Of a DNA stretch of 45,574 nucleotides, positions 1 through 45,574 are shown one piece after another. The translations under genes and the position numbers were made by a program. The stretch's first letter is position 1. Every line of letters starts with the position of its first letter. The stretch spans positions 1 to 45,574 of the forward strand of contig JAHISJ010000016.1 of assembly GCA_018818205.1 (NCBI GenBank). Reading direction: 5' to 3'. Source of the DNA: Patescibacteria group bacterium (GTDB lineage: Bacteria; Patescibacteriota; JABMPQ01; JAHIRA01). Under the pieces are notes generated by a model. That model ran no database searches and was not told where the DNA came from. It was given only the letters and a program-made list of their open reading frames with translations.

Positions 1-151
1 AAAGAAACACCACATTCAGAGAAAGCACATGCAACTCAGTATTGTCAGATACTACCTAGAAAAGATACACTCTGAGATTATCCTTACAGTGGAAGGGAGG
101 TATATGGTATGAGGGTTATTGGAAGTGCAGGCGGGTCAGGCCCCTACGGGG
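1..151. other. left edge, no supportable gene
   Basis: Two plus-strand frames are open from the window edge: one to a stop near position 75 and one to a stop near 112. Either could be the tail of a gene that begins outside the window, and I cannot choose between them. A short GC-rich palindrome (cccctacgggg, about 141-151) sits directly before the promoter of the kinase gene and could end upstream transcription, but it has no clear T-run. Confidence 0.3.
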
Positions 152-180
152 TTGACAAAACAAACAAATACCTCTAGAAT
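152..180 (+). promoter_or_regulatory. sigma70-type promoter of the kinase gene
   Basis: TTGACA (152-157), a 17-nt spacer and TAGAAT (175-180). The match to the housekeeping consensus is near perfect. Transcription would start around 187 and run through the hairpin at 190-227 before reaching the TTG start at 263. Confidence 0.75.
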
Positions 181-189
181 ACAAGGCCA

Positions 190-227
190 GTTACGTAGAG
201 ACGCAAGATTTTGCGTCTCTACGTAAC
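190..227. repeat. 17-bp perfect inverted repeat in the kinase 5' leader
   Basis: GTTACGTAGAGACGCAA and its exact reverse complement are separated by a GATT loop, and a T-rich stretch ends near 240. It lies between a strong promoter and the start codon, so it could be a leader attenuator, an mRNA stabiliser or a mobile palindrome. Its centre (CGCAAGATTTTGCG) recurs in reverse orientation between groES and groEL. Confidence 0.7.
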
Positions 228-262
228 GTTTTGCATTTTTTCACAACAAAAGGAGGAATCTG

Positions 263-2398
263 TTGGAAAAAACAGTAGGCCAAAAGGGCCAAGATCATTT
301 TGTGACCGGCGGCGTAGCCCCCGGTTCTTCAAAGATTTCTGGTGTAGACCATTTTATGACCGGCGGCGCATTGCCAACTGGTCAAATGATTCCAAAGGGA
401 ACGATTCTTTGTGGAAAATATGAAATTTTAAGACTTCTTGGTGAAGGCTCATTTTCTAGTGTGTATGAAGCAGTTTCTGGGGAAAAATTGACTCGACTTG
501 TGTGGGCTATTAAAGTTTTTAACCAAGGTGATCCTGCTCAAATTAAGGCTGAGTACGATATTCAAAAAGCAATCAATCCAAATGGATGCCCAGAATTGGC
601 GTACGCAGTATGCATTGACGAAGATCCAGAACATGGACCATGTATTCTTATGAATTATGTTCATGGGTTGTCTCTTGAGGAAGTTGTTGCCCAAGACTTA
701 CATTTCAAGTGGTCAGATGAATGGGAGCGACTCATTTATGACGTTTTTTTTGGACTGGAGCTTATTCATAAAAGAAAAGCACTTCATAGAGACTTAAAGC
801 CCCGACACATAATGTTCAGAGAAGCTGGCCCTCCACGAAATCATCTGTTTACTATCCTTGACTTTGGCATTGCGCAAGAAATGCGAGCACAATTTGCAAC
901 ACAGGTTCAGGCAGGCGCCGGAACACCCTTTTTTATGGCTCCAGAAGTGTTGCGCGGTGATCGCGTTAGTATTTCTTCTGATATTTACTCACTTGCGGCA
1001 ACGTTTTACTATTTGTTTGTTGGCGAACCGCCAATAGGAATAATCGGTCCAGATGATTTTTTGAGGTCACGTGACCGTTTTAAAGTAGTATTCGACGTTA
1101 AAGAACTTGCAGCGTTGATTTGCAGAAACCTTGCACGTGTTCCGTCTAAACGAATGCAAACAGTTGTTGAATTCAGAGAAGCACTTCTCTCTTGCATGAC
1201 GCATATGTCGCAGACACAGAAAAACTTTGAAGGATATGCCACGACGCTCAAATCGAGACCAAATGAACTTGCTTCTGACGGAGAACTTGCGTTTAGATTT
1301 GAGTGTGCTCAGGAGCTTTCTGGTAATGACGCTTACAAACACTTGGTGCAACAAGATCCTGAACTGCAAGCGATTGTGGATTACGTGCTTTCTGAGAAGG
1401 AATTTACTACAAGGAGTAGCACTCATACGGATTTTGAAAAGCGAAAACGCAAGATATTGATGGAGGAGTGTGATCCTGAGAATCCAGTTCCCTGGAGTCT
1501 CAGGATGGGGAATGCAATGGATATTGTGAGACGCCCGCTCTTTAAAACGGTTACTGGAAAGCAGCGGAAAATTTTGCTTAGAATGTTTCATGCTCAGTGG
1601 AGCCCAGATCTTACTGAGGACATTGAGCGTATGACCGCCGAAGAGATTGATGCTTCTGAAGAGCCATTTGAACTCACAGAAGAGCTGGCGGATGAGTTGA
1701 CGGGAGTATTGAGTGGAATGTGTTCTGACACTCTCCCGGTTGCATCCGATAAACTTGGCGATGATCAGAAAGAGAGTGGGTTCGCGAGAGCCTTAAAAAG
1801 GACTTATCGATTTTCCAGAGAAGAGGAAGTTGCGCTACTTAAAAGAAAGCCAAAGCTTTCTAATGCTCAGACAGCACTTCCAGAAATTTCTGAAGTTCTT
1901 GAGAGGGACCTTTTAAAAAGAGAAAGTTCAACGGAACAGACAGACGATCGGCCGGTCTATGTGCCGAGCCAAGAAGATGAATTTGATTCTGAGCAGAAAA
2001 TTACTCCAGACATTTTTTCTCCAGATAATCCTTTGTCTACAAAAGAAAAGGTTCGTGCCTACTCAGAAGCTAAAATTGTTGAGATTACTCCAAGGCCAAA
2101 AAAGAAGGAGATTGTAGAGTCTAAGTTCAGTCTCCGTACAGTATTGTTTATTTGTGGAATACAGTTTCTTATTTTAATGGGCGCCCTTGTTATCAAGAGT
2201 CCAGAAATGGTTATAATTGGTGTACTTATGGGTGTTCCACTTTCACTTGTTGCTGATTTTGCAAAGGGTAGTCTTAAACATACCCCAAAGCCAAAATTCA
2301 TTTACTTTACAACATACACCTATACAGCAATTTATATTGAATTTATGGGAGTGTTTTTTGCGATTGTATGGATTATTGTAAAAATTCTGACTTCTTAA
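263..2398 (+). CDS. membrane-anchored Ser/Thr protein kinase (Hanks type)
   Basis: A 711-residue protein predicted to phosphorylate Ser/Thr on protein substrates from the cytoplasmic face. Visible kinase motifs are the glycine loop GEGSFSSV (about residues 60-67), the ATP-anchoring lysine in AIK (84), HRDLKP (175-180), DFG (200-202) and APE (226-228). The residue after HRDLKPR is His where active kinases nearly always have the Mg-binding Asn, so catalysis may be altered. A long charged linker follows, and about three hydrophobic segments (roughly residues 640-710) anchor the C terminus. The N terminus carries two copies of DHFxTGG (residues 11-17 and 29-35). A TTG start is chosen because AGGAGG precedes it by about 7 nt. 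The gene appears monocistronic, with its own promoter and terminator. Kinase assignment is firm; substrate unknown. Confidence 0.92.
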   Translation: MEKTVGQKGQDHFVTGGVAPGSSKISGVDHFMTGGALPTGQMIPKGTILCGKYEILRLLGEGSFSSVYEAVSGEKLTRLVWAIKVFNQGDPAQIKAEYDIQKAINPNGCPELAYAVCIDEDPEHGPCILMNYVHGLSLEEVVAQDLHFKWSDEWERLIYDVFFGLELIHKRKALHRDLKPRHIMFREAGPPRNHLFTILDFGIAQEMRAQFATQVQAGAGTPFFMAPEVLRGDRVSISSDIYSLAATFYYLFVGEPPIGIIGPDDFLRSRDRFKVVFDVKELAALICRNLARVPSKRMQTVVEFREALLSCMTHMSQTQKNFEGYATTLKSRPNELASDGELAFRFECAQELSGNDAYKHLVQQDPELQAIVDYVLSEKEFTTRSSTHTDFEKRKRKILMEECDPENPVPWSLRMGNAMDIVRRPLFKTVTGKQRKILLRMFHAQWSPDLTEDIERMTAEEIDASEEPFELTEELADELTGVLSGMCSDTLPVASDKLGDDQKESGFARALKRTYRFSREEEVALLKRKPKLSNAQTALPEISEVLERDLLKRESSTEQTDDRPVYVPSQEDEFDSEQKITPDIFSPDNPLSTKEKVRAYSEAKIVEITPRPKKKEIVESKFSLRTVLFICGIQFLILMGALVIKSPEMVIIGVLMGVPLSLVADFAKGSLKHTPKPKFIYFTTYTYTAIYIEFMGVFFAIVWIIVKILTS

Positions 2399-2424
2399 AG
2401 ACATGACATGAAAAAAATTTAGTT

Positions 2425-2454
2425 AGGCACCGTGATTCTCACTGTGCCTTTTTT
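2425..2454 (+). terminator. rho-independent terminator after the kinase gene
   Basis: A stem of GGCAC-GTG and CAC-GTGCC with loop ATTCT is followed by a run of six T. It lies 26 nt after the kinase stop. Confidence 0.85.
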
Positions 2455-2497
2455 GTTTTGTTTGAGAGATCTAACAAAGTTATGCACAAAGTAACCC

Positions 2498-2526
2498 TTG
2501 AAATTTTGGTTAAGACCTGCTACAAT
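2498..2526 (+). promoter_or_regulatory. promoter of the secreted 919-aa protein gene
   Basis: TTGAAA (2498-2503), 17-nt spacer, TACAAT (2521-2526). It is about 90 nt upstream of the ATG. Confidence 0.65.
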
Positions 2527-2616
2527 GGAAGCTCCAAGAAATGGAAGAGAAAGAAATTTAGAAAAATAATTACAAAAATCGAGAAACGATAACAAAAGGA
2601 CATCGGGGAAAAAAAT

Positions 2617-5376
2617 ATGCAAAAGAATAGTTGGCGATATGCCAGACTCTTTTTTTTAGCGCTCATTTCGCTCACAATTGGATTTTTTACTGTAAAAATC
2701 GCTCAAGCAGCGGTATATACTGAACCTATTTCATCTGATGCAAGAACGGGCTATGATCTTTCTGTGTCAGAAAAGAAAGACGGTGCACCACATGCGTTGT
2801 ACGTGGACAAAAAGTCAAACACATTGTTCAGTGCGTATTTGCATGATGGTGCATGGGTTAAAACTACACTCGACACAGGAGTCAGTGGAGTAACATCACA
2901 AGTGTATGAGGTGCGGTATGATATCTCTGGCAACTTGGTAAAAGATCACTTGGTGATTAGTTACATTAAGGCTGGATCAGTGTACAGCATGATCTCTAAA
3001 GACGATGGCAAGACATTTGAACATCTTACCGAAGTAGCAAATGGAAGCAACGGTGAACCAGTCTTTGATCAAAAACTGGTCTATGACTCAGCACATCAAA
3101 GAGTATACGTAGTATTTACTAAGCTTGATATCAATACCGGAAAGAAGAAGCTTATGTGGCGCTATGGTGTTATTGTAAACGATACCGTTGCATGGCAAAG
3201 CTTTGATGTTGAGACTACGAGTAATGTGAGTTCGTTTACTGCGGCGTACCGTGAAGCAAGTGGTACGGTAGGACTTGCGTATTACACAGATGAGTCAAGA
3301 ACGCTGCATCATTCAGAGAATATTGAAACACGGGCAGATAACTACGAAAACGTATTTGCGTTTAAACCGGCAGGTGATAGTGCGGGCATGAATGCCGCTC
3401 TTGCATATAAAAGCGATGGTTCACCCTTTATTGCATCTCAGTACAAAGAGTTTTCTGGAAACACTTCACTCAGACTCGCTTATAAAAAAGCAGCAAGTTG
3501 GAACTATGAAGACATAGATCCAAGTGTTTCCAGTGGTTCATACGATAGAGGATATAACAATACTTTGATTGTTGATGAAAAGTCAGGTGAAGAACGAATT
3601 GTTACCTTTAGCAAAGATCAAAAAGAAGCAAAGCGTATTACACGTATTCAAGGGACGTATTCAGAAGAGAAATTGTTTAATACACTCGCAGCATCAACTG
3701 AGCTTGCGTATGTATACAGTCCGTCGCTGCAGAGTGATCATATAGTGTTTCAAGACACCAGAAACTCACTGTCTGATCAGTTTGCATCGTATCTGTACAT
3801 TGATGAAGTGCAACCAGAGATAGTTATTGATGGTGCGCCAGATGAGTCATCCTGGTATAACGGTACAGACAACACTCCTGGCATTGCAGTTTCCGGTACA
3901 GACAATATTGCCGATGGTATCAAAAATACTATCTGGGTGAATGGTGAAAAAAAGGTAGAAGTTTTTGCACCCGAGAAGGCAGCAATTGATGAATCTGCAT
4001 TTGTTGATGGTGACAATACGGTTAAATGCGCGGTAACGGATAAAGCGGGGAATGAGACATCAAAGACGTTTACTGTCCATTTTGATTCAAAAAACCCAGA
4101 GATTTCTGCAAGTGTTGATCCCGCTCAAAGTGATGGAGATGATGGCTATTATCGATTTATAAATCCAACCATTACTATTACTGCAACTGATGAGCACTCC
4201 GGCATTGCTAAGACGTATTACAAAGTTGGCACAGAAAACGCTTTTGAGTCAGTAGCAAGTGACTCGGTTGAGCTGAGTACGTTTAATCCAGGGAGTGTTT
4301 TAATTTCATTTTACAGCGAGGACCGTGTAGGTAATGTATCTGAAGTAAAATCTATTGAGATTAAACTTGATCCGCAGGAGCCACTCCTTGATGTGAACAC
4401 TGACGAGAGAACACTTAAACTTAAGTGTGAAGACTCAATTTCTGGTTGTGGAAACATTTATTATTCACTAGATGGCAAAGATCCGGAAGAAAACAAAGTG
4501 ATCTATTCGCTGCCAACAGAGCTTTCTGGAAATACAACCATTAAGGCGGTGGCGTACGACAAAGCAGGAAATAAGACCTATCAAGAAGTAGCGTATTCAG
4601 CACCACCGGAACCGGCACAAACACCAGTGACTTCAACTATTCCGGGTACTATTCCAAATACTTCAGGAACCAATTCGACACAAAATGGTACGGGAAGTAA
4701 TGGTTCAGGTGGAACAGATGGGGCAACAAATACAGGCAGTACCGACACTTCTTCTGATGAAATACTCCCTGGCGGCAAAGGTGGCTATCGCTGTGGGGTC
4801 CAAAACAAGCTTCCCAAACAAAAGATTGAGGAACTTGCGTACTCATTAAATAGAGAACTTAAAGGGGCGACAACAACTCTTGGCGCTGCAGGCATTACTG
4901 CAAATAACTGGGAAGAGTACGTTGAACTCTATGCCTACTGTAAGTACCCAATAGATGCGCTTCTTAAGAATCACTTCTTTGAAGACGTCATTGATCAAGA
5001 GACGCATTGGACTGTTTATAGAAATACCAAGCAGTATAAAAAGAATATCTTTAGGACCATTCCAAATGAAAAGGAAGTAATCGGTAAGGAATATCTCTCA
5101 TACTATGCGCAGCATAGGTTGGAACTTTCTAAAGAAAAAGAGGCAGCAAAGGACCTTCGTGCAGAGCTTGAGGCAAAGTATGATATGAACAAGCTCAAGA
5201 TTAACGCACACAACTGGGCAAAGGTGGTTAATGGCTACTTGTACGGTGGCTACTCAGTTGATGATGTAGCACGAGTGATCAGATACTCTGGAAAGGTTGT
5301 ACATCCGTGGATGCCTCATTCATTATTTAAGCAAGCAGCAGATTATAAGAAATACAGTAGTATGCCAGCAGAGTAA
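2617..5376 (+). CDS. large secreted multidomain surface protein
   Basis: A 919-residue exported protein of unknown function. Residues 1-32 form a signal peptide: basic start, hydrophobic core, then a KIAQAA cleavage region. Residues about 40-400 have a repeated beta-rich pattern with Asp/Gly-rich turns, resembling sialidase-like or propeller exo-domains. Residues about 405-660 hold three Ig-like or chitobiase-type C-terminal domains with DKAGN/DRVGN signatures typical of adhesins. A Thr/Ser/Gly/Asn-rich linker (about 665-715) separates these from an alpha-helical C-terminal region. That region contains two related segments, each with a central xxxNW followed by a YxYxxYxxDxxxR/K-like helix (GITANNWEEY and KINAHNWAKV), which suggests an internal duplication. 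There is no LPXTG or C-terminal membrane anchor. The likely role is cell-surface or host contact; that is inference from architecture. Confidence 0.8.
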   Translation: MQKNSWRYARLFFLALISLTIGFFTVKIAQAAVYTEPISSDARTGYDLSVSEKKDGAPHALYVDKKSNTLFSAYLHDGAWVKTTLDTGVSGVTSQVYEVRYDISGNLVKDHLVISYIKAGSVYSMISKDDGKTFEHLTEVANGSNGEPVFDQKLVYDSAHQRVYVVFTKLDINTGKKKLMWRYGVIVNDTVAWQSFDVETTSNVSSFTAAYREASGTVGLAYYTDESRTLHHSENIETRADNYENVFAFKPAGDSAGMNAALAYKSDGSPFIASQYKEFSGNTSLRLAYKKAASWNYEDIDPSVSSGSYDRGYNNTLIVDEKSGEERIVTFSKDQKEAKRITRIQGTYSEEKLFNTLAASTELAYVYSPSLQSDHIVFQDTRNSLSDQFASYLYIDEVQPEIVIDGAPDESSWYNGTDNTPGIAVSGTDNIADGIKNTIWVNGEKKVEVFAPEKAAIDESAFVDGDNTVKCAVTDKAGNETSKTFTVHFDSKNPEISASVDPAQSDGDDGYYRFINPTITITATDEHSGIAKTYYKVGTENAFESVASDSVELSTFNPGSVLISFYSEDRVGNVSEVKSIEIKLDPQEPLLDVNTDERTLKLKCEDSISGCGNIYYSLDGKDPEENKVIYSLPTELSGNTTIKAVAYDKAGNKTYQEVAYSAPPEPAQTPVTSTIPGTIPNTSGTNSTQNGTGSNGSGGTDGATNTGSTDTSSDEILPGGKGGYRCGVQNKLPKQKIEELAYSLNRELKGATTTLGAAGITANNWEEYVELYAYCKYPIDALLKNHFFEDVIDQETHWTVYRNTKQYKKNIFRTIPNEKEVIGKEYLSYYAQHRLELSKEKEAAKDLRAELEAKYDMNKLKINAHNWAKVVNGYLYGGYSVDDVARVIRYSGKVVHPWMPHSLFKQAADYKKYSSMPAE

Positions 5377-5446
5377 GAAAAAGAAAAACAAAAAGGAGAT
5401 GTGTGATCTTCTGTAAAACAAAAACACACGGACGCATTTAAGTAAA

Positions 5447-5468
5447 CCCTACACCATGTGGTGTAGGG
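5447..5468. other. GC-rich hairpin between the secreted-protein gene and feo operon
   Basis: CCCTACACCA and TGGTGTAGGG form a 10-bp perfect inverted repeat with almost no loop. It is not followed by a T-run, so it is a weak terminator candidate. It may instead separate the two transcription units as a cruciform or processing site. Confidence 0.45.
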
Positions 5469-5517
5469 CTCGGGGAGAGGGAATATTAACCCTCATATAT
5501 ATTTTACAAAAATGCGC

Positions 5518-5546
5518 TTGATACGTAAATAGTTTTGTACTATACT
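5518..5546 (+). promoter_or_regulatory. feo operon promoter
   Basis: TTGATA (5518-5523), 17-nt spacer, TATACT (5541-5546). The -10 hexamer touches the palindromic operator that follows, so repressor binding would block the transcription start. Confidence 0.8.
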
Positions 5547-5564
5547 AGTTAGGTATACCTAACT
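5547..5564. promoter_or_regulatory. DtxR/IdeR-type metal-repressor operator
   Basis: AGTTAGGTATACCTAACT is a perfect 18-bp palindrome immediately downstream of the -10 box and 7 nt before the repressor gene. The TTAGGT...ACCTAA arms resemble known DtxR/IdeR iron-box half-sites. The layout implies autoregulation: metal-loaded repressor shuts off its own operon. Confidence 0.85.
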
Positions 5565-5571
5565 TTTCTCT

Positions 5572-5979
5572 ATGAGAAGTAGAAACCAAGAGGATTATCT
5601 GCGGGCAATATATTGTCTGTACGAGGAAAAAAAGACGGGAGTTAAGTCGTCTGATATTAGCAAGTATCTTGAGGTATCTCGAGCATCTGTTTCTGAGATG
5701 TTAAAAAAATTATCAGGGAAACAACTTGTTATTTGTGAGCCCTATTCCCTCGTAATCCTCACTAAAAAAGGATACGATGAATCGTTGGAATTGACCTATA
5801 AACACCGTATTATTGAGGTGTTTTTGGAAGATGTGCTTAAATGTCCCGATGATACCATTCATGAAGAGGCGCATGCGCTAGAGCACGCGTTTAGTCTTGA
5901 TGCAGTGAAGCGTTTAGAGAAACTGCTCAAGAATCCCGTTATCTGCCCTGACGGGAAGCATATACCTAAATTTAAGTAA
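5572..5979 (+). CDS. DtxR/MntR-family metal-dependent repressor
   Basis: A 135-residue transcription regulator. Residues 1-65 are a winged helix-turn-helix (EDYLRAIYCL and SRASVSEMLKKL are typical). Residues about 75-135 are the dimerisation and metal-binding domain with the HRIIEVFL, HEEAH-LEH and CPDGKHIP motifs that carry metal ligands in MntR/IdeR proteins. It lacks the C-terminal SH3-like domain, so it is the short MntR-like form. It is the first gene of an operon with feoA (2-nt gap) and feoB, and the 18-bp palindrome in its promoter is its probable operator. Iron(II) is the likely effector because it controls a ferrous transporter; Mn(II) cannot be excluded. Confidence 0.92.
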   Translation: MRSRNQEDYLRAIYCLYEEKKTGVKSSDISKYLEVSRASVSEMLKKLSGKQLVICEPYSLVILTKKGYDESLELTYKHRIIEVFLEDVLKCPDDTIHEEAHALEHAFSLDAVKRLEKLLKNPVICPDGKHIPKFK

Positions 5980-5981
5980 GC

Positions 5982-6209
5982 ATGGGAAAGTCACTTATTA
6001 CATTTAATGTTGGTGAGACGGTGAGCATACGTTGCGTTAGGTGTGGACGTAATTTTACAAAGAGACTTTCTGATCTTGGTCTTTTTGATGGTGCGTTAGT
6101 AACCATACTCAAAAATGATTCGTTTGGTCCGATAATACTCAAGGTGCTTGGCTCTAAAATCGCACTTGGGCGTGGCGAGGCAGAGAAAATATATGGTGAG
6201 ACGAAATAA
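5982..6209 (+). CDS. feoA: ferrous iron transport protein A
   Basis: A 75-residue SH3-like protein that assists or regulates FeoB at the membrane. The core (a GETVSIRCV start, then LSDLGLFDGALVTILKND and ALGRGEAEKI) matches the FeoA fold of small beta-barrel proteins. It starts 2 nt after the repressor stop and its 3' end overlaps the start of feoB by 17 nt, which indicates translational coupling. Confidence 0.9.
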   Translation: MGKSLITFNVGETVSIRCVRCGRNFTKRLSDLGLFDGALVTILKNDSFGPIILKVLGSKIALGRGEAEKIYGETK

Positions 6210-8238
6210 CGTGCTAGTTGGTCTTGCCGGAAACCCAAATGTGGGCAAGACAACGCTCTTTAATGCACTAACAGGCTCAAAACAACACGTTGGCAATTGG
6301 CCAGGGAAAACAGTAGAAAAAAAGGAGGGTACATTTACCTACGGTGATGTACAATGCGTGCTTGTTGATTTGCCAGGAACGTATAGTTTAACCGCGTATA
6401 CCGAAGAAGAGGCAGTGACCTCTGATTTTATTTTGGACGAAAACCCAGACGTGATCATTCACATTGTTGATGCGGGGAATCTTGAGAGAAATCTTTTTAT
6501 TACCGTACAGCTTTTGGAGCTTGGTGCACCGGTAGTTCTTGCATTAAACATGGTAAGTCAGGCGCAAAGCGAGGGAATCACTATTAATCAAAAGCTACTT
6601 TCTGAGCTGCTTAATATTCCGGTTGTAATGATTGACGCTAAGAGACAAGGTGGTTTTAAAAAGCTTTTAGACGAGACAAATACTGTTGCAAAACTTCACA
6701 AAAAGCCTGACTTAAAACTTACGTATGGTAGAGAGGTAAATAGAACCCTAAAAAGAATAAAAGACTTTCTTATTGACCACGATACGTTTACTGAGCAGGA
6801 GCAAGAGTGGCTAGCGATTAAACTGCTTGAAGATGATGTGCGCTCTAAAAAAATCATCAGACAAAAGGACTATGCACGAGATCTTGAACGACTAGTGAGA
6901 GAAAACGTTGTACAGCTTGAAAATATATATGGAAAAGATATTCATGCGTTGCTTGCGAGTACACGTTTTGCGTTTATTAGAGGACTTACAAGAGAGGTAG
7001 TCCATGAGCGGAAAGATAAAAACGTAAGCTTTTCTGATACCGTCGATAGGTATTTAACAAACAAGTTTTTAGGGGTTCCGCTCTTTTTGGGAGTCATTTT
7101 TTTGATTTTTGAGGCGACGTTTTATCTTTCAAACCCAATTATCCGGTTCTTTGAATCGACTATTGCTTTTTTTGGGCATTCTTTGGCGCTCGTGCTAGTA
7201 AAATATGGAGCACCTGCTTGGGTTGAGTCGTTACTAATTGATGGGGTGGTTGGTGGCGTCGGTAGTATTGTTGCATTTGTTCCCATTATTGGCGTGCTTT
7301 TTTTCTTTATGGCATTTCTTGAAGATTCAGGGTACATGGCACGGGTAGCGTACGTTATGGATAAATTCATGCACGCATTTGGGCTTCACGGAAAAGCGTT
7401 TATCCCCTTTGTCCTTGGTTTTGGCTGCAATGTACCCGGGATTATGGCGACACGGACACTGCAAACTAAGAAGGATAGACTCCTTACCATGCTGGTAATT
7501 CCTTTTGTTACCTGTGGTGCGAGACTTCCCGTCTATATGCTTTTTGTCGGGGTGTTTTTCCCTGAGCATAGGGGGGTGGTTATTTTTTCTATCTATCTCA
7601 CGAGTATTATCATTTCAATGCTCTCCGGCTTAGTGTTAAAGAAAATACTCGGGAATAGCTTGGCATCTCCCTTTGTCATTGAACTTCCTCGTTATAGAGT
7701 ACCGAGCATTAAAGGGATGCTTATACATGCATGGGAGCGGGTATGGATTTTTATAAAAAAAGCAGGAACGATTATCTTGGTTTTTTCTATGATTATCTGG
7801 TTTTTGGCATCATTTCCGTTTGGTGTGGAATACGGATCAGAACAGAGCTTGGTTGGGGCTATTGGAAAAACGGTGGCTCCCTTGCTTGCGCCTTTGGGGT
7901 TTGGCCACTGGCGAGCTGCAGTGGCACTTATGTTTGGGTTTGTGGCAAAAGAGGTGATTGTGAGTACATTTGGTACACTGTACGGAATTGATATGACCGT
8001 AGTAAGTAATTCTGTTACATCAATTGCACATTCATTTCAGACAGATTTTACACCGCTTTCTGCGTATTCATTTATGCTTTTTGTTCTTTTGTATGTGCCA
8101 TGTATTGCTGTTGTTGCAGTGATAAAGCGTGAGACCCACTCATACAAATGGCCGTTGTTTCTTATTGTCTACACTACTGCTATTGCATGGAGTGTCAGTT
8201 TTATGGTGTTTCAAATAGGATCTTTACTTGGATTTTAG
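6193..8238 (+). CDS. feoB: ferrous iron transporter B
   Basis: A 681-residue Fe(II) uptake permease with an N-terminal G domain. The listed ORF begins at 6148, but the ATG at 6193 (MVRRNNVLVGLAGNPNVGKT) places the G1 loop at the usual distance and is preferred. G1 is GNPNVGKT (about residues 13-20) and G3 is DLPG (59-62). The G4 position reads NMVS (119-122) instead of NxxD, so guanine specificity may be weakened. The helical linker precedes a membrane domain containing both conserved gate motifs, GFGCNVPGIMATR and FVTCGARLPVYMLF. Length is slightly under that of typical FeoB. It is last in the repressor-feoA-feoB operon; no feoC is seen. Confidence 0.95.
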   Translation: MVRRNNVLVGLAGNPNVGKTTLFNALTGSKQHVGNWPGKTVEKKEGTFTYGDVQCVLVDLPGTYSLTAYTEEEAVTSDFILDENPDVIIHIVDAGNLERNLFITVQLLELGAPVVLALNMVSQAQSEGITINQKLLSELLNIPVVMIDAKRQGGFKKLLDETNTVAKLHKKPDLKLTYGREVNRTLKRIKDFLIDHDTFTEQEQEWLAIKLLEDDVRSKKIIRQKDYARDLERLVRENVVQLENIYGKDIHALLASTRFAFIRGLTREVVHERKDKNVSFSDTVDRYLTNKFLGVPLFLGVIFLIFEATFYLSNPIIRFFESTIAFFGHSLALVLVKYGAPAWVESLLIDGVVGGVGSIVAFVPIIGVLFFFMAFLEDSGYMARVAYVMDKFMHAFGLHGKAFIPFVLGFGCNVPGIMATRTLQTKKDRLLTMLVIPFVTCGARLPVYMLFVGVFFPEHRGVVIFSIYLTSIIISMLSGLVLKKILGNSLASPFVIELPRYRVPSIKGMLIHAWERVWIFIKKAGTIILVFSMIIWFLASFPFGVEYGSEQSLVGAIGKTVAPLLAPLGFGHWRAAVALMFGFVAKEVIVSTFGTLYGIDMTVVSNSVTSIAHSFQTDFTPLSAYSFMLFVLLYVPCIAVVAVIKRETHSYKWPLFLIVYTTAIAWSVSFMVFQIGSLLGF

Positions 8239-8285
8239 GTAAAAAGACTTTTTTCGTTTTTTCACCAGTTGTCCACGGAAGAATC

Positions 8286-8315
8286 TTGACAACGGTAGGC
8301 ATTTTGGTTTACTAT
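8286..8315 (+). promoter_or_regulatory. groESL promoter
   Basis: TTGACA (8286-8291), 18-nt spacer, TACTAT (8310-8315), just upstream of the CIRCE element. Confidence 0.75.
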
Positions 8316-8322
8316 AGAGTAT

Positions 8323-8349
8323 CTAGCACTCGAGGTTCGAGAGTGCTAA
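8323..8349. promoter_or_regulatory. CIRCE operator (HrcA site)
   Basis: CTAGCACTC, nine bases, GAGTGCTAA. This is the classic CIRCE inverted repeat with the N9 spacer and one mismatch from TTAGCACTC. It overlaps the transcription start region, so HrcA should repress groES-groEL until heat or misfolding stress. No hrcA gene lies in the window. Confidence 0.95.
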
Positions 8350-8431
8350 CTCATGAACCAAGAGAGGCTTCGGTTCATGGCAAGCCCATTATTGGGGCAC
8401 AAGTATTTAATAATAAGTAAGGAATAAAGCA

Positions 8432-8725
8432 ATGGCGAATTTAAAACCGCTTGCAGATAAGGTGATATTAAAGCCTATCAAAGAGGATGAAGTAACTAAG
8501 TCAGGAATCGTTCTTCCTGATACGGTAGATAAAGAAAAGCCAGAGAAGGCCGAAGTTATTGCAGTTGGTCCGGGAAAAACACTTTCAAATGGTCAAAAAA
8601 GTGACATGTCGGTTCAAGTTGGTGACAAAGTTATGTTTACCAAATATGGCCCAACAGAAGTTAAGGTAGATGATCAAGAATTGTTAGTCGCTGGCATTGA
8701 TGATATTTTGGCGATTATTGAGTAG
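8432..8725 (+). CDS. groES: co-chaperonin GroES
   Basis: A 97-residue co-chaperonin that caps GroEL. Recognisable features are the N-terminal LKPLADKVILKP strand, the mobile loop around residues 17-34 (EVTKSGIVLPDTVDKEKP) and the C-terminal GIDDILAIIE. Length is typical. It is the first gene of the CIRCE-controlled operon. Confidence 0.97.
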   Translation: MANLKPLADKVILKPIKEDEVTKSGIVLPDTVDKEKPEKAEVIAVGPGKTLSNGQKSDMSVQVGDKVMFTKYGPTEVKVDDQELLVAGIDDILAIIE

Positions 8726-8745
8726 AGTCGCAAAATCTTGCGACT
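8726..8745. repeat. groES-groEL intercistronic hairpin
   Basis: AGTCGCAA and TTGCGACT pair across an AATC loop directly after the groES stop. There is no T-run, so transcription should continue into groEL. It may stabilise or process the mRNA. The 14-nt centre is the reverse complement of the centre of the hairpin at 190-227. Confidence 0.6.
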
Positions 8746-8775
8746 ATATAAAACAGGTAGAAATATATTAATTAA

Positions 8776-10446
<1,671 letters not shown>

Positions 10447-10464
10447 GAGTATTTTGGGAAAGAG

Positions 10465-10499
10465 AAAAGCCGTCCTTCGCGGGGCGGCTTTTTATTTTT
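10465..10499 (+). terminator. terminator of groESL
   Basis: AAAAGCCG-CC and GG-GCGGCTTTT form a GC-rich stem with a TTCGC loop followed by TTTTTATTTTT. Confidence 0.9.
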
Positions 10500-10505
10500 C
10501 TCAGT

Positions 10506-10781
10506 TTAGTCATCAAATAGAATTACTTCCAAATCACCACAACAAGCAATAATCGCTTTTTTACCGTTGGGCAAAAATCTGTCGGTTGCCTTAAAAACTC
10601 GAGTACAAGCATTAATATGCTCGAGCCTTACAGGGATAATAAAGTCTGATAACATAACAAAATAGGGGAGTTTCAAAAGGGTGCGTGACGTTTTGATGCC
10701 AATCCGGCGTAATGCTTTCTCGTCCTTTTCTTGAAACGTAAAAACATCTTCGTGAGTTAGCTCAGATATTTTCTTAATCAT
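10506..10781 (-). CDS. hypothetical protein coupled to the CysK-like gene
   Basis: A protein of about 91 residues with no family I recognise. The ORF track begins further upstream, but the ATG at 10781 (MIKKISELTH) overlaps the stop of the preceding gene by 8 nt and is preferred. It has a mixed alpha/beta pattern with a C-terminal IIACCGDLEVILFDD strand-turn-strand and no export signal. Being co-transcribed with the cysteine-synthase-like gene, it may act with it; that is inference only. Confidence 0.6.
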   Translation of the reverse strand: MIKKISELTHEDVFTFQEKDEKALRRIGIKTSRTLLKLPYFVMLSDFIIPVRLEHINACTRVFKATDRFLPNGKKAIIACCGDLEVILFDD

Positions 10782-11820
10782 CGTAACGACTTGCTTTATC
10801 ATACGCATTCACAAGGAACGTTTTGTCGTGCATTCGTTTTGCAAGTTCAAGACACACGGCAATCCCCGCGCGCGTGCTTCTACCGAATTCTAAGCCGGAA
10901 AGAAAGCCAGCATCCCATGAGGGCAATTTAACAGGCATGATTTCCCCGGTTACCAGCAAGTATTTTGCGTTCATTATTCTGTCAGTTACCAAAAATGAAT
11001 CAGTAACAAGCCCTTCTGCAACTGCCGAGTCAATATGAGGGAAATCAATACCATTGTAACTGGTTCCACGTAACTTGTGTTTGGGTAAATAACCTGGATC
11101 AATGCTAAAAATACTTCGGTATCTTCCTGGATACAACCTCTCAAACATAACCGCAGACTGAACTGACTCAAACGTAACAATATGTACTGGATTATTAAGA
11201 AGTCCTTGTTCCTTGAGCCACCTGACCGGCCCTAAAATGCTAGATCCATTGCCAACGGCAGGGACGTAATAATCAATACCGGACATATCAATTTCAGAAA
11301 CAATTCTTGCCATAGCTTTGAGTGTGACCGGATTTTCTGAAAAACCCGGACCTCCTTTTTTTCTTTTACCCATTGAATGATTGAGAAAGAAAATATCGGG
11401 GTGGTTTGGTAGAAAGCTACGTAAAAACGTTGGGAACCCATTAACATAATCTGCTTCTGGAGTAAACTCAACCTTTTTTGCGTTGTGTTTAAGTTGATTA
11501 ATAACAACGGCGTCGATTCCTTTTGGGACGACAATGTGACAATGATAACCTAAAAAGTTTCCAATCATCACAAAAGAAATGGCTGCTGTGCCGGAAGAGG
11601 TTTCAAGGACAGTGTCTCCAGGAGTAATCAGGCCTTGTTCTTCAAAATGTTTAAAAAGCGCTAAATAGACATAGTCATAATGACTGCCAAAAGGGTTTTG
11701 GCATACGGCATTAAGTAAGATGGTGCAATTATTTGGTACCTGTCCTTCATAAGGAATGAGAGGCACGTTTCCAATTCTTTTCTCTAACGCACGGTACTTA
11801 AGCTGTCTTAGTTCGTTCAT
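10774..11820 (-). CDS. cysteine-synthase-like (fold type II) protein lacking the PLP lysine
   Basis: A 348-residue relative of cysteine synthase and other PLP fold-type-II lyases. The ETSSGTAAIS segment (about residues 73-82) corresponds to the substrate-binding T/SSGN loop, and AVGNGSSILG resembles the phosphate-binding glycine loop. The usual NPxGSxKDR motif reads NPFGSHYDY (42-50), so the Schiff-base lysine is Tyr48. It is therefore either a non-PLP or regulatory homologue, or a member of a divergent subfamily using another lysine. AGGAGG precedes the ATG. It is transcribed from its own promoter, divergent from the Cys-rich lipoprotein gene, and coupled to the small gene downstream. Confidence 0.75.
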   Translation of the reverse strand: MNELRQLKYRALEKRIGNVPLIPYEGQVPNNCTILLNAVCQNPFGSHYDYVYLALFKHFEEQGLITPGDTVLETSSGTAAISFVMIGNFLGYHCHIVVPKGIDAVVINQLKHNAKKVEFTPEADYVNGFPTFLRSFLPNHPDIFFLNHSMGKRKKGGPGFSENPVTLKAMARIVSEIDMSGIDYYVPAVGNGSSILGPVRWLKEQGLLNNPVHIVTFESVQSAVMFERLYPGRYRSIFSIDPGYLPKHKLRGTSYNGIDFPHIDSAVAEGLVTDSFLVTDRIMNAKYLLVTGEIMPVKLPSWDAGFLSGLEFGRSTRAGIAVCLELAKRMHDKTFLVNAYDKASRYDD

Positions 11821-11855
11821 TTCCCAGTGTCCTCCTTTTCCAAAGTGTGCTCTTT

Positions 11856-11884
11856 AGAATAGCCAAAAAAGGGGGTATAGTCAA
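11856..11884 (-). promoter_or_regulatory. promoter of the cysteine-synthase-like gene
   Basis: On the minus strand TTGACT, 17-nt spacer, TATTCT. It is back-to-back with the promoter at 11894-11922, so the two genes share a control region about 150 nt wide. Confidence 0.65.
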
Positions 11885-11893
11885 CACAAAACC

Positions 11894-11922
11894 TTTACAA
11901 ATTATAACTTACGTGTTATTAT
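11894..11922 (+). promoter_or_regulatory. promoter of the Cys-rich lipoprotein gene
   Basis: TTTACA (11894-11899), 17-nt spacer, TATTAT (11917-11922), followed by the AGGAGG ribosome site before the TTG start at 11977. Confidence 0.65.
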
Positions 11923-11976
11923 ATATTGCCAGTCATAGACTGACCTTGCGATCGTTTACTATAGAAGGAGGACGTT

Positions 11977-12837
11977 TTGAGAATTTCTTTTAAACTAATT
12001 TTTGTTATTGTGCTGTGTGTATTTGCTGCATCTTGCGGCAAAAAACGTAGGAATTATTGCTCAAGCTCAAATGAGTGCTCAACTGGGATGATCTGCAAAA
12101 ACGGCGATTGCCAGTATTGCACAGAAGACTCAGATTGTGGTGAAGGTAAATCATGTGTTGATGATGCTTGCCAAGACGTTGAACGTTGTAAAAACGGCAC
12201 CTGCTCTGGTGGCAAAATATGCGTTGGTGAGTTTTGTGTACATTGCAATCGTCACTCGGATTGTCCATTGGATAAAGCATGCGTTAAGGGGCTTTGTGAA
12301 ATAGTAAAATGCAAAGATCAAACAGATTGTTTGAATGGGCAAGTGTGTGTTAAAGGGGAATGCACAGTGCCAAAACCTGAATGCAAAGACTCAAGAGATT
12401 GCAAGGCAGATCAGGCTTGTCACGATAAAAAGTGTGTTGATTCCACTAAATGTACGTGTACTTCTGACAGTGAATGCAGAGGTTACATTTGCGATTGCGA
12501 TTGCAGAAAATGCGAAAGCGATTTAGAATGTGGTCAAGACAAGTTTTGTGGCGAGCGTGGTATTTGTCACGTAGATTGGACGCAGTGCGAAGGTTGTGGT
12601 GTTATTTACAAAGATGCCAAAGGCCAGCGTGTCTGTGATCGCTGTGGATGCATGCCTTCTGGTGCAGAGTGTGACAAAGATTGTATGTGCTATTCTGGGG
12701 TTTGTGTTTTTGACAGTGAGCAAGGCAAGAAAGTTTGTTCTCATTGTCGAAACAATAAGGAATGCGGCACAGAAGACTATCACTATTGCAGTTCTAGCGC
12801 AACATGCAGAATTGATGAACGACGGGTTATTCCCTAG
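11977..12837 (+). CDS. cysteine-rich repeat lipoprotein
   Basis: A 286-residue exported lipoprotein. The N-terminal hydrophobic segment ends in the lipobox-like AASC (Cys20), so maturation would leave Cys20 lipidated on the outer face of the membrane. The rest is repeats of about 20-25 residues with a CxxxxDCxxxxxCxxGxC pattern, as in Cys-rich EB- or Dickkopf-like modules of bacterial lipoproteins, which probably form disulfide knots. The TTG start is chosen because a strong GGAGG lies about 7 nt upstream. Function unknown; surface adhesion or ligand binding is plausible. It ends at a terminator and is likely monocistronic. Confidence 0.8.
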   Translation: MRISFKLIFVIVLCVFAASCGKKRRNYCSSSNECSTGMICKNGDCQYCTEDSDCGEGKSCVDDACQDVERCKNGTCSGGKICVGEFCVHCNRHSDCPLDKACVKGLCEIVKCKDQTDCLNGQVCVKGECTVPKPECKDSRDCKADQACHDKKCVDSTKCTCTSDSECRGYICDCDCRKCESDLECGQDKFCGERGICHVDWTQCEGCGVIYKDAKGQRVCDRCGCMPSGAECDKDCMCYSGVCVFDSEQGKKVCSHCRNNKECGTEDYHYCSSSATCRIDERRVIP

Positions 12838-12880
12838 ATAGTAGTTGGCTAAAATTATTGATATTCAAAAAAAAGGTAAA

Positions 12881-12913
12881 AGGGCTCTAGGTAGAAACCT
12901 ACGAGCCTTTTTT
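12881..12913 (+). terminator. terminator after the Cys-rich lipoprotein gene
   Basis: AGGGCTC-AGGT and ACCT-GAGCCT form a stem followed by TTTTTTTG. Confidence 0.8.
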
Positions 12914-12932
12914 GTTTCAAAAAAAGTCCACC

Positions 12933-12961
12933 TTGTCCCATTGATATCTTTTCTGTATAAT
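12933..12961 (+). promoter_or_regulatory. promoter of the first DUF4870-like gene
   Basis: TTGTCC (12933-12938), 17-nt spacer, consensus TATAAT (12956-12961). Confidence 0.7.
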
Positions 12962-13018
12962 ACACTTGTTTACAGAGTAATTTAAAACATAAAAAAAATA
13001 TGAAGGGAGGTGAGTAGC

Positions 13019-13348
13019 ATGGCAGAAGGAATGCAATCACATACGCCAGACCCAAAGGATCTTGAGGAAAACAAAGGTATCACGTTCCTCAGTTACATTG
13101 GAATCTTGTGTCTTATTCCTCTTCTTGCAAAAAAGGAGAGTAAATATGCACAATTTCATGCAAAGCAGGGTCTTGTCCTCTTTGGATTTGAAGTATTATC
13201 TTCAATCTTAGTTCCAGTTTTTGGTCTTGGCTTTATTATTTGGCTCATTGCGATTATCTTTGCGATCATTGGTCTTATCAATGTCTCAAAGGGTGAAATG
13301 AAATCGTTACCACTCATTGGTTCTATTGGTGAAAAAATCAATCTCTAG
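13019..13348 (+). CDS. DUF4870-like small membrane protein, copy 1
   Basis: A 109-residue integral membrane protein of unknown function. The cytoplasmic N terminus carries PDPKDLEENKGITFLSYIGI, followed by LIPLLAKKESKYAQFHAKQG, the hallmark of this family. Three hydrophobic helices are visible. The track start is a GTG at 13010 that lies inside the ribosome site, and the ATG at 13019, spaced correctly from GGGAGGTGA, is the real start. It is a paralogue of the gene at 17532; the two bracket pyk and ppsA. Confidence 0.75.
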   Translation: MAEGMQSHTPDPKDLEENKGITFLSYIGILCLIPLLAKKESKYAQFHAKQGLVLFGFEVLSSILVPVFGLGFIIWLIAIIFAIIGLINVSKGEMKSLPLIGSIGEKINL

Positions 13349-13369
13349 TTTGTGTATAGTGTATACATT

Positions 13370-13416
13370 CTTAAGAATCGAGCACCTGGAAATACATTTC
13401 CGTGCTCTTCTTAAGG
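13370..13416. terminator. imperfect palindrome between DUF4870-like gene and pyk
   Basis: CTTAAGAATCGAGCAC and GTGCTCTTCTTAAG enclose an inner GGAAAT/ATTTCC stem. Only a weak T-containing tail follows, so it could be a terminator, a leader element of pyk, or both. Confidence 0.45.
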
Positions 13417-13465
13417 ATGTTTCTGTATATACAAAAACATCTACAAGCAACATAACAAAAAGAAA

Positions 13466-14917
13466 ATGAGGCAGACAAAAATTGTATGCACCCTTGGGCC
13501 TTCATCGGAAAGCAACAGTATGGTAAGGCGAATGATACAGGCGGGCATGAACGTTGCGAGGCTCAACTTTTCTCACGGGACGTTTACAAGTCACAAACGT
13601 CTTATGCAGACAATAAAAAAAGAGGCAAAGGAGCTGGGCAAGACCGTTGCGATACTTCAAGATTTGCAAGGACCTAAGATCAGAATAGGTGATCTGCCGG
13701 AAGAAGGTATAGAGGTAGGGGCAAAAGAGGAAGTTATTTTGCATCCCATAGATAAGCCATGTATTCCAACAAAAAAGAAAAAATGTCTTCCTGTGGGATA
13801 CAGTGATTTGTATTGTCTCGTAAAAAAAGGTGATCGCATATTTATAGACGATGGACTTTATGAAATAGAAGTAACCAAAGTAAGTGGTAAAATCATTTAC
13901 ACGCGTGTCGTAAATGGGGGAACAATAACGGGCCATAAGGGGATCAATCTTCCTGATGCTACTAAAGTAGTGTCATCTTTGACGGATAAAGATAAAAATG
14001 ATCTGGAATTTGGGATAAAAAGTAATGTTGATTTTGTCGCGCTTTCTTTTGTTCAAACGGCAGAAGATATAAAGGAATTAAAGAAACTCATAGTAAAGCA
14101 TGAAAAGAAGCATGGAACAAATCGAAAAACAGGTACGAAAATTATCGCAAAAATAGAAAAGAGGCAGGCGATAGAAAACATCGATGCGATTTTGGAAGAA
14201 ACGGACGGAATTATGGTTGCACGGGGAGATTTAGGGATAGAAACGCCGCTTCAAGATGTGCCGCTACTTCAAAAAGAGATTATAGAAAAATGCTTAAACG
14301 CGTCAAAACCGGTAATAACCGCAACGCAGATGTTAAACTCCATGATAGAAAACCCTCGGCCAACTCGAGCGGAGGTGAGCGATGTTGCCAATGCGGTTAT
14401 TGATCATACTGACGCTGTTATGCTCTCTGCTGAAAGCGCGAGTGGCAGGTATCCGGTTGAATCAGTACAAACAATGAAAACTATTATCCAAGACACTGAA
14501 GAATCACCGTATGATGATTTGTCACTCAATAGTCTAAATAGAACCAATTTGCCGATTGATGTTGCGGTGAGTAATAGCGCGGTGAGACTTGCAAAAAATG
14601 CATCGGCACATGCGATTTTAATTGCAACGCTCTCCGGGCATACGGCTCGTATTGTCTCAAGCTACAGACCGGAGCTTCCCATTATTGTAACCGCTCACGA
14701 TGACAAAGTAATTCGTCAGCTTATGCTCAGTTGGGGGATTGTGCCGCAAAGAATCCCGTATTGCAAATCAGTTGATGAACTTATTGACAAAGCGGTAAAA
14801 GAAGCACTTAAAACAAAACGAGTTAAAAAGAATGAACGACTCATTATTATTGGTGGTCAGCCGGTTGGTAAATCGGGGAATGTGAACTTGATTAAGGTGC
14901 ATGAGGTAGAAGAATGA
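13466..14917 (+). CDS. pyk: pyruvate kinase
   Basis: A 483-residue glycolytic enzyme converting PEP and ADP to pyruvate and ATP (EC 2.7.1.40). Signatures in order: TKIVCTLGPSS at the N terminus, NFSHG, QDLQGPKIR, the catalytic-lysine segment IIAKIEKRQA, the metal-binding MVARGDLGIE, and ITATQMLNSMIENPRPTRAE. The C-terminal regulatory domain ends with SGNVNLIKV. Length is that of bacterial PykF/PykA. ppsA lies 130 nt downstream on the same strand, so the forward and reverse PEP-pyruvate steps are side by side. Confidence 0.97.
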   Translation: MRQTKIVCTLGPSSESNSMVRRMIQAGMNVARLNFSHGTFTSHKRLMQTIKKEAKELGKTVAILQDLQGPKIRIGDLPEEGIEVGAKEEVILHPIDKPCIPTKKKKCLPVGYSDLYCLVKKGDRIFIDDGLYEIEVTKVSGKIIYTRVVNGGTITGHKGINLPDATKVVSSLTDKDKNDLEFGIKSNVDFVALSFVQTAEDIKELKKLIVKHEKKHGTNRKTGTKIIAKIEKRQAIENIDAILEETDGIMVARGDLGIETPLQDVPLLQKEIIEKCLNASKPVITATQMLNSMIENPRPTRAEVSDVANAVIDHTDAVMLSAESASGRYPVESVQTMKTIIQDTEESPYDDLSLNSLNRTNLPIDVAVSNSAVRLAKNASAHAILIATLSGHTARIVSSYRPELPIIVTAHDDKVIRQLMLSWGIVPQRIPYCKSVDELIDKAVKEALKTKRVKKNERLIIIGGQPVGKSGNVNLIKVHEVEE

Positions 14918-14975
14918 GGAAGTATCAATTTCTATTAAATGATAATGTTTACAGAAGGAATGTTGATGAGAGGTT

Positions 14976-14999
14976 CCTCCCCCTTTACTAAGGGGGAGG
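14976..14999. repeat. palindromic intergenic repeat (REP-like)
   Basis: CCTCCCCCT and AGGGGGAGG pair around TTACTA, followed by the partial direct repetition TTAGGAGGGGG. It is much more GC-rich than its surroundings. Palindromes of this appearance are scattered repeats in many bacterial genomes; only one copy occurs in this window. There is no T-run. Confidence 0.6.
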
Positions 15000-15046
15000 T
15001 TAGGAGGGGGTGTCTTTCCTTAGCAAAATAATACAAACAATATCAA

Positions 15047-17497
15047 ATGCAAAAAAAAGAAAAAAACATTCTCTGGCTGAGTGAAGTTGTCAACAAAGAC
15101 GTTCTCCTTGTTGGTGGTAAGAACGCATCAATGGGAGAGATGTATCAAAAGCTTACCAAAAAAGGAATCACTATCCCAAACGCGTTTGCGGTTACCGCAC
15201 GAGCGTATAGAACATTTATTGAACATGCGGGGATTAAAGAGAAGATGGAAGAGGCACTGCAAGGGCTGGACACGCATGACATGGATAATCTTTCTACCAG
15301 GGGAAGGGCGGTACGAAACTTAATTTTAGAAAGCGACTTTCCTAAAAAGCTTGAAGTAGAGATTATTAAAGCATACGATGTACTTTCAAAAGAGTACAAA
15401 AAACGGTCTGTTGATGTGGCAGTACGTTCAAGCGCAACCGCAGAAGATTTACCGGACGCCTCGTTTGCAGGTCAGCAAGAAACGTATCTTAATATTACCG
15501 GACAGTATCAGCTGCTACAGTCGGTAAAAAAATGCATGGCGTCACTTTTTACCAATCGTGCTATCTCATATAGAGTGGACAAAGGATTTGATCACTTCTC
15601 TGTAGAACTTTCTGTGCTGATACAAAAAATGGTTCGAAGTGATGTTGGGGCAAGCGGCGTGCTCTTTACGATTGATACCGAGTCGGGATTTGAAAATGCA
15701 ATTGTAATTAATGCGGGGTATGGGCTTGGTGAAAATATCGTGAAAGGAGTCATAAATCCTGACACTTATTACGTCTTTAAGCCAACTCTGTGCGATGGGT
15801 ATAGGGCAAAAGCGAGGAAAAACAAGTTTGACTATAGGCCCATTCTTTCTAAATCTATCGGCACCAAAGAGCTCAGGATGGTGTACAGTCCTGAGGGGAC
15901 TAGTCCTACTAAAAATGAAAAGGTTCCCAAGGATGAACAAGAAAAGTGTTCACTAACTGACGACGAGATTTTGCAGCTTTCATATTGGGCATGTTTGATT
16001 GAGAAGCACTACAAACGGCCAATGGATATTGAGTGGGCGAAAGATGGCAAAGAAGACGCACTGTATATTGTGCAGGCGAGACCGGAAACAGTTCATACAC
16101 AGACAGAAGAAGGAATGCTCACCGAGTACTCTCTTTCTAAAAAAGGATCGGTTCTTGTGTCAGGTGAGAGCATTGGCTCAAAGATTGGACAAGGTAGAGT
16201 GCGGGTGATTGAGGACGTGTCTAAGATCCATACCTTTAAAGAAGGCGAGGTTTTGGTTACAGAAATCACCGACCCAGACTGGGAGCCAATTATGAAGATT
16301 GCGGCAGCTATTGTAACCAATAGTGGAGGAAGAACCTCACATGCGGCGATTGTTTCTCGTGAACTGGGGACGCCGTGTATTGTCGGAACGGGAAACGCGA
16401 CATCTATTCTTAAAAATGGTCAGGAAATAACGGTATCGTGTGCCGAGGGGATGGAAGGAATGGTTTTTGCAGGGATGCTCCCCTACAAAGAAACAAAAAT
16501 CGATTTAAAGAAAATCCCTAAAACCAAAACTGACATCATGATGAACGTGGGGACGCCGGACAAAGCGTTTGATTTTGCGATGCTTCCTCATGACGGGGTA
16601 GGGCTTGCGCGTATTGAGCATATTCTCATTAATTCGGTTAAAGTGCATCCAAATGCGTTGATTTACTATAGTGGCATACAGGAGGAATCGGTTAAAAATG
16701 AAATTGACGAAATAACAAAAGGCTTTAAAAACAAAGAAGAGTTTTTTGTAGAAAAGCTAGCCGAGGGAGTTGCCATGATTGCCGCTGCGTTTTATCCTGA
16801 GGATGTCATTGTACGGCTTACCGATTTAAAGACCAACGAGTACTCGACTATGGTTGGGGGAAAGGATTTTGAACCACATGAAGAAAACCCTATGCTTGGG
16901 TGGCGTGGCGCGTCGCGCTATTATAGTGATGAGTATAAAAAGGCATTTGAGCTTGAATGTAAGGCAATAAAAAAGGTGCGCGATGGCATGGGACTGTATA
17001 ACCTTAAAGTGATGGTGCCGTTTTGCAGGACTCCCGAGGAAGGAAAAAAAGTAATTGATCTACTTGCGCAAAATGGACTAAAAAGAAAACGAGTAGGTAC
17101 GCGCAAAGGAGCAAAAGACTTAGATATTTATGTTATGTGTGAGATCCCGTCTAATGTAGTGCTCGCTAAAGAGTTTGCAAAGATATTTGATGGGTTTTCT
17201 ATTGGGAGTAATGACTTAACACAGTTGACGTTGGGTCTCGACAGAGATTCTAGCCTCGTGTCTCACCTGTTTGATGAACGAAACGAAGCGGTAAAGAGCC
17301 TTATTGCTGAGGTCATTAAGACAGCACATGCATGTAAGAGAAAGATTGGTATTTGCGGACAGGGGCCATCTGACTTCCCTGACTTTGCAGCGTTTCTGGT
17401 TGAGGCGGGGATTGATAGTATGTCGCTTACACCGGATACGGTTATAAAAACACGGATTGCGGTTGCTAAAAAAGAAGGAGAGCTTAGAAAAAAATGA
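15047..17497 (+). CDS. ppsA: phosphoenolpyruvate synthase
   Basis: An 816-residue enzyme making PEP from pyruvate and ATP with release of AMP and phosphate (EC 2.7.9.2), the entry to gluconeogenesis. The N-terminal ATP-grasp part has GGKNASMGEM and VRSSATAEDLPDASFAGQQET. The swivelling phosphohistidine domain has TNSGGRTSHAAIVSREL, where the His carries phosphate. The C-terminal PEP/pyruvate barrel has ENPMLGWRGASRY, CEIPSNV, SIGSNDLTQLTLGLDRDS and GICGQGPSD with the catalytic Cys. Length is typical. It follows pyk and is followed closely by the second DUF4870-like gene. Confidence 0.96.
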   Translation: MQKKEKNILWLSEVVNKDVLLVGGKNASMGEMYQKLTKKGITIPNAFAVTARAYRTFIEHAGIKEKMEEALQGLDTHDMDNLSTRGRAVRNLILESDFPKKLEVEIIKAYDVLSKEYKKRSVDVAVRSSATAEDLPDASFAGQQETYLNITGQYQLLQSVKKCMASLFTNRAISYRVDKGFDHFSVELSVLIQKMVRSDVGASGVLFTIDTESGFENAIVINAGYGLGENIVKGVINPDTYYVFKPTLCDGYRAKARKNKFDYRPILSKSIGTKELRMVYSPEGTSPTKNEKVPKDEQEKCSLTDDEILQLSYWACLIEKHYKRPMDIEWAKDGKEDALYIVQARPETVHTQTEEGMLTEYSLSKKGSVLVSGESIGSKIGQGRVRVIEDVSKIHTFKEGEVLVTEITDPDWEPIMKIAAAIVTNSGGRTSHAAIVSRELGTPCIVGTGNATSILKNGQEITVSCAEGMEGMVFAGMLPYKETKIDLKKIPKTKTDIMMNVGTPDKAFDFAMLPHDGVGLARIEHILINSVKVHPNALIYYSGIQEESVKNEIDEITKGFKNKEEFFVEKLAEGVAMIAAAFYPEDVIVRLTDLKTNEYSTMVGGKDFEPHEENPMLGWRGASRYYSDEYKKAFELECKAIKKVRDGMGLYNLKVMVPFCRTPEEGKKVIDLLAQNGLKRKRVGTRKGAKDLDIYVMCEIPSNVVLAKEFAKIFDGFSIGSNDLTQLTLGLDRDSSLVSHLFDERNEAVKSLIAEVIKTAHACKRKIGICGQGPSDFPDFAAFLVEAGIDSMSLTPDTVIKTRIAVAKKEGELRKK

Positions 17498-17531
17498 TTT
17501 TACATTTGATTTTTGAAGGGAGGTGATTGTT

Positions 17532-17894
17532 ATGGAACAAGAAACGATTAAAACACCAGATGCAAAAGATGTAGAGGAAAACCAAGGACTTTCTTACCTA
17601 AGCTACATCAGTATTTTCTTTTTGATTCCACTTCTTGCAAAAAAGGATAGTCCTTTTGCACAGTTCCATGCAAAACAGGGGATGACACTGGTGATTATGG
17701 TTATCGCAGTATTTATTGGGATCATGATTGTTGGGTTTGTTCCCTTCATTGGTCCGATTATTAGTTTTCTTACCTGGTTTGCAACAATTATTTTTGCGAT
17801 TGTTTGTGTGATAATGGGGTTGGTAAACGTCTCAAAAGGTGTGATGAAGCCGCTTCCGCTTATTGGACAGTTTGCGGAGAAGATTAAGTTTTAG
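17532..17894 (+). CDS. DUF4870-like small membrane protein, copy 2
   Basis: A 120-residue membrane protein closely related to the gene at 13019: it shares the DAKDVEENQGLSYLSYISI start, IPLLAKKDSPFAQFHAKQG and the C-terminal GLVNVSKGVMKPLPLIG. The ATG at 17532 is preferred over the GTG at 17523, because GGGAGGTGA is correctly spaced from it. It starts 34 nt after ppsA and overlaps the next gene's possible GTG start by one base, so it may be in one transcript with both. Confidence 0.75.
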   Translation: MEQETIKTPDAKDVEENQGLSYLSYISIFFLIPLLAKKDSPFAQFHAKQGMTLVIMVIAVFIGIMIVGFVPFIGPIISFLTWFATIIFAIVCVIMGLVNVSKGVMKPLPLIGQFAEKIKF

Positions 17895-18787
17895 TGAATA
17901 CAGTCAGTACGTTATCGCTACAGGAACATGTGTTTGTGTTTAATAATTTTGCTATGTCATGTAGTAATCGATTTATAGTGCTAAGCTGTGCACGCTCAGG
18001 GTCAACCTACTTAATGAGCTTGCTCCAAAGTAATCCTGCTATAAAGATGCAAGGAGAACTTTTTAATTTGAGCGTTCTCTCAAGTATACTACTTGACTTA
18101 ACAGTTTCTGATCCAAAAAAATACGTTGAAGATTCATTGTCTTCTGAAGACCAATATGTTACATCCTGTGGATTTAAACTTTTTTATGGACATGCTACAC
18201 TCCAAAATTTTCTTGGGGATGTGAGTGCTTTACGATTTAAGGACGAAGCGCATCCAAATTTAGTTAAGAAAATGCAAAATCAAAGCGAATATTTATTGAA
18301 GCGGTATTCAAAAAAGGACCTTAAGAAAGCGAGTAAGACTTTAAGGAAGTATCTAAAAAGGAACACGGAATTTAAAATAGTACATTTGATGCGTCGAAAT
18401 AAATTAAAAAGACTTTTGTCGCTCAAAAAAGCATATGTTACCGATGTATGGGACTCATCACAAAAAACGCCAGAATTCTACAACAAGACTATTCGACTTT
18501 CATACGATGAATGTGTTCAAGATTTTAAGAAGACCAAGCAGTATCAAAAAAAGTATAGATCATTTTTTAGCAAACATGAACAACTTGATATATACTACGA
18601 AGATCTAGCCAAAGATGTTGAAAATGTTATGGATACTATTCAAAAATTCATTGGAGTTCAGCCAGTCACTTTACGTTCAGATCTAAAAAAACAAGGATCG
18701 ATGCCATTAAGCAAGGCCATAGAGAATTATGACGAGCTAAAAGCTCAGTTCGAGGGAAGACCTGAAAATGTCTATTTTGAGGATTGA
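17894..18787 (+). CDS. sulfotransferase-like protein
   Basis: A 297-residue protein (or about 277 if started at the ATG at 17954). FIVLSCARSGSTYLMSLL (about residues 27-44) matches the 5'-phosphosulfate-binding loop of PAPS-dependent sulfotransferases, and the C-terminal half has the DIYYEDLAKD and FIGVQ pattern of the Stf0/LPS-sulfotransferase group. It would transfer sulfate from PAPS to a carbohydrate or lipid acceptor; the acceptor is unknown. The GTG at 17894 overlaps the previous stop (TAGTG), suggesting translational coupling, but the first 20 residues look unlike the family, so the downstream start is equally possible. Confidence 0.7.
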   Translation: MNTVSTLSLQEHVFVFNNFAMSCSNRFIVLSCARSGSTYLMSLLQSNPAIKMQGELFNLSVLSSILLDLTVSDPKKYVEDSLSSEDQYVTSCGFKLFYGHATLQNFLGDVSALRFKDEAHPNLVKKMQNQSEYLLKRYSKKDLKKASKTLRKYLKRNTEFKIVHLMRRNKLKRLLSLKKAYVTDVWDSSQKTPEFYNKTIRLSYDECVQDFKKTKQYQKKYRSFFSKHEQLDIYYEDLAKDVENVMDTIQKFIGVQPVTLRSDLKKQGSMPLSKAIENYDELKAQFEGRPENVYFED

Positions 18788-18796
18788 TAAGTCGAA

Positions 18797-18838
18797 AAAC
18801 TCTTTATTAGTAGGTGAGAAAGTGGTAGAGTTTTTTTA
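18797..18838 (+). terminator. terminator after the sulfotransferase-like gene
   Basis: AAAAACTCT and AGAGTTTTTTT pair over a long loop that ends in a T-run. Confidence 0.6.
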
Positions 18839-18874
18839 GTTCTACGGATATTTTGAACGTACGTGTACATTTAG

Positions 18875-18981
18875 TGTCATTCCGGACAGCCATTCTTATG
18901 GCTGAGCCGGAATCTCGTTTCTATTCTCCTGTAAACTGTGAGATCCCGGATAATCATTCAGAAATGATTTCGGGGATGACA
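18875..18981. repeat. 107-bp palindromic element with TGTCATtCC/GGgATGACA ends
   Basis: The terminal inverted repeats TGTCATTCC and GGGATGACA enclose two inner hairpins: ATTCCGG..CCGGAAT with CAGCCAT/ATGGCTG, and ATCCCG..CGGGGAT with ATCATT/AATGAT. Together they form a cruciform with two arms. It resembles small non-coding palindromic elements (MITE-like) seen in many bacteria. The 82-aa ORF across it is not a gene. Confidence 0.7.
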
Positions 18982-19001
18982 AATCTGTTGTGGGGAGAAG
19001 G

Positions 19002-19069
19002 AACAACATGGAAGCCTGCGCGGATCCCGAAGGCTTTGCGAAGGGACTCACGAAAGCAGGGATGTTGTT
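19002..19069. repeat. structured repeat, copy 1
   Basis: A 68-nt element whose ends AACAACAT and ATGTTGTT pair. Inside, CCTGC pairs with GCAGG around a core containing CCGAAGGCTTTGCGAAGG. It shares length, core and fold with the copy at 19120-19189 although its outer stem sequence differs. Transcribed as RNA it would form a long branched hairpin. Confidence 0.65.
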
Positions 19070-19119
19070 TAGGAAACGGAGGGGTCCCCATTAAATTCTG
19101 ATTTCATGGGGAAGAGGAG

Positions 19120-19189
19120 AAACATTCCGGAAGCTGGAGTGGGCTCCGAAGGCTTTGTGAAGGAGCACACGGAAGCTGGAAGAATGTTT
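19120..19189. repeat. structured repeat, copy 2, next to tRNA-Ser
   Basis: A 70-nt element with pairing ends AAACATTC and GAATGTTT, an inner GTG-GCTCC/GGAGC-CAC stem and the core CCGAAGGCTTTGTGAAGG. It ends 6 nt before the tRNA acceptor stem. Both arms differ from copy 1 in ways that keep base pairing, which argues that structure rather than sequence is maintained. Confidence 0.65.
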
Positions 19190-19195
19190 AGACGA

Positions 19196-19285
19196 GGAGA
19201 GGTCGCATAGTGGTCTAGTGCGCACGCTTGGAAAGCGTGTATCCCTTTACCGGGATCGAGGGTTCGAATCCCTCCCTCTCCGCCA
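19196..19285 (+). tRNA. tRNA-Ser (anticodon GGA)
   Basis: The acceptor stem GGAGAGG pairs with CCTCTCC, and discriminator G is followed by an encoded CCA. The anticodon stem CACGC/GCGTG encloses loop TTGGAAA with anticodon GGA (19230-19232), reading UCC/UCU serine codons. The long variable arm (TATCCC...GGGATC region) is typical of class II tRNAs, and the T arm has GGTTCGAATCC. It is 90 nt including CCA. Confidence 0.97.
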
Positions 19286-19344
19286 CGCTATGTCTAAAGA
19301 TATTTAGCAATGCAGAAAAGATCAATCTGTGGTCTATTAAAAAC

Positions 19345-19851
19345 ATGACATACAAAAAGAAAACCTGGATAGAAAAACTTGAAGATGAAGACAAAAAGAA
19401 AAAGTATCCAAAGTTTTTAACATTTGACCCTACATTTCCATGTGGCCCTGCACTTACTAAAATGGGTGCGAAGAAGGGAGATAAAGTTGTAATTACCCTC
19501 CCAACGGAAGTCGATGAGATTATGAAAAAGGTGCCAAAGGGAAAGGTGATTACGTTAAAAGAGATTAGTAGGAAGCTTGCCAAAAAGCATAACGTTGATT
19601 ATTGTTGTACGTTGACTGGTGGATTTTTTGTAACAACTGCGGCAAACGCGGCAAAAGAATATGAAAAGAAGGGCAAGAAGAGAATCACTCCGTATTGGCG
19701 CACACTCAAAATGAACGGATATTTGAACGAAAAATATCCCGGAGGACTTGAAGCACACAGGAAGCTTTTGGAAAAGGAAGGGTTTAATATAGTAAAAAAA
19801 GGCAAGAACAAGTATTTTGTTCAAGACTTTGAGAAGTATTTGGTGACGTGA
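19345..19851 (+). CDS. MGMT-family (alkyltransferase-like DNA-binding) protein
   Basis: A 168-residue protein. The track ORF starts inside the tRNA at 19228; the first sensible start is the ATG at 19345 (MTYKKKTWIEKL). The segment VPKGKVITLKEISRKLAKKH and the later TPYWRTLKMNGYLNEKYPGG resemble the C-terminal DNA-binding domain of O6-alkylguanine alkyltransferases, but the PCHR active-site motif is not visible. It is therefore more likely an alkyltransferase-like or MGMT-fold protein than an active repair enzyme. Its role in DNA-damage recognition is inferred from the family. A terminator follows. Confidence 0.65.
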   Translation: MTYKKKTWIEKLEDEDKKKKYPKFLTFDPTFPCGPALTKMGAKKGDKVVITLPTEVDEIMKKVPKGKVITLKEISRKLAKKHNVDYCCTLTGGFFVTTAANAAKEYEKKGKKRITPYWRTLKMNGYLNEKYPGGLEAHRKLLEKEGFNIVKKGKNKYFVQDFEKYLVT

Positions 19852-19900
19852 GAAAAAATCCTATTAGCTTCCATGTCTTTTAAGTAGGTTACTTAGAATG

Positions 19901-19954
19901 AAAAAGGCTTTCGGTCGTGGTTTATGCACCACACATGGCGGAAAGCCTTTTTTG
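19901..19954. terminator. terminator after the MGMT-family gene
   Basis: AAAAAGGCTTTCGG/CG-GAAAGCCTTTTTT pair over a GTGG..CCAC inner region and end in a T-run. Because of the A-run on the other side it may also stop minus-strand transcription leaving the recombinase gene. Confidence 0.85.
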
Positions 19955-19985
19955 TATCTATTGGTAGTATTTCATTCTAATTTTT

Positions 19986-20802
19986 TTACAGTGGACTTTT
20001 AATTTTTTTTAAACTTGGATTTGTAACTCTTGTATATCGCTCTGTCGTTTTAATATTAGATATGTCCAAGTAAAACTTGAACATATCTAATATCAACACC
20101 ATTTTCTAGGAGGTGAGTGGCAAAGCTATGACGCAGCGAATGAAACGGCGCGTCTTTTTTGATACCTGATTTTTTGAGAGCGTTTTTGAAGATTTTTTGA
20201 ATCGTTCTGGTGTGTAATTTTCCACCTCTTTCACTTTCAAAAAGAACATCATTTTTATCTTTACATGCCATGCATTGTTTAAGACGAGAGAGTATTTTTT
20301 CTGAAATAATGGAGATTCTGTCTTTATTACCTTTTGCTTCATTTATGCGTATTACTTGTTCGTCTAAATCAATATCTTTGATTTTAATATTTTTAACTTC
20401 GCTAACTCTAAGGCCCGCACTATAGGCTAGAGCAAGAATAAGTGTATGTTTATGGTTATTGCTTGAATCAATAATCTTTCTTATTTCTTTTTTTGAAAAA
20501 ACCACGGGAAGCTTCTTGGATTTTTTAGCATGTTGAATGGTGATTCTTTCTTTTACCTTTAGCACCTCGTGAAAAAAGAATTTTATGGCGTTAAGGTTTT
20601 GACTTATTGTTTGAGAAGAAAGTCCTTTTCTCTGTATTGTTTCCAAGTATGCTCTTACCGCTTCAATTTTATGTATACTTGGATTTCTGTTAACAAACTC
20701 AAGGTATTGTTTAATGCATCGCAAATAATTTTTTCTAGTTGATGGACTATAGTTTCTAATTCTAAGCTCGTTTTCTGTTTTAATAAGGTATTGTTGGATC
20801 AT
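19986..20802 (-). pseudogene. tyrosine recombinase (XerC/D-like) with a +1 frameshift before the catalytic Tyr
   Basis: The track ORF (20056-20961) stops right after VQVLLGHI. Dropping one base near 20059-20061 restores [14 protein letters not shown] and a normal end at KIKSPL, stopping at 19986-19988. The best start is the ATG at 20802 ([22 protein letters not shown]), giving about 271 residues. Residues 1-85 form the SAM-like core-binding domain, followed by the catalytic domain with Arg (AGLRVSEV), HSLRHSF and LLGH boxes; the Tyr (ERY) lies beyond the frameshift. It lacks the extra IntI-specific segment between the Lys region and the HxxR box, so it is Xer/phage-integrase-like. It faces away from the cassette array, as intI does in integrons. 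The frameshift could be real, a sequencing error, or recoded. Confidence 0.85.
20053..20093. repeat. 18-bp quasi-perfect inverted repeat at the recombinase frameshift
   Basis: ATATTAGATATGTCCAAG and CTTGAACATATCTAATAT are complementary at all but one position (a G-T wobble as RNA), with a 5-nt loop. The base whose removal restores the recombinase frame lies in one arm, and without it the two arms would be mismatched. This suggests the insertion arose by templated correction of a quasi-palindrome. Confidence 0.8.
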
Positions 20803-20825
20803 ATGTTTTTTGGTTACAATAAAAA

Positions 20826-20868
20826 AAGCGGCACTAGTGTCCTTGAAGGACATTTTCTCCGCTTGCCT
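20826..20868 (-). terminator. minus-strand terminator/attenuator upstream of the recombinase
   Basis: Reading the minus strand, AAGCGG and CCGCTT enclose TGTCCTTCAAGGACA and are followed by TTTTTTT. It lies between the hypothetical gene at 20978-21349 and the preferred recombinase start at 20802. It either ends that gene's transcript or acts as an attenuator in the recombinase leader; TTGTAA-N17-TACTAT a little upstream on the same strand could supply the latter. Confidence 0.65.
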
Positions 20869-20977
20869 GTATAGTATCAATACGTCGGGTATATTACAAG
20901 TGTTGGTAGTGTATCGGTAAAGAGTTCGGGTATACGCTAGTTGTGTGAAATTGAAAATCAATGTTCTTTGAGCAATG

Positions 20978-21349
20978 CTATTTTCCTAGATCCTCAATTT
21001 CGATCGCATTTTTTGTATAGTCTCTGTTAATCTTGCTTCTACCTGGTTTTGCTGGTCCATCATATTGATCGAAGGGGTAGATTGTCATAGCACCTTTGAA
21101 CATCAAAGGATCAAGAATCCATTTCTTCCCTCCAAGCTCAAAATAATCAGGTCCAATAATACCAGCACCAGAAGTGTAAGAAATTATCATTTTTTCATCT
21201 TCAGCTTTAAGCTCATAATCAGCGTATACAAAAGGTATTTGAGGCCCTCTTGTTACCTTATATCTTCCTAAATAAGTAATTGTGAAATCAGGTAAATTAA
21301 AAGAATCAGATTCTTGAAAATCAAGTCTCTCGCTATAATTTTTTTGCAT
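20978..21349 (-). CDS. hypothetical protein, possible reversed first cassette
   Basis: A 123-residue soluble protein of no family I recognise, rich in aromatic and beta-forming residues, with a [23 protein letters not shown] tail. There is no signal peptide or membrane segment. It lies between the recombinase and the first attC-like site but is transcribed opposite to the other cassette genes. A TATACT -10-like box lies shortly upstream on the minus strand. It may be a cassette gene inserted in reverse or a non-cassette gene of the integron platform. Confidence 0.6.
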
Positions 21350-21458
21350 ATTTGTTACTATTACTTTGAAGATTTCTACTTATAGTATAGCACAATCACT
21401 AAAAATCTATATCTTTACAGCTTATTTTTATATCTCTCAATGTAAGTTCTGTAACTTC

Positions 21459-21529
21459 ACACAACAAAGAATATCAGAAATTCATTCCGCTGCGCTCCAT
21501 GAACTTCTGATATTCTTGAACGTTATACG
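21459..21529 (+). other. attC-like recombination site 1 (type A)
   Basis: The R''-like CACACAAC box and the R'-like CGTTATAC box frame a near-perfect stem. AAGAATATCAGAA pairs with TTCTGATATTCTT, then an A/C mismatch, then TTCAT pairs with ATGAA, with loop TCCGCTGCGCTCC. Size, box positions and extrahelical mismatch fit integron attC sites. Confidence 0.75.
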
Positions 21530-21545
21530 CCATTTTGGACTTGCC
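21526..21545. repeat. left copy of inverted repeat flanking the MBL cassette gene
   Basis: ATTTTGGACTTGCC here is the exact reverse complement of GGCAAGTCCAAAAT at about 22182-22195. Adding the nearby GTTATAC/GTATAAC extends the match. The two copies bracket the MBL gene. Confidence 0.7.
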
Positions 21546-21589
21546 TAGTGCAAATAACAACGAATTTATAAAAGTTTTTTTCTAAAGTT

Positions 21590-22177
21590 ATGGCGAAAAT
21601 AAAAGTTTTAATCGAAGGATACGCAAAGCCGCTTGATAAAGGATGGAAGGCTAGTTGTACCACTTGTCTGATTACCACTAACGACAAAAAAATCATAACT
21701 GATCCCGGCTGTAATCGTGTAAAATTACTTGAGGCTTTAGCAGCAGAAGATTTAAATATAGGTGATATTGATTATGTTTTTTTGTCGCATCGACATCCAG
21801 ATCATATTTTGCTTGCTGGTCTTTTTGAGAATGCAAAGTACGTCACTTTTGATGGAAATATGATGTACAATAAAGATGTTCTGTTAGAGTTTGATAAACA
21901 TTGTCTTGGTTCTGATATTGAAATTGTTGCTACCCCAGGTCATGTCAATGAACATCTTTCTCTTATCGTTGATACATCTGAAGGTAAAGTTGCAATAGCC
22001 GGTGACGTAATTTGGTGGCTAGACAGCGAGGAACAAAACTTTGATTTGCATCAAAAAGACCATAATCAAGCAGTTGATTTAAATATGGACACTCTAGTAG
22101 AAAGCCGGAAAAAACTTTTAAAAATGGCGGACTATATAATTCCTGGTCATGGAAAAAGATTTAAGGTGGATAAATGA
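21590..22177 (+). CDS. metallo-beta-lactamase-fold hydrolase (cassette gene)
   Basis: A 195-residue cytoplasmic metallohydrolase. The metal-binding HxHxDH motif is SHRHPDH (residues about 65-71), a second ligand comes from ATPGHVNEH, then AIAGDVIWW carries the bridging Asp, and the final His is in IIPGHGK. This is the complete ligand set of the superfamily, so it is probably active. The sequence resembles small MBLAC1-like hydrolases, not antibiotic beta-lactamases, and it has no signal peptide. It is the first forward gene of the cassette array, between attC-like sites 1 and 2, and is bracketed by an inverted repeat. Confidence 0.85.
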   Translation: MAKIKVLIEGYAKPLDKGWKASCTTCLITTNDKKIITDPGCNRVKLLEALAAEDLNIGDIDYVFLSHRHPDHILLAGLFENAKYVTFDGNMMYNKDVLLEFDKHCLGSDIEIVATPGHVNEHLSLIVDTSEGKVAIAGDVIWWLDSEEQNFDLHQKDHNQAVDLNMDTLVESRKKLLKMADYIIPGHGKRFKVDK

Positions 22178-22181
22178 GGAC

Positions 22182-22207
22182 GGCAAGTCCAAAATAGCAA
22201 GTATAAC
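22182..22207. repeat. right copy of inverted repeat flanking the MBL cassette gene
   Basis: GGCAAGTCCAAAAT is followed by AGCAAGTATAAC. It is the reverse complement of the sequence directly after attC-like site 1 and leads straight into the R''-like box of site 2. Confidence 0.7.
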
Positions 22208-22395
22208 AGCTTGTATGCGGTTCAGTAAAAATGACTCTTTTGAATTTTAATGGAATGTCATTTTTACTGCACCCACATTTTGCACCTCTAAATATACTCG
22301 ACTGAAAGTCTTCAAATAATAGGACGAAACTGCTAAAATCAAAGCATGTACCAATAAAACCGGTGCAAAACGTCGCATACAAATAAACGTTATGC
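22201..22395 (+). other. attC-like recombination site 2 (type B, long)
   Basis: GTATAAC (22201-22207) and CGTTATGC frame an outer stem TTGTATGCG/CGCATACAA. Two inner perfect hairpins follow: CAGTAAAAATGAC/GTCATTTTTACTG, and TTTTGCACC/GGTGCAAAA. At about 195 nt it is longer than the type A sites, like the long attC sites of some chromosomal integrons. Confidence 0.7.
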
Positions 22396-22412
22396 GAAAT
22401 CAAATTGCTTAA

Positions 22413-22865
22413 ATGACTATTAGAAAGTTCAAAAAATCAGATACTACTGAATTGTCGAAGTTGATGATCGACACAGTATTAGAATCTAACATCAAGGACT
22501 ATACAAAAGAGGCTGTTAATCATCTGTGCGAAGAATACACATCCGAGAAAATCCTTATAGATTCTAAGAAAATGTCTATCTTTTTAGCAGTCGAAGAATC
22601 CAAATTATTAGGCACTATCGCCCTTGATGATGATTTGATACTTAGAATGTTTGTTCTTCCGAAGTATCAGGGCAAAAAAATTGGTAAAAAGCTTGTTCAC
22701 CATATTGAAGATATTGCTAGAAAAAGGGCTATCGAAAAATTGAAGTTGCGTGCAAGTATAACCGCGTATGGTTTTTATAAGAAACATGGTTACAAAAAGA
22801 TCAAGGAAACCGACATAAAAGGCATTGGTAAAATAATTTGGATGGAAAAAGATTTAAGCATTTGA
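22413..22865 (+). CDS. GNAT-family N-acetyltransferase (cassette gene)
   Basis: A 150-residue acetyl-CoA-dependent acetyltransferase. The N-terminal TIRKFKKSDTTELSKLM, the strand LLGTIALDDDLILRMFVLP, the acetyl-CoA pyrophosphate loop KYQGKKIGKKLV (motif A, Q/RxxGxG/K) and the closing ASITAYGFYKKHGY are all diagnostic. Length is full for a single GNAT domain. The acceptor is unknown. The ATG is about 20 nt after the R'-like box of site 2, the compact spacing of gene cassettes. Confidence 0.88.
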   Translation: MTIRKFKKSDTTELSKLMIDTVLESNIKDYTKEAVNHLCEEYTSEKILIDSKKMSIFLAVEESKLLGTIALDDDLILRMFVLPKYQGKKIGKKLVHHIEDIARKRAIEKLKLRASITAYGFYKKHGYKKIKETDIKGIGKIIWMEKDLSI

Positions 22866-22876
22866 AAAGAGACTTC

Positions 22877-22948
22877 ACATAACAATGAGTAACAGAAATT
22901 TATCTTCGCTTCGCTACGATAAACTTCTGTTACTCTCAAACGTTAGCT
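22877..22948 (+). other. attC-like recombination site 3 (type A)
   Basis: The CACATAAC box and CGTTAGCT box frame GAGTAACAGAA (22887-22897) paired with TTCTGTTACTC (22925-22935), then a mismatch, then TTTATC/GATAAA. The layout is the same as sites 1 and 5. Confidence 0.75.
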
Positions 22949-22980
22949 GAAATTAATTTTGGATACTATATAATCAATAT

Positions 22981-23403
22981 ATGAATAAAAAAACTTGTTC
23001 CTTTTGCGGTTTTGATGACAAAGCAGTCACTGTATATGAAGACGAAGTGTGCTTTGCAATAGTGAGTGAGAATCCCATTAACAAGCATCATGTTTTGGTC
23101 ATCCCTAAAAAGCATTATGAATCTTTTATAGAGCTTCCGGATAAATTAGCCGTGCATATCTTTCTAGTTGCCAAAAAACTTTCCAAGGCGGTAAGAGAAG
23201 CATGCAATCCAGATGCTATAACTCATTTATTTGACGATGATGTCTCAAAAAGTGGTTACAACATGGTTCCACATTACAAATTTCATATTATTCCAAGGTT
23301 TAAGAAAGATATGCACATGATTGACTGGGGGCAACTAAGAACTGATCAAAACTATGATGATTGTTGTAAGTACGCAAAAGGCATTAAGGATAAATTAAGA
23401 TAA
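22981..23403 (+). CDS. HIT-superfamily protein with altered histidine triad (cassette gene)
   Basis: A 140-residue HIT-fold protein. The core HHVLVIPKKHYESFIELP and the C-terminal MVPHYKFHIIPRFKKD match the family, whose members hydrolyse or transfer nucleoside monophosphates through a central His of HxHxH. Here the triad reads H98-Y-K100-F-H102, so the catalytic His is replaced by Lys. An N-terminal CSFC could bind metal with other residues. It may be an inactive binding protein or use a different chemistry. It lies in a single-gene cassette between sites 3 and 4. Confidence 0.85.
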   Translation: MNKKTCSFCGFDDKAVTVYEDEVCFAIVSENPINKHHVLVIPKKHYESFIELPDKLAVHIFLVAKKLSKAVREACNPDAITHLFDDDVSKSGYNMVPHYKFHIIPRFKKDMHMIDWGQLRTDQNYDDCCKYAKGIKDKLR

Positions 23404-23420
23404 TCTATCCAAAATTAACA

Positions 23421-23528
23421 ACACCTAACAGCGTGTATGCGGTTCCGTTCGTCGTCATACCTCCTACTCATATTACCGCTTCGCGATATTATACAGTCAG
23501 CAAACATCGCATACGTAGACGTTATGTG
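23421..23528 (+). other. attC-like recombination site 4 (type B)
   Basis: ACACCTAAC and CGTTATGT boxes frame the stem GTATGCG/CGCATAC, with the conserved type B flanks CAGCGTGTATGCGGTTC and CGCATACGTAGACGTTATG. The loop holds a short CCGCTTCGCG-like hairpin. Confidence 0.7.
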
Positions 23529-23568
23529 ATATAACAAAATTTAATGCAATCATCTATCTATAGAGTTT

Positions 23569-24318
23569 ATGGCCACCATAGAAACCGGTAAACAATTTCA
23601 GAAAATCGTTGAAGAAATAAAAAAGGATCAAAATGTCTTAGCTTTTTGGATTGATGGAGCGAGAGGAAAAGGAATGGAAACAGAAAACTCTGATTATGAC
23701 GCGAGAATGATTGTAAAAGACAATGTTGTTAATCAGTATAAAGAGAAATATGGAAGCAAGAAGAATCCTGAAATTGAAATCAGCATAATGACATTTGATG
23801 AATTAAAAGAGCATGCAAAATACGGCTCGGAAATGTCCTGGGATAGATATAATTTTGCCCACCTTAAGGTGATGTTTGATCGAACCGGTGAAATTCAAGT
23901 AATAATTGATTCTAAGTCTATGTTATCTAAAAAAGACCAAGACTTGATTATTAAAGATGTTTTAGGTGCTTTTATTAATCAAGTTTATCGTTTAGAAAAA
24001 AATGCAAGAGATGGTAATTTGATAGCCGCAAAATTTGATGCGATCGAGGCAATTCCGTTCCTTCTTGAAGCCATATTTGCACTTGAAGGCAATGTGAGAC
24101 CTTATAATAAATATTTGGTGTGGGAATTAGATAACTATCCTCTCGAAAAATTCCCTTGGAAGAGAGGTGAGCTAGTTTCGAATCTAACCTCAGTTATTGA
24201 TGGAGGTCAATTACACAAGTTGCTTGATATTTTGCTTACTATTAGACCGATATTTAAAGACGAAGGATATTCAGAAGAATTTGATGAGTGGAAAGGCTAC
24301 TATAAAGTTGGAGAATAG
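23569..24318 (+). CDS. nucleotidyltransferase-domain protein (cassette gene)
   Basis: A 249-residue protein of the polymerase-beta-like nucleotidyltransferase superfamily. FWIDGARGKGMETENSDYDARMIV (about residues 27-50) holds the G(S/A)xxG loop and the metal-binding DxD pair; a later EIEIS strand may supply the third carboxylate. The C-terminal half is helical, as in aminoglycoside-type and DUF4037-like nucleotidyltransferases. The substrate cannot be told from sequence. Such enzymes are common integron cargo. It lies in a single-gene cassette between sites 4 and 5. Confidence 0.75.
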   Translation: MATIETGKQFQKIVEEIKKDQNVLAFWIDGARGKGMETENSDYDARMIVKDNVVNQYKEKYGSKKNPEIEISIMTFDELKEHAKYGSEMSWDRYNFAHLKVMFDRTGEIQVIIDSKSMLSKKDQDLIIKDVLGAFINQVYRLEKNARDGNLIAAKFDAIEAIPFLLEAIFALEGNVRPYNKYLVWELDNYPLEKFPWKRGELVSNLTSVIDGGQLHKLLDILLTIRPIFKDEGYSEEFDEWKGYYKVGE

Positions 24319-24371
24319 TCGATTCAGTGATCTCAGTATATCGCTCGCGGAGATATTAAATTTTGTTACAT

Positions 24372-24441
24372 CACATAACAAAGGCTATCAGAAATTCACT
24401 TCACTTTGCTCCGTGAACTTCTGATAGACACGAACGCACTA
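24372..24441 (+). other. attC-like recombination site 5 (type A, 3' box decayed)
   Basis: CACATAAC, then CTATCAGAA (24385-24393) pairs with TTCTGATAG (24419-24427) and TTCAC with GTGAA. The 3' R' box reads CGAACGCACT rather than CGTTA, so the crossover base is lost and the site is probably inactive. Confidence 0.65.
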
Positions 24442-24550
24442 GTGTCGCGTTTAGATAATTTTTTTGTCTTTAATACTATCTTAAACATATCTGCTAGGGA
24501 AAAAAGAAAATTTGAGTTAGTATTTGTATAAGCAATTAATAATAAAACAT

Positions 24551-24865
24551 ATGAGAAGCATTTTATTGTCTTTAGCCTTAGGTGCAGCAGCTGGTATAAT
24601 TGATGTTATTCCAATGATAATTCAGAAATTAGACAAATATGCATGCATATCTGCTTTTGTTCAATGGATCATAATTGGATTCATAGTTACACACATAAAA
24701 ATTCCAGGTGTTGAGGGTTGGTCTAAAGGCACAATCATTGCTGTTTTAATGGCACTACCAATAATTATAATTGTAATGAAAACTGACCTAAAATCAGTAC
24801 CTATTATTTTAATAACGTCAGCAATTCTTGGCGGATTAGTGGGATTTTTTAGCGATAAAATTTAG
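24551..24865 (+). CDS. small membrane protein (cassette gene)
   Basis: A 104-residue protein with three to four hydrophobic helices and no recognised family. The track start is a TTG at 24524; the ATG at 24551 (MRSILLSLALGAAAG) gives a cleaner membrane start. Its GIIDVIP motif after the first helix and a later GWSKGTIIAVLMALP parallel GIIDGII and GLTKGIVFALIV in the cassette protein at 27102, so the two may be distant relatives. Function unknown. Confidence 0.6.
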   Translation: MRSILLSLALGAAAGIIDVIPMIIQKLDKYACISAFVQWIIIGFIVTHIKIPGVEGWSKGTIIAVLMALPIIIIVMKTDLKSVPIILITSAILGGLVGFFSDKI

Positions 24866-24885
24866 TGTTTCTTGCAAGGCTAAAA

Positions 24886-24925
24886 TTAAACTTTCTCCAT
24901 GTCTTCCAGCAGGGAGAAAGTTTAA
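24886..24925. other. 13-bp perfect hairpin after the membrane cassette gene
   Basis: TTAAACTTTCTCC and GGAGAAAGTTTAA enclose a 14-nt loop. There is no T-run on the plus strand, so it is a poor terminator; it may be a cassette-end structure or stabilise the mRNA. The rest of 24866-25126 holds only the decayed attC-like site 6. Confidence 0.5.
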
Positions 24926-25012
24926 AATAGTTAAGAATAAGCCAAAAGCTCGAATAGTTTTTCATAATGACAAATGGGTTGAAAGCGGTACACTTATAAT
25001 GGAGTTATTAAG

Positions 25013-25098
25013 GGCTAACCCGTGAGTCACAGTTCAAACTTCGTCTAGCAGTGGCTATCCGAAATTGAAACTTCAGATAATGCGCAAACATTATGTGC
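25013..25098 (+). other. degenerate attC-like site 6
   Basis: GGCTAAC at the left and CATTATGTGC at the right resemble R'' and R' boxes; the right box matches the CGTTATGTGA of site 4 except for G to A. The stem between (GTTCAAACTTCG with CGAAATTGAAAC) is imperfect. Position just before the Nudix gene supports a cassette junction. Confidence 0.4.
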
Positions 25099-25126
25099 AA
25101 TTTATTCGATCAATAAACATTTAATA

Positions 25127-25537
25127 ATGAAAACGAGAGTAATAGTAAGTGCGGTAATTGAAGATGGTCATAAACTTCTCTTTGCCAAGAAAAAAGAAAA
25201 TGTTGGCCCATATCCAAATACTTGGCATCTAATTGGTGGAGGCATTGAGGAGGAAGAATCGTTAGAGGAGAGTATCAAAAGAGAAGTTCGAGAGGAAGCT
25301 AACATTGAAATTGAAATTATCGAAAGTGTAGGCTTTGATGATGATTTTGAACCTGATAAAAAAGGTGAGTTGACTCACTACATTTTTCTTGTTTACAAAG
25401 CTAAGTATATTTCTGGTGAAGCAAAAGCTGATGACGATGTAGTCGAACTGAGGTGGTTTTCAAAGAAGACTCTACCTGTGAAAATGTTTAATAGACCATC
25501 ATTGAAGCTTTTTAAAAGAATGGGTTATATCTCATAG
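25127..25537 (+). CDS. Nudix hydrolase (cassette gene)
   Basis: A 136-residue Nudix-fold pyrophosphohydrolase. The Nudix box GGGIEEEESLEESIKREVREEANIEI fits GX5EX7REUXEEXGU except that the last Gly is Asn; all catalytic Glu residues are present. The VSAVIEDGHKLLFAKKKENVGPYPNTWHLIGG start is typical of MutT-like members acting on nucleoside diphosphate derivatives. It is full length, with no signal peptide. It is a single-gene cassette ended by the good attC-like site 7. Confidence 0.88.
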   Translation: MKTRVIVSAVIEDGHKLLFAKKKENVGPYPNTWHLIGGGIEEEESLEESIKREVREEANIEIEIIESVGFDDDFEPDKKGELTHYIFLVYKAKYISGEAKADDDVVELRWFSKKTLPVKMFNRPSLKLFKRMGYIS

Positions 25538-25548
25538 TCACGAAAACG

Positions 25549-25623
25549 GCATATAACTCTGAGTATGCGACACCCCATTTTGCTATCGCTTCATGGGACG
25601 TCGCATGCTCAGAAACGTTAAGT
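25549..25623 (+). other. attC-like recombination site 7 (type B)
   Basis: CATATAAC and CGTTAAGT boxes frame TCTGAGTATGCGAC (25558-25571) paired with GTCGCATGCTCAGA (25600-25613), with one wobble, then CCCAT/ATGGG. One of the best stems in the array. Confidence 0.75.
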
Positions 25624-25625
25624 GA

Positions 25626-25840
25626 AGTAAGCCTGGCTAACGCTAATAAAATGACAAACATGTCCAGTTCATGGATTGATAATAGAATGCCTAGCAGTGC
25701 CCCAGCATAATAGCGAGTACTTACTGCTGGATGGTGAAAAAAGAGACCTCGGTGATTTTGATATAAACTGTGTTGAGAAAAATTGTGACATCCAGAAACA
25801 AACTGTAGAGTAGTATTTGATTCTAGGAAATTACAAAAAC
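25626..25840. other. cassette interval without a recognisable gene
   Basis: No convincing gene. One plus-strand frame is open for about 50 codons to a stop at 25811-25813, ending EYLLLDGEKRDLGDFDINCVE..., but has no ATG or ribosome site and could be a gene remnant. This and the following attenuator occupy about 430 nt between the Nudix gene and the next cassette gene. Confidence 0.4.
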
Positions 25841-25868
25841 TTGACTTAATACATAAATACGTTAAACT
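25841..25868 (+). promoter_or_regulatory. promoter inside the array
   Basis: TTGACT (25841-25846), 16-nt spacer, TAAACT (25863-25868), about 27 nt upstream of the leader-peptide ATG. Cassettes rarely carry their own promoters, so this marks an autonomously regulated cassette. Confidence 0.65.
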
Positions 25869-25894
25869 CTAGCTAAGTTTAAAGTTATATTTGT

Positions 25895-25963
25895 ATGAAA
25901 TACAGAAGACAATCTACATCAATGTCTATGCGGATGATAATGCTTTGCCTCGGGCTGAGTTAA
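25895..25963 (+). CDS. 22-aa Met-rich leader peptide
   Basis: ATG to TAA encodes a 22-residue peptide ending SMSMRMIMLCLGLS. Four of seven consecutive codons (25922-25942) are ATG, and they end 5 nt before the antiterminator arm at 25948-25958, which itself lies inside the ORF. This is the arrangement of ribosome-mediated attenuators: a ribosome stalled at the Met codons leaves the arm free, while one reaching the stop covers it. The ribosome site is weak. Met starvation or drug-induced stalling would both fit. Too short for homology evidence. Confidence 0.55.
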   Translation: MKYRRQSTSMSMRMIMLCLGLS

Positions 25964-26022
25964 TCTTTGTGTAGTCAATTAACGCATGGCAACACAAATC
26001 AGCCCGAGGGGCTGATTTTTTT
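25948..26022 (+). promoter_or_regulatory. antiterminator/terminator attenuator
   Basis: CCTCGGGCTGA (25948-25958) can pair with TCAGCCCGAGG (25999-26009). The same middle segment can instead pair as AAATCAGCCC (25996-26005) with GGGCTGATTT (26009-26018), which is followed by a T-run and forms a terminator. The two folds are mutually exclusive. It lies between the leader peptide and the gene at 26059. Confidence 0.7.
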
Positions 26023-26036
26023 GTTATGCGTTAATT
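25977..26036. other. 60-nt palindrome, possible attC-like site 8
   Basis: AATTAACGCAT (25977-25987) and ATGCGTTAATT (26026-26036) are perfectly complementary and enclose the terminator stem. The ends resemble R'' (AATTAAC) and R' (GTTATGC/GTTAATT) boxes, and the next ORF starts 22 nt later. It could be an attC site whose stem doubles as a terminator, or only a terminator. Confidence 0.45.
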
Positions 26037-26058
26037 TATTTCTCATTTTTAGATCAGT

Positions 26059-27054
26059 ATGAAAACAATTGCAAAACAATACGAAGAAATACTTAAGCGC
26101 CCAACACGTGGAATAGTTCACTTCAACGATGTGTTCTCCAAACGTGATGTTGATTTTGACGCAGAATTAACAGCAATTACACGTAATCTCGGTAATTTTT
26201 CAGATGTAACTTTCCCAATCGGTCAAGATCATAAGCTGGCAGATTATGGAGTAAATTTGTTGCATGATCTTATCGCAGAACAAAATAGAATAATAAATAG
26301 TATTCGAGATAGAGTCGGGAAAATGATACTCCAAAATTTTACAGAGAAGGTTGTTCTTTCGGTTGTGAATTGTGCTCCGCGAAATAGTAAGACAACAGCG
26401 AATGGGAGAAATGGTGAAGATTTTCACTTAGCAATTACCGACAATGGACTTGAAATTTACGCCGTTCCTCTTGCGATATTACAAGCGCTTGAAACACGCG
26501 ATAAAATACTTGCTCTGTATCGTATTCCGAATGAGAAATTAAAGGTAACTGACGGTCTTCATGAGCAATTTCGTTCTTCTATCATTGCCACAACGAGGTA
26601 TTTTCCAGAAATCTTGGAACCAATTTTTGAATATCAAGATAGAAATAGCTTGATAAACGCAAAATTATTAGGAAAACATCCTGATGTAATCCCAAAACAA
26701 AAAAAATTGGCAGAATTTGCATTTGCTGATACATTCGGAAATGTTCGTATTTCTGTTAAGGACACAGAAATATTTAAAAGTTATTTTGGAAGTGGTAATA
26801 TTGGAGATGTAGTAAAAATGAGAGTTGGAAAATCAAAATCTGTTGATGCTTATTACACAACCTCTTTAAAAGAAATCCCAGATGGTGAATTGGGTATTTA
26901 TCAAAATGTAGCAGATAATGATAATTCTAAGGCCAGTTATTGGGAAATTGTGAAGAAGTGGTCTGTTGGTACACTTTGGAGAGCGGAACAATCTTTAGAA
27001 GAATTAAACCCGAATTTTAGGAATGAAGAAATTGTGGTTACTGAGAAGCAGTAG
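26059..27054 (+). CDS. possible SAM-hydroxide-adenosyltransferase-like protein
   Basis: A 331-residue soluble protein I cannot place firmly. The stretch VVLSVVNCAPRNSKT...FHLAITDNGLEIYAVPLAILQAL (about residues 97-146) resembles the VVDPGVGT...VGPDNGLL region of the SAM hydroxide adenosyltransferase (DUF62/fluorinase) family. The later FADTFGNVRISV (about 225) resembles the start of that family's C-terminal beta domain. The match is weak and the family's N-terminal TDFG motif is not obvious, so this is tentative. It is preceded by a promoter, a Met-rich leader peptide and an attenuator. If it does consume SAM, control by Met supply would make sense; that is inference. Confidence 0.45.
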   Translation: MKTIAKQYEEILKRPTRGIVHFNDVFSKRDVDFDAELTAITRNLGNFSDVTFPIGQDHKLADYGVNLLHDLIAEQNRIINSIRDRVGKMILQNFTEKVVLSVVNCAPRNSKTTANGRNGEDFHLAITDNGLEIYAVPLAILQALETRDKILALYRIPNEKLKVTDGLHEQFRSSIIATTRYFPEILEPIFEYQDRNSLINAKLLGKHPDVIPKQKKLAEFAFADTFGNVRISVKDTEIFKSYFGSGNIGDVVKMRVGKSKSVDAYYTTSLKEIPDGELGIYQNVADNDNSKASYWEIVKKWSVGTLWRAEQSLEELNPNFRNEEIVVTEKQ

Positions 27055-27101
27055 GAAAAAATGGATATTCAGGTAAAAATATTCATAATTAAAAACCATT
27101 T

Positions 27102-27509
27102 ATGACAAGATACATAATCGTTTGCCTATTCAGTGGGGTTTTGTTCGGTATAATCGATGGCATTATTAACGCAAACCCATTTGCAAAAAAGCTATTTGAA
27201 GTGTATAAGCCGCTAGCAAAAAAATCTGTTAACGTTCCTGTTGGAGTATTTATTGACCTGTTTTATGGTTTCGCAATGGGGGCAATCTTTTTGCTTACCT
27301 ATTCTTCTCTTCCCGGTGAAAGCGGGCTAACAAAAGGCATAGTCTTTGCTTTGATAGTATGGTTTCTAAGAGTTGTGATGAACGTTGCGTCGACATGGAT
27401 GACACTAGATGTTCCGAAGAAAACCTTATTCTATGTTTTAACAACCGGATTAATTGAAATGGTAATAATCGGAATTGTATATGGGATTTTTTTAAAACCA
27501 ATTATGTGA
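27102..27509 (+). CDS. membrane protein (last cassette gene)
   Basis: A 135-residue protein with four hydrophobic helices and short loops; no family recognised. Helix 1 is followed by GIIDGIINANPF and helix 3 by KGIVFALIVWFLR, resembling the cassette protein at 24551. It starts 47 nt after the previous stop with no attC-like site between them, so the two may form one two-gene cassette. A decayed site 9 follows. Confidence 0.65.
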   Translation: MTRYIIVCLFSGVLFGIIDGIINANPFAKKLFEVYKPLAKKSVNVPVGVFIDLFYGFAMGAIFLLTYSSLPGESGLTKGIVFALIVWFLRVVMNVASTWMTLDVPKKTLFYVLTTGLIEMVIIGIVYGIFLKPIM

Positions 27510-27523
27510 ATGAATCGGTGAAT

Positions 27524-27580
27524 ACATCATACAATAAAGTCTATCAGAAATTCATTCCACTTGGTTATCTCAAACATTAA
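27524..27580 (+). other. truncated attC-like site 9 (type A), right end of the array
   Basis: ACATCATACAATAAAGTCTATCAGAAATTCATTCC matches the 5' half of sites 1 and 5 closely. The complementary 3' arm is missing and a CAAACATTA remnant replaces CGTTA. It marks the probable right boundary of the cassette region. Confidence 0.6.
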
Positions 27581-27586
27581 TAATGA

Positions 27587-27615
27587 TTGTAATTTTCCGC
27601 AAAATCTAATAAAAT
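27587..27615 (+). promoter_or_regulatory. promoter of the permease operon
   Basis: TTGTAA (27587-27592), 17-nt spacer, TAAAAT (27610-27615), 36 nt upstream of the first permease ATG. Confidence 0.65.
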
Positions 27616-27650
27616 AGAAACAGTTTTAAAATTTCTTTTTCGAATAGAAA

Positions 27651-29072
27651 ATGAATAAAAACAAAAAGAAAGCGCTGTCCATATTCTCATTAATGATCAT
27701 GAACATTGCGCTTATTGCTTCTCTGAGGGGATTGCCCACAATGGCTGAAGAGGGTCTTGCAATAGTCTTCTTCCTTATATTTGCAGCTATTGTTTTTCTA
27801 ATTCCCGTTTCTTTGGTTTCAGCCGAGTTAGCCACAGGCTGGCCCAAAGAAGGCGGTATTTACGCGTGGGTAAAAGAAGCTCTGGGTGAACGCTGGGGTT
27901 TTACGGTCATATGGACAGAATGGCTGCAAAATATGGTATTTTATCCCACGGCTCTTGCAGCGACAGCCGGAATAGTAGCCTATGGATTCAGTCCAGCCTT
28001 GGCAGAAAATAAATTGTATACGCTACTGGTTGTTGTTGCGGTTTATTGGGGTGCTACCTTTATTAATTTGCGCGGACTAAAATTATCAACGATTTTTACC
28101 AATGTTGGTATCATTGCTGGTTTGGCGGTACCTGGTTCTATTCTCATTATTGCGGGTATGTATTGGGTCTTTTCCGGCCAGCCCTTAGCCATTCCTCCTA
28201 CTTTCAGTAATTTCATTCCCGATCTTTCCAATGTCAAGACACTCGTTTTTTTGACCGGGGTATTTTTGTTTTTTTCCGGGATGGAGGTATCGGCCGTACA
28301 TGCACAGGAGGTCAAAAATCCTAAAAAGGATTATCCAAAGGCAATTTTCATGTCTGCCATAATAATCGTTTCGTTATTTATTCTTGGTTCTCTGACCATC
28401 GCCTTTATTATTCCGCAAAAGGAAATCAGCCTGACTGCTGGCATCATGGAAGCGTTCGATAAAATATTTAGTACTTTAGGGATCCACTGGTTTGTCCCTG
28501 TGCTGGGTGTACTAGTTGCCATTGGGTTGGTCGCTTCAATCCTGGCTTGGATAGCTGGCCCTTCGACAGGTATATTAGTTGCAGCCAAGAATGGCAATCT
28601 CCCGCCCTTTTTCCGCAAAACCAATAAAAATAACGTGCAGATCAATATCCTTTTGATTCAGGGAGCAGTTGTTACCCTGATCTCCCTGGTTATTCTGCTT
28701 ATGCCTACTGTTTCTTCCTCATTCTGGGTCCTAACTGTTCTTGCTGCCCAGCTGTATTTGTTGGTGTATGTCATGATGTTCATTTCCGCCATTGTTTTGA
28801 AATATAAAAAACCGAAAGTAGACAGACCGTATGCGGTACCAGGTGGCAAGCTTGGCATGTGGATCACCGCTGGCATTGGCACAGTGGCAGCAATTTTCGC
28901 CTTAGCTTTAGGGTTTTTCCCACCAGGTCAGCTTAAAACAGGAGACATCTTCCTTTTTGAAGGCTTTCTTATATTCGGACTAGTCATTGTAATCGGTCTG
29001 CCCCAGCTGATTTACACCTTTAGGAAAGAATCTTGGATAAAAAAAGAAAAAACAATAGAAATCAATAAATAA
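27651..29072 (+). CDS. GadC-like amino acid permease, paralogue 1
   Basis: A 473-residue inner-membrane transporter of the APC superfamily with about 12 helices. The ASLRGLPTMAEEGLA segment in helix 1 (unwound substrate-binding region), SAELATGWPKEGGIYAWVKEALGERWGF and GMEVSAVHAQEVKNPKKDYPKA match the glutamate:GABA antiporter (GadC) group. It probably exchanges acidic amino acids, GABA or related compounds; the substrate is inferred. It heads a four-gene operon with two more permeases and an amidotransferase fusion (8-nt gap to the next gene). Confidence 0.88.
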   Translation: MNKNKKKALSIFSLMIMNIALIASLRGLPTMAEEGLAIVFFLIFAAIVFLIPVSLVSAELATGWPKEGGIYAWVKEALGERWGFTVIWTEWLQNMVFYPTALAATAGIVAYGFSPALAENKLYTLLVVVAVYWGATFINLRGLKLSTIFTNVGIIAGLAVPGSILIIAGMYWVFSGQPLAIPPTFSNFIPDLSNVKTLVFLTGVFLFFSGMEVSAVHAQEVKNPKKDYPKAIFMSAIIIVSLFILGSLTIAFIIPQKEISLTAGIMEAFDKIFSTLGIHWFVPVLGVLVAIGLVASILAWIAGPSTGILVAAKNGNLPPFFRKTNKNNVQINILLIQGAVVTLISLVILLMPTVSSSFWVLTVLAAQLYLLVYVMMFISAIVLKYKKPKVDRPYAVPGGKLGMWITAGIGTVAAIFALALGFFPPGQLKTGDIFLFEGFLIFGLVIVIGLPQLIYTFRKESWIKKEKTIEINK

Positions 29073-29080
29073 TAGAATAT

Positions 29081-30496
29081 ATGTCCAAACCTACAAAAAA
29101 AATGCTCACAGTTTTCTCCTTGGTCATGGTCAACATTTCCCTGATCGCGGCTCTGAGAGGATTACCAACTATGGCCGAATATGGCTTTAGTATTATTTTC
29201 TTTCTGATTCTTGCAGTAGTCATATTTTTAATCCCGGTTGCTCTGATTTCCGCAGAGCTTGCCACAGGGTGGCCGGAAAGCGGTGCAATTTATGTATGGG
29301 TAAAAGAAGCGCTTGGTGAGCGCTGGGGCTTTGTCGCTATTTGGACGCAATGGATACAGAATGTTGTTTTTTACCCTACCGCCCTTGCAGCCATCGCCGC
29401 CACAGCTGCATTTTTATATAAACCAGAATTGGCAACTAATCCATTATTTACCATAGTCATTATTTTTGTAGTGTATTGGGGAGCCACTTTTATAAATTTC
29501 CGTGGATTAAAAATTTCCACCATTTTTACTAATGTTGGCACTGTCCTCGGTGTTCTTGTGCCGGGTGTATTATTGATGGTTTGTGCTGCTATCTGGTTAG
29601 CTACCGGCCATTCCTCCGCGATCGAATTTAGTTGGGCTAGCTTTGTGCCAAATATGAGCAATCTCTCAAATATAGTGTTTTTAACGGGCGTGTTCCTATT
29701 TTTTGCTGGCATGGAAGTATCTGCTGTTCATGTCAAAGAAGTAGGGAACCCCAAAAAAGATTATCCAAAAGCCATCTTTATTTCATCAGTTATTATTGTT
29801 GCTATTTTCGCCCTAGGTTCTCTTGCTATCGCTATTATTACTCCCGCAAATGAAATCAGCCTAACAGCCGGTATTATGCAAACGTTCATGTCTGTTTTTA
29901 AAAGTTTGAATGTGTTGTGGTTAGTGCCGGTAATCGCCATAGTCGCCATACCAGGGATGATCGCTCAAATATTAAACTGGATTGCCGGTCCATCAAAGGC
30001 CCTTCTTGTTACCGCGAAAGATGGTTGCTTGCCGCCGTTTTTTCAGCATATAAATAAGCACGGTATGCAAACGCATATTTTTATTACTCAGGGAGTAGTT
30101 GTCTCAATTATCTCTCTTGTTTTTGTAATACTGCCCTCCGTTTCTAGCTCGTTCTGGATATTAACCGCGCTTGCCGCTCAAATGTATTTGATCGTGTATC
30201 TATTTATGTTTGTCTCAGCCATTGTTTTAAAATATAAAAGAGCGGATGTGAAAAGAGCATATACGGTTCCCGGAGGAAAAATCGGTATGTGGATTGTTGG
30301 CGGAGTTGGTATTGCGGCTGCTCTGTTTGCCTTTTTCCTTGGCTATGTCCCCCCGGCTGAACTGGAAACGGGTAGCATTTTCTTTTATGTCGGCTTCCTT
30401 GTAGTGAGTCTCTTGATTCTTGTCGGCGCTCCGCTTCTTATTTATGCTTTGAGAAAACCTAGTTGGGCAAAAAAAGTTGAATTAAAAGAAAAATAG
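29081..30496 (+). CDS. GadC-like amino acid permease, paralogue 2
   Basis: A 471-residue APC-superfamily transporter, clearly paralogous to its upstream neighbour along its whole length: ALRGLPTMAEYG, ELATGWPESGAIYVWVKEALGERWGF, GMEVSAVHVKEVGNPKKDYPKA and the C-terminal YTVPGGKIGMW are shared. About 12 helices. The helix-1 motif differs (AEYG against AEEG), a position near the substrate site, so specificity may differ. It lies 8 nt after the first permease and 25 nt before the third. Confidence 0.88.
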   Translation: MSKPTKKMLTVFSLVMVNISLIAALRGLPTMAEYGFSIIFFLILAVVIFLIPVALISAELATGWPESGAIYVWVKEALGERWGFVAIWTQWIQNVVFYPTALAAIAATAAFLYKPELATNPLFTIVIIFVVYWGATFINFRGLKISTIFTNVGTVLGVLVPGVLLMVCAAIWLATGHSSAIEFSWASFVPNMSNLSNIVFLTGVFLFFAGMEVSAVHVKEVGNPKKDYPKAIFISSVIIVAIFALGSLAIAIITPANEISLTAGIMQTFMSVFKSLNVLWLVPVIAIVAIPGMIAQILNWIAGPSKALLVTAKDGCLPPFFQHINKHGMQTHIFITQGVVVSIISLVFVILPSVSSSFWILTALAAQMYLIVYLFMFVSAIVLKYKRADVKRAYTVPGGKIGMWIVGGVGIAAALFAFFLGYVPPAELETGSIFFYVGFLVVSLLILVGAPLLIYALRKPSWAKKVELKEK

Positions 30497-30521
30497 TAAA
30501 TAGATACAACAGAATATTTCT

Positions 30522-31997
30522 ATGAAAAACAAAAAAAAAGTAGTAAAAACACTAACATTGTCGGTTTTTGGTTTGGCTATGATGAATGTGGCTGCGATTA
30601 TGAGCTTGAGGGGCCTGCCCATGATGGCAGAAGAAGGTCTATCCCTTATCTTTTTTGTGGCTTTTGCAGCTATCTTCTTTTTATTGCCAGTTTCTTTAAT
30701 ATCAGCCGAGCTTGCTTCGGCTTTTTCTACTGGAAAAGGTGGAGTTTACCTTTGGGCAAAAGAAGCATTTGGTAATCGTTTTGGTTTTATTACCATATAT
30801 CTTCAATGGATCCAGAATGTTATTTGGTTTCCTACGGTCCTAGCGTTTTGTGCTGGAAGTCTGTCCTATGTGATGGTTTTATTCTGGGATCCAAATCAAG
30901 TGAGCATGCTTTCTCAAAATAATTATTTCATCGTCATAGTAATCCTAGTGGTATATTGGCTGGCTACCTTCAATTCATTTAGAGGAATAAAAGCGGCCAG
31001 TAAATTGAGCACGATTGGTGTAATAGCAGGTACTTTGGTTCCGGGTATTTTTATTATCATATTAGGTGCAATATGGGCTCTTACTGGCCATGATCTGGGA
31101 TTTATGCATGTTCCCGGTGGAGGACAAGCTCGTCTTCTTCCTGATTTTTCAAACTTTTCTAGCTTGGCATTTTTAGCTGGAATAGTCCTTTTATATGCTG
31201 GCATGGAAGTTGGTGCGGTACATGTTAAAGATTTAAAAAACCCTCAAAAAGAATTTCCAAAAGCAATTTTTGTATCAATGGCAATTATCATTGTGATCTT
31301 TTCTCTGGGGTCTCTGGCCGTTGCTTCAGTGTTATCTCCAAATGAGATCAATCTTAATTCCGGGCTCATGCAGGCCTTTCATGACATGATAGTAAAATTA
31401 GTCCCAGCAGGATTTGTAAACCCAATTATTGCAGTATTGGGCTTTCTTACGGCCTTAGGTGTTGTGGGTGGAGTTGCTGCCTGGATAGCAGGTCCTTCAA
31501 AGGGCTTGCTCGCAACAGCCAGCGAAGGAGACTTGCCTCCATTTTTGGCTAAGATGAACAAAAATAATATCCAAACAAATATCCTATGGATTCAGGGTGG
31601 GATAGTGACTTTACTGGCTTTATTGTTTATCCTTATTCCAAATGCAAGCGTTGTGTTTACACTTCTTACCGCCATTACTGCCATTCTTTATTTAACCATG
31701 TATTTGTTGCTTTATATCACTGCAATCAAGCTTCGTTATAGCCACCCGGATTTAAAAAGACCTTACAGAGTGCCAGGCGGAAATTTTGGAATGATAACAA
31801 TCTGTTCTACCGGTATACTTGCAGTTTTGTTTGCCCTGGTGCTTGGATTTTTCCCTCCTTCACAATTGCATTTAAAAAGTCCGGCCACGTATGTAGTATA
31901 CGTGGTAATTGGGGTTATCGTTTTCTTAGCTATTCCATTTATAATCAGTGCGCTTAAAAAGCCAAGCTGGGTTAAAAAACCAGATTCTAATAAATAA
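30522..31997 (+). CDS. GadC-like amino acid permease, paralogue 3
   Basis: A 491-residue APC-superfamily transporter, more divergent than the first two but with the same landmarks: MSLRGLPMMAEEGL, SAELASAFSTGKGGVYLWAKEAFGNRFGF, GMEVGAVHVKDLKNPQKEFPKA and YRVPGGNFGM. About 12 helices, with longer loops after helices 3 and 5. Tandem triplication followed by divergence suggests transport of a set of related amino acids or of substrate/product pairs. Its stop is 5 nt before the next gene. Confidence 0.86.
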   Translation: MKNKKKVVKTLTLSVFGLAMMNVAAIMSLRGLPMMAEEGLSLIFFVAFAAIFFLLPVSLISAELASAFSTGKGGVYLWAKEAFGNRFGFITIYLQWIQNVIWFPTVLAFCAGSLSYVMVLFWDPNQVSMLSQNNYFIVIVILVVYWLATFNSFRGIKAASKLSTIGVIAGTLVPGIFIIILGAIWALTGHDLGFMHVPGGGQARLLPDFSNFSSLAFLAGIVLLYAGMEVGAVHVKDLKNPQKEFPKAIFVSMAIIIVIFSLGSLAVASVLSPNEINLNSGLMQAFHDMIVKLVPAGFVNPIIAVLGFLTALGVVGGVAAWIAGPSKGLLATASEGDLPPFLAKMNKNNIQTNILWIQGGIVTLLALLFILIPNASVVFTLLTAITAILYLTMYLLLYITAIKLRYSHPDLKRPYRVPGGNFGMITICSTGILAVLFALVLGFFPPSQLHLKSPATYVVYVVIGVIVFLAIPFIISALKKPSWVKKPDSNK

Positions 31998-32002
31998 AAA
32001 AA

Positions 32003-33427
32003 ATGTCAATGATCGATATTACTCCGCCGAGTCTTAATAATAATCCTCAGCAGGATATTATTGTGACAAATCTACAACCTTTACTCACTTTTTTTAATAG
32101 TAAAGGCGGTGCTGGAAAGCTCAACTATGATATTCATCTTGATACTTCTCCAAGATTCAACACTAAAAATACAATCAAGTATAATCAAGTTAAACAAACA
32201 AACGATTTAGTCAGCAGTAAATTAATTGAAGAAAAAAATAAACTTAAAGATAACAAACACTATTTCTGGCGTGTTCGGGCAACAGATGAAAAAAGTAATA
32301 AAAGTGAGTGGGCGGAATCCAGGTTTTTTGTGGATACAAAATCAGATGACAAATTCATGGACATGACCCGTGTCCCAATCAAGAAAGTAGAGGCCTCTTC
32401 TGGCTTTAATGTAAAAAATATTATTGATTATGACGATCCGGGCGAAGGCAGCTTCTGGCAATCCACTCCGCCTGGCGATCTTGTTCATTGGGTCAAATTT
32501 GACCTCGGTAGAGCTAAAACTATCTCTCGTGTCTGGATGCTCTCCAACTTATCTGGTCCGGACAATTGGCTTAAGGACTTTGTCTGGCAAAAATCTTCTG
32601 ACGGTAAGCATTGGTCTGTCGTGGCTGGAACGGACGTGAAAAAGAACGATACGTACCGCAATATTTTGGACTTTAAACCAACCAAGGCGCGCTATTTCCG
32701 TTTAATGATCAAGGACTGGCATGGCTATGCTCCACAATTGAACGAGGTCATTCTCTATTCGCCGGGTGTGCCTAAAGCGCCAAAACCTCCAACGGGCAAG
32801 TATGTGTTGGTTGTCGGTAATCAGCACAACGGCTTTACTTTTTCTGAGCTTGCTCGCCATATAGAGCATACTGGATTGAGACTTAAAACCATGACCGTTC
32901 CTCGCTATGAAGTCTCTCTTGATATGCTAAATAAACTACAAAATAAACCCGTTGCCATTGTGCTTTCCGGAAACAACGCTGACTACCCAAACCAACCCAT
33001 GTTCGAATATAATGGCGAATTCGAAATCATCCGCGAATCAAATATCCCTATTTTGGGAATCTGTTGCGGCCATCAGATGCTCTGTGCCGCGTATGGTCAG
33101 ACCTATATTGGCTCAATGGGCTGGTCAGATATTTCCTCTTTGCGCCTTGAAGACCGTCTGCCTCTTTCTCACATAAAAATCAGAAAAAAGAATGACCCTA
33201 TATTCAAAGGTATTCCGGACAACTTCACCGCTCCGGAAGTGCATGGCTGGGCCGTATTGCACGTGCCAGACATGTACGAGGTTATTGCCGACTCCGGCTA
33301 TGTCCAGGCTATTAGGCACAAATCAAAATTGATCTACGGCAAACAGTTTCATGCGGAGATCAAAGCTTCTTACAATCAAGGGGTACCCTTTATTAAAAAC
33401 TTTCTCAAGCTAGCACTGGCCTTTTAG
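32003..33427 (+). CDS. Fn3-like / discoidin (F5/8C) / class I glutamine amidotransferase fusion
   Basis: A 474-residue three-domain protein. Residues about 20-112 are an Fn3-like beta sandwich (HYFWRVRATDEKSNKSEWAESRFFVD). Residues about 125-253 are a discoidin/F5-8C carbohydrate-binding domain (WVKFDLGRAKTISRVWM, KARYFRLMIKDW, NEVILYSPG). Residues about 265-474 are a class I glutamine amidotransferase close to the GuaA type, with nucleophile Cys354 in LGICCGHQ and the His-Glu pair in GKQFHAE. There is no signal peptide, which is odd for Fn3 and discoidin domains. It lies 5 nt after the third permease and so is co-transcribed. The amidotransferase may hydrolyse glutamine or gamma-glutamyl compounds brought in by the permeases; that is inference. 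Confidence 0.82.
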   Translation: MSMIDITPPSLNNNPQQDIIVTNLQPLLTFFNSKGGAGKLNYDIHLDTSPRFNTKNTIKYNQVKQTNDLVSSKLIEEKNKLKDNKHYFWRVRATDEKSNKSEWAESRFFVDTKSDDKFMDMTRVPIKKVEASSGFNVKNIIDYDDPGEGSFWQSTPPGDLVHWVKFDLGRAKTISRVWMLSNLSGPDNWLKDFVWQKSSDGKHWSVVAGTDVKKNDTYRNILDFKPTKARYFRLMIKDWHGYAPQLNEVILYSPGVPKAPKPPTGKYVLVVGNQHNGFTFSELARHIEHTGLRLKTMTVPRYEVSLDMLNKLQNKPVAIVLSGNNADYPNQPMFEYNGEFEIIRESNIPILGICCGHQMLCAAYGQTYIGSMGWSDISSLRLEDRLPLSHIKIRKKNDPIFKGIPDNFTAPEVHGWAVLHVPDMYEVIADSGYVQAIRHKSKLIYGKQFHAEIKASYNQGVPFIKNFLKLALAF

Positions 33428-33497
33428 CTTCATTCTTCTTTGAACAGTGTCTCAAGTGCTGTATAAAATCTATATCTAGGGCGAATAATAAGGAAGT

Positions 33498-33605
33498 ATG
33501 GAAATCAAACTTGCCAAAAAAGGTGATAATAAAAACGTATCCGACCTCTTCAAGGCATTGGATATTGAAGCTTATACTTCATCCGATATCGAAAAAATCA
33601 ACTGA
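33498..33605 (+). CDS. 35-aa small ORF, possible gene fragment
   Basis: ATG with an AAGGAAG ribosome site 5 nt upstream encodes MEIKLAKKGD... ending YTSSDIEKIN. The start resembles the N terminus of a GNAT-like domain, so this may be the stub of a truncated gene. A second 23-codon ORF (MAIVVINGASLNG...) follows at 33608-33679. I see nothing else in 33428-33711 apart from the promoter at its end. Confidence 0.35.
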   Translation: MEIKLAKKGDNKNVSDLFKALDIEAYTSSDIEKIN

Positions 33606-33675
33606 GTATGGCTATAGTAGTAATAAACGGTGCTTCTCTAAACGGCGTTGACTTTTTTTGGTTAAGAGCGTACTC

Positions 33676-33704
33676 TTGAATGTTATAAAAAAATAGATTA
33701 TTAT
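33676..33704 (+). promoter_or_regulatory. promoter of the DUF805 gene
   Basis: TTGAAT (33676-33681), 17-nt spacer, TATTAT (33699-33704). The ATG is only 7 nt beyond the -10 box, so the transcript would be essentially leaderless. Confidence 0.6.
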
Positions 33705-33711
33705 CTAGGCT

Positions 33712-34176
33712 ATGAAGTATTATCTTGAAGCATTTAAAAAGTACGCCGTTTTTACTGGACGAGCAGATAGAAAGCAATATTGGTATTTTGTGCTTTTTGA
33801 TGCCTTAATGAGTTACGCGTTGGCGTTTGTTGACGTTGGTATTTCTTTGGTCTTAGGTATTGGATTGGAAAATGGTTTTACTATATTGAGACCCCTTTAC
33901 TTCCTTGTTTCCTTGATTCCTGGCATAGCTGTTGGTGTAAGACGAATGCATGATGTTAATAAAAGTGGCTGGTATCTACTAATTCCCGTTTATAACTTTA
34001 TCCTAGCTTGCACAGATGGCACGCCAGGAAAAAATGACTATGGGGATGATCCAAAAGAAAGAGTAGCAGAAAATAAGCCACAAGACCCTGAGGCACAGTG
34101 GAATTGTCCAGATTGCAATGGAACAAATCATAATACAACATTTGTCTGTTCACATTGCGGATATAAGTTACAATAA
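33712..34176 (+). CDS. DUF805 membrane protein with C-terminal zinc ribbon
   Basis: A 154-residue membrane protein. MKYYLEAFKKYAVFTGRADRKQYWYFVLF, RRMHDVNKSGWYLLIP and FILACTDGTPGKNDYGDDP are the standard DUF805 (YhaH-like) signatures with three to four helices. It is fused to a C-terminal WNCPDC...FVCSHCGYK zinc ribbon (about residues 128-154), an uncommon addition that puts a CxxC/CxxC metal site in the cytoplasm. Function of DUF805 is unknown. Confidence 0.85.
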   Translation: MKYYLEAFKKYAVFTGRADRKQYWYFVLFDALMSYALAFVDVGISLVLGIGLENGFTILRPLYFLVSLIPGIAVGVRRMHDVNKSGWYLLIPVYNFILACTDGTPGKNDYGDDPKERVAENKPQDPEAQWNCPDCNGTNHNTTFVCSHCGYKLQ

Positions 34177-34235
34177 GATAGTAGGTACTCACTACGGAGT
34201 GGCTTGGTTTAAGTTATTAACACGGTTATAAAAAT

Positions 34236-34775
34236 ATGACCAGACTTACTCAGGAGCAAAAAAAGAAAATCATAGCAGAGAAGAAAAGCTATTTTTATGC
34301 AGCACTAATAGTTTTTTTATTGTGCATACCAACAGCACTATTTTTATACATAATTTTTTATAGAATTGGACTTGGATTACAAGGCGTTTCAGAGGAGCAA
34401 GAGTTTATCATATATTTATCACCGATTTTTCCAGTAGTACTTGGGTTTATTTTTGCGTTTCTTATTGCAGGGTATGGGTATGTTAGTGCGCAGAAAAAGA
34501 TTTCAACATATGAGAAAGGGATAGAAGTCATTGGTAAAGTAACCCATCTTTCTTCAAAAAAAGAACCATTAATTCCGTTTTCTCGTGGTATTAAGAGTGT
34601 AGTCAAGAATCGGGTATATTATACGTTTCAAGACAATGAAGGTAAAACACATAAAAAATGCTCCGAAGTTTCAGCAGAAAAATTTCGGGAGCTAGAAGAA
34701 GGAGAGTCTGTTACCATTTTGTACCTTAAGCAAAATGGAACAGTAGATGTATGTGTTAGAGAAATACTGTGCTAG
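34236..34775 (+). CDS. DUF3592-like membrane protein
   Basis: A 179-residue protein with two membrane helices (about residues 18-42 and 60-85) followed by a soluble beta-rich domain: IEVIGKVTHLSS, NRVYYTFQDNEGKTHKKCSEVS, GESVTILYLKQNGTVDVC. This order, with the VxYxP-like strand near the end, resembles DUF3592 proteins. Role unknown. A terminator follows. Confidence 0.6.
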   Translation: MTRLTQEQKKKIIAEKKSYFYAALIVFLLCIPTALFLYIIFYRIGLGLQGVSEEQEFIIYLSPIFPVVLGFIFAFLIAGYGYVSAQKKISTYEKGIEVIGKVTHLSSKKEPLIPFSRGIKSVVKNRVYYTFQDNEGKTHKKCSEVSAEKFRELEEGESVTILYLKQNGTVDVCVREILC

Positions 34776-34832
34776 ACAAGTTTTCTGTTGAGATGAATAG
34801 CACAAGATAAAAGAAAGCAGATATGCATTACC

Positions 34833-34865
34833 AAAAACCACCTTATTTCTTTTAGGTGGTTTTTG
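34833..34865. terminator. bidirectional terminator
   Basis: AAAAACCACC and GGTGGTTTTT form a stem with A- and T-runs on both sides. It serves the DUF3592-like gene on the plus strand and fba on the minus strand. Confidence 0.9.
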
Positions 34866-34914
34866 TATCTTCTAAATTAGGGGCAAATAAAACTTCTCTT
34901 TCCAATAAGTAACC

Positions 34915-35916
34915 TTACGCCTTATTCTCTGATCCTAGAACGTATTTGACCTTATGAACGTAGAGCTCTCGTAGCGCTTCACGTGCGGGACCAAGGTACT
35001 TCCTTGGGTCAAATTCTTCCGGGTGCTCATTAAATACCTTGCGTATTGTCGCAGTCATGGCAAGTCGTCCGTCTGAATCAATATTGATTTTACATACTGC
35101 TGACTCAGCAGCTTTTTTTAGCTGTTCTTCTGGAATACCGACAGCATCTTTTAAGTCACCACCATTTTCATTGATGATTTTGACAAGATTCTGAGGCACG
35201 GAAGAAGAACCGTGGAGGACAATAGGAAAATCAGGAAGCTCTTTTTCAATAGCTTCTAAAATATCAAATCTGAGTGGCGGCGGGACCAATATGCCTTCCT
35301 CGTTTCTTTTACATTGTTTGGGAGTAAATTTATTTGCTCCATGTGAAGTGCCAATTGAAATAGCGAGCGAATCAACACCAGTCTTTTTGGTAAAATCAAC
35401 GACTTCTTCAGGCTGGGTGTATACTGACTTTTCTGCACTGACGTCATCTTCTATTCCAGAAAGGACTCCAAGTTCTCCCTCAACGCTCACATCATGTTCA
35501 TGGGCATACGCAACTACTTTTTTGGTGAGCTCAACGTTATCGTCGTATGGAAGATGAGATCCATCAATCATGACAGAAGAAAACCCAGTATCAATACAGC
35601 TTTTACATAAATCAAAACTGTCACCATGATCAAGATGGAGTGTAATGGGAATACCACTACCGTTCGTTAGCTCTTTTGCATACTGCACAGCACCGTGAGC
35701 CATATACTTGAGCAATGTTTGATTGGCATATTCCCTAGCTCCTTTTGATACCTGTAAAATAACGGGAGACTCAGTATCCGTGCATGCCATAATAATAGCT
35801 TGAAGCTGCTCCATATTGTTAAAGTTGAACCCAGGGACCGCATAGTCTTCCTTAAGAGCTCGAGAAAGCATTTCTTTAGTATTTACCAGTCCAAGGTCTT
35901 TGTAGTGTGTAGGCAT
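34915..35916 (-). CDS. fba: class II fructose-1,6-bisphosphate aldolase
   Basis: A 333-residue zinc-dependent aldolase cleaving fructose-1,6-bisphosphate to glyceraldehyde-3-phosphate and dihydroxyacetone phosphate (EC 4.1.2.13). Diagnostic segments: YAVPGFNFNNMEQLQAII, LHLDHGDSFDLCKSCID (catalytic Asp and zinc His), MIDGSHLPYDDNV, VEGELGVLSGIED, SLAISIGTSHGANKF, PIVLHGSSSVPQ and CKINIDSDGRLAMT. The track ORF starts at 35952, but the ATG at 35916 (MPTHYKDLGL) matches the family start and follows a TATACT -10 box (35930-35935). It links with pyk and ppsA as core glycolysis. Confidence 0.96.
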   Translation of the reverse strand: MPTHYKDLGLVNTKEMLSRALKEDYAVPGFNFNNMEQLQAIIMACTDTESPVILQVSKGAREYANQTLLKYMAHGAVQYAKELTNGSGIPITLHLDHGDSFDLCKSCIDTGFSSVMIDGSHLPYDDNVELTKKVVAYAHEHDVSVEGELGVLSGIEDDVSAEKSVYTQPEEVVDFTKKTGVDSLAISIGTSHGANKFTPKQCKRNEEGILVPPPLRFDILEAIEKELPDFPIVLHGSSSVPQNLVKIINENGGDLKDAVGIPEEQLKKAAESAVCKINIDSDGRLAMTATIRKVFNEHPEEFDPRKYLGPAREALRELYVHKVKYVLGSENKA

Positions 35917-36014
35917 GAGTATTTTTGTTAGTATAAATCTTTTTTTCATCATAGCTAACTATTTACGTTTCGACAAACGACTACATCCGGATAACGTGTT
36001 TGAGCCATTACAAT

Positions 36015-36043
36015 TTGACCAAAATACATACTCTGTATACAAT
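36015..36043 (+). promoter_or_regulatory. promoter of the CrtC/AttH-like gene
   Basis: TTGACC (36015-36020), 17-nt spacer, TACAAT (36038-36043), 47 nt before the ATG and divergent from fba. Confidence 0.65.
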
Positions 36044-36089
36044 TGAAGTAGAGGTTTTTTATAAACAGTCACAAAAGTAAAATAAAAAA

Positions 36090-37820
36090 ATGAAAAAAGG
36101 TGTGATCAGTAAAATTGTCTATGTGTTTCTCGGTGCAATAGTGGTTCTTGCACTAGCATCGGTTGCTTTAAATAGTGCTGGCCAAAAAGAAGAGGTGCAG
36201 ATGAGTGTATCTGAAAACACCATAGGGAGTGACACAAAGGAAGATATCCTCAATGTATTATGGCTCTCAAAAGATGATGCATTACCGGAAGCAGTCCAGA
36301 AAAAGATGACTGAAAAACAAAACACTCCAGAGGGAATGGGGGAGGATATGGCTACAATGATAGAGGAGGTGGGAGCAAACCACGTGCCGCTCGTTTTGAA
36401 GTATCCAAAGAGGTATGATCAACTAAAAAGCACGGCTGAAAAAGGAATGAGCCCAAAGCAATCGTATAATCTTCCAGGATTTATGGGTCAGGATTACTTT
36501 AAGGGGTATGCAGATATGGACAGCATTAAGGAGCTCACGTTTCCAAAAGACCACAGTGCGCATGAAGATTTTCAATTTGGATGGTACTTTTTCTCAGGAA
36601 ACTATATGGATGCAAACAACAATCCTGTTGATGTCGTAGTTATCTTTTTTAGAAGGGCGCTGTATCCACCGGATATTGCTAAGGAAATGGGGCTTACAGA
36701 AATAGAAAATCAAGCTGTTGAAACAGTAGTAGGGGTTAGCCTAGGAGATAAAAACATTCATATTACCGGAAGTGAACCAGTCATCTCTGGAGCGTCAGGG
36801 CTGGTTACCTTAAATGCAAACCCACTGCTTGCTCAAGTAGGTAATAATAAAGCAGAGAGTCTTAAGGAAGATGAACTGTTTCCCATGAAGCTTGAGGTAC
36901 AAGATCCAGAAAAGGACTTAAAAATAGATCTCACGTTAGAGAAGGGAAATCCGGTATTACTTCAAGGAGATAACGGAAAAGCACCATCTATATTTGGCCT
37001 TGGCAGTTGGTACTACTCTATTCCAAATATTGAGTCAAAAGGTACAGTCTCATATGGTGATGACACACGTGAACTTACGGGAAAAATGTGGATGGATAAT
37101 CAATGGATGGCGGGAATTTCACCTCCGGGATATCCGAACACTATTTTTATTCAAGCACTATCCAATGTATCAAATGGGTACAAAGGAGAAGCGCCAAAGT
37201 CGTGGGGATGGGATTGGTCGGATGTACAGTTTGATGATAATACCGAGGTGACGTTTGCGAGTATGCATTCTACTCTCACAAAAGACCTAAAAAATAAAGG
37301 AGAAAATCCTCCGGAAAATGTGACCAGAGAAACATCAGGTAAGTACGTTCATGAAGACGGGACGTACGAAAATATTGATGGTACTATCACTATTACTAAG
37401 TGGATGAAAAGTTCAAAGTCTGAGGCCTGGTATCCCAATGGATGGGACGTTGAATTTCCGGGAAAGAATATCACGTTTACTATGACACCAACGGTTGATA
37501 ATCAATTTTTATATTCTGCAAGTGGAGAAATTCGTGAAGGAGGCGTAGAAGCAGAAGGAACTAAAGATGGGAAGAATATTCATGGGTTTGGTTTTGGTGA
37601 GGCAGTAGGATATTCTGGGCAAGACTATTACTTTCAGGAAAGCTTTAAGTTGCTTGGCATAGAGGACACGCCAGAAAATCGTGATCTCTTTACTGCAAAG
37701 CCACCGGGGGCATGGCTTGTTGTTCAAAGTATTGCCGTTCTTACTTCTCCTTTTGCGCTTATTATTTTGATGATTATGATTGTTGTTCACATGGTCAGAA
37801 AAAGAAAATCGAGGGCATAA
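36090..37820 (+). CDS. membrane-anchored CrtC/AttH-like lipocalin-fold protein
   Basis: A 576-residue protein with an N-terminal hydrophobic segment (about residues 8-28) and a C-terminal helix (about 545-568) followed by RKRKS, so both ends are membrane-linked and the bulk is probably outside. The middle matches the double-lipocalin AttH/CrtC (carotenoid 1,2-hydratase) family: WYFFSGNYMDANNNPVDVVVIFFRRAL, GLGSWYYSIPNIESKGTVSYGDDTRELTGKMWMDNQWMAG and WDWSDVQFDDNTEVTF. Such proteins hydrate carotenoids in phototrophs, but most homologues have unknown lipid-like substrates. It heads a run of lipid and envelope genes. Confidence 0.75.
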   Translation: MKKGVISKIVYVFLGAIVVLALASVALNSAGQKEEVQMSVSENTIGSDTKEDILNVLWLSKDDALPEAVQKKMTEKQNTPEGMGEDMATMIEEVGANHVPLVLKYPKRYDQLKSTAEKGMSPKQSYNLPGFMGQDYFKGYADMDSIKELTFPKDHSAHEDFQFGWYFFSGNYMDANNNPVDVVVIFFRRALYPPDIAKEMGLTEIENQAVETVVGVSLGDKNIHITGSEPVISGASGLVTLNANPLLAQVGNNKAESLKEDELFPMKLEVQDPEKDLKIDLTLEKGNPVLLQGDNGKAPSIFGLGSWYYSIPNIESKGTVSYGDDTRELTGKMWMDNQWMAGISPPGYPNTIFIQALSNVSNGYKGEAPKSWGWDWSDVQFDDNTEVTFASMHSTLTKDLKNKGENPPENVTRETSGKYVHEDGTYENIDGTITITKWMKSSKSEAWYPNGWDVEFPGKNITFTMTPTVDNQFLYSASGEIREGGVEAEGTKDGKNIHGFGFGEAVGYSGQDYYFQESFKLLGIEDTPENRDLFTAKPPGAWLVVQSIAVLTSPFALIILMIMIVVHMVRKRKSRA

Positions 37821-37914
37821 GTGTGCATCTTTGTAGATTATTATCCTATGAACAAAAGGGATAAAGGATTATACTTGTAAGTGGAGTATTCAAAAGCATA
37901 ACTAATTACTATCT

Positions 37915-39033
37915 ATGGGAAAAAAAGTTAAAGAAATTGCAGAAGGTCTTCTTGGGAAGGCAGACATCATTATTGATGGGAACAATCCGTGGGATATACG
38001 GGTTAAAAACGATCGTTTTTATGAACGTGTTATGGCTGAGGGCAATCTTGGTCTTGGAGAGTCATATATGGATGGATGGTGGGAATCAGATGCAATCGAT
38101 GAAATGATCACCCGAATTTTAAATGCAAGGCTTGATAAAGAAGTAAAAGTATCAGCGCGCATGGCATACGAGTACGCAAAGGCGAGAGTGGTAAATATGC
38201 AAGGCAAGACGCGTGCTTTTGAAATTGGGAAAAGACATTATGATATTGGGAACGATTTGTACGCAGCGATGCTTGATAGCCGCATGGTATACACGTGCGC
38301 GTATTGGAATGAGGCTCAGACACTCAATGAAGCACAAGAGGCAAAGCTCGATTTAGTGTGTAGGAAGATTGGTTTAAAAGCAGGTGATTCCGTTTTGGAT
38401 ATTGGATGTGGTTGGGGAGGCTTTGCGCAATACGCAGCGGAAAAGTATGGTGCACACGTTGTTGGCATTACCGTTTCAAAGGAACAAGCAGCTCTGGCTA
38501 GAAAAAGAGTAGAAGGACTTCCTGTAGAAATTCGGCTGCAAGACTACCGTGATGTAGATGAGCAGTTTGATCATATTATTTCGCTAGGGATGATTGAACA
38601 CGTAGGGTATAAAAACTATAGGACCTATATGGAGATAGTAAGTAAGTGTCTTAAAGATGGTGGATTCTTCTTAATACAAACAATTGGAGGGCTTAGGTCG
38701 GTAACGGCTACTGACGCATGGATCGAAAAATATATTTTTCCAAACTCTATGCTGCCATCAGTAAAACAGATCGCGGAGTCTATTGAGAAACTATTTGTGC
38801 TAGAAGATTTGCACAACTTTGGTGCCGATTATGACAAAACACTCATGGCGTGGTATAAAAATTTCAATGATGGATGGGGCAGCTTCAAACAAAACTACAG
38901 CGAGCAGTTTTATCGTATGTGGAAGTACTATCTTTTAAGTTGCGCTGGAACATTTAGATCCCGGTCAAACCAATTGTGGCAGCTTGTGCTATCTAAAAAT
39001 GGCGTACCGGGTGGATACACGGCAGTGCGGTAA
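37915..39033 (+). CDS. cfa: cyclopropane-fatty-acyl-phospholipid synthase
   Basis: A 372-residue SAM-dependent enzyme that adds a methylene bridge to unsaturated acyl chains of membrane phospholipids (EC 2.1.1.79). Residues about 1-105 are the lipid-binding lobe. FEIGKRHYDIGNDLYAAMLD and YTCAYW precede the methyltransferase fold with SAM loop VLDIGCGWGGFAQY, GITVSKEQ, LQDYRDV, and SLGMIEHVGYKNYRTYM, which carries the catalytic-region residues. The C terminus has FRSRSNQLWQLVLSK. Full length. It presupposes unsaturated phospholipids, which CPR bacteria may take from partners. Confidence 0.95.
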   Translation: MGKKVKEIAEGLLGKADIIIDGNNPWDIRVKNDRFYERVMAEGNLGLGESYMDGWWESDAIDEMITRILNARLDKEVKVSARMAYEYAKARVVNMQGKTRAFEIGKRHYDIGNDLYAAMLDSRMVYTCAYWNEAQTLNEAQEAKLDLVCRKIGLKAGDSVLDIGCGWGGFAQYAAEKYGAHVVGITVSKEQAALARKRVEGLPVEIRLQDYRDVDEQFDHIISLGMIEHVGYKNYRTYMEIVSKCLKDGGFFLIQTIGGLRSVTATDAWIEKYIFPNSMLPSVKQIAESIEKLFVLEDLHNFGADYDKTLMAWYKNFNDGWGSFKQNYSEQFYRMWKYYLLSCAGTFRSRSNQLWQLVLSKNGVPGGYTAVR

Positions 39034-39198
39034 AAAAATAAAAATGAAGCATTTTGAATGCAGCCAGAATATTCAGTGAATACCAAGCAAATAGATTCTC
39101 AACATAAACACTATTTCACATTGGTTGATTTTCTTGAAGAATGGATAATCAATCATTTGGAGGGTTAGATAAAAAAGATACTAATTGTTTTAACGATC

Positions 39199-39750
39199 AT
39201 GGATTATATGAACAGTTTTACTATAAAGGCTCTCATTTTTTCTAGTGTTGCTCTGCTTATCTTTGTAGGATGTACAAATCCTTTTCAAAAAAACGAGGGT
39301 GAACAAGTACAACAAAAGGAAGAGGAAAAAGTAGTTGAAGTTGACAATGAGCAAGAAGCGCGTGATGCTCTGGTGAATTTTTTCAATCAAGCTCACGAGG
39401 GCTATTATGAAGAAGCGTGGGAGCGGTTTGATCCTGACAAGAAAGATTATGAGCTTATGGAATCTATGAGTGCGCCGGAGGAGCGTAGTGACAAAGTTAG
39501 GGTTCTTCAGAACTTTTGTGAAAAACTTGAGACGTGCCTTGAGGTGCGGATTGTAAACAGTAGAAAAGTATCAAGCGACGAATATATATTTGATATTCAG
39601 TTTATAAATGATGATGGAAGTATATACGTACTTGGTCCATGTTGTGCCGAGACTGAAGAAACAATGCCTTCAGAAGATCAATTTGCGTATCAAGTAAAAA
39701 AGAAGGATGGCCAGTTTAAGGTCATATCAACTCCATTGTATCATCCATAG
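39199..39750 (+). CDS. hypothetical lipoprotein
   Basis: A 183-residue exported lipoprotein. The N-terminal helix ends with LLIFVGC, a lipobox with Cys about residue 25, followed by an acidic, glutamine-rich linker. The soluble part (EARDALVNFFNQAHEGYYEEAWERFD...) resembles NTF2-like/DUF4878 ligand-pocket domains of lipoproteins, with four Cys that could pair. Function unknown; the position inside the lipid/envelope group suggests an envelope role. Confidence 0.65.
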   Translation: MDYMNSFTIKALIFSSVALLIFVGCTNPFQKNEGEQVQQKEEEKVVEVDNEQEARDALVNFFNQAHEGYYEEAWERFDPDKKDYELMESMSAPEERSDKVRVLQNFCEKLETCLEVRIVNSRKVSSDEYIFDIQFINDDGSIYVLGPCCAETEETMPSEDQFAYQVKKKDGQFKVISTPLYHP

Positions 39751-39782
39751 CATATAAAACTGATTTTTGACCCTATCTCAAC

Positions 39783-40754
39783 ATGAGTACATTCAAAAGA
39801 GATCCGCTAAAACCACTTCTCGAATGCACAAATGATGCAGTACTGTTTTTTGTTAAGAGAGATGTGTTAGGAGAGAAAAGAAAAAGTGTTAAGGCCCTTT
39901 ATGATCTCCCTGACCCAAAGAAAATTTTACGAAGGCAAAAGAGAAATGGTAGGTGGAAGTACCCTGCTGCTAAGAAAGATATTAGAACTCAGCATAATTA
40001 TGATTTTCTTGAGACGCACCGACAGCTTCGTTTTTTGGTTGAACGGTACGGATTCAACAAAAAGCATGATGCTATTAAAAAAGCTGCACAGTTTATTTTT
40101 TCTTTTCAAACGTCGGAGGGTGATTTTAGGGGGATTTACGGAACACAACATTCGCCAAATTTTACCGCCGCAGTAACGGAACTGTTGATTAAAGCAGGAT
40201 ATCAAAACGATCAACATATTGAGAAAGTTATGAAGTGGCTTATTGATTATAGGCTTAATGATGGTGGGTGGGCTATTGCTCTGAGAACCAGAGGGGACAG
40301 TAGTCTTGAAGCAATAATGAATCCAAAAGCAAAGACGATTGAGCTTGATAAAACTAAAACCTTCTCACATTTGATTACCGGAATGGTCCTTAGAGCATTT
40401 GCGGCACATCCACGGTATAGAAAATCTGTCGAGGCACATAAAGCAGGTATTCTCTTAAAGTCACGATTTTTTAAAAAAGATGTGTATACTGATAGAAAAT
40501 CTGAACAATACTGGACAAAAATTCAGTTTCCCTATTTATGGACCGATATACTTTCATCGCTTTACGTTCTGGAGCGATGTGGGTTTTCAAAGGATGACCC
40601 AGACATTCAGAAAGTACTGCAGTGGTTTGTAGATAATCAACAAAAAAGCGGTTTATGGAAGGCAGCATACAAAACACGCAAAGATGCTGATGCAGATTTC
40701 TGGGTAACTATGGAGGCAAGCCGTGTGTTTAAACGGTGGGGTGTCATGGCTTAA
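39783..40754 (+). CDS. terpene-cyclase/prenyltransferase-like alpha-alpha barrel protein
   Basis: A 323-residue soluble protein built from helical repeats with QxxxGxW-like (QW) motifs: RQKRNGRWKYP, FQTSEGDFRGIYGTQHSPNFTAAVTELLI, DYRLNDGGWAI and NQQKSGLWKAAYKTRKDADADFWVTMEASRVF. This is the squalene-hopene cyclase/prenyltransferase beta alpha-toroid, but at half the length of a real cyclase and without a visible DXDD motif. It is probably a single-domain relative of unknown substrate rather than a hopene synthase. It lies beside cfa and CrtC-like genes and overlaps the next track ORF. Confidence 0.65.
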   Translation: MSTFKRDPLKPLLECTNDAVLFFVKRDVLGEKRKSVKALYDLPDPKKILRRQKRNGRWKYPAAKKDIRTQHNYDFLETHRQLRFLVERYGFNKKHDAIKKAAQFIFSFQTSEGDFRGIYGTQHSPNFTAAVTELLIKAGYQNDQHIEKVMKWLIDYRLNDGGWAIALRTRGDSSLEAIMNPKAKTIELDKTKTFSHLITGMVLRAFAAHPRYRKSVEAHKAGILLKSRFFKKDVYTDRKSEQYWTKIQFPYLWTDILSSLYVLERCGFSKDDPDIQKVLQWFVDNQQKSGLWKAAYKTRKDADADFWVTMEASRVFKRWGVMA

Positions 40755-40776
40755 AGAGGCGAGAAACAAAAGGAAT

Positions 40777-41775
40777 ATGACTCAAAACACAAAACAATTC
40801 GAAAAGAGCGTTTTAGTTCTTGGGGGTACGGGGTTTATTGGCTATCATGCAGTATTAGAATTCTTGAAAAAAGGATATGCAATTACGATTCTCTCTCTTC
40901 CGCCACTACCAAAGAAGGGATTGTTTCCACCCGAAGTTTCTATACGGTTAGCAGATCTAAACACACTATCTGACGAAGCGGTGGTCGAGCTTATGCAGGG
41001 GCATAGTGCAGCACTATTTGCAGCTGGTGCGGATGATCGCATTACCCCAAAAAAACCAGCGTATGATTTTTTCTATAAGGCAAACGTTGAGTCATCGGTA
41101 CGTTTTTTTAAGCTTGCGAAGAAAGCTGGAATAACGAGAGGAGTTATCTTGAGTTCATACTTTTTATTTTTTGATAGAACGTGGCCTGAGCTTAAACTGT
41201 CAGCGCATCATCCATATATCCGGAGTAGAAAAGAGCAGGCTAAAGAAGCAATCGCTTTTTCTAAGCCTGAACTTGATCTTATGATTTTAGAACTTCCCTA
41301 TATTTTTGGATCGATGCCAGGAAGAAAACCACTCTGGTGCCCACTTATTACATACATACAATCATTTCCTGTTTTACTCTATCCAAAAGGTGGAACTAAT
41401 ATGATAACTGTAGAACACGTTGCAGAAGCCATAGTTGGTGCAGTCGAGTATGGAAAGGGTGGTGAGCACTATACGATTGGTGACAAGAATATGTCGTGGA
41501 AAGCGTTTCTTAAGAAACTCTCACGGTGTCTTGGTAAGGAAAAAAGAGTAGTGTCGCTTCCCAATTTTTTAGTAACGATAGCTACGGTTCTTTTGAAGCT
41601 AAAACACAAGCTTCAAGGACGAGAAGGTGGTCTTGATCCTGTTGCCTTTACCAAAGTACAAACTGCCCAGACATTTTTTGATCCAGATAGTTCTCGTAGC
41701 GTATTACGATACGGAAGTGGAGGGCTCGATGATGCGTTTAAGAAAACAGTTGAGGCGTGTGTGAAAAAAGAATAA
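40777..41775 (+). CDS. NAD-dependent epimerase/dehydratase-like protein
   Basis: A 332-residue extended short-chain dehydrogenase. The Rossmann motif VLGGTGFIGYHAV lies near residues 14-26. DLNTLSDEAVVELM, LFAAGADD and ILELPYIFGSMPGRKPLW follow the epimerase order. The catalytic YxxxK is not clean (HPYIRSRKEQAKEA spaces Tyr and Lys by four), so activity may differ. The track start at 40723 lies inside the previous gene; the ATG at 40777 with AGGAA upstream is preferred. The substrate, possibly a nucleotide sugar or sterol-like lipid, is unknown. Confidence 0.75.
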   Translation: MTQNTKQFEKSVLVLGGTGFIGYHAVLEFLKKGYAITILSLPPLPKKGLFPPEVSIRLADLNTLSDEAVVELMQGHSAALFAAGADDRITPKKPAYDFFYKANVESSVRFFKLAKKAGITRGVILSSYFLFFDRTWPELKLSAHHPYIRSRKEQAKEAIAFSKPELDLMILELPYIFGSMPGRKPLWCPLITYIQSFPVLLYPKGGTNMITVEHVAEAIVGAVEYGKGGEHYTIGDKNMSWKAFLKKLSRCLGKEKRVVSLPNFLVTIATVLLKLKHKLQGREGGLDPVAFTKVQTAQTFFDPDSSRSVLRYGSGGLDDAFKKTVEACVKKE

Positions 41776-41843
41776 GTCATATGTATACTGTTATGGAAAA
41801 ATAGACTGATTTGGTGTATAGTTAAGAAAACCTTTTTATTGAT

Positions 41844-42422
41844 ATGAAAAAACTAATACAAATAGCCTCTCGGTATCCGCTTCTTGCAGTCATTCCTTTT
41901 TTTATTGTGTGGTGTCTTGGCATTACATTAATTGCTGCATCTTTTCAAAAAGAAGAAAATTATAGTCATGTGTTACGACTTGAGATTGCTCAAAAGTACG
42001 GAAAGCCAGAGCTGACTCTTTTTGACATGACTGACATAACGCAGTTTGACTGGGAAGAATTTTGTATATTCACCAGGCATACACAATATGAAGAGATAGA
42101 AGAAACATTGGGATTTGTATGGCCGGAATTACAGAAAAAGAACATAGATATGAATGATGATGTAACACTCCTTGTGTTTGTCGATGGAAGTGATGTGGTT
42201 GAGTATTATGTCTTCCCGAAGATATATGGTGACTTTGACGATTCGCTCAATAAGCAATGTGTTACCCCTGAAGATGCTGTTTTTGAGGTTCAAGAACTTC
42301 CTGAACATGATCTTGTGGTCACAAAGTTTGGAAAAGAGCCAAACGTATCCATGAATGCATTAAAAACCATTAATTCATTAATACAGGCACTATGGCGTGG
42401 AAGAAGCCTTCTTGGCAACTAA
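41844..42422 (+). CDS. hypothetical single-pass membrane protein
   Basis: A 192-residue protein with one N-terminal membrane helix (about residues 14-33, preceded by KKLIQIASRYP) and an acidic soluble domain after it. No family recognised. The soluble part alternates strands and helices (DDVTLLVFVDGSDVVEYYVFPKIYGDF). It starts about 70 nt after the epimerase-like gene. Confidence 0.6.
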   Translation: MKKLIQIASRYPLLAVIPFFIVWCLGITLIAASFQKEENYSHVLRLEIAQKYGKPELTLFDMTDITQFDWEEFCIFTRHTQYEEIEETLGFVWPELQKKNIDMNDDVTLLVFVDGSDVVEYYVFPKIYGDFDDSLNKQCVTPEDAVFEVQELPEHDLVVTKFGKEPNVSMNALKTINSLIQALWRGRSLLGN

Positions 42423-42469
42423 ATGAAACATTTTATAGTGTGCTTTTGTAAAAAATAAGGATCAACCCT

Positions 42470-42652
42470 ATGACCAAAAATGTGAAAAAAGGTATTATTA
42501 TGCTAACATCCGGGCTTGGCGTCGTTGTGTTGCTTGTTGGGCTCTTTACTAACCTGTATGGGTTTCTTCCGGGTCTCATTGGTGCAATAGCTATCTGGAT
42601 TGTTTCTGCGGCTCTTTCTACAATGCTTGGTGTTAAGAATGAAAAGAAGTAA
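42470..42652 (+). CDS. 60-aa two-helix membrane protein
   Basis: A small protein with two hydrophobic helices (about residues 9-30 and 33-53) and basic ends (MTKNVKKG and KNEKK). No family can be assigned at this length. It lies 47 nt after the preceding gene and just before a terminator, so it is likely the last gene of that transcript. Confidence 0.55.
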   Translation: MTKNVKKGIIMLTSGLGVVVLLVGLFTNLYGFLPGLIGAIAIWIVSAALSTMLGVKNEKK

Positions 42653-42675
42653 GGAAGAGGATTAAGAGAAAGGGT

Positions 42676-42700
42676 AAACCGTCTTCTAGACGGTTTTTTT
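42676..42700 (+). terminator. terminator before the nucleotide-gene cluster
   Basis: AAACCGTCT and AGACGGTTT pair around TCT and end in TTTTTTT. Confidence 0.9.
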
Positions 42701-42713
42701 GTAGAATAAATAT

Positions 42714-42743
42714 TTGAAATTCAAATCATTTTTAAGGTATACT
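42714..42743 (+). promoter_or_regulatory. promoter of the nucleotide-gene cluster
   Basis: TTGAAA (42714-42719), 18-nt spacer, TATACT (42738-42743), 27 nt before the first ATG of a five-gene run with overlaps or very short gaps. Confidence 0.65.
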
Positions 42744-42770
42744 TAAACAAAGTAATGTAACAGGTGATGT

Positions 42771-43208
42771 ATGAAAATAATGATTATCGGGAGTATGGCA
42801 TTTTCAAAAGAGATGCTTTCTGCAAAAGAGGAGCTTACAGACAAAGGATTTACTGTCTGGATACCGGACGATGCTCAAGTCCATGTAGATAATCCAGACC
42901 TTGCAGATGATTTTAAAGAAAACTTCAAACACGCAACTGAGACAGACATTATGTGGAAGTGTTTTGACAAGGTAGCAAAGAGTGATGCGGTGCTTGCACT
43001 CAATTATCCAAAGAACAATACCGAAGGCTACATTGGAACGTCAACCAGAATGGAAATTGCTCTTGCTTATTATTTTAAAAAGCACCTTTTTTTGCTTAAC
43101 AACTTTCCGTCCGAAGAAGAGTGCAGATGGGCACATGAAATTAAAATAATGAACCCAACAGTTCTTGATGGTTCTTTCGAGAAACTTGTATCACTATTAA
43201 ACTCATGA
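42771..43208 (+). CDS. nucleoside 2-deoxyribosyltransferase-like protein
   Basis: A 145-residue Rossmann-like protein. MIIGSMAFSKEMLSAKEELTDKGFTVWIP at the start and KSDAVLALNYPKNNTEGYIGTSTRMEIALAYYFKK in the middle match the nucleoside 2-deoxyribosyltransferase-like fold (DUF4406-type), where the xxGxxxxxE segment contributes the catalytic Glu. It would cleave or exchange nucleobases; the exact substrate is unknown. It overlaps the next gene by 4 nt (ATGA), so translation is coupled. Confidence 0.65.
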   Translation: MKIMIIGSMAFSKEMLSAKEELTDKGFTVWIPDDAQVHVDNPDLADDFKENFKHATETDIMWKCFDKVAKSDAVLALNYPKNNTEGYIGTSTRMEIALAYYFKKHLFLLNNFPSEEECRWAHEIKIMNPTVLDGSFEKLVSLLNS

Positions 43209-43861
43209 CTAAGGATAAGCAGCTTAAAAAAACACAGGAGTATGTAAGAAAGACCATGCACGGATGTGCGTCGTGTCACGACTTTTGGCATGTTTACCGA
43301 GTTCGTAAGATCGCGCTAAACATAGGAAAAGAAGAAGAAGCTGATTTGTATAGTGTAGAACTTGCAGCGCTTCTTCACGACATTGCGGATCACAAGTTTT
43401 ATAATGGTGATATGAGCGTAGGCCCTAAAAAGGCACGTGCGTTTCTAGAGAGTATAGATGTGGATGAGAAGGATGTTGATCATATGTGTGACATAATTGC
43501 TGGTCTTTCGTTTAAGGGTTCAGGGACTGAGTCTCCCATGAAAACGCTTGAAGGAAAGGTAGTACAAGATGCAGACAGACTTGATGCAATTGGAGCAACC
43601 GGTATCGCACGGACGTTTGCGTATGGAGGCTATAAAGGGAGAGAGATATATAATCCGAACACTAAGCCAGAAATGCATACTAATTTTGAGGAGTATAGCA
43701 AATCAGAAGGCTCAACCATAAATCACTTTCATGAGAAACTTCTCTTGCTAAAGGATAGAATGAATACTAATACAGGGAAAGAAATGGCAGAGAAGAGGCA
43801 TGCATTTTTGGAGGAGTATCTACATCAGTTTTACTTAGAGCAAAAGGAAAACGAGTTATAA
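43205..43861 (+). CDS. HD-domain phosphohydrolase (YedJ/YpgQ-like)
   Basis: A 218-residue metal-dependent phosphohydrolase. The HD signature is complete: H in CHDFWHVYRVRKIA, HD in ALLHDIADHKF and the distal D in VVQDADRLDAIGATGIARTF, which with the surrounding GGYKGREIY is typical of the YedJ/YpgQ family. Characterised relatives hydrolyse nucleoside triphosphates or dNTPs to monophosphates. The 4-nt overlap with the upstream gene and 9-nt gap to the downstream one place it in the nucleotide cluster. Confidence 0.85.
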   Translation: MTKDKQLKKTQEYVRKTMHGCASCHDFWHVYRVRKIALNIGKEEEADLYSVELAALLHDIADHKFYNGDMSVGPKKARAFLESIDVDEKDVDHMCDIIAGLSFKGSGTESPMKTLEGKVVQDADRLDAIGATGIARTFAYGGYKGREIYNPNTKPEMHTNFEEYSKSEGSTINHFHEKLLLLKDRMNTNTGKEMAEKRHAFLEEYLHQFYLEQKENEL

Positions 43862-43870
43862 TATACCACT

Positions 43871-44224
43871 ATGGGAATCGTTGTAGAATTTAATCCAGAC
43901 TTAGCCCTACGAAATATAACTGAATGCAAAGAGGGTAGAAGAAGAAAGGAAGAATGTATTCCAGAAAATCTAGAAAAAGGGTATACGTATTCCTTTCTAA
44001 AGAAAGATCAACGGAACTACTGGCTTTTTGGCGAGATTCCGCTTATTGAAACTAAGGGAAACCAAATACTTTCTAGGCCAAAAGCAAACATTCAAATTCT
44101 AGAAGCAACACATTTTGTAGAAAATGGTGAGATGTACACAAGAGGGACGTACACAGTAATAGAGGTGTTTAATGATGATGAAATCCACTTTGAATGTTTT
44201 GACAAAATAGGGGTACGAGATTAA
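43871..44224 (+). CDS. hypothetical protein in the nucleotide cluster
   Basis: A 117-residue soluble, mostly beta protein (strands in YTYSFLKKDQRNYWLFGEIPLIET and MYTRGTYTVIEVFN). There is no export signal or recognised family. Gap of 9 nt upstream and 10 nt downstream show it is co-transcribed with the HD and Nudix genes, and a nucleotide-related role is inferred only from that. Confidence 0.6.
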   Translation: MGIVVEFNPDLALRNITECKEGRRRKEECIPENLEKGYTYSFLKKDQRNYWLFGEIPLIETKGNQILSRPKANIQILEATHFVENGEMYTRGTYTVIEVFNDDEIHFECFDKIGVRD

Positions 44225-44234
44225 CAAAAAGATA

Positions 44235-44630
44235 ATGATAAAAACAGTATCAGTGGTGGTGGAAAATGAAGTGGGAAAAATCCTCGCGCTTAAACGGAGT
44301 GCTCACAAAAAATGGTACCCGGGAAGATGGGACATCATCTCTGGGAAAATAGTAGATAATGAGAGTCCTTCAGAGTGTTTTTTCCGTGAGATTAAAGAGG
44401 AAATAGGGGGAACTGAGTTTATATCTGTCAGTGAGAAAGAGCCATATGTGTACCAAGAGGGTAGACATATATGGCACGTATATCCATTTTTAGCTGTAGT
44501 AAAAAACAATACTACCTTTGTACTCAATAAAGAGCATAGTGAATATCAGTGGGTGACTGTCCAAGAGTTGCTACAAAGAGAGTGTGCAAGTCCACTTACC
44601 TATGAACTGAACAAAATATATGTTCAATAA
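44235..44630 (+). CDS. Nudix hydrolase
   Basis: A 131-residue pyrophosphohydrolase with an intact Nudix box, GKIVDNESPSECFFREIKEEIGG (about residues 37-59), fitting GX5EX7REUXEEXG. Upstream KILALKRSAHKKWYPGRWDIISG is typical of MutT/isopentenyl-diphosphate-isomerase-like members. It likely removes damaged or surplus nucleoside polyphosphates. Its 3' end overlaps the next gene by 11 nt. Confidence 0.9.
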   Translation: MIKTVSVVVENEVGKILALKRSAHKKWYPGRWDIISGKIVDNESPSECFFREIKEEIGGTEFISVSEKEPYVYQEGRHIWHVYPFLAVVKNNTTFVLNKEHSEYQWVTVQELLQRECASPLTYELNKIYVQ

Positions 44631-45249
44631 AAAAAATAGCGTTTCATCCTTATTTGACTTTCTTGCTCAAGTAGAAAAGTTAAAAAGTACACTCAGGTAT
44701 TCTAAGACTACTTCTGGCAGAAAGGAGTCTACAGCAGAACATTCATGGCGTCTTGCCCTTATGACTTTTATGATAGCTGAAGAAAAGGAACTTGCTATTG
44801 ATGTACTCCATGCAGTGAAGATTGTATTGGTGCACGATATTGCAGAGGCAGTTATCGGAGACATGGATGCAATCAAGATTGCTGAAGGGAAGATATCTAA
44901 GAAAGAAAAAGAAAAGCAGGAAAAAGAGGCTATGATAGCACTTACGCGCATACTACCAAAAACTCAAAGGGAAGAAGTGTATACTCTTTGGGAAGAGTAT
45001 GAAAACGCACTCACCGATGAAGCAAAGTACGTTAAAGCACTCGACAAAATTGAAACACTTACGCAGTTAGTTGAATCAGGGTATAAGACGTATGACAAGC
45101 CTGAATTTATAGCAAACTATGCTGACAAAGCGGTGAGTGCATACCCCGCTCTTACTGATTTATTGCGGGAGATTAAGGTAAGACTTAAAGAGGAATTTAT
45201 ACAAGGTGATATAGAATGGAAACAAGAGTACGGTAAGATAAAGAGGTAA
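44620..45249 (+). CDS. HD-domain 5'-deoxynucleotidase-like protein (YfbR-like)
   Basis: A 209-residue HD hydrolase. The order RKESTAEHSWRLALMTFMIA (first His), VLVHDIAEAVIGD (HD and following Asp) and KALDKIETLTQLVESG (distal Asp) is that of YfbR/HDDC2 enzymes, which dephosphorylate deoxynucleoside monophosphates. Together with the upstream YpgQ-like, Nudix and deoxyribosyltransferase-like genes this could take dNTPs down to nucleosides or bases. Length is normal; the ATG lies inside the end of the Nudix gene. Confidence 0.85.
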   Translation: MFNKKNSVSSLFDFLAQVEKLKSTLRYSKTTSGRKESTAEHSWRLALMTFMIAEEKELAIDVLHAVKIVLVHDIAEAVIGDMDAIKIAEGKISKKEKEKQEKEAMIALTRILPKTQREEVYTLWEEYENALTDEAKYVKALDKIETLTQLVESGYKTYDKPEFIANYADKAVSAYPALTDLLREIKVRLKEEFIQGDIEWKQEYGKIKR

Positions 45250-45305
45250 AGGTGATTAGAAAAATAGCTAATGCTCTACCCATTTTGTGTAAGAAAAAAA
45301 ATGGG

Positions 45306-45357
45306 TGTCAAACCAATTTAGAAATGTCCTACTTTCTCCAAAATAGAAATGTCCTAC
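45306..45357. repeat. insertion-sequence end with two transposase-binding-like repeats
   Basis: TGTCA at 45306 begins a region with two direct copies of AGAAATGTCCTAC (45320-45332 and 45345-45357), 25 nt apart. They lie just beyond the 3' end of the transposase gene, so this is probably the terminal repeat of the element. A hairpin ACCCATTTT/AAAATGGGT (45278-45306) abuts it; otherwise 45250-45305 is empty. Confidence 0.65.
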
Positions 45358-45381
45358 CCGGAAATTAATTAAGTACTGTTT

Positions 45382-45574
45382 TTAGACTTTCTTCTTCGCT
45401 TTGTGAACATGTAGTGTTGCTTTCCTCCAGGGGTGATTTATGGGAGGTTTCCACGTCGTCTTAGTTCGTGTGAGCGCGGTGACTTCTTTAAGATGTACTT
45501 TCTTTGGACGACCGGGAAGTGTGGTAAATATGAGATTCTTTCCTCTGAGAGAAATGGATACGTGACCGTTTGGT
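45382..45574 (-). CDS. transposase C terminus (integrase-core type), cut by window edge
   Basis: Reading the minus strand in from the edge gives 63 residues ending at a TAA at 45382-45384. Segments LPGRPKKVHLKEVTALTR and WKPPINHPWRKA resemble the C-terminal tails of DDE transposases of the IS481-like group. The rest lies outside the window. It indicates an insertion sequence starting at about 45306. Family assignment within the DDE group is tentative. Confidence 0.6.
   Translation of the reverse strand, partial: PNGHVSISLRGKNLIFTTLPGRPKKVHLKEVTALTRTKTTWKPPINHPWRKATLHVHKAKKKV

Follow-up and report, generated by a model that had tools for sequence, protein, structure and literature searches.

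A methionine-rich leader upstream of a predicted SAM-hydrolase-fold gene suggests a methionine-sensing transcription attenuator in Patescibacteria

Classical amino-acid attenuators, such as the trp, his, leu, thr, phe and ilv leaders, combine a short ORF carrying a run of control codons, competing antiterminator and terminator structures, and a downstream gene of the matching pathway. A 2005 survey lists his, thr and phe as attenuator-controlled and methionine as S-box controlled (PMC1262725), and a 2010 survey states that leader peptides were then known only in Proteobacteria and Actinobacteria and adds a case in Firmicutes (PMC2965389). Methionine-pathway genes are commonly under S-box or T-box control in other bacteria (PMC6230763, PMC1262725); S-box (SAM-I), SAM-II and T-box regulators sense SAM or uncharged tRNA through RNA structure, and a Xanthomonas met 5'UTR has been reported without a leader peptide (PMC6230763). 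Translated leaders that stall and cause antitermination or unmasking are also known in drug-inducible systems such as msrD, bmrCD and erm (PMC10314930 for MsrD). Here we examine a leader in a member of the Patescibacteria that shares the layout of the classical attenuators but whose control codon is methionine, and whose targets are a gene for a protein of predicted SAM-hydrolase fold and, in other genomes, homocysteine S-methyltransferase and metA genes. Neither a methionine leader-peptide attenuator nor any such attenuator in Patescibacteria was found in Rfam or in a search of 5.4 million open-access papers, which did not extend to subscription journals and preprints.

The window, that is, the whole stretch of DNA analysed (45,574 nucleotides), is one contig of a 1.41-Mb, 97% complete genome whose relatives, like the homologs described below, are Patescibacteria/CPR. 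The sequence-only reading proposed a ribosome-type attenuator with a Met-rich leader peptide inside a cassette array, and its anatomy proved correct to the base. The features of the locus are as follows.

25549..25622 (+), attC-like site ending the preceding (NUDIX) cassette (coordinates approximate)
25841..25868 (+), sigma-70-like promoter TTGACT-16 nt-TAAACT
25895..25963 (+), 22-codon leader ORF encoding MKYRRQSTSMSMRMIMLCLGLS, stop TAA at 25961-25963, control codons ATG at 25922, 25928, 25934 and 25940 (codons 10, 12, 14 and 16)
25923..25977 (+), possible 1:2 (pause/protector) hairpin enclosing the control codons and the arm
25948..25958 (+), region 2, antiterminator 5' arm CCTCGGGCTGA, with an extension TTTGTGT at 25966-25972
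25992..26009 (+), region 3, ACACAAATCAGCCCGAGG, pairing with region 2 (antiterminator) or, in part, with region 4 (terminator)
25996..26025 (+), intrinsic terminator AAATCAGCCC-GAG-GGGCTGATTT plus T-run
25977..26036 (no strand assigned), 60-nt palindrome extending the terminator stem, with outer stem AATTAACGCAT/ATGCGTTAATT
26059..27054 (+), controlled gene, 331-aa protein of the predicted SAM hydroxide adenosyltransferase (DUF62) fold with a divergent active site
27102..27509 (+), 135-aa protein (DUF6789-like), possible second gene of the transcript, 47 bp after the first gene
27524..27558 (+), attC left half-site, 28/33 identical to the ones at 21454 and 24368, right half missing

The arm at 25948-25958 is the exact complement of TCAGCCCGAGG at 25999-26009, and it competes with the terminator (25996-26005 with 26009-26018, followed by TTTTTTT), which ranked first among 11 terminator-like sites in the 12 kb scanned. 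The antiterminator extends further than the sequence-only reading had reported, since TTTGTGT (25966-25972) pairs with ACACAAA (25992-25998), giving 18 bp with one 7-nt bulge (-30.4 kcal/mol for 25948-26009). The arm:terminator duplex was better than 200 of 200 within-locus shuffles of the arm (z -3.7). The predicted fold also includes the hairpin around the control codons and region 2 (-17.4 kcal/mol), as in the 1:2 pairing of classical attenuators. By contrast, the promoter (9/12) is not above chance on its own (33 such sites found versus 40.9 expected; 37% of shuffles as good) and gains support only because TTGAC(A/T/G)-16/17-TAnnnT recurs at a similar place in many relatives. No clear Shine-Dalgarno sequence precedes the leader ATG, so that efficient translation of the leader is assumed.

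The cassette-array context also holds. Upstream of the leader lie a tyrosine recombinase resembling XerA/integron integrase (20056-20961, minus strand; TIGR02249 175 bits, below its cut-off of 265) and, at 21443-25622, at least five attC-like sites and cassettes (beta-lactamase-fold, GNAT, HIT, nucleotidyltransferase, NUDIX), forming an integron-like array downstream of a tRNA-Ser. The leader and its gene lie between a complete attC-like site and a truncated one, so the unit looks like the last, degenerate cassette of this array. Elsewhere in the window, three GadC-like amino-acid antiporter genes in a row are followed by a glutamine-amidotransferase-like gene (27651-33427), and a 711-aa protein kinase-like protein shows similarity to MAD6/PASTA-type kinases (263-2398).

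The product of the controlled gene has no Pfam, NCBIfam, PADLOC or PHROG family above threshold, and no relative was found in viral contigs. Against PF01887/PF20257 it reaches only 15.3 bits for SAM_HAT_C (cut-off 25.5) and gives no SAM_HAT_N match. Its relatives, however, give weak to clear SAM_HAT_C matches (24 of 43 at E <= 0.01; 5.9e-8 in one locus, L011), and a profile of 43 relatives finds PDB 2zbu at 6e-9. An AlphaFold2 model built with nine sequences (pLDDT 82.8, pTM 0.81) was compared with the PDB using Foldseek, and all 26 hits at E <= 0.001 are DUF62-superfamily entries, including T. maritima 2zbv (the best, E 4.7e-11, TM 0.52/0.64), the MJ1651 SAM hydrolase (22uy), the P. horikoshii SAM hydroxide adenosyltransferase (PH0463, 2wr8), the SalL chlorinase and fluorinase. 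The protein shares with this group the predicted fold and a DxFGN C-terminal motif, but identity is only about 11-15%. Asn104, Arg108 and Arg172 are invariant in 43 homologs where hydrolases have, by alignment, Asp, Arg and His. The profile alignment to 2zbu places Arg172 at the His of the FHGRD motif, the other positions being placed by eye. The protein thus appears to lack two of the three residues usually called catalytic in SAM hydrolases and may not be a hydrolase. As characterised enzymes of the superfamily appear to split SAM and release L-methionine, the predicted output would be methionine recovered from SAM, although the reaction is only inferred.

We collected 70 homologous loci across Patescibacteria by searching genomes and contigs. 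About 34 of them, in many families, have a Met-rich leader (typically MMMxMMM) with an arm and a terminator just upstream of the gene, for example (L and G denote our locus and genome labels) MIKRINNSMMDMMMQNLCELS in Magasanikbacteria (L006/L045), MNLKTLTTNSFQTSSMMMAMMRSMRRLKFLS in Peribacteria (L007/L042), MMMSMMM (L008/L048), MMSMMMRFARG (L010) and MMMAMMMPPLRG (L032). Thirty-two satisfied an automatic rule of at least three Met in eight codons, L050 and L046 were added by eye, and a few terminators (L036, L038, L050, L082) were also judged by eye. Applied to both strands of the window and of eight 6-11-kb loci (256 kb), the same rule gave five hits, all at the expected leaders; in the shorter flanks (468 kb), a handful of the 27 hits lay elsewhere, of which three turned out to be true leaders misplaced by contig ends or second leaders of a tandem. 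Two genomes have two tandem leaders before one DUF62-fold gene (G604 and G569; L026 805-1040 and L018 1130-1490), and in a third (G696; L027, reverse strand, oriented 213-2625) the leader is followed by the DUF62-fold gene, a 146-aa ORF and, as read by eye, a methionyl-tRNA-synthetase-like ORF. The other homologs lack the leader, including the closest one (66% identical, G628/L047). Absence from homologs was an observation that the sequence-only reading would have counted against itself; it is partly borne out, the leader being patchily kept rather than universal. A DNA search of 96 relatives for the leader by sequence found only a weak chance-like match at the gene start in one genome (G018). 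Leader presence does not track that of SAM synthetase (metK): the first 21 genomes suggested that it did (12/15 with the leader versus 0/6 without), but the trend vanished with 68 genomes (22/33 versus 20/35; Fisher p 0.20 on an interim tally).

Comparison across these leaders supports the competing structures. When each region 2 was scored against its own and every other locus's terminator region, own pairs averaged -24.1 kcal/mol and permuted pairs -18.0 (sd 0.6), with 0 of 5000 permutations as low. Because G+C content could drive this difference, arms were also shuffled within their locus, giving a Stouffer z of -14.2 over 36 leaders. This fixed-window test fails for L021, L026 and L041, where Met codons run into the arm and our region definition cut it off, and is weak for L050. 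RNAalifold found no consensus structure on the MAFFT alignment, and the terminator and antiterminator were therefore tested as named structures on a 25-sequence alignment. The antiterminator has 12 cells with changes on both sides versus 6.3 in shuffled controls (2/500), and the proportion of paired cells drops from 74.5% to 29-50% when slid by 1-3 columns; the terminator behaves similarly. Related sequences inflate such controls, so that the permutation tests are supporting rather than absolute. Covariation across homologous leaders, the test put forward by the sequence-only reading, was thus passed.

An independent link to methionine comes from a covariance model trained only on leaders preceding DUF62-fold genes and run on 341 genomes. 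Many strong hits lie in genomes where no DUF62-fold homolog had been found. Of 31 downstream proteins scanned, some of them second genes, 13 match homocysteine S-methyltransferase (best 2e-40), 4 homoserine O-succinyltransferase (best 4e-121), 3 SAM_HAT_N and 2 Cys/Met PLP enzymes (4.6e-138) (families PF02574, PF04204, PF01887 and PF01053, respectively), and their leaders are Met-rich too. This ties the element to methionine without using the fold of the window gene. Among these loci, Met-rich leaders lie directly upstream of metA, metA plus a Cys/Met PLP enzyme, Hcy methyltransferase plus metA, or a methyltransferase plus serine hydroxymethyltransferase. A number of hits nevertheless precede ORFs with no recognised methionine role. 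In several Peribacteria the leader persists, often beside recG, but the DUF62-fold gene is replaced by small ORFs of unknown function, either new regulon members or relics, and in other loci the leader lies about 350 nt (about 300-450 nt) upstream of hisS with no clear gene in between. In the window's own genome only the window copy, which belonged to the training set, stands out (3e-8; next 0.13).

Taken together, these comparative data lead us to favour, with high confidence, a ribosome-mediated transcription attenuator with methionine specificity, in line with the sequence-only reading. A ribosome would follow RNA polymerase on the 22-codon leader. If Met-tRNA is plentiful, it would run to the stop codon at 25961 and cover region 2 (25948-25972), so that regions 3 and 4 form the terminator and transcription ends near 26022. 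If charged tRNA-Met is short, the ribosome would stall at the ATG cluster (25922-25942), leaving region 2 free to pair with region 3 and allowing transcription of the gene at 26059. Stalling, the tRNA-Met signal and read-through are inferred, without expression data. Some features sit less easily with this model. Met shortage should also slow initiation, which would work against the switch, and the arm starts only 5 nt after the last ATG, so that a ribosome stalled at codon 16 would mask part of it and only stalls at the earlier Met codons would leave it fully free.

As for ALTERNATIVES, we consider the other explanations very unlikely. The hairpin might be only the terminator of the upstream cassette array, or an attC recombination hairpin, with the short ORF and arm being coincidental: the terminator does lie in a 60-nt palindrome between attC-like sites, attC sites also fold as imperfect palindromes, and it contains GTTATGC, which resembles R' boxes of the array. 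However, the left half of the palindrome does not match, by eye, the attC arms of this array, region 2 complementarity is specific, and the conservation of the leader-arm-terminator layout before homologs elsewhere refutes this as the sole explanation. A leader sensing ribosome-targeting drugs or a general translation slow-down would have the same anatomy, and known drug-induced leaders use short ORFs and terminators (PMC10314930). Yet Met clusters are the conserved peptide feature, the downstream genes found belong to methionine metabolism and not to resistance, and the controlled protein matches no defence family, so that antibiotic sensing is disfavoured and the antibiotic-resistance analogue invoked by the sequence-only reading is not supported. 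Finally, SAM, methionine or tRNA-Met might be read directly by a riboswitch or T-box, the ORF being incidental, given how commonly S-box or T-box elements control methionine genes in other bacteria. Against this, the window has no Rfam match above threshold except a tRNA, and seven leader loci show none to a SAM or T-box family at E <= 0.1 (only a sub-threshold Leu_leader hit at 28 bits versus 50). The conserved columns are the ATG codons and the two arms, and no aptamer-like core is seen.

More speculatively, and in our view about as likely as not, a methionine-specific ribosome-mediated attenuator might be a widespread regulatory device of Patescibacteria, doing there the work of S-box/T-box control and governing a new branch of the SAM-hydrolase superfamily that recovers methionine from SAM, the whole switch plus gene travelling in this genome as an integron cassette. 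Attenuators as such are known; the methionine specificity, the phylum and the regulon appear to be new. The element also raises a clean physical question, namely how a Met attenuator works when the same amino acid is needed to start translation. Gene regulation in Patescibacteria is almost unknown, and a 2024 review describes how these bacteria regulate their cell cycle as virtually unknown and mentions no attenuation (PMC11665869). In this context, the leader provides a concrete candidate for a methionine-responsive switch present in dozens of genomes, with an amino-acid specificity not found in Rfam or in the attenuator surveys consulted, and a functional lead for a protein family without annotation.
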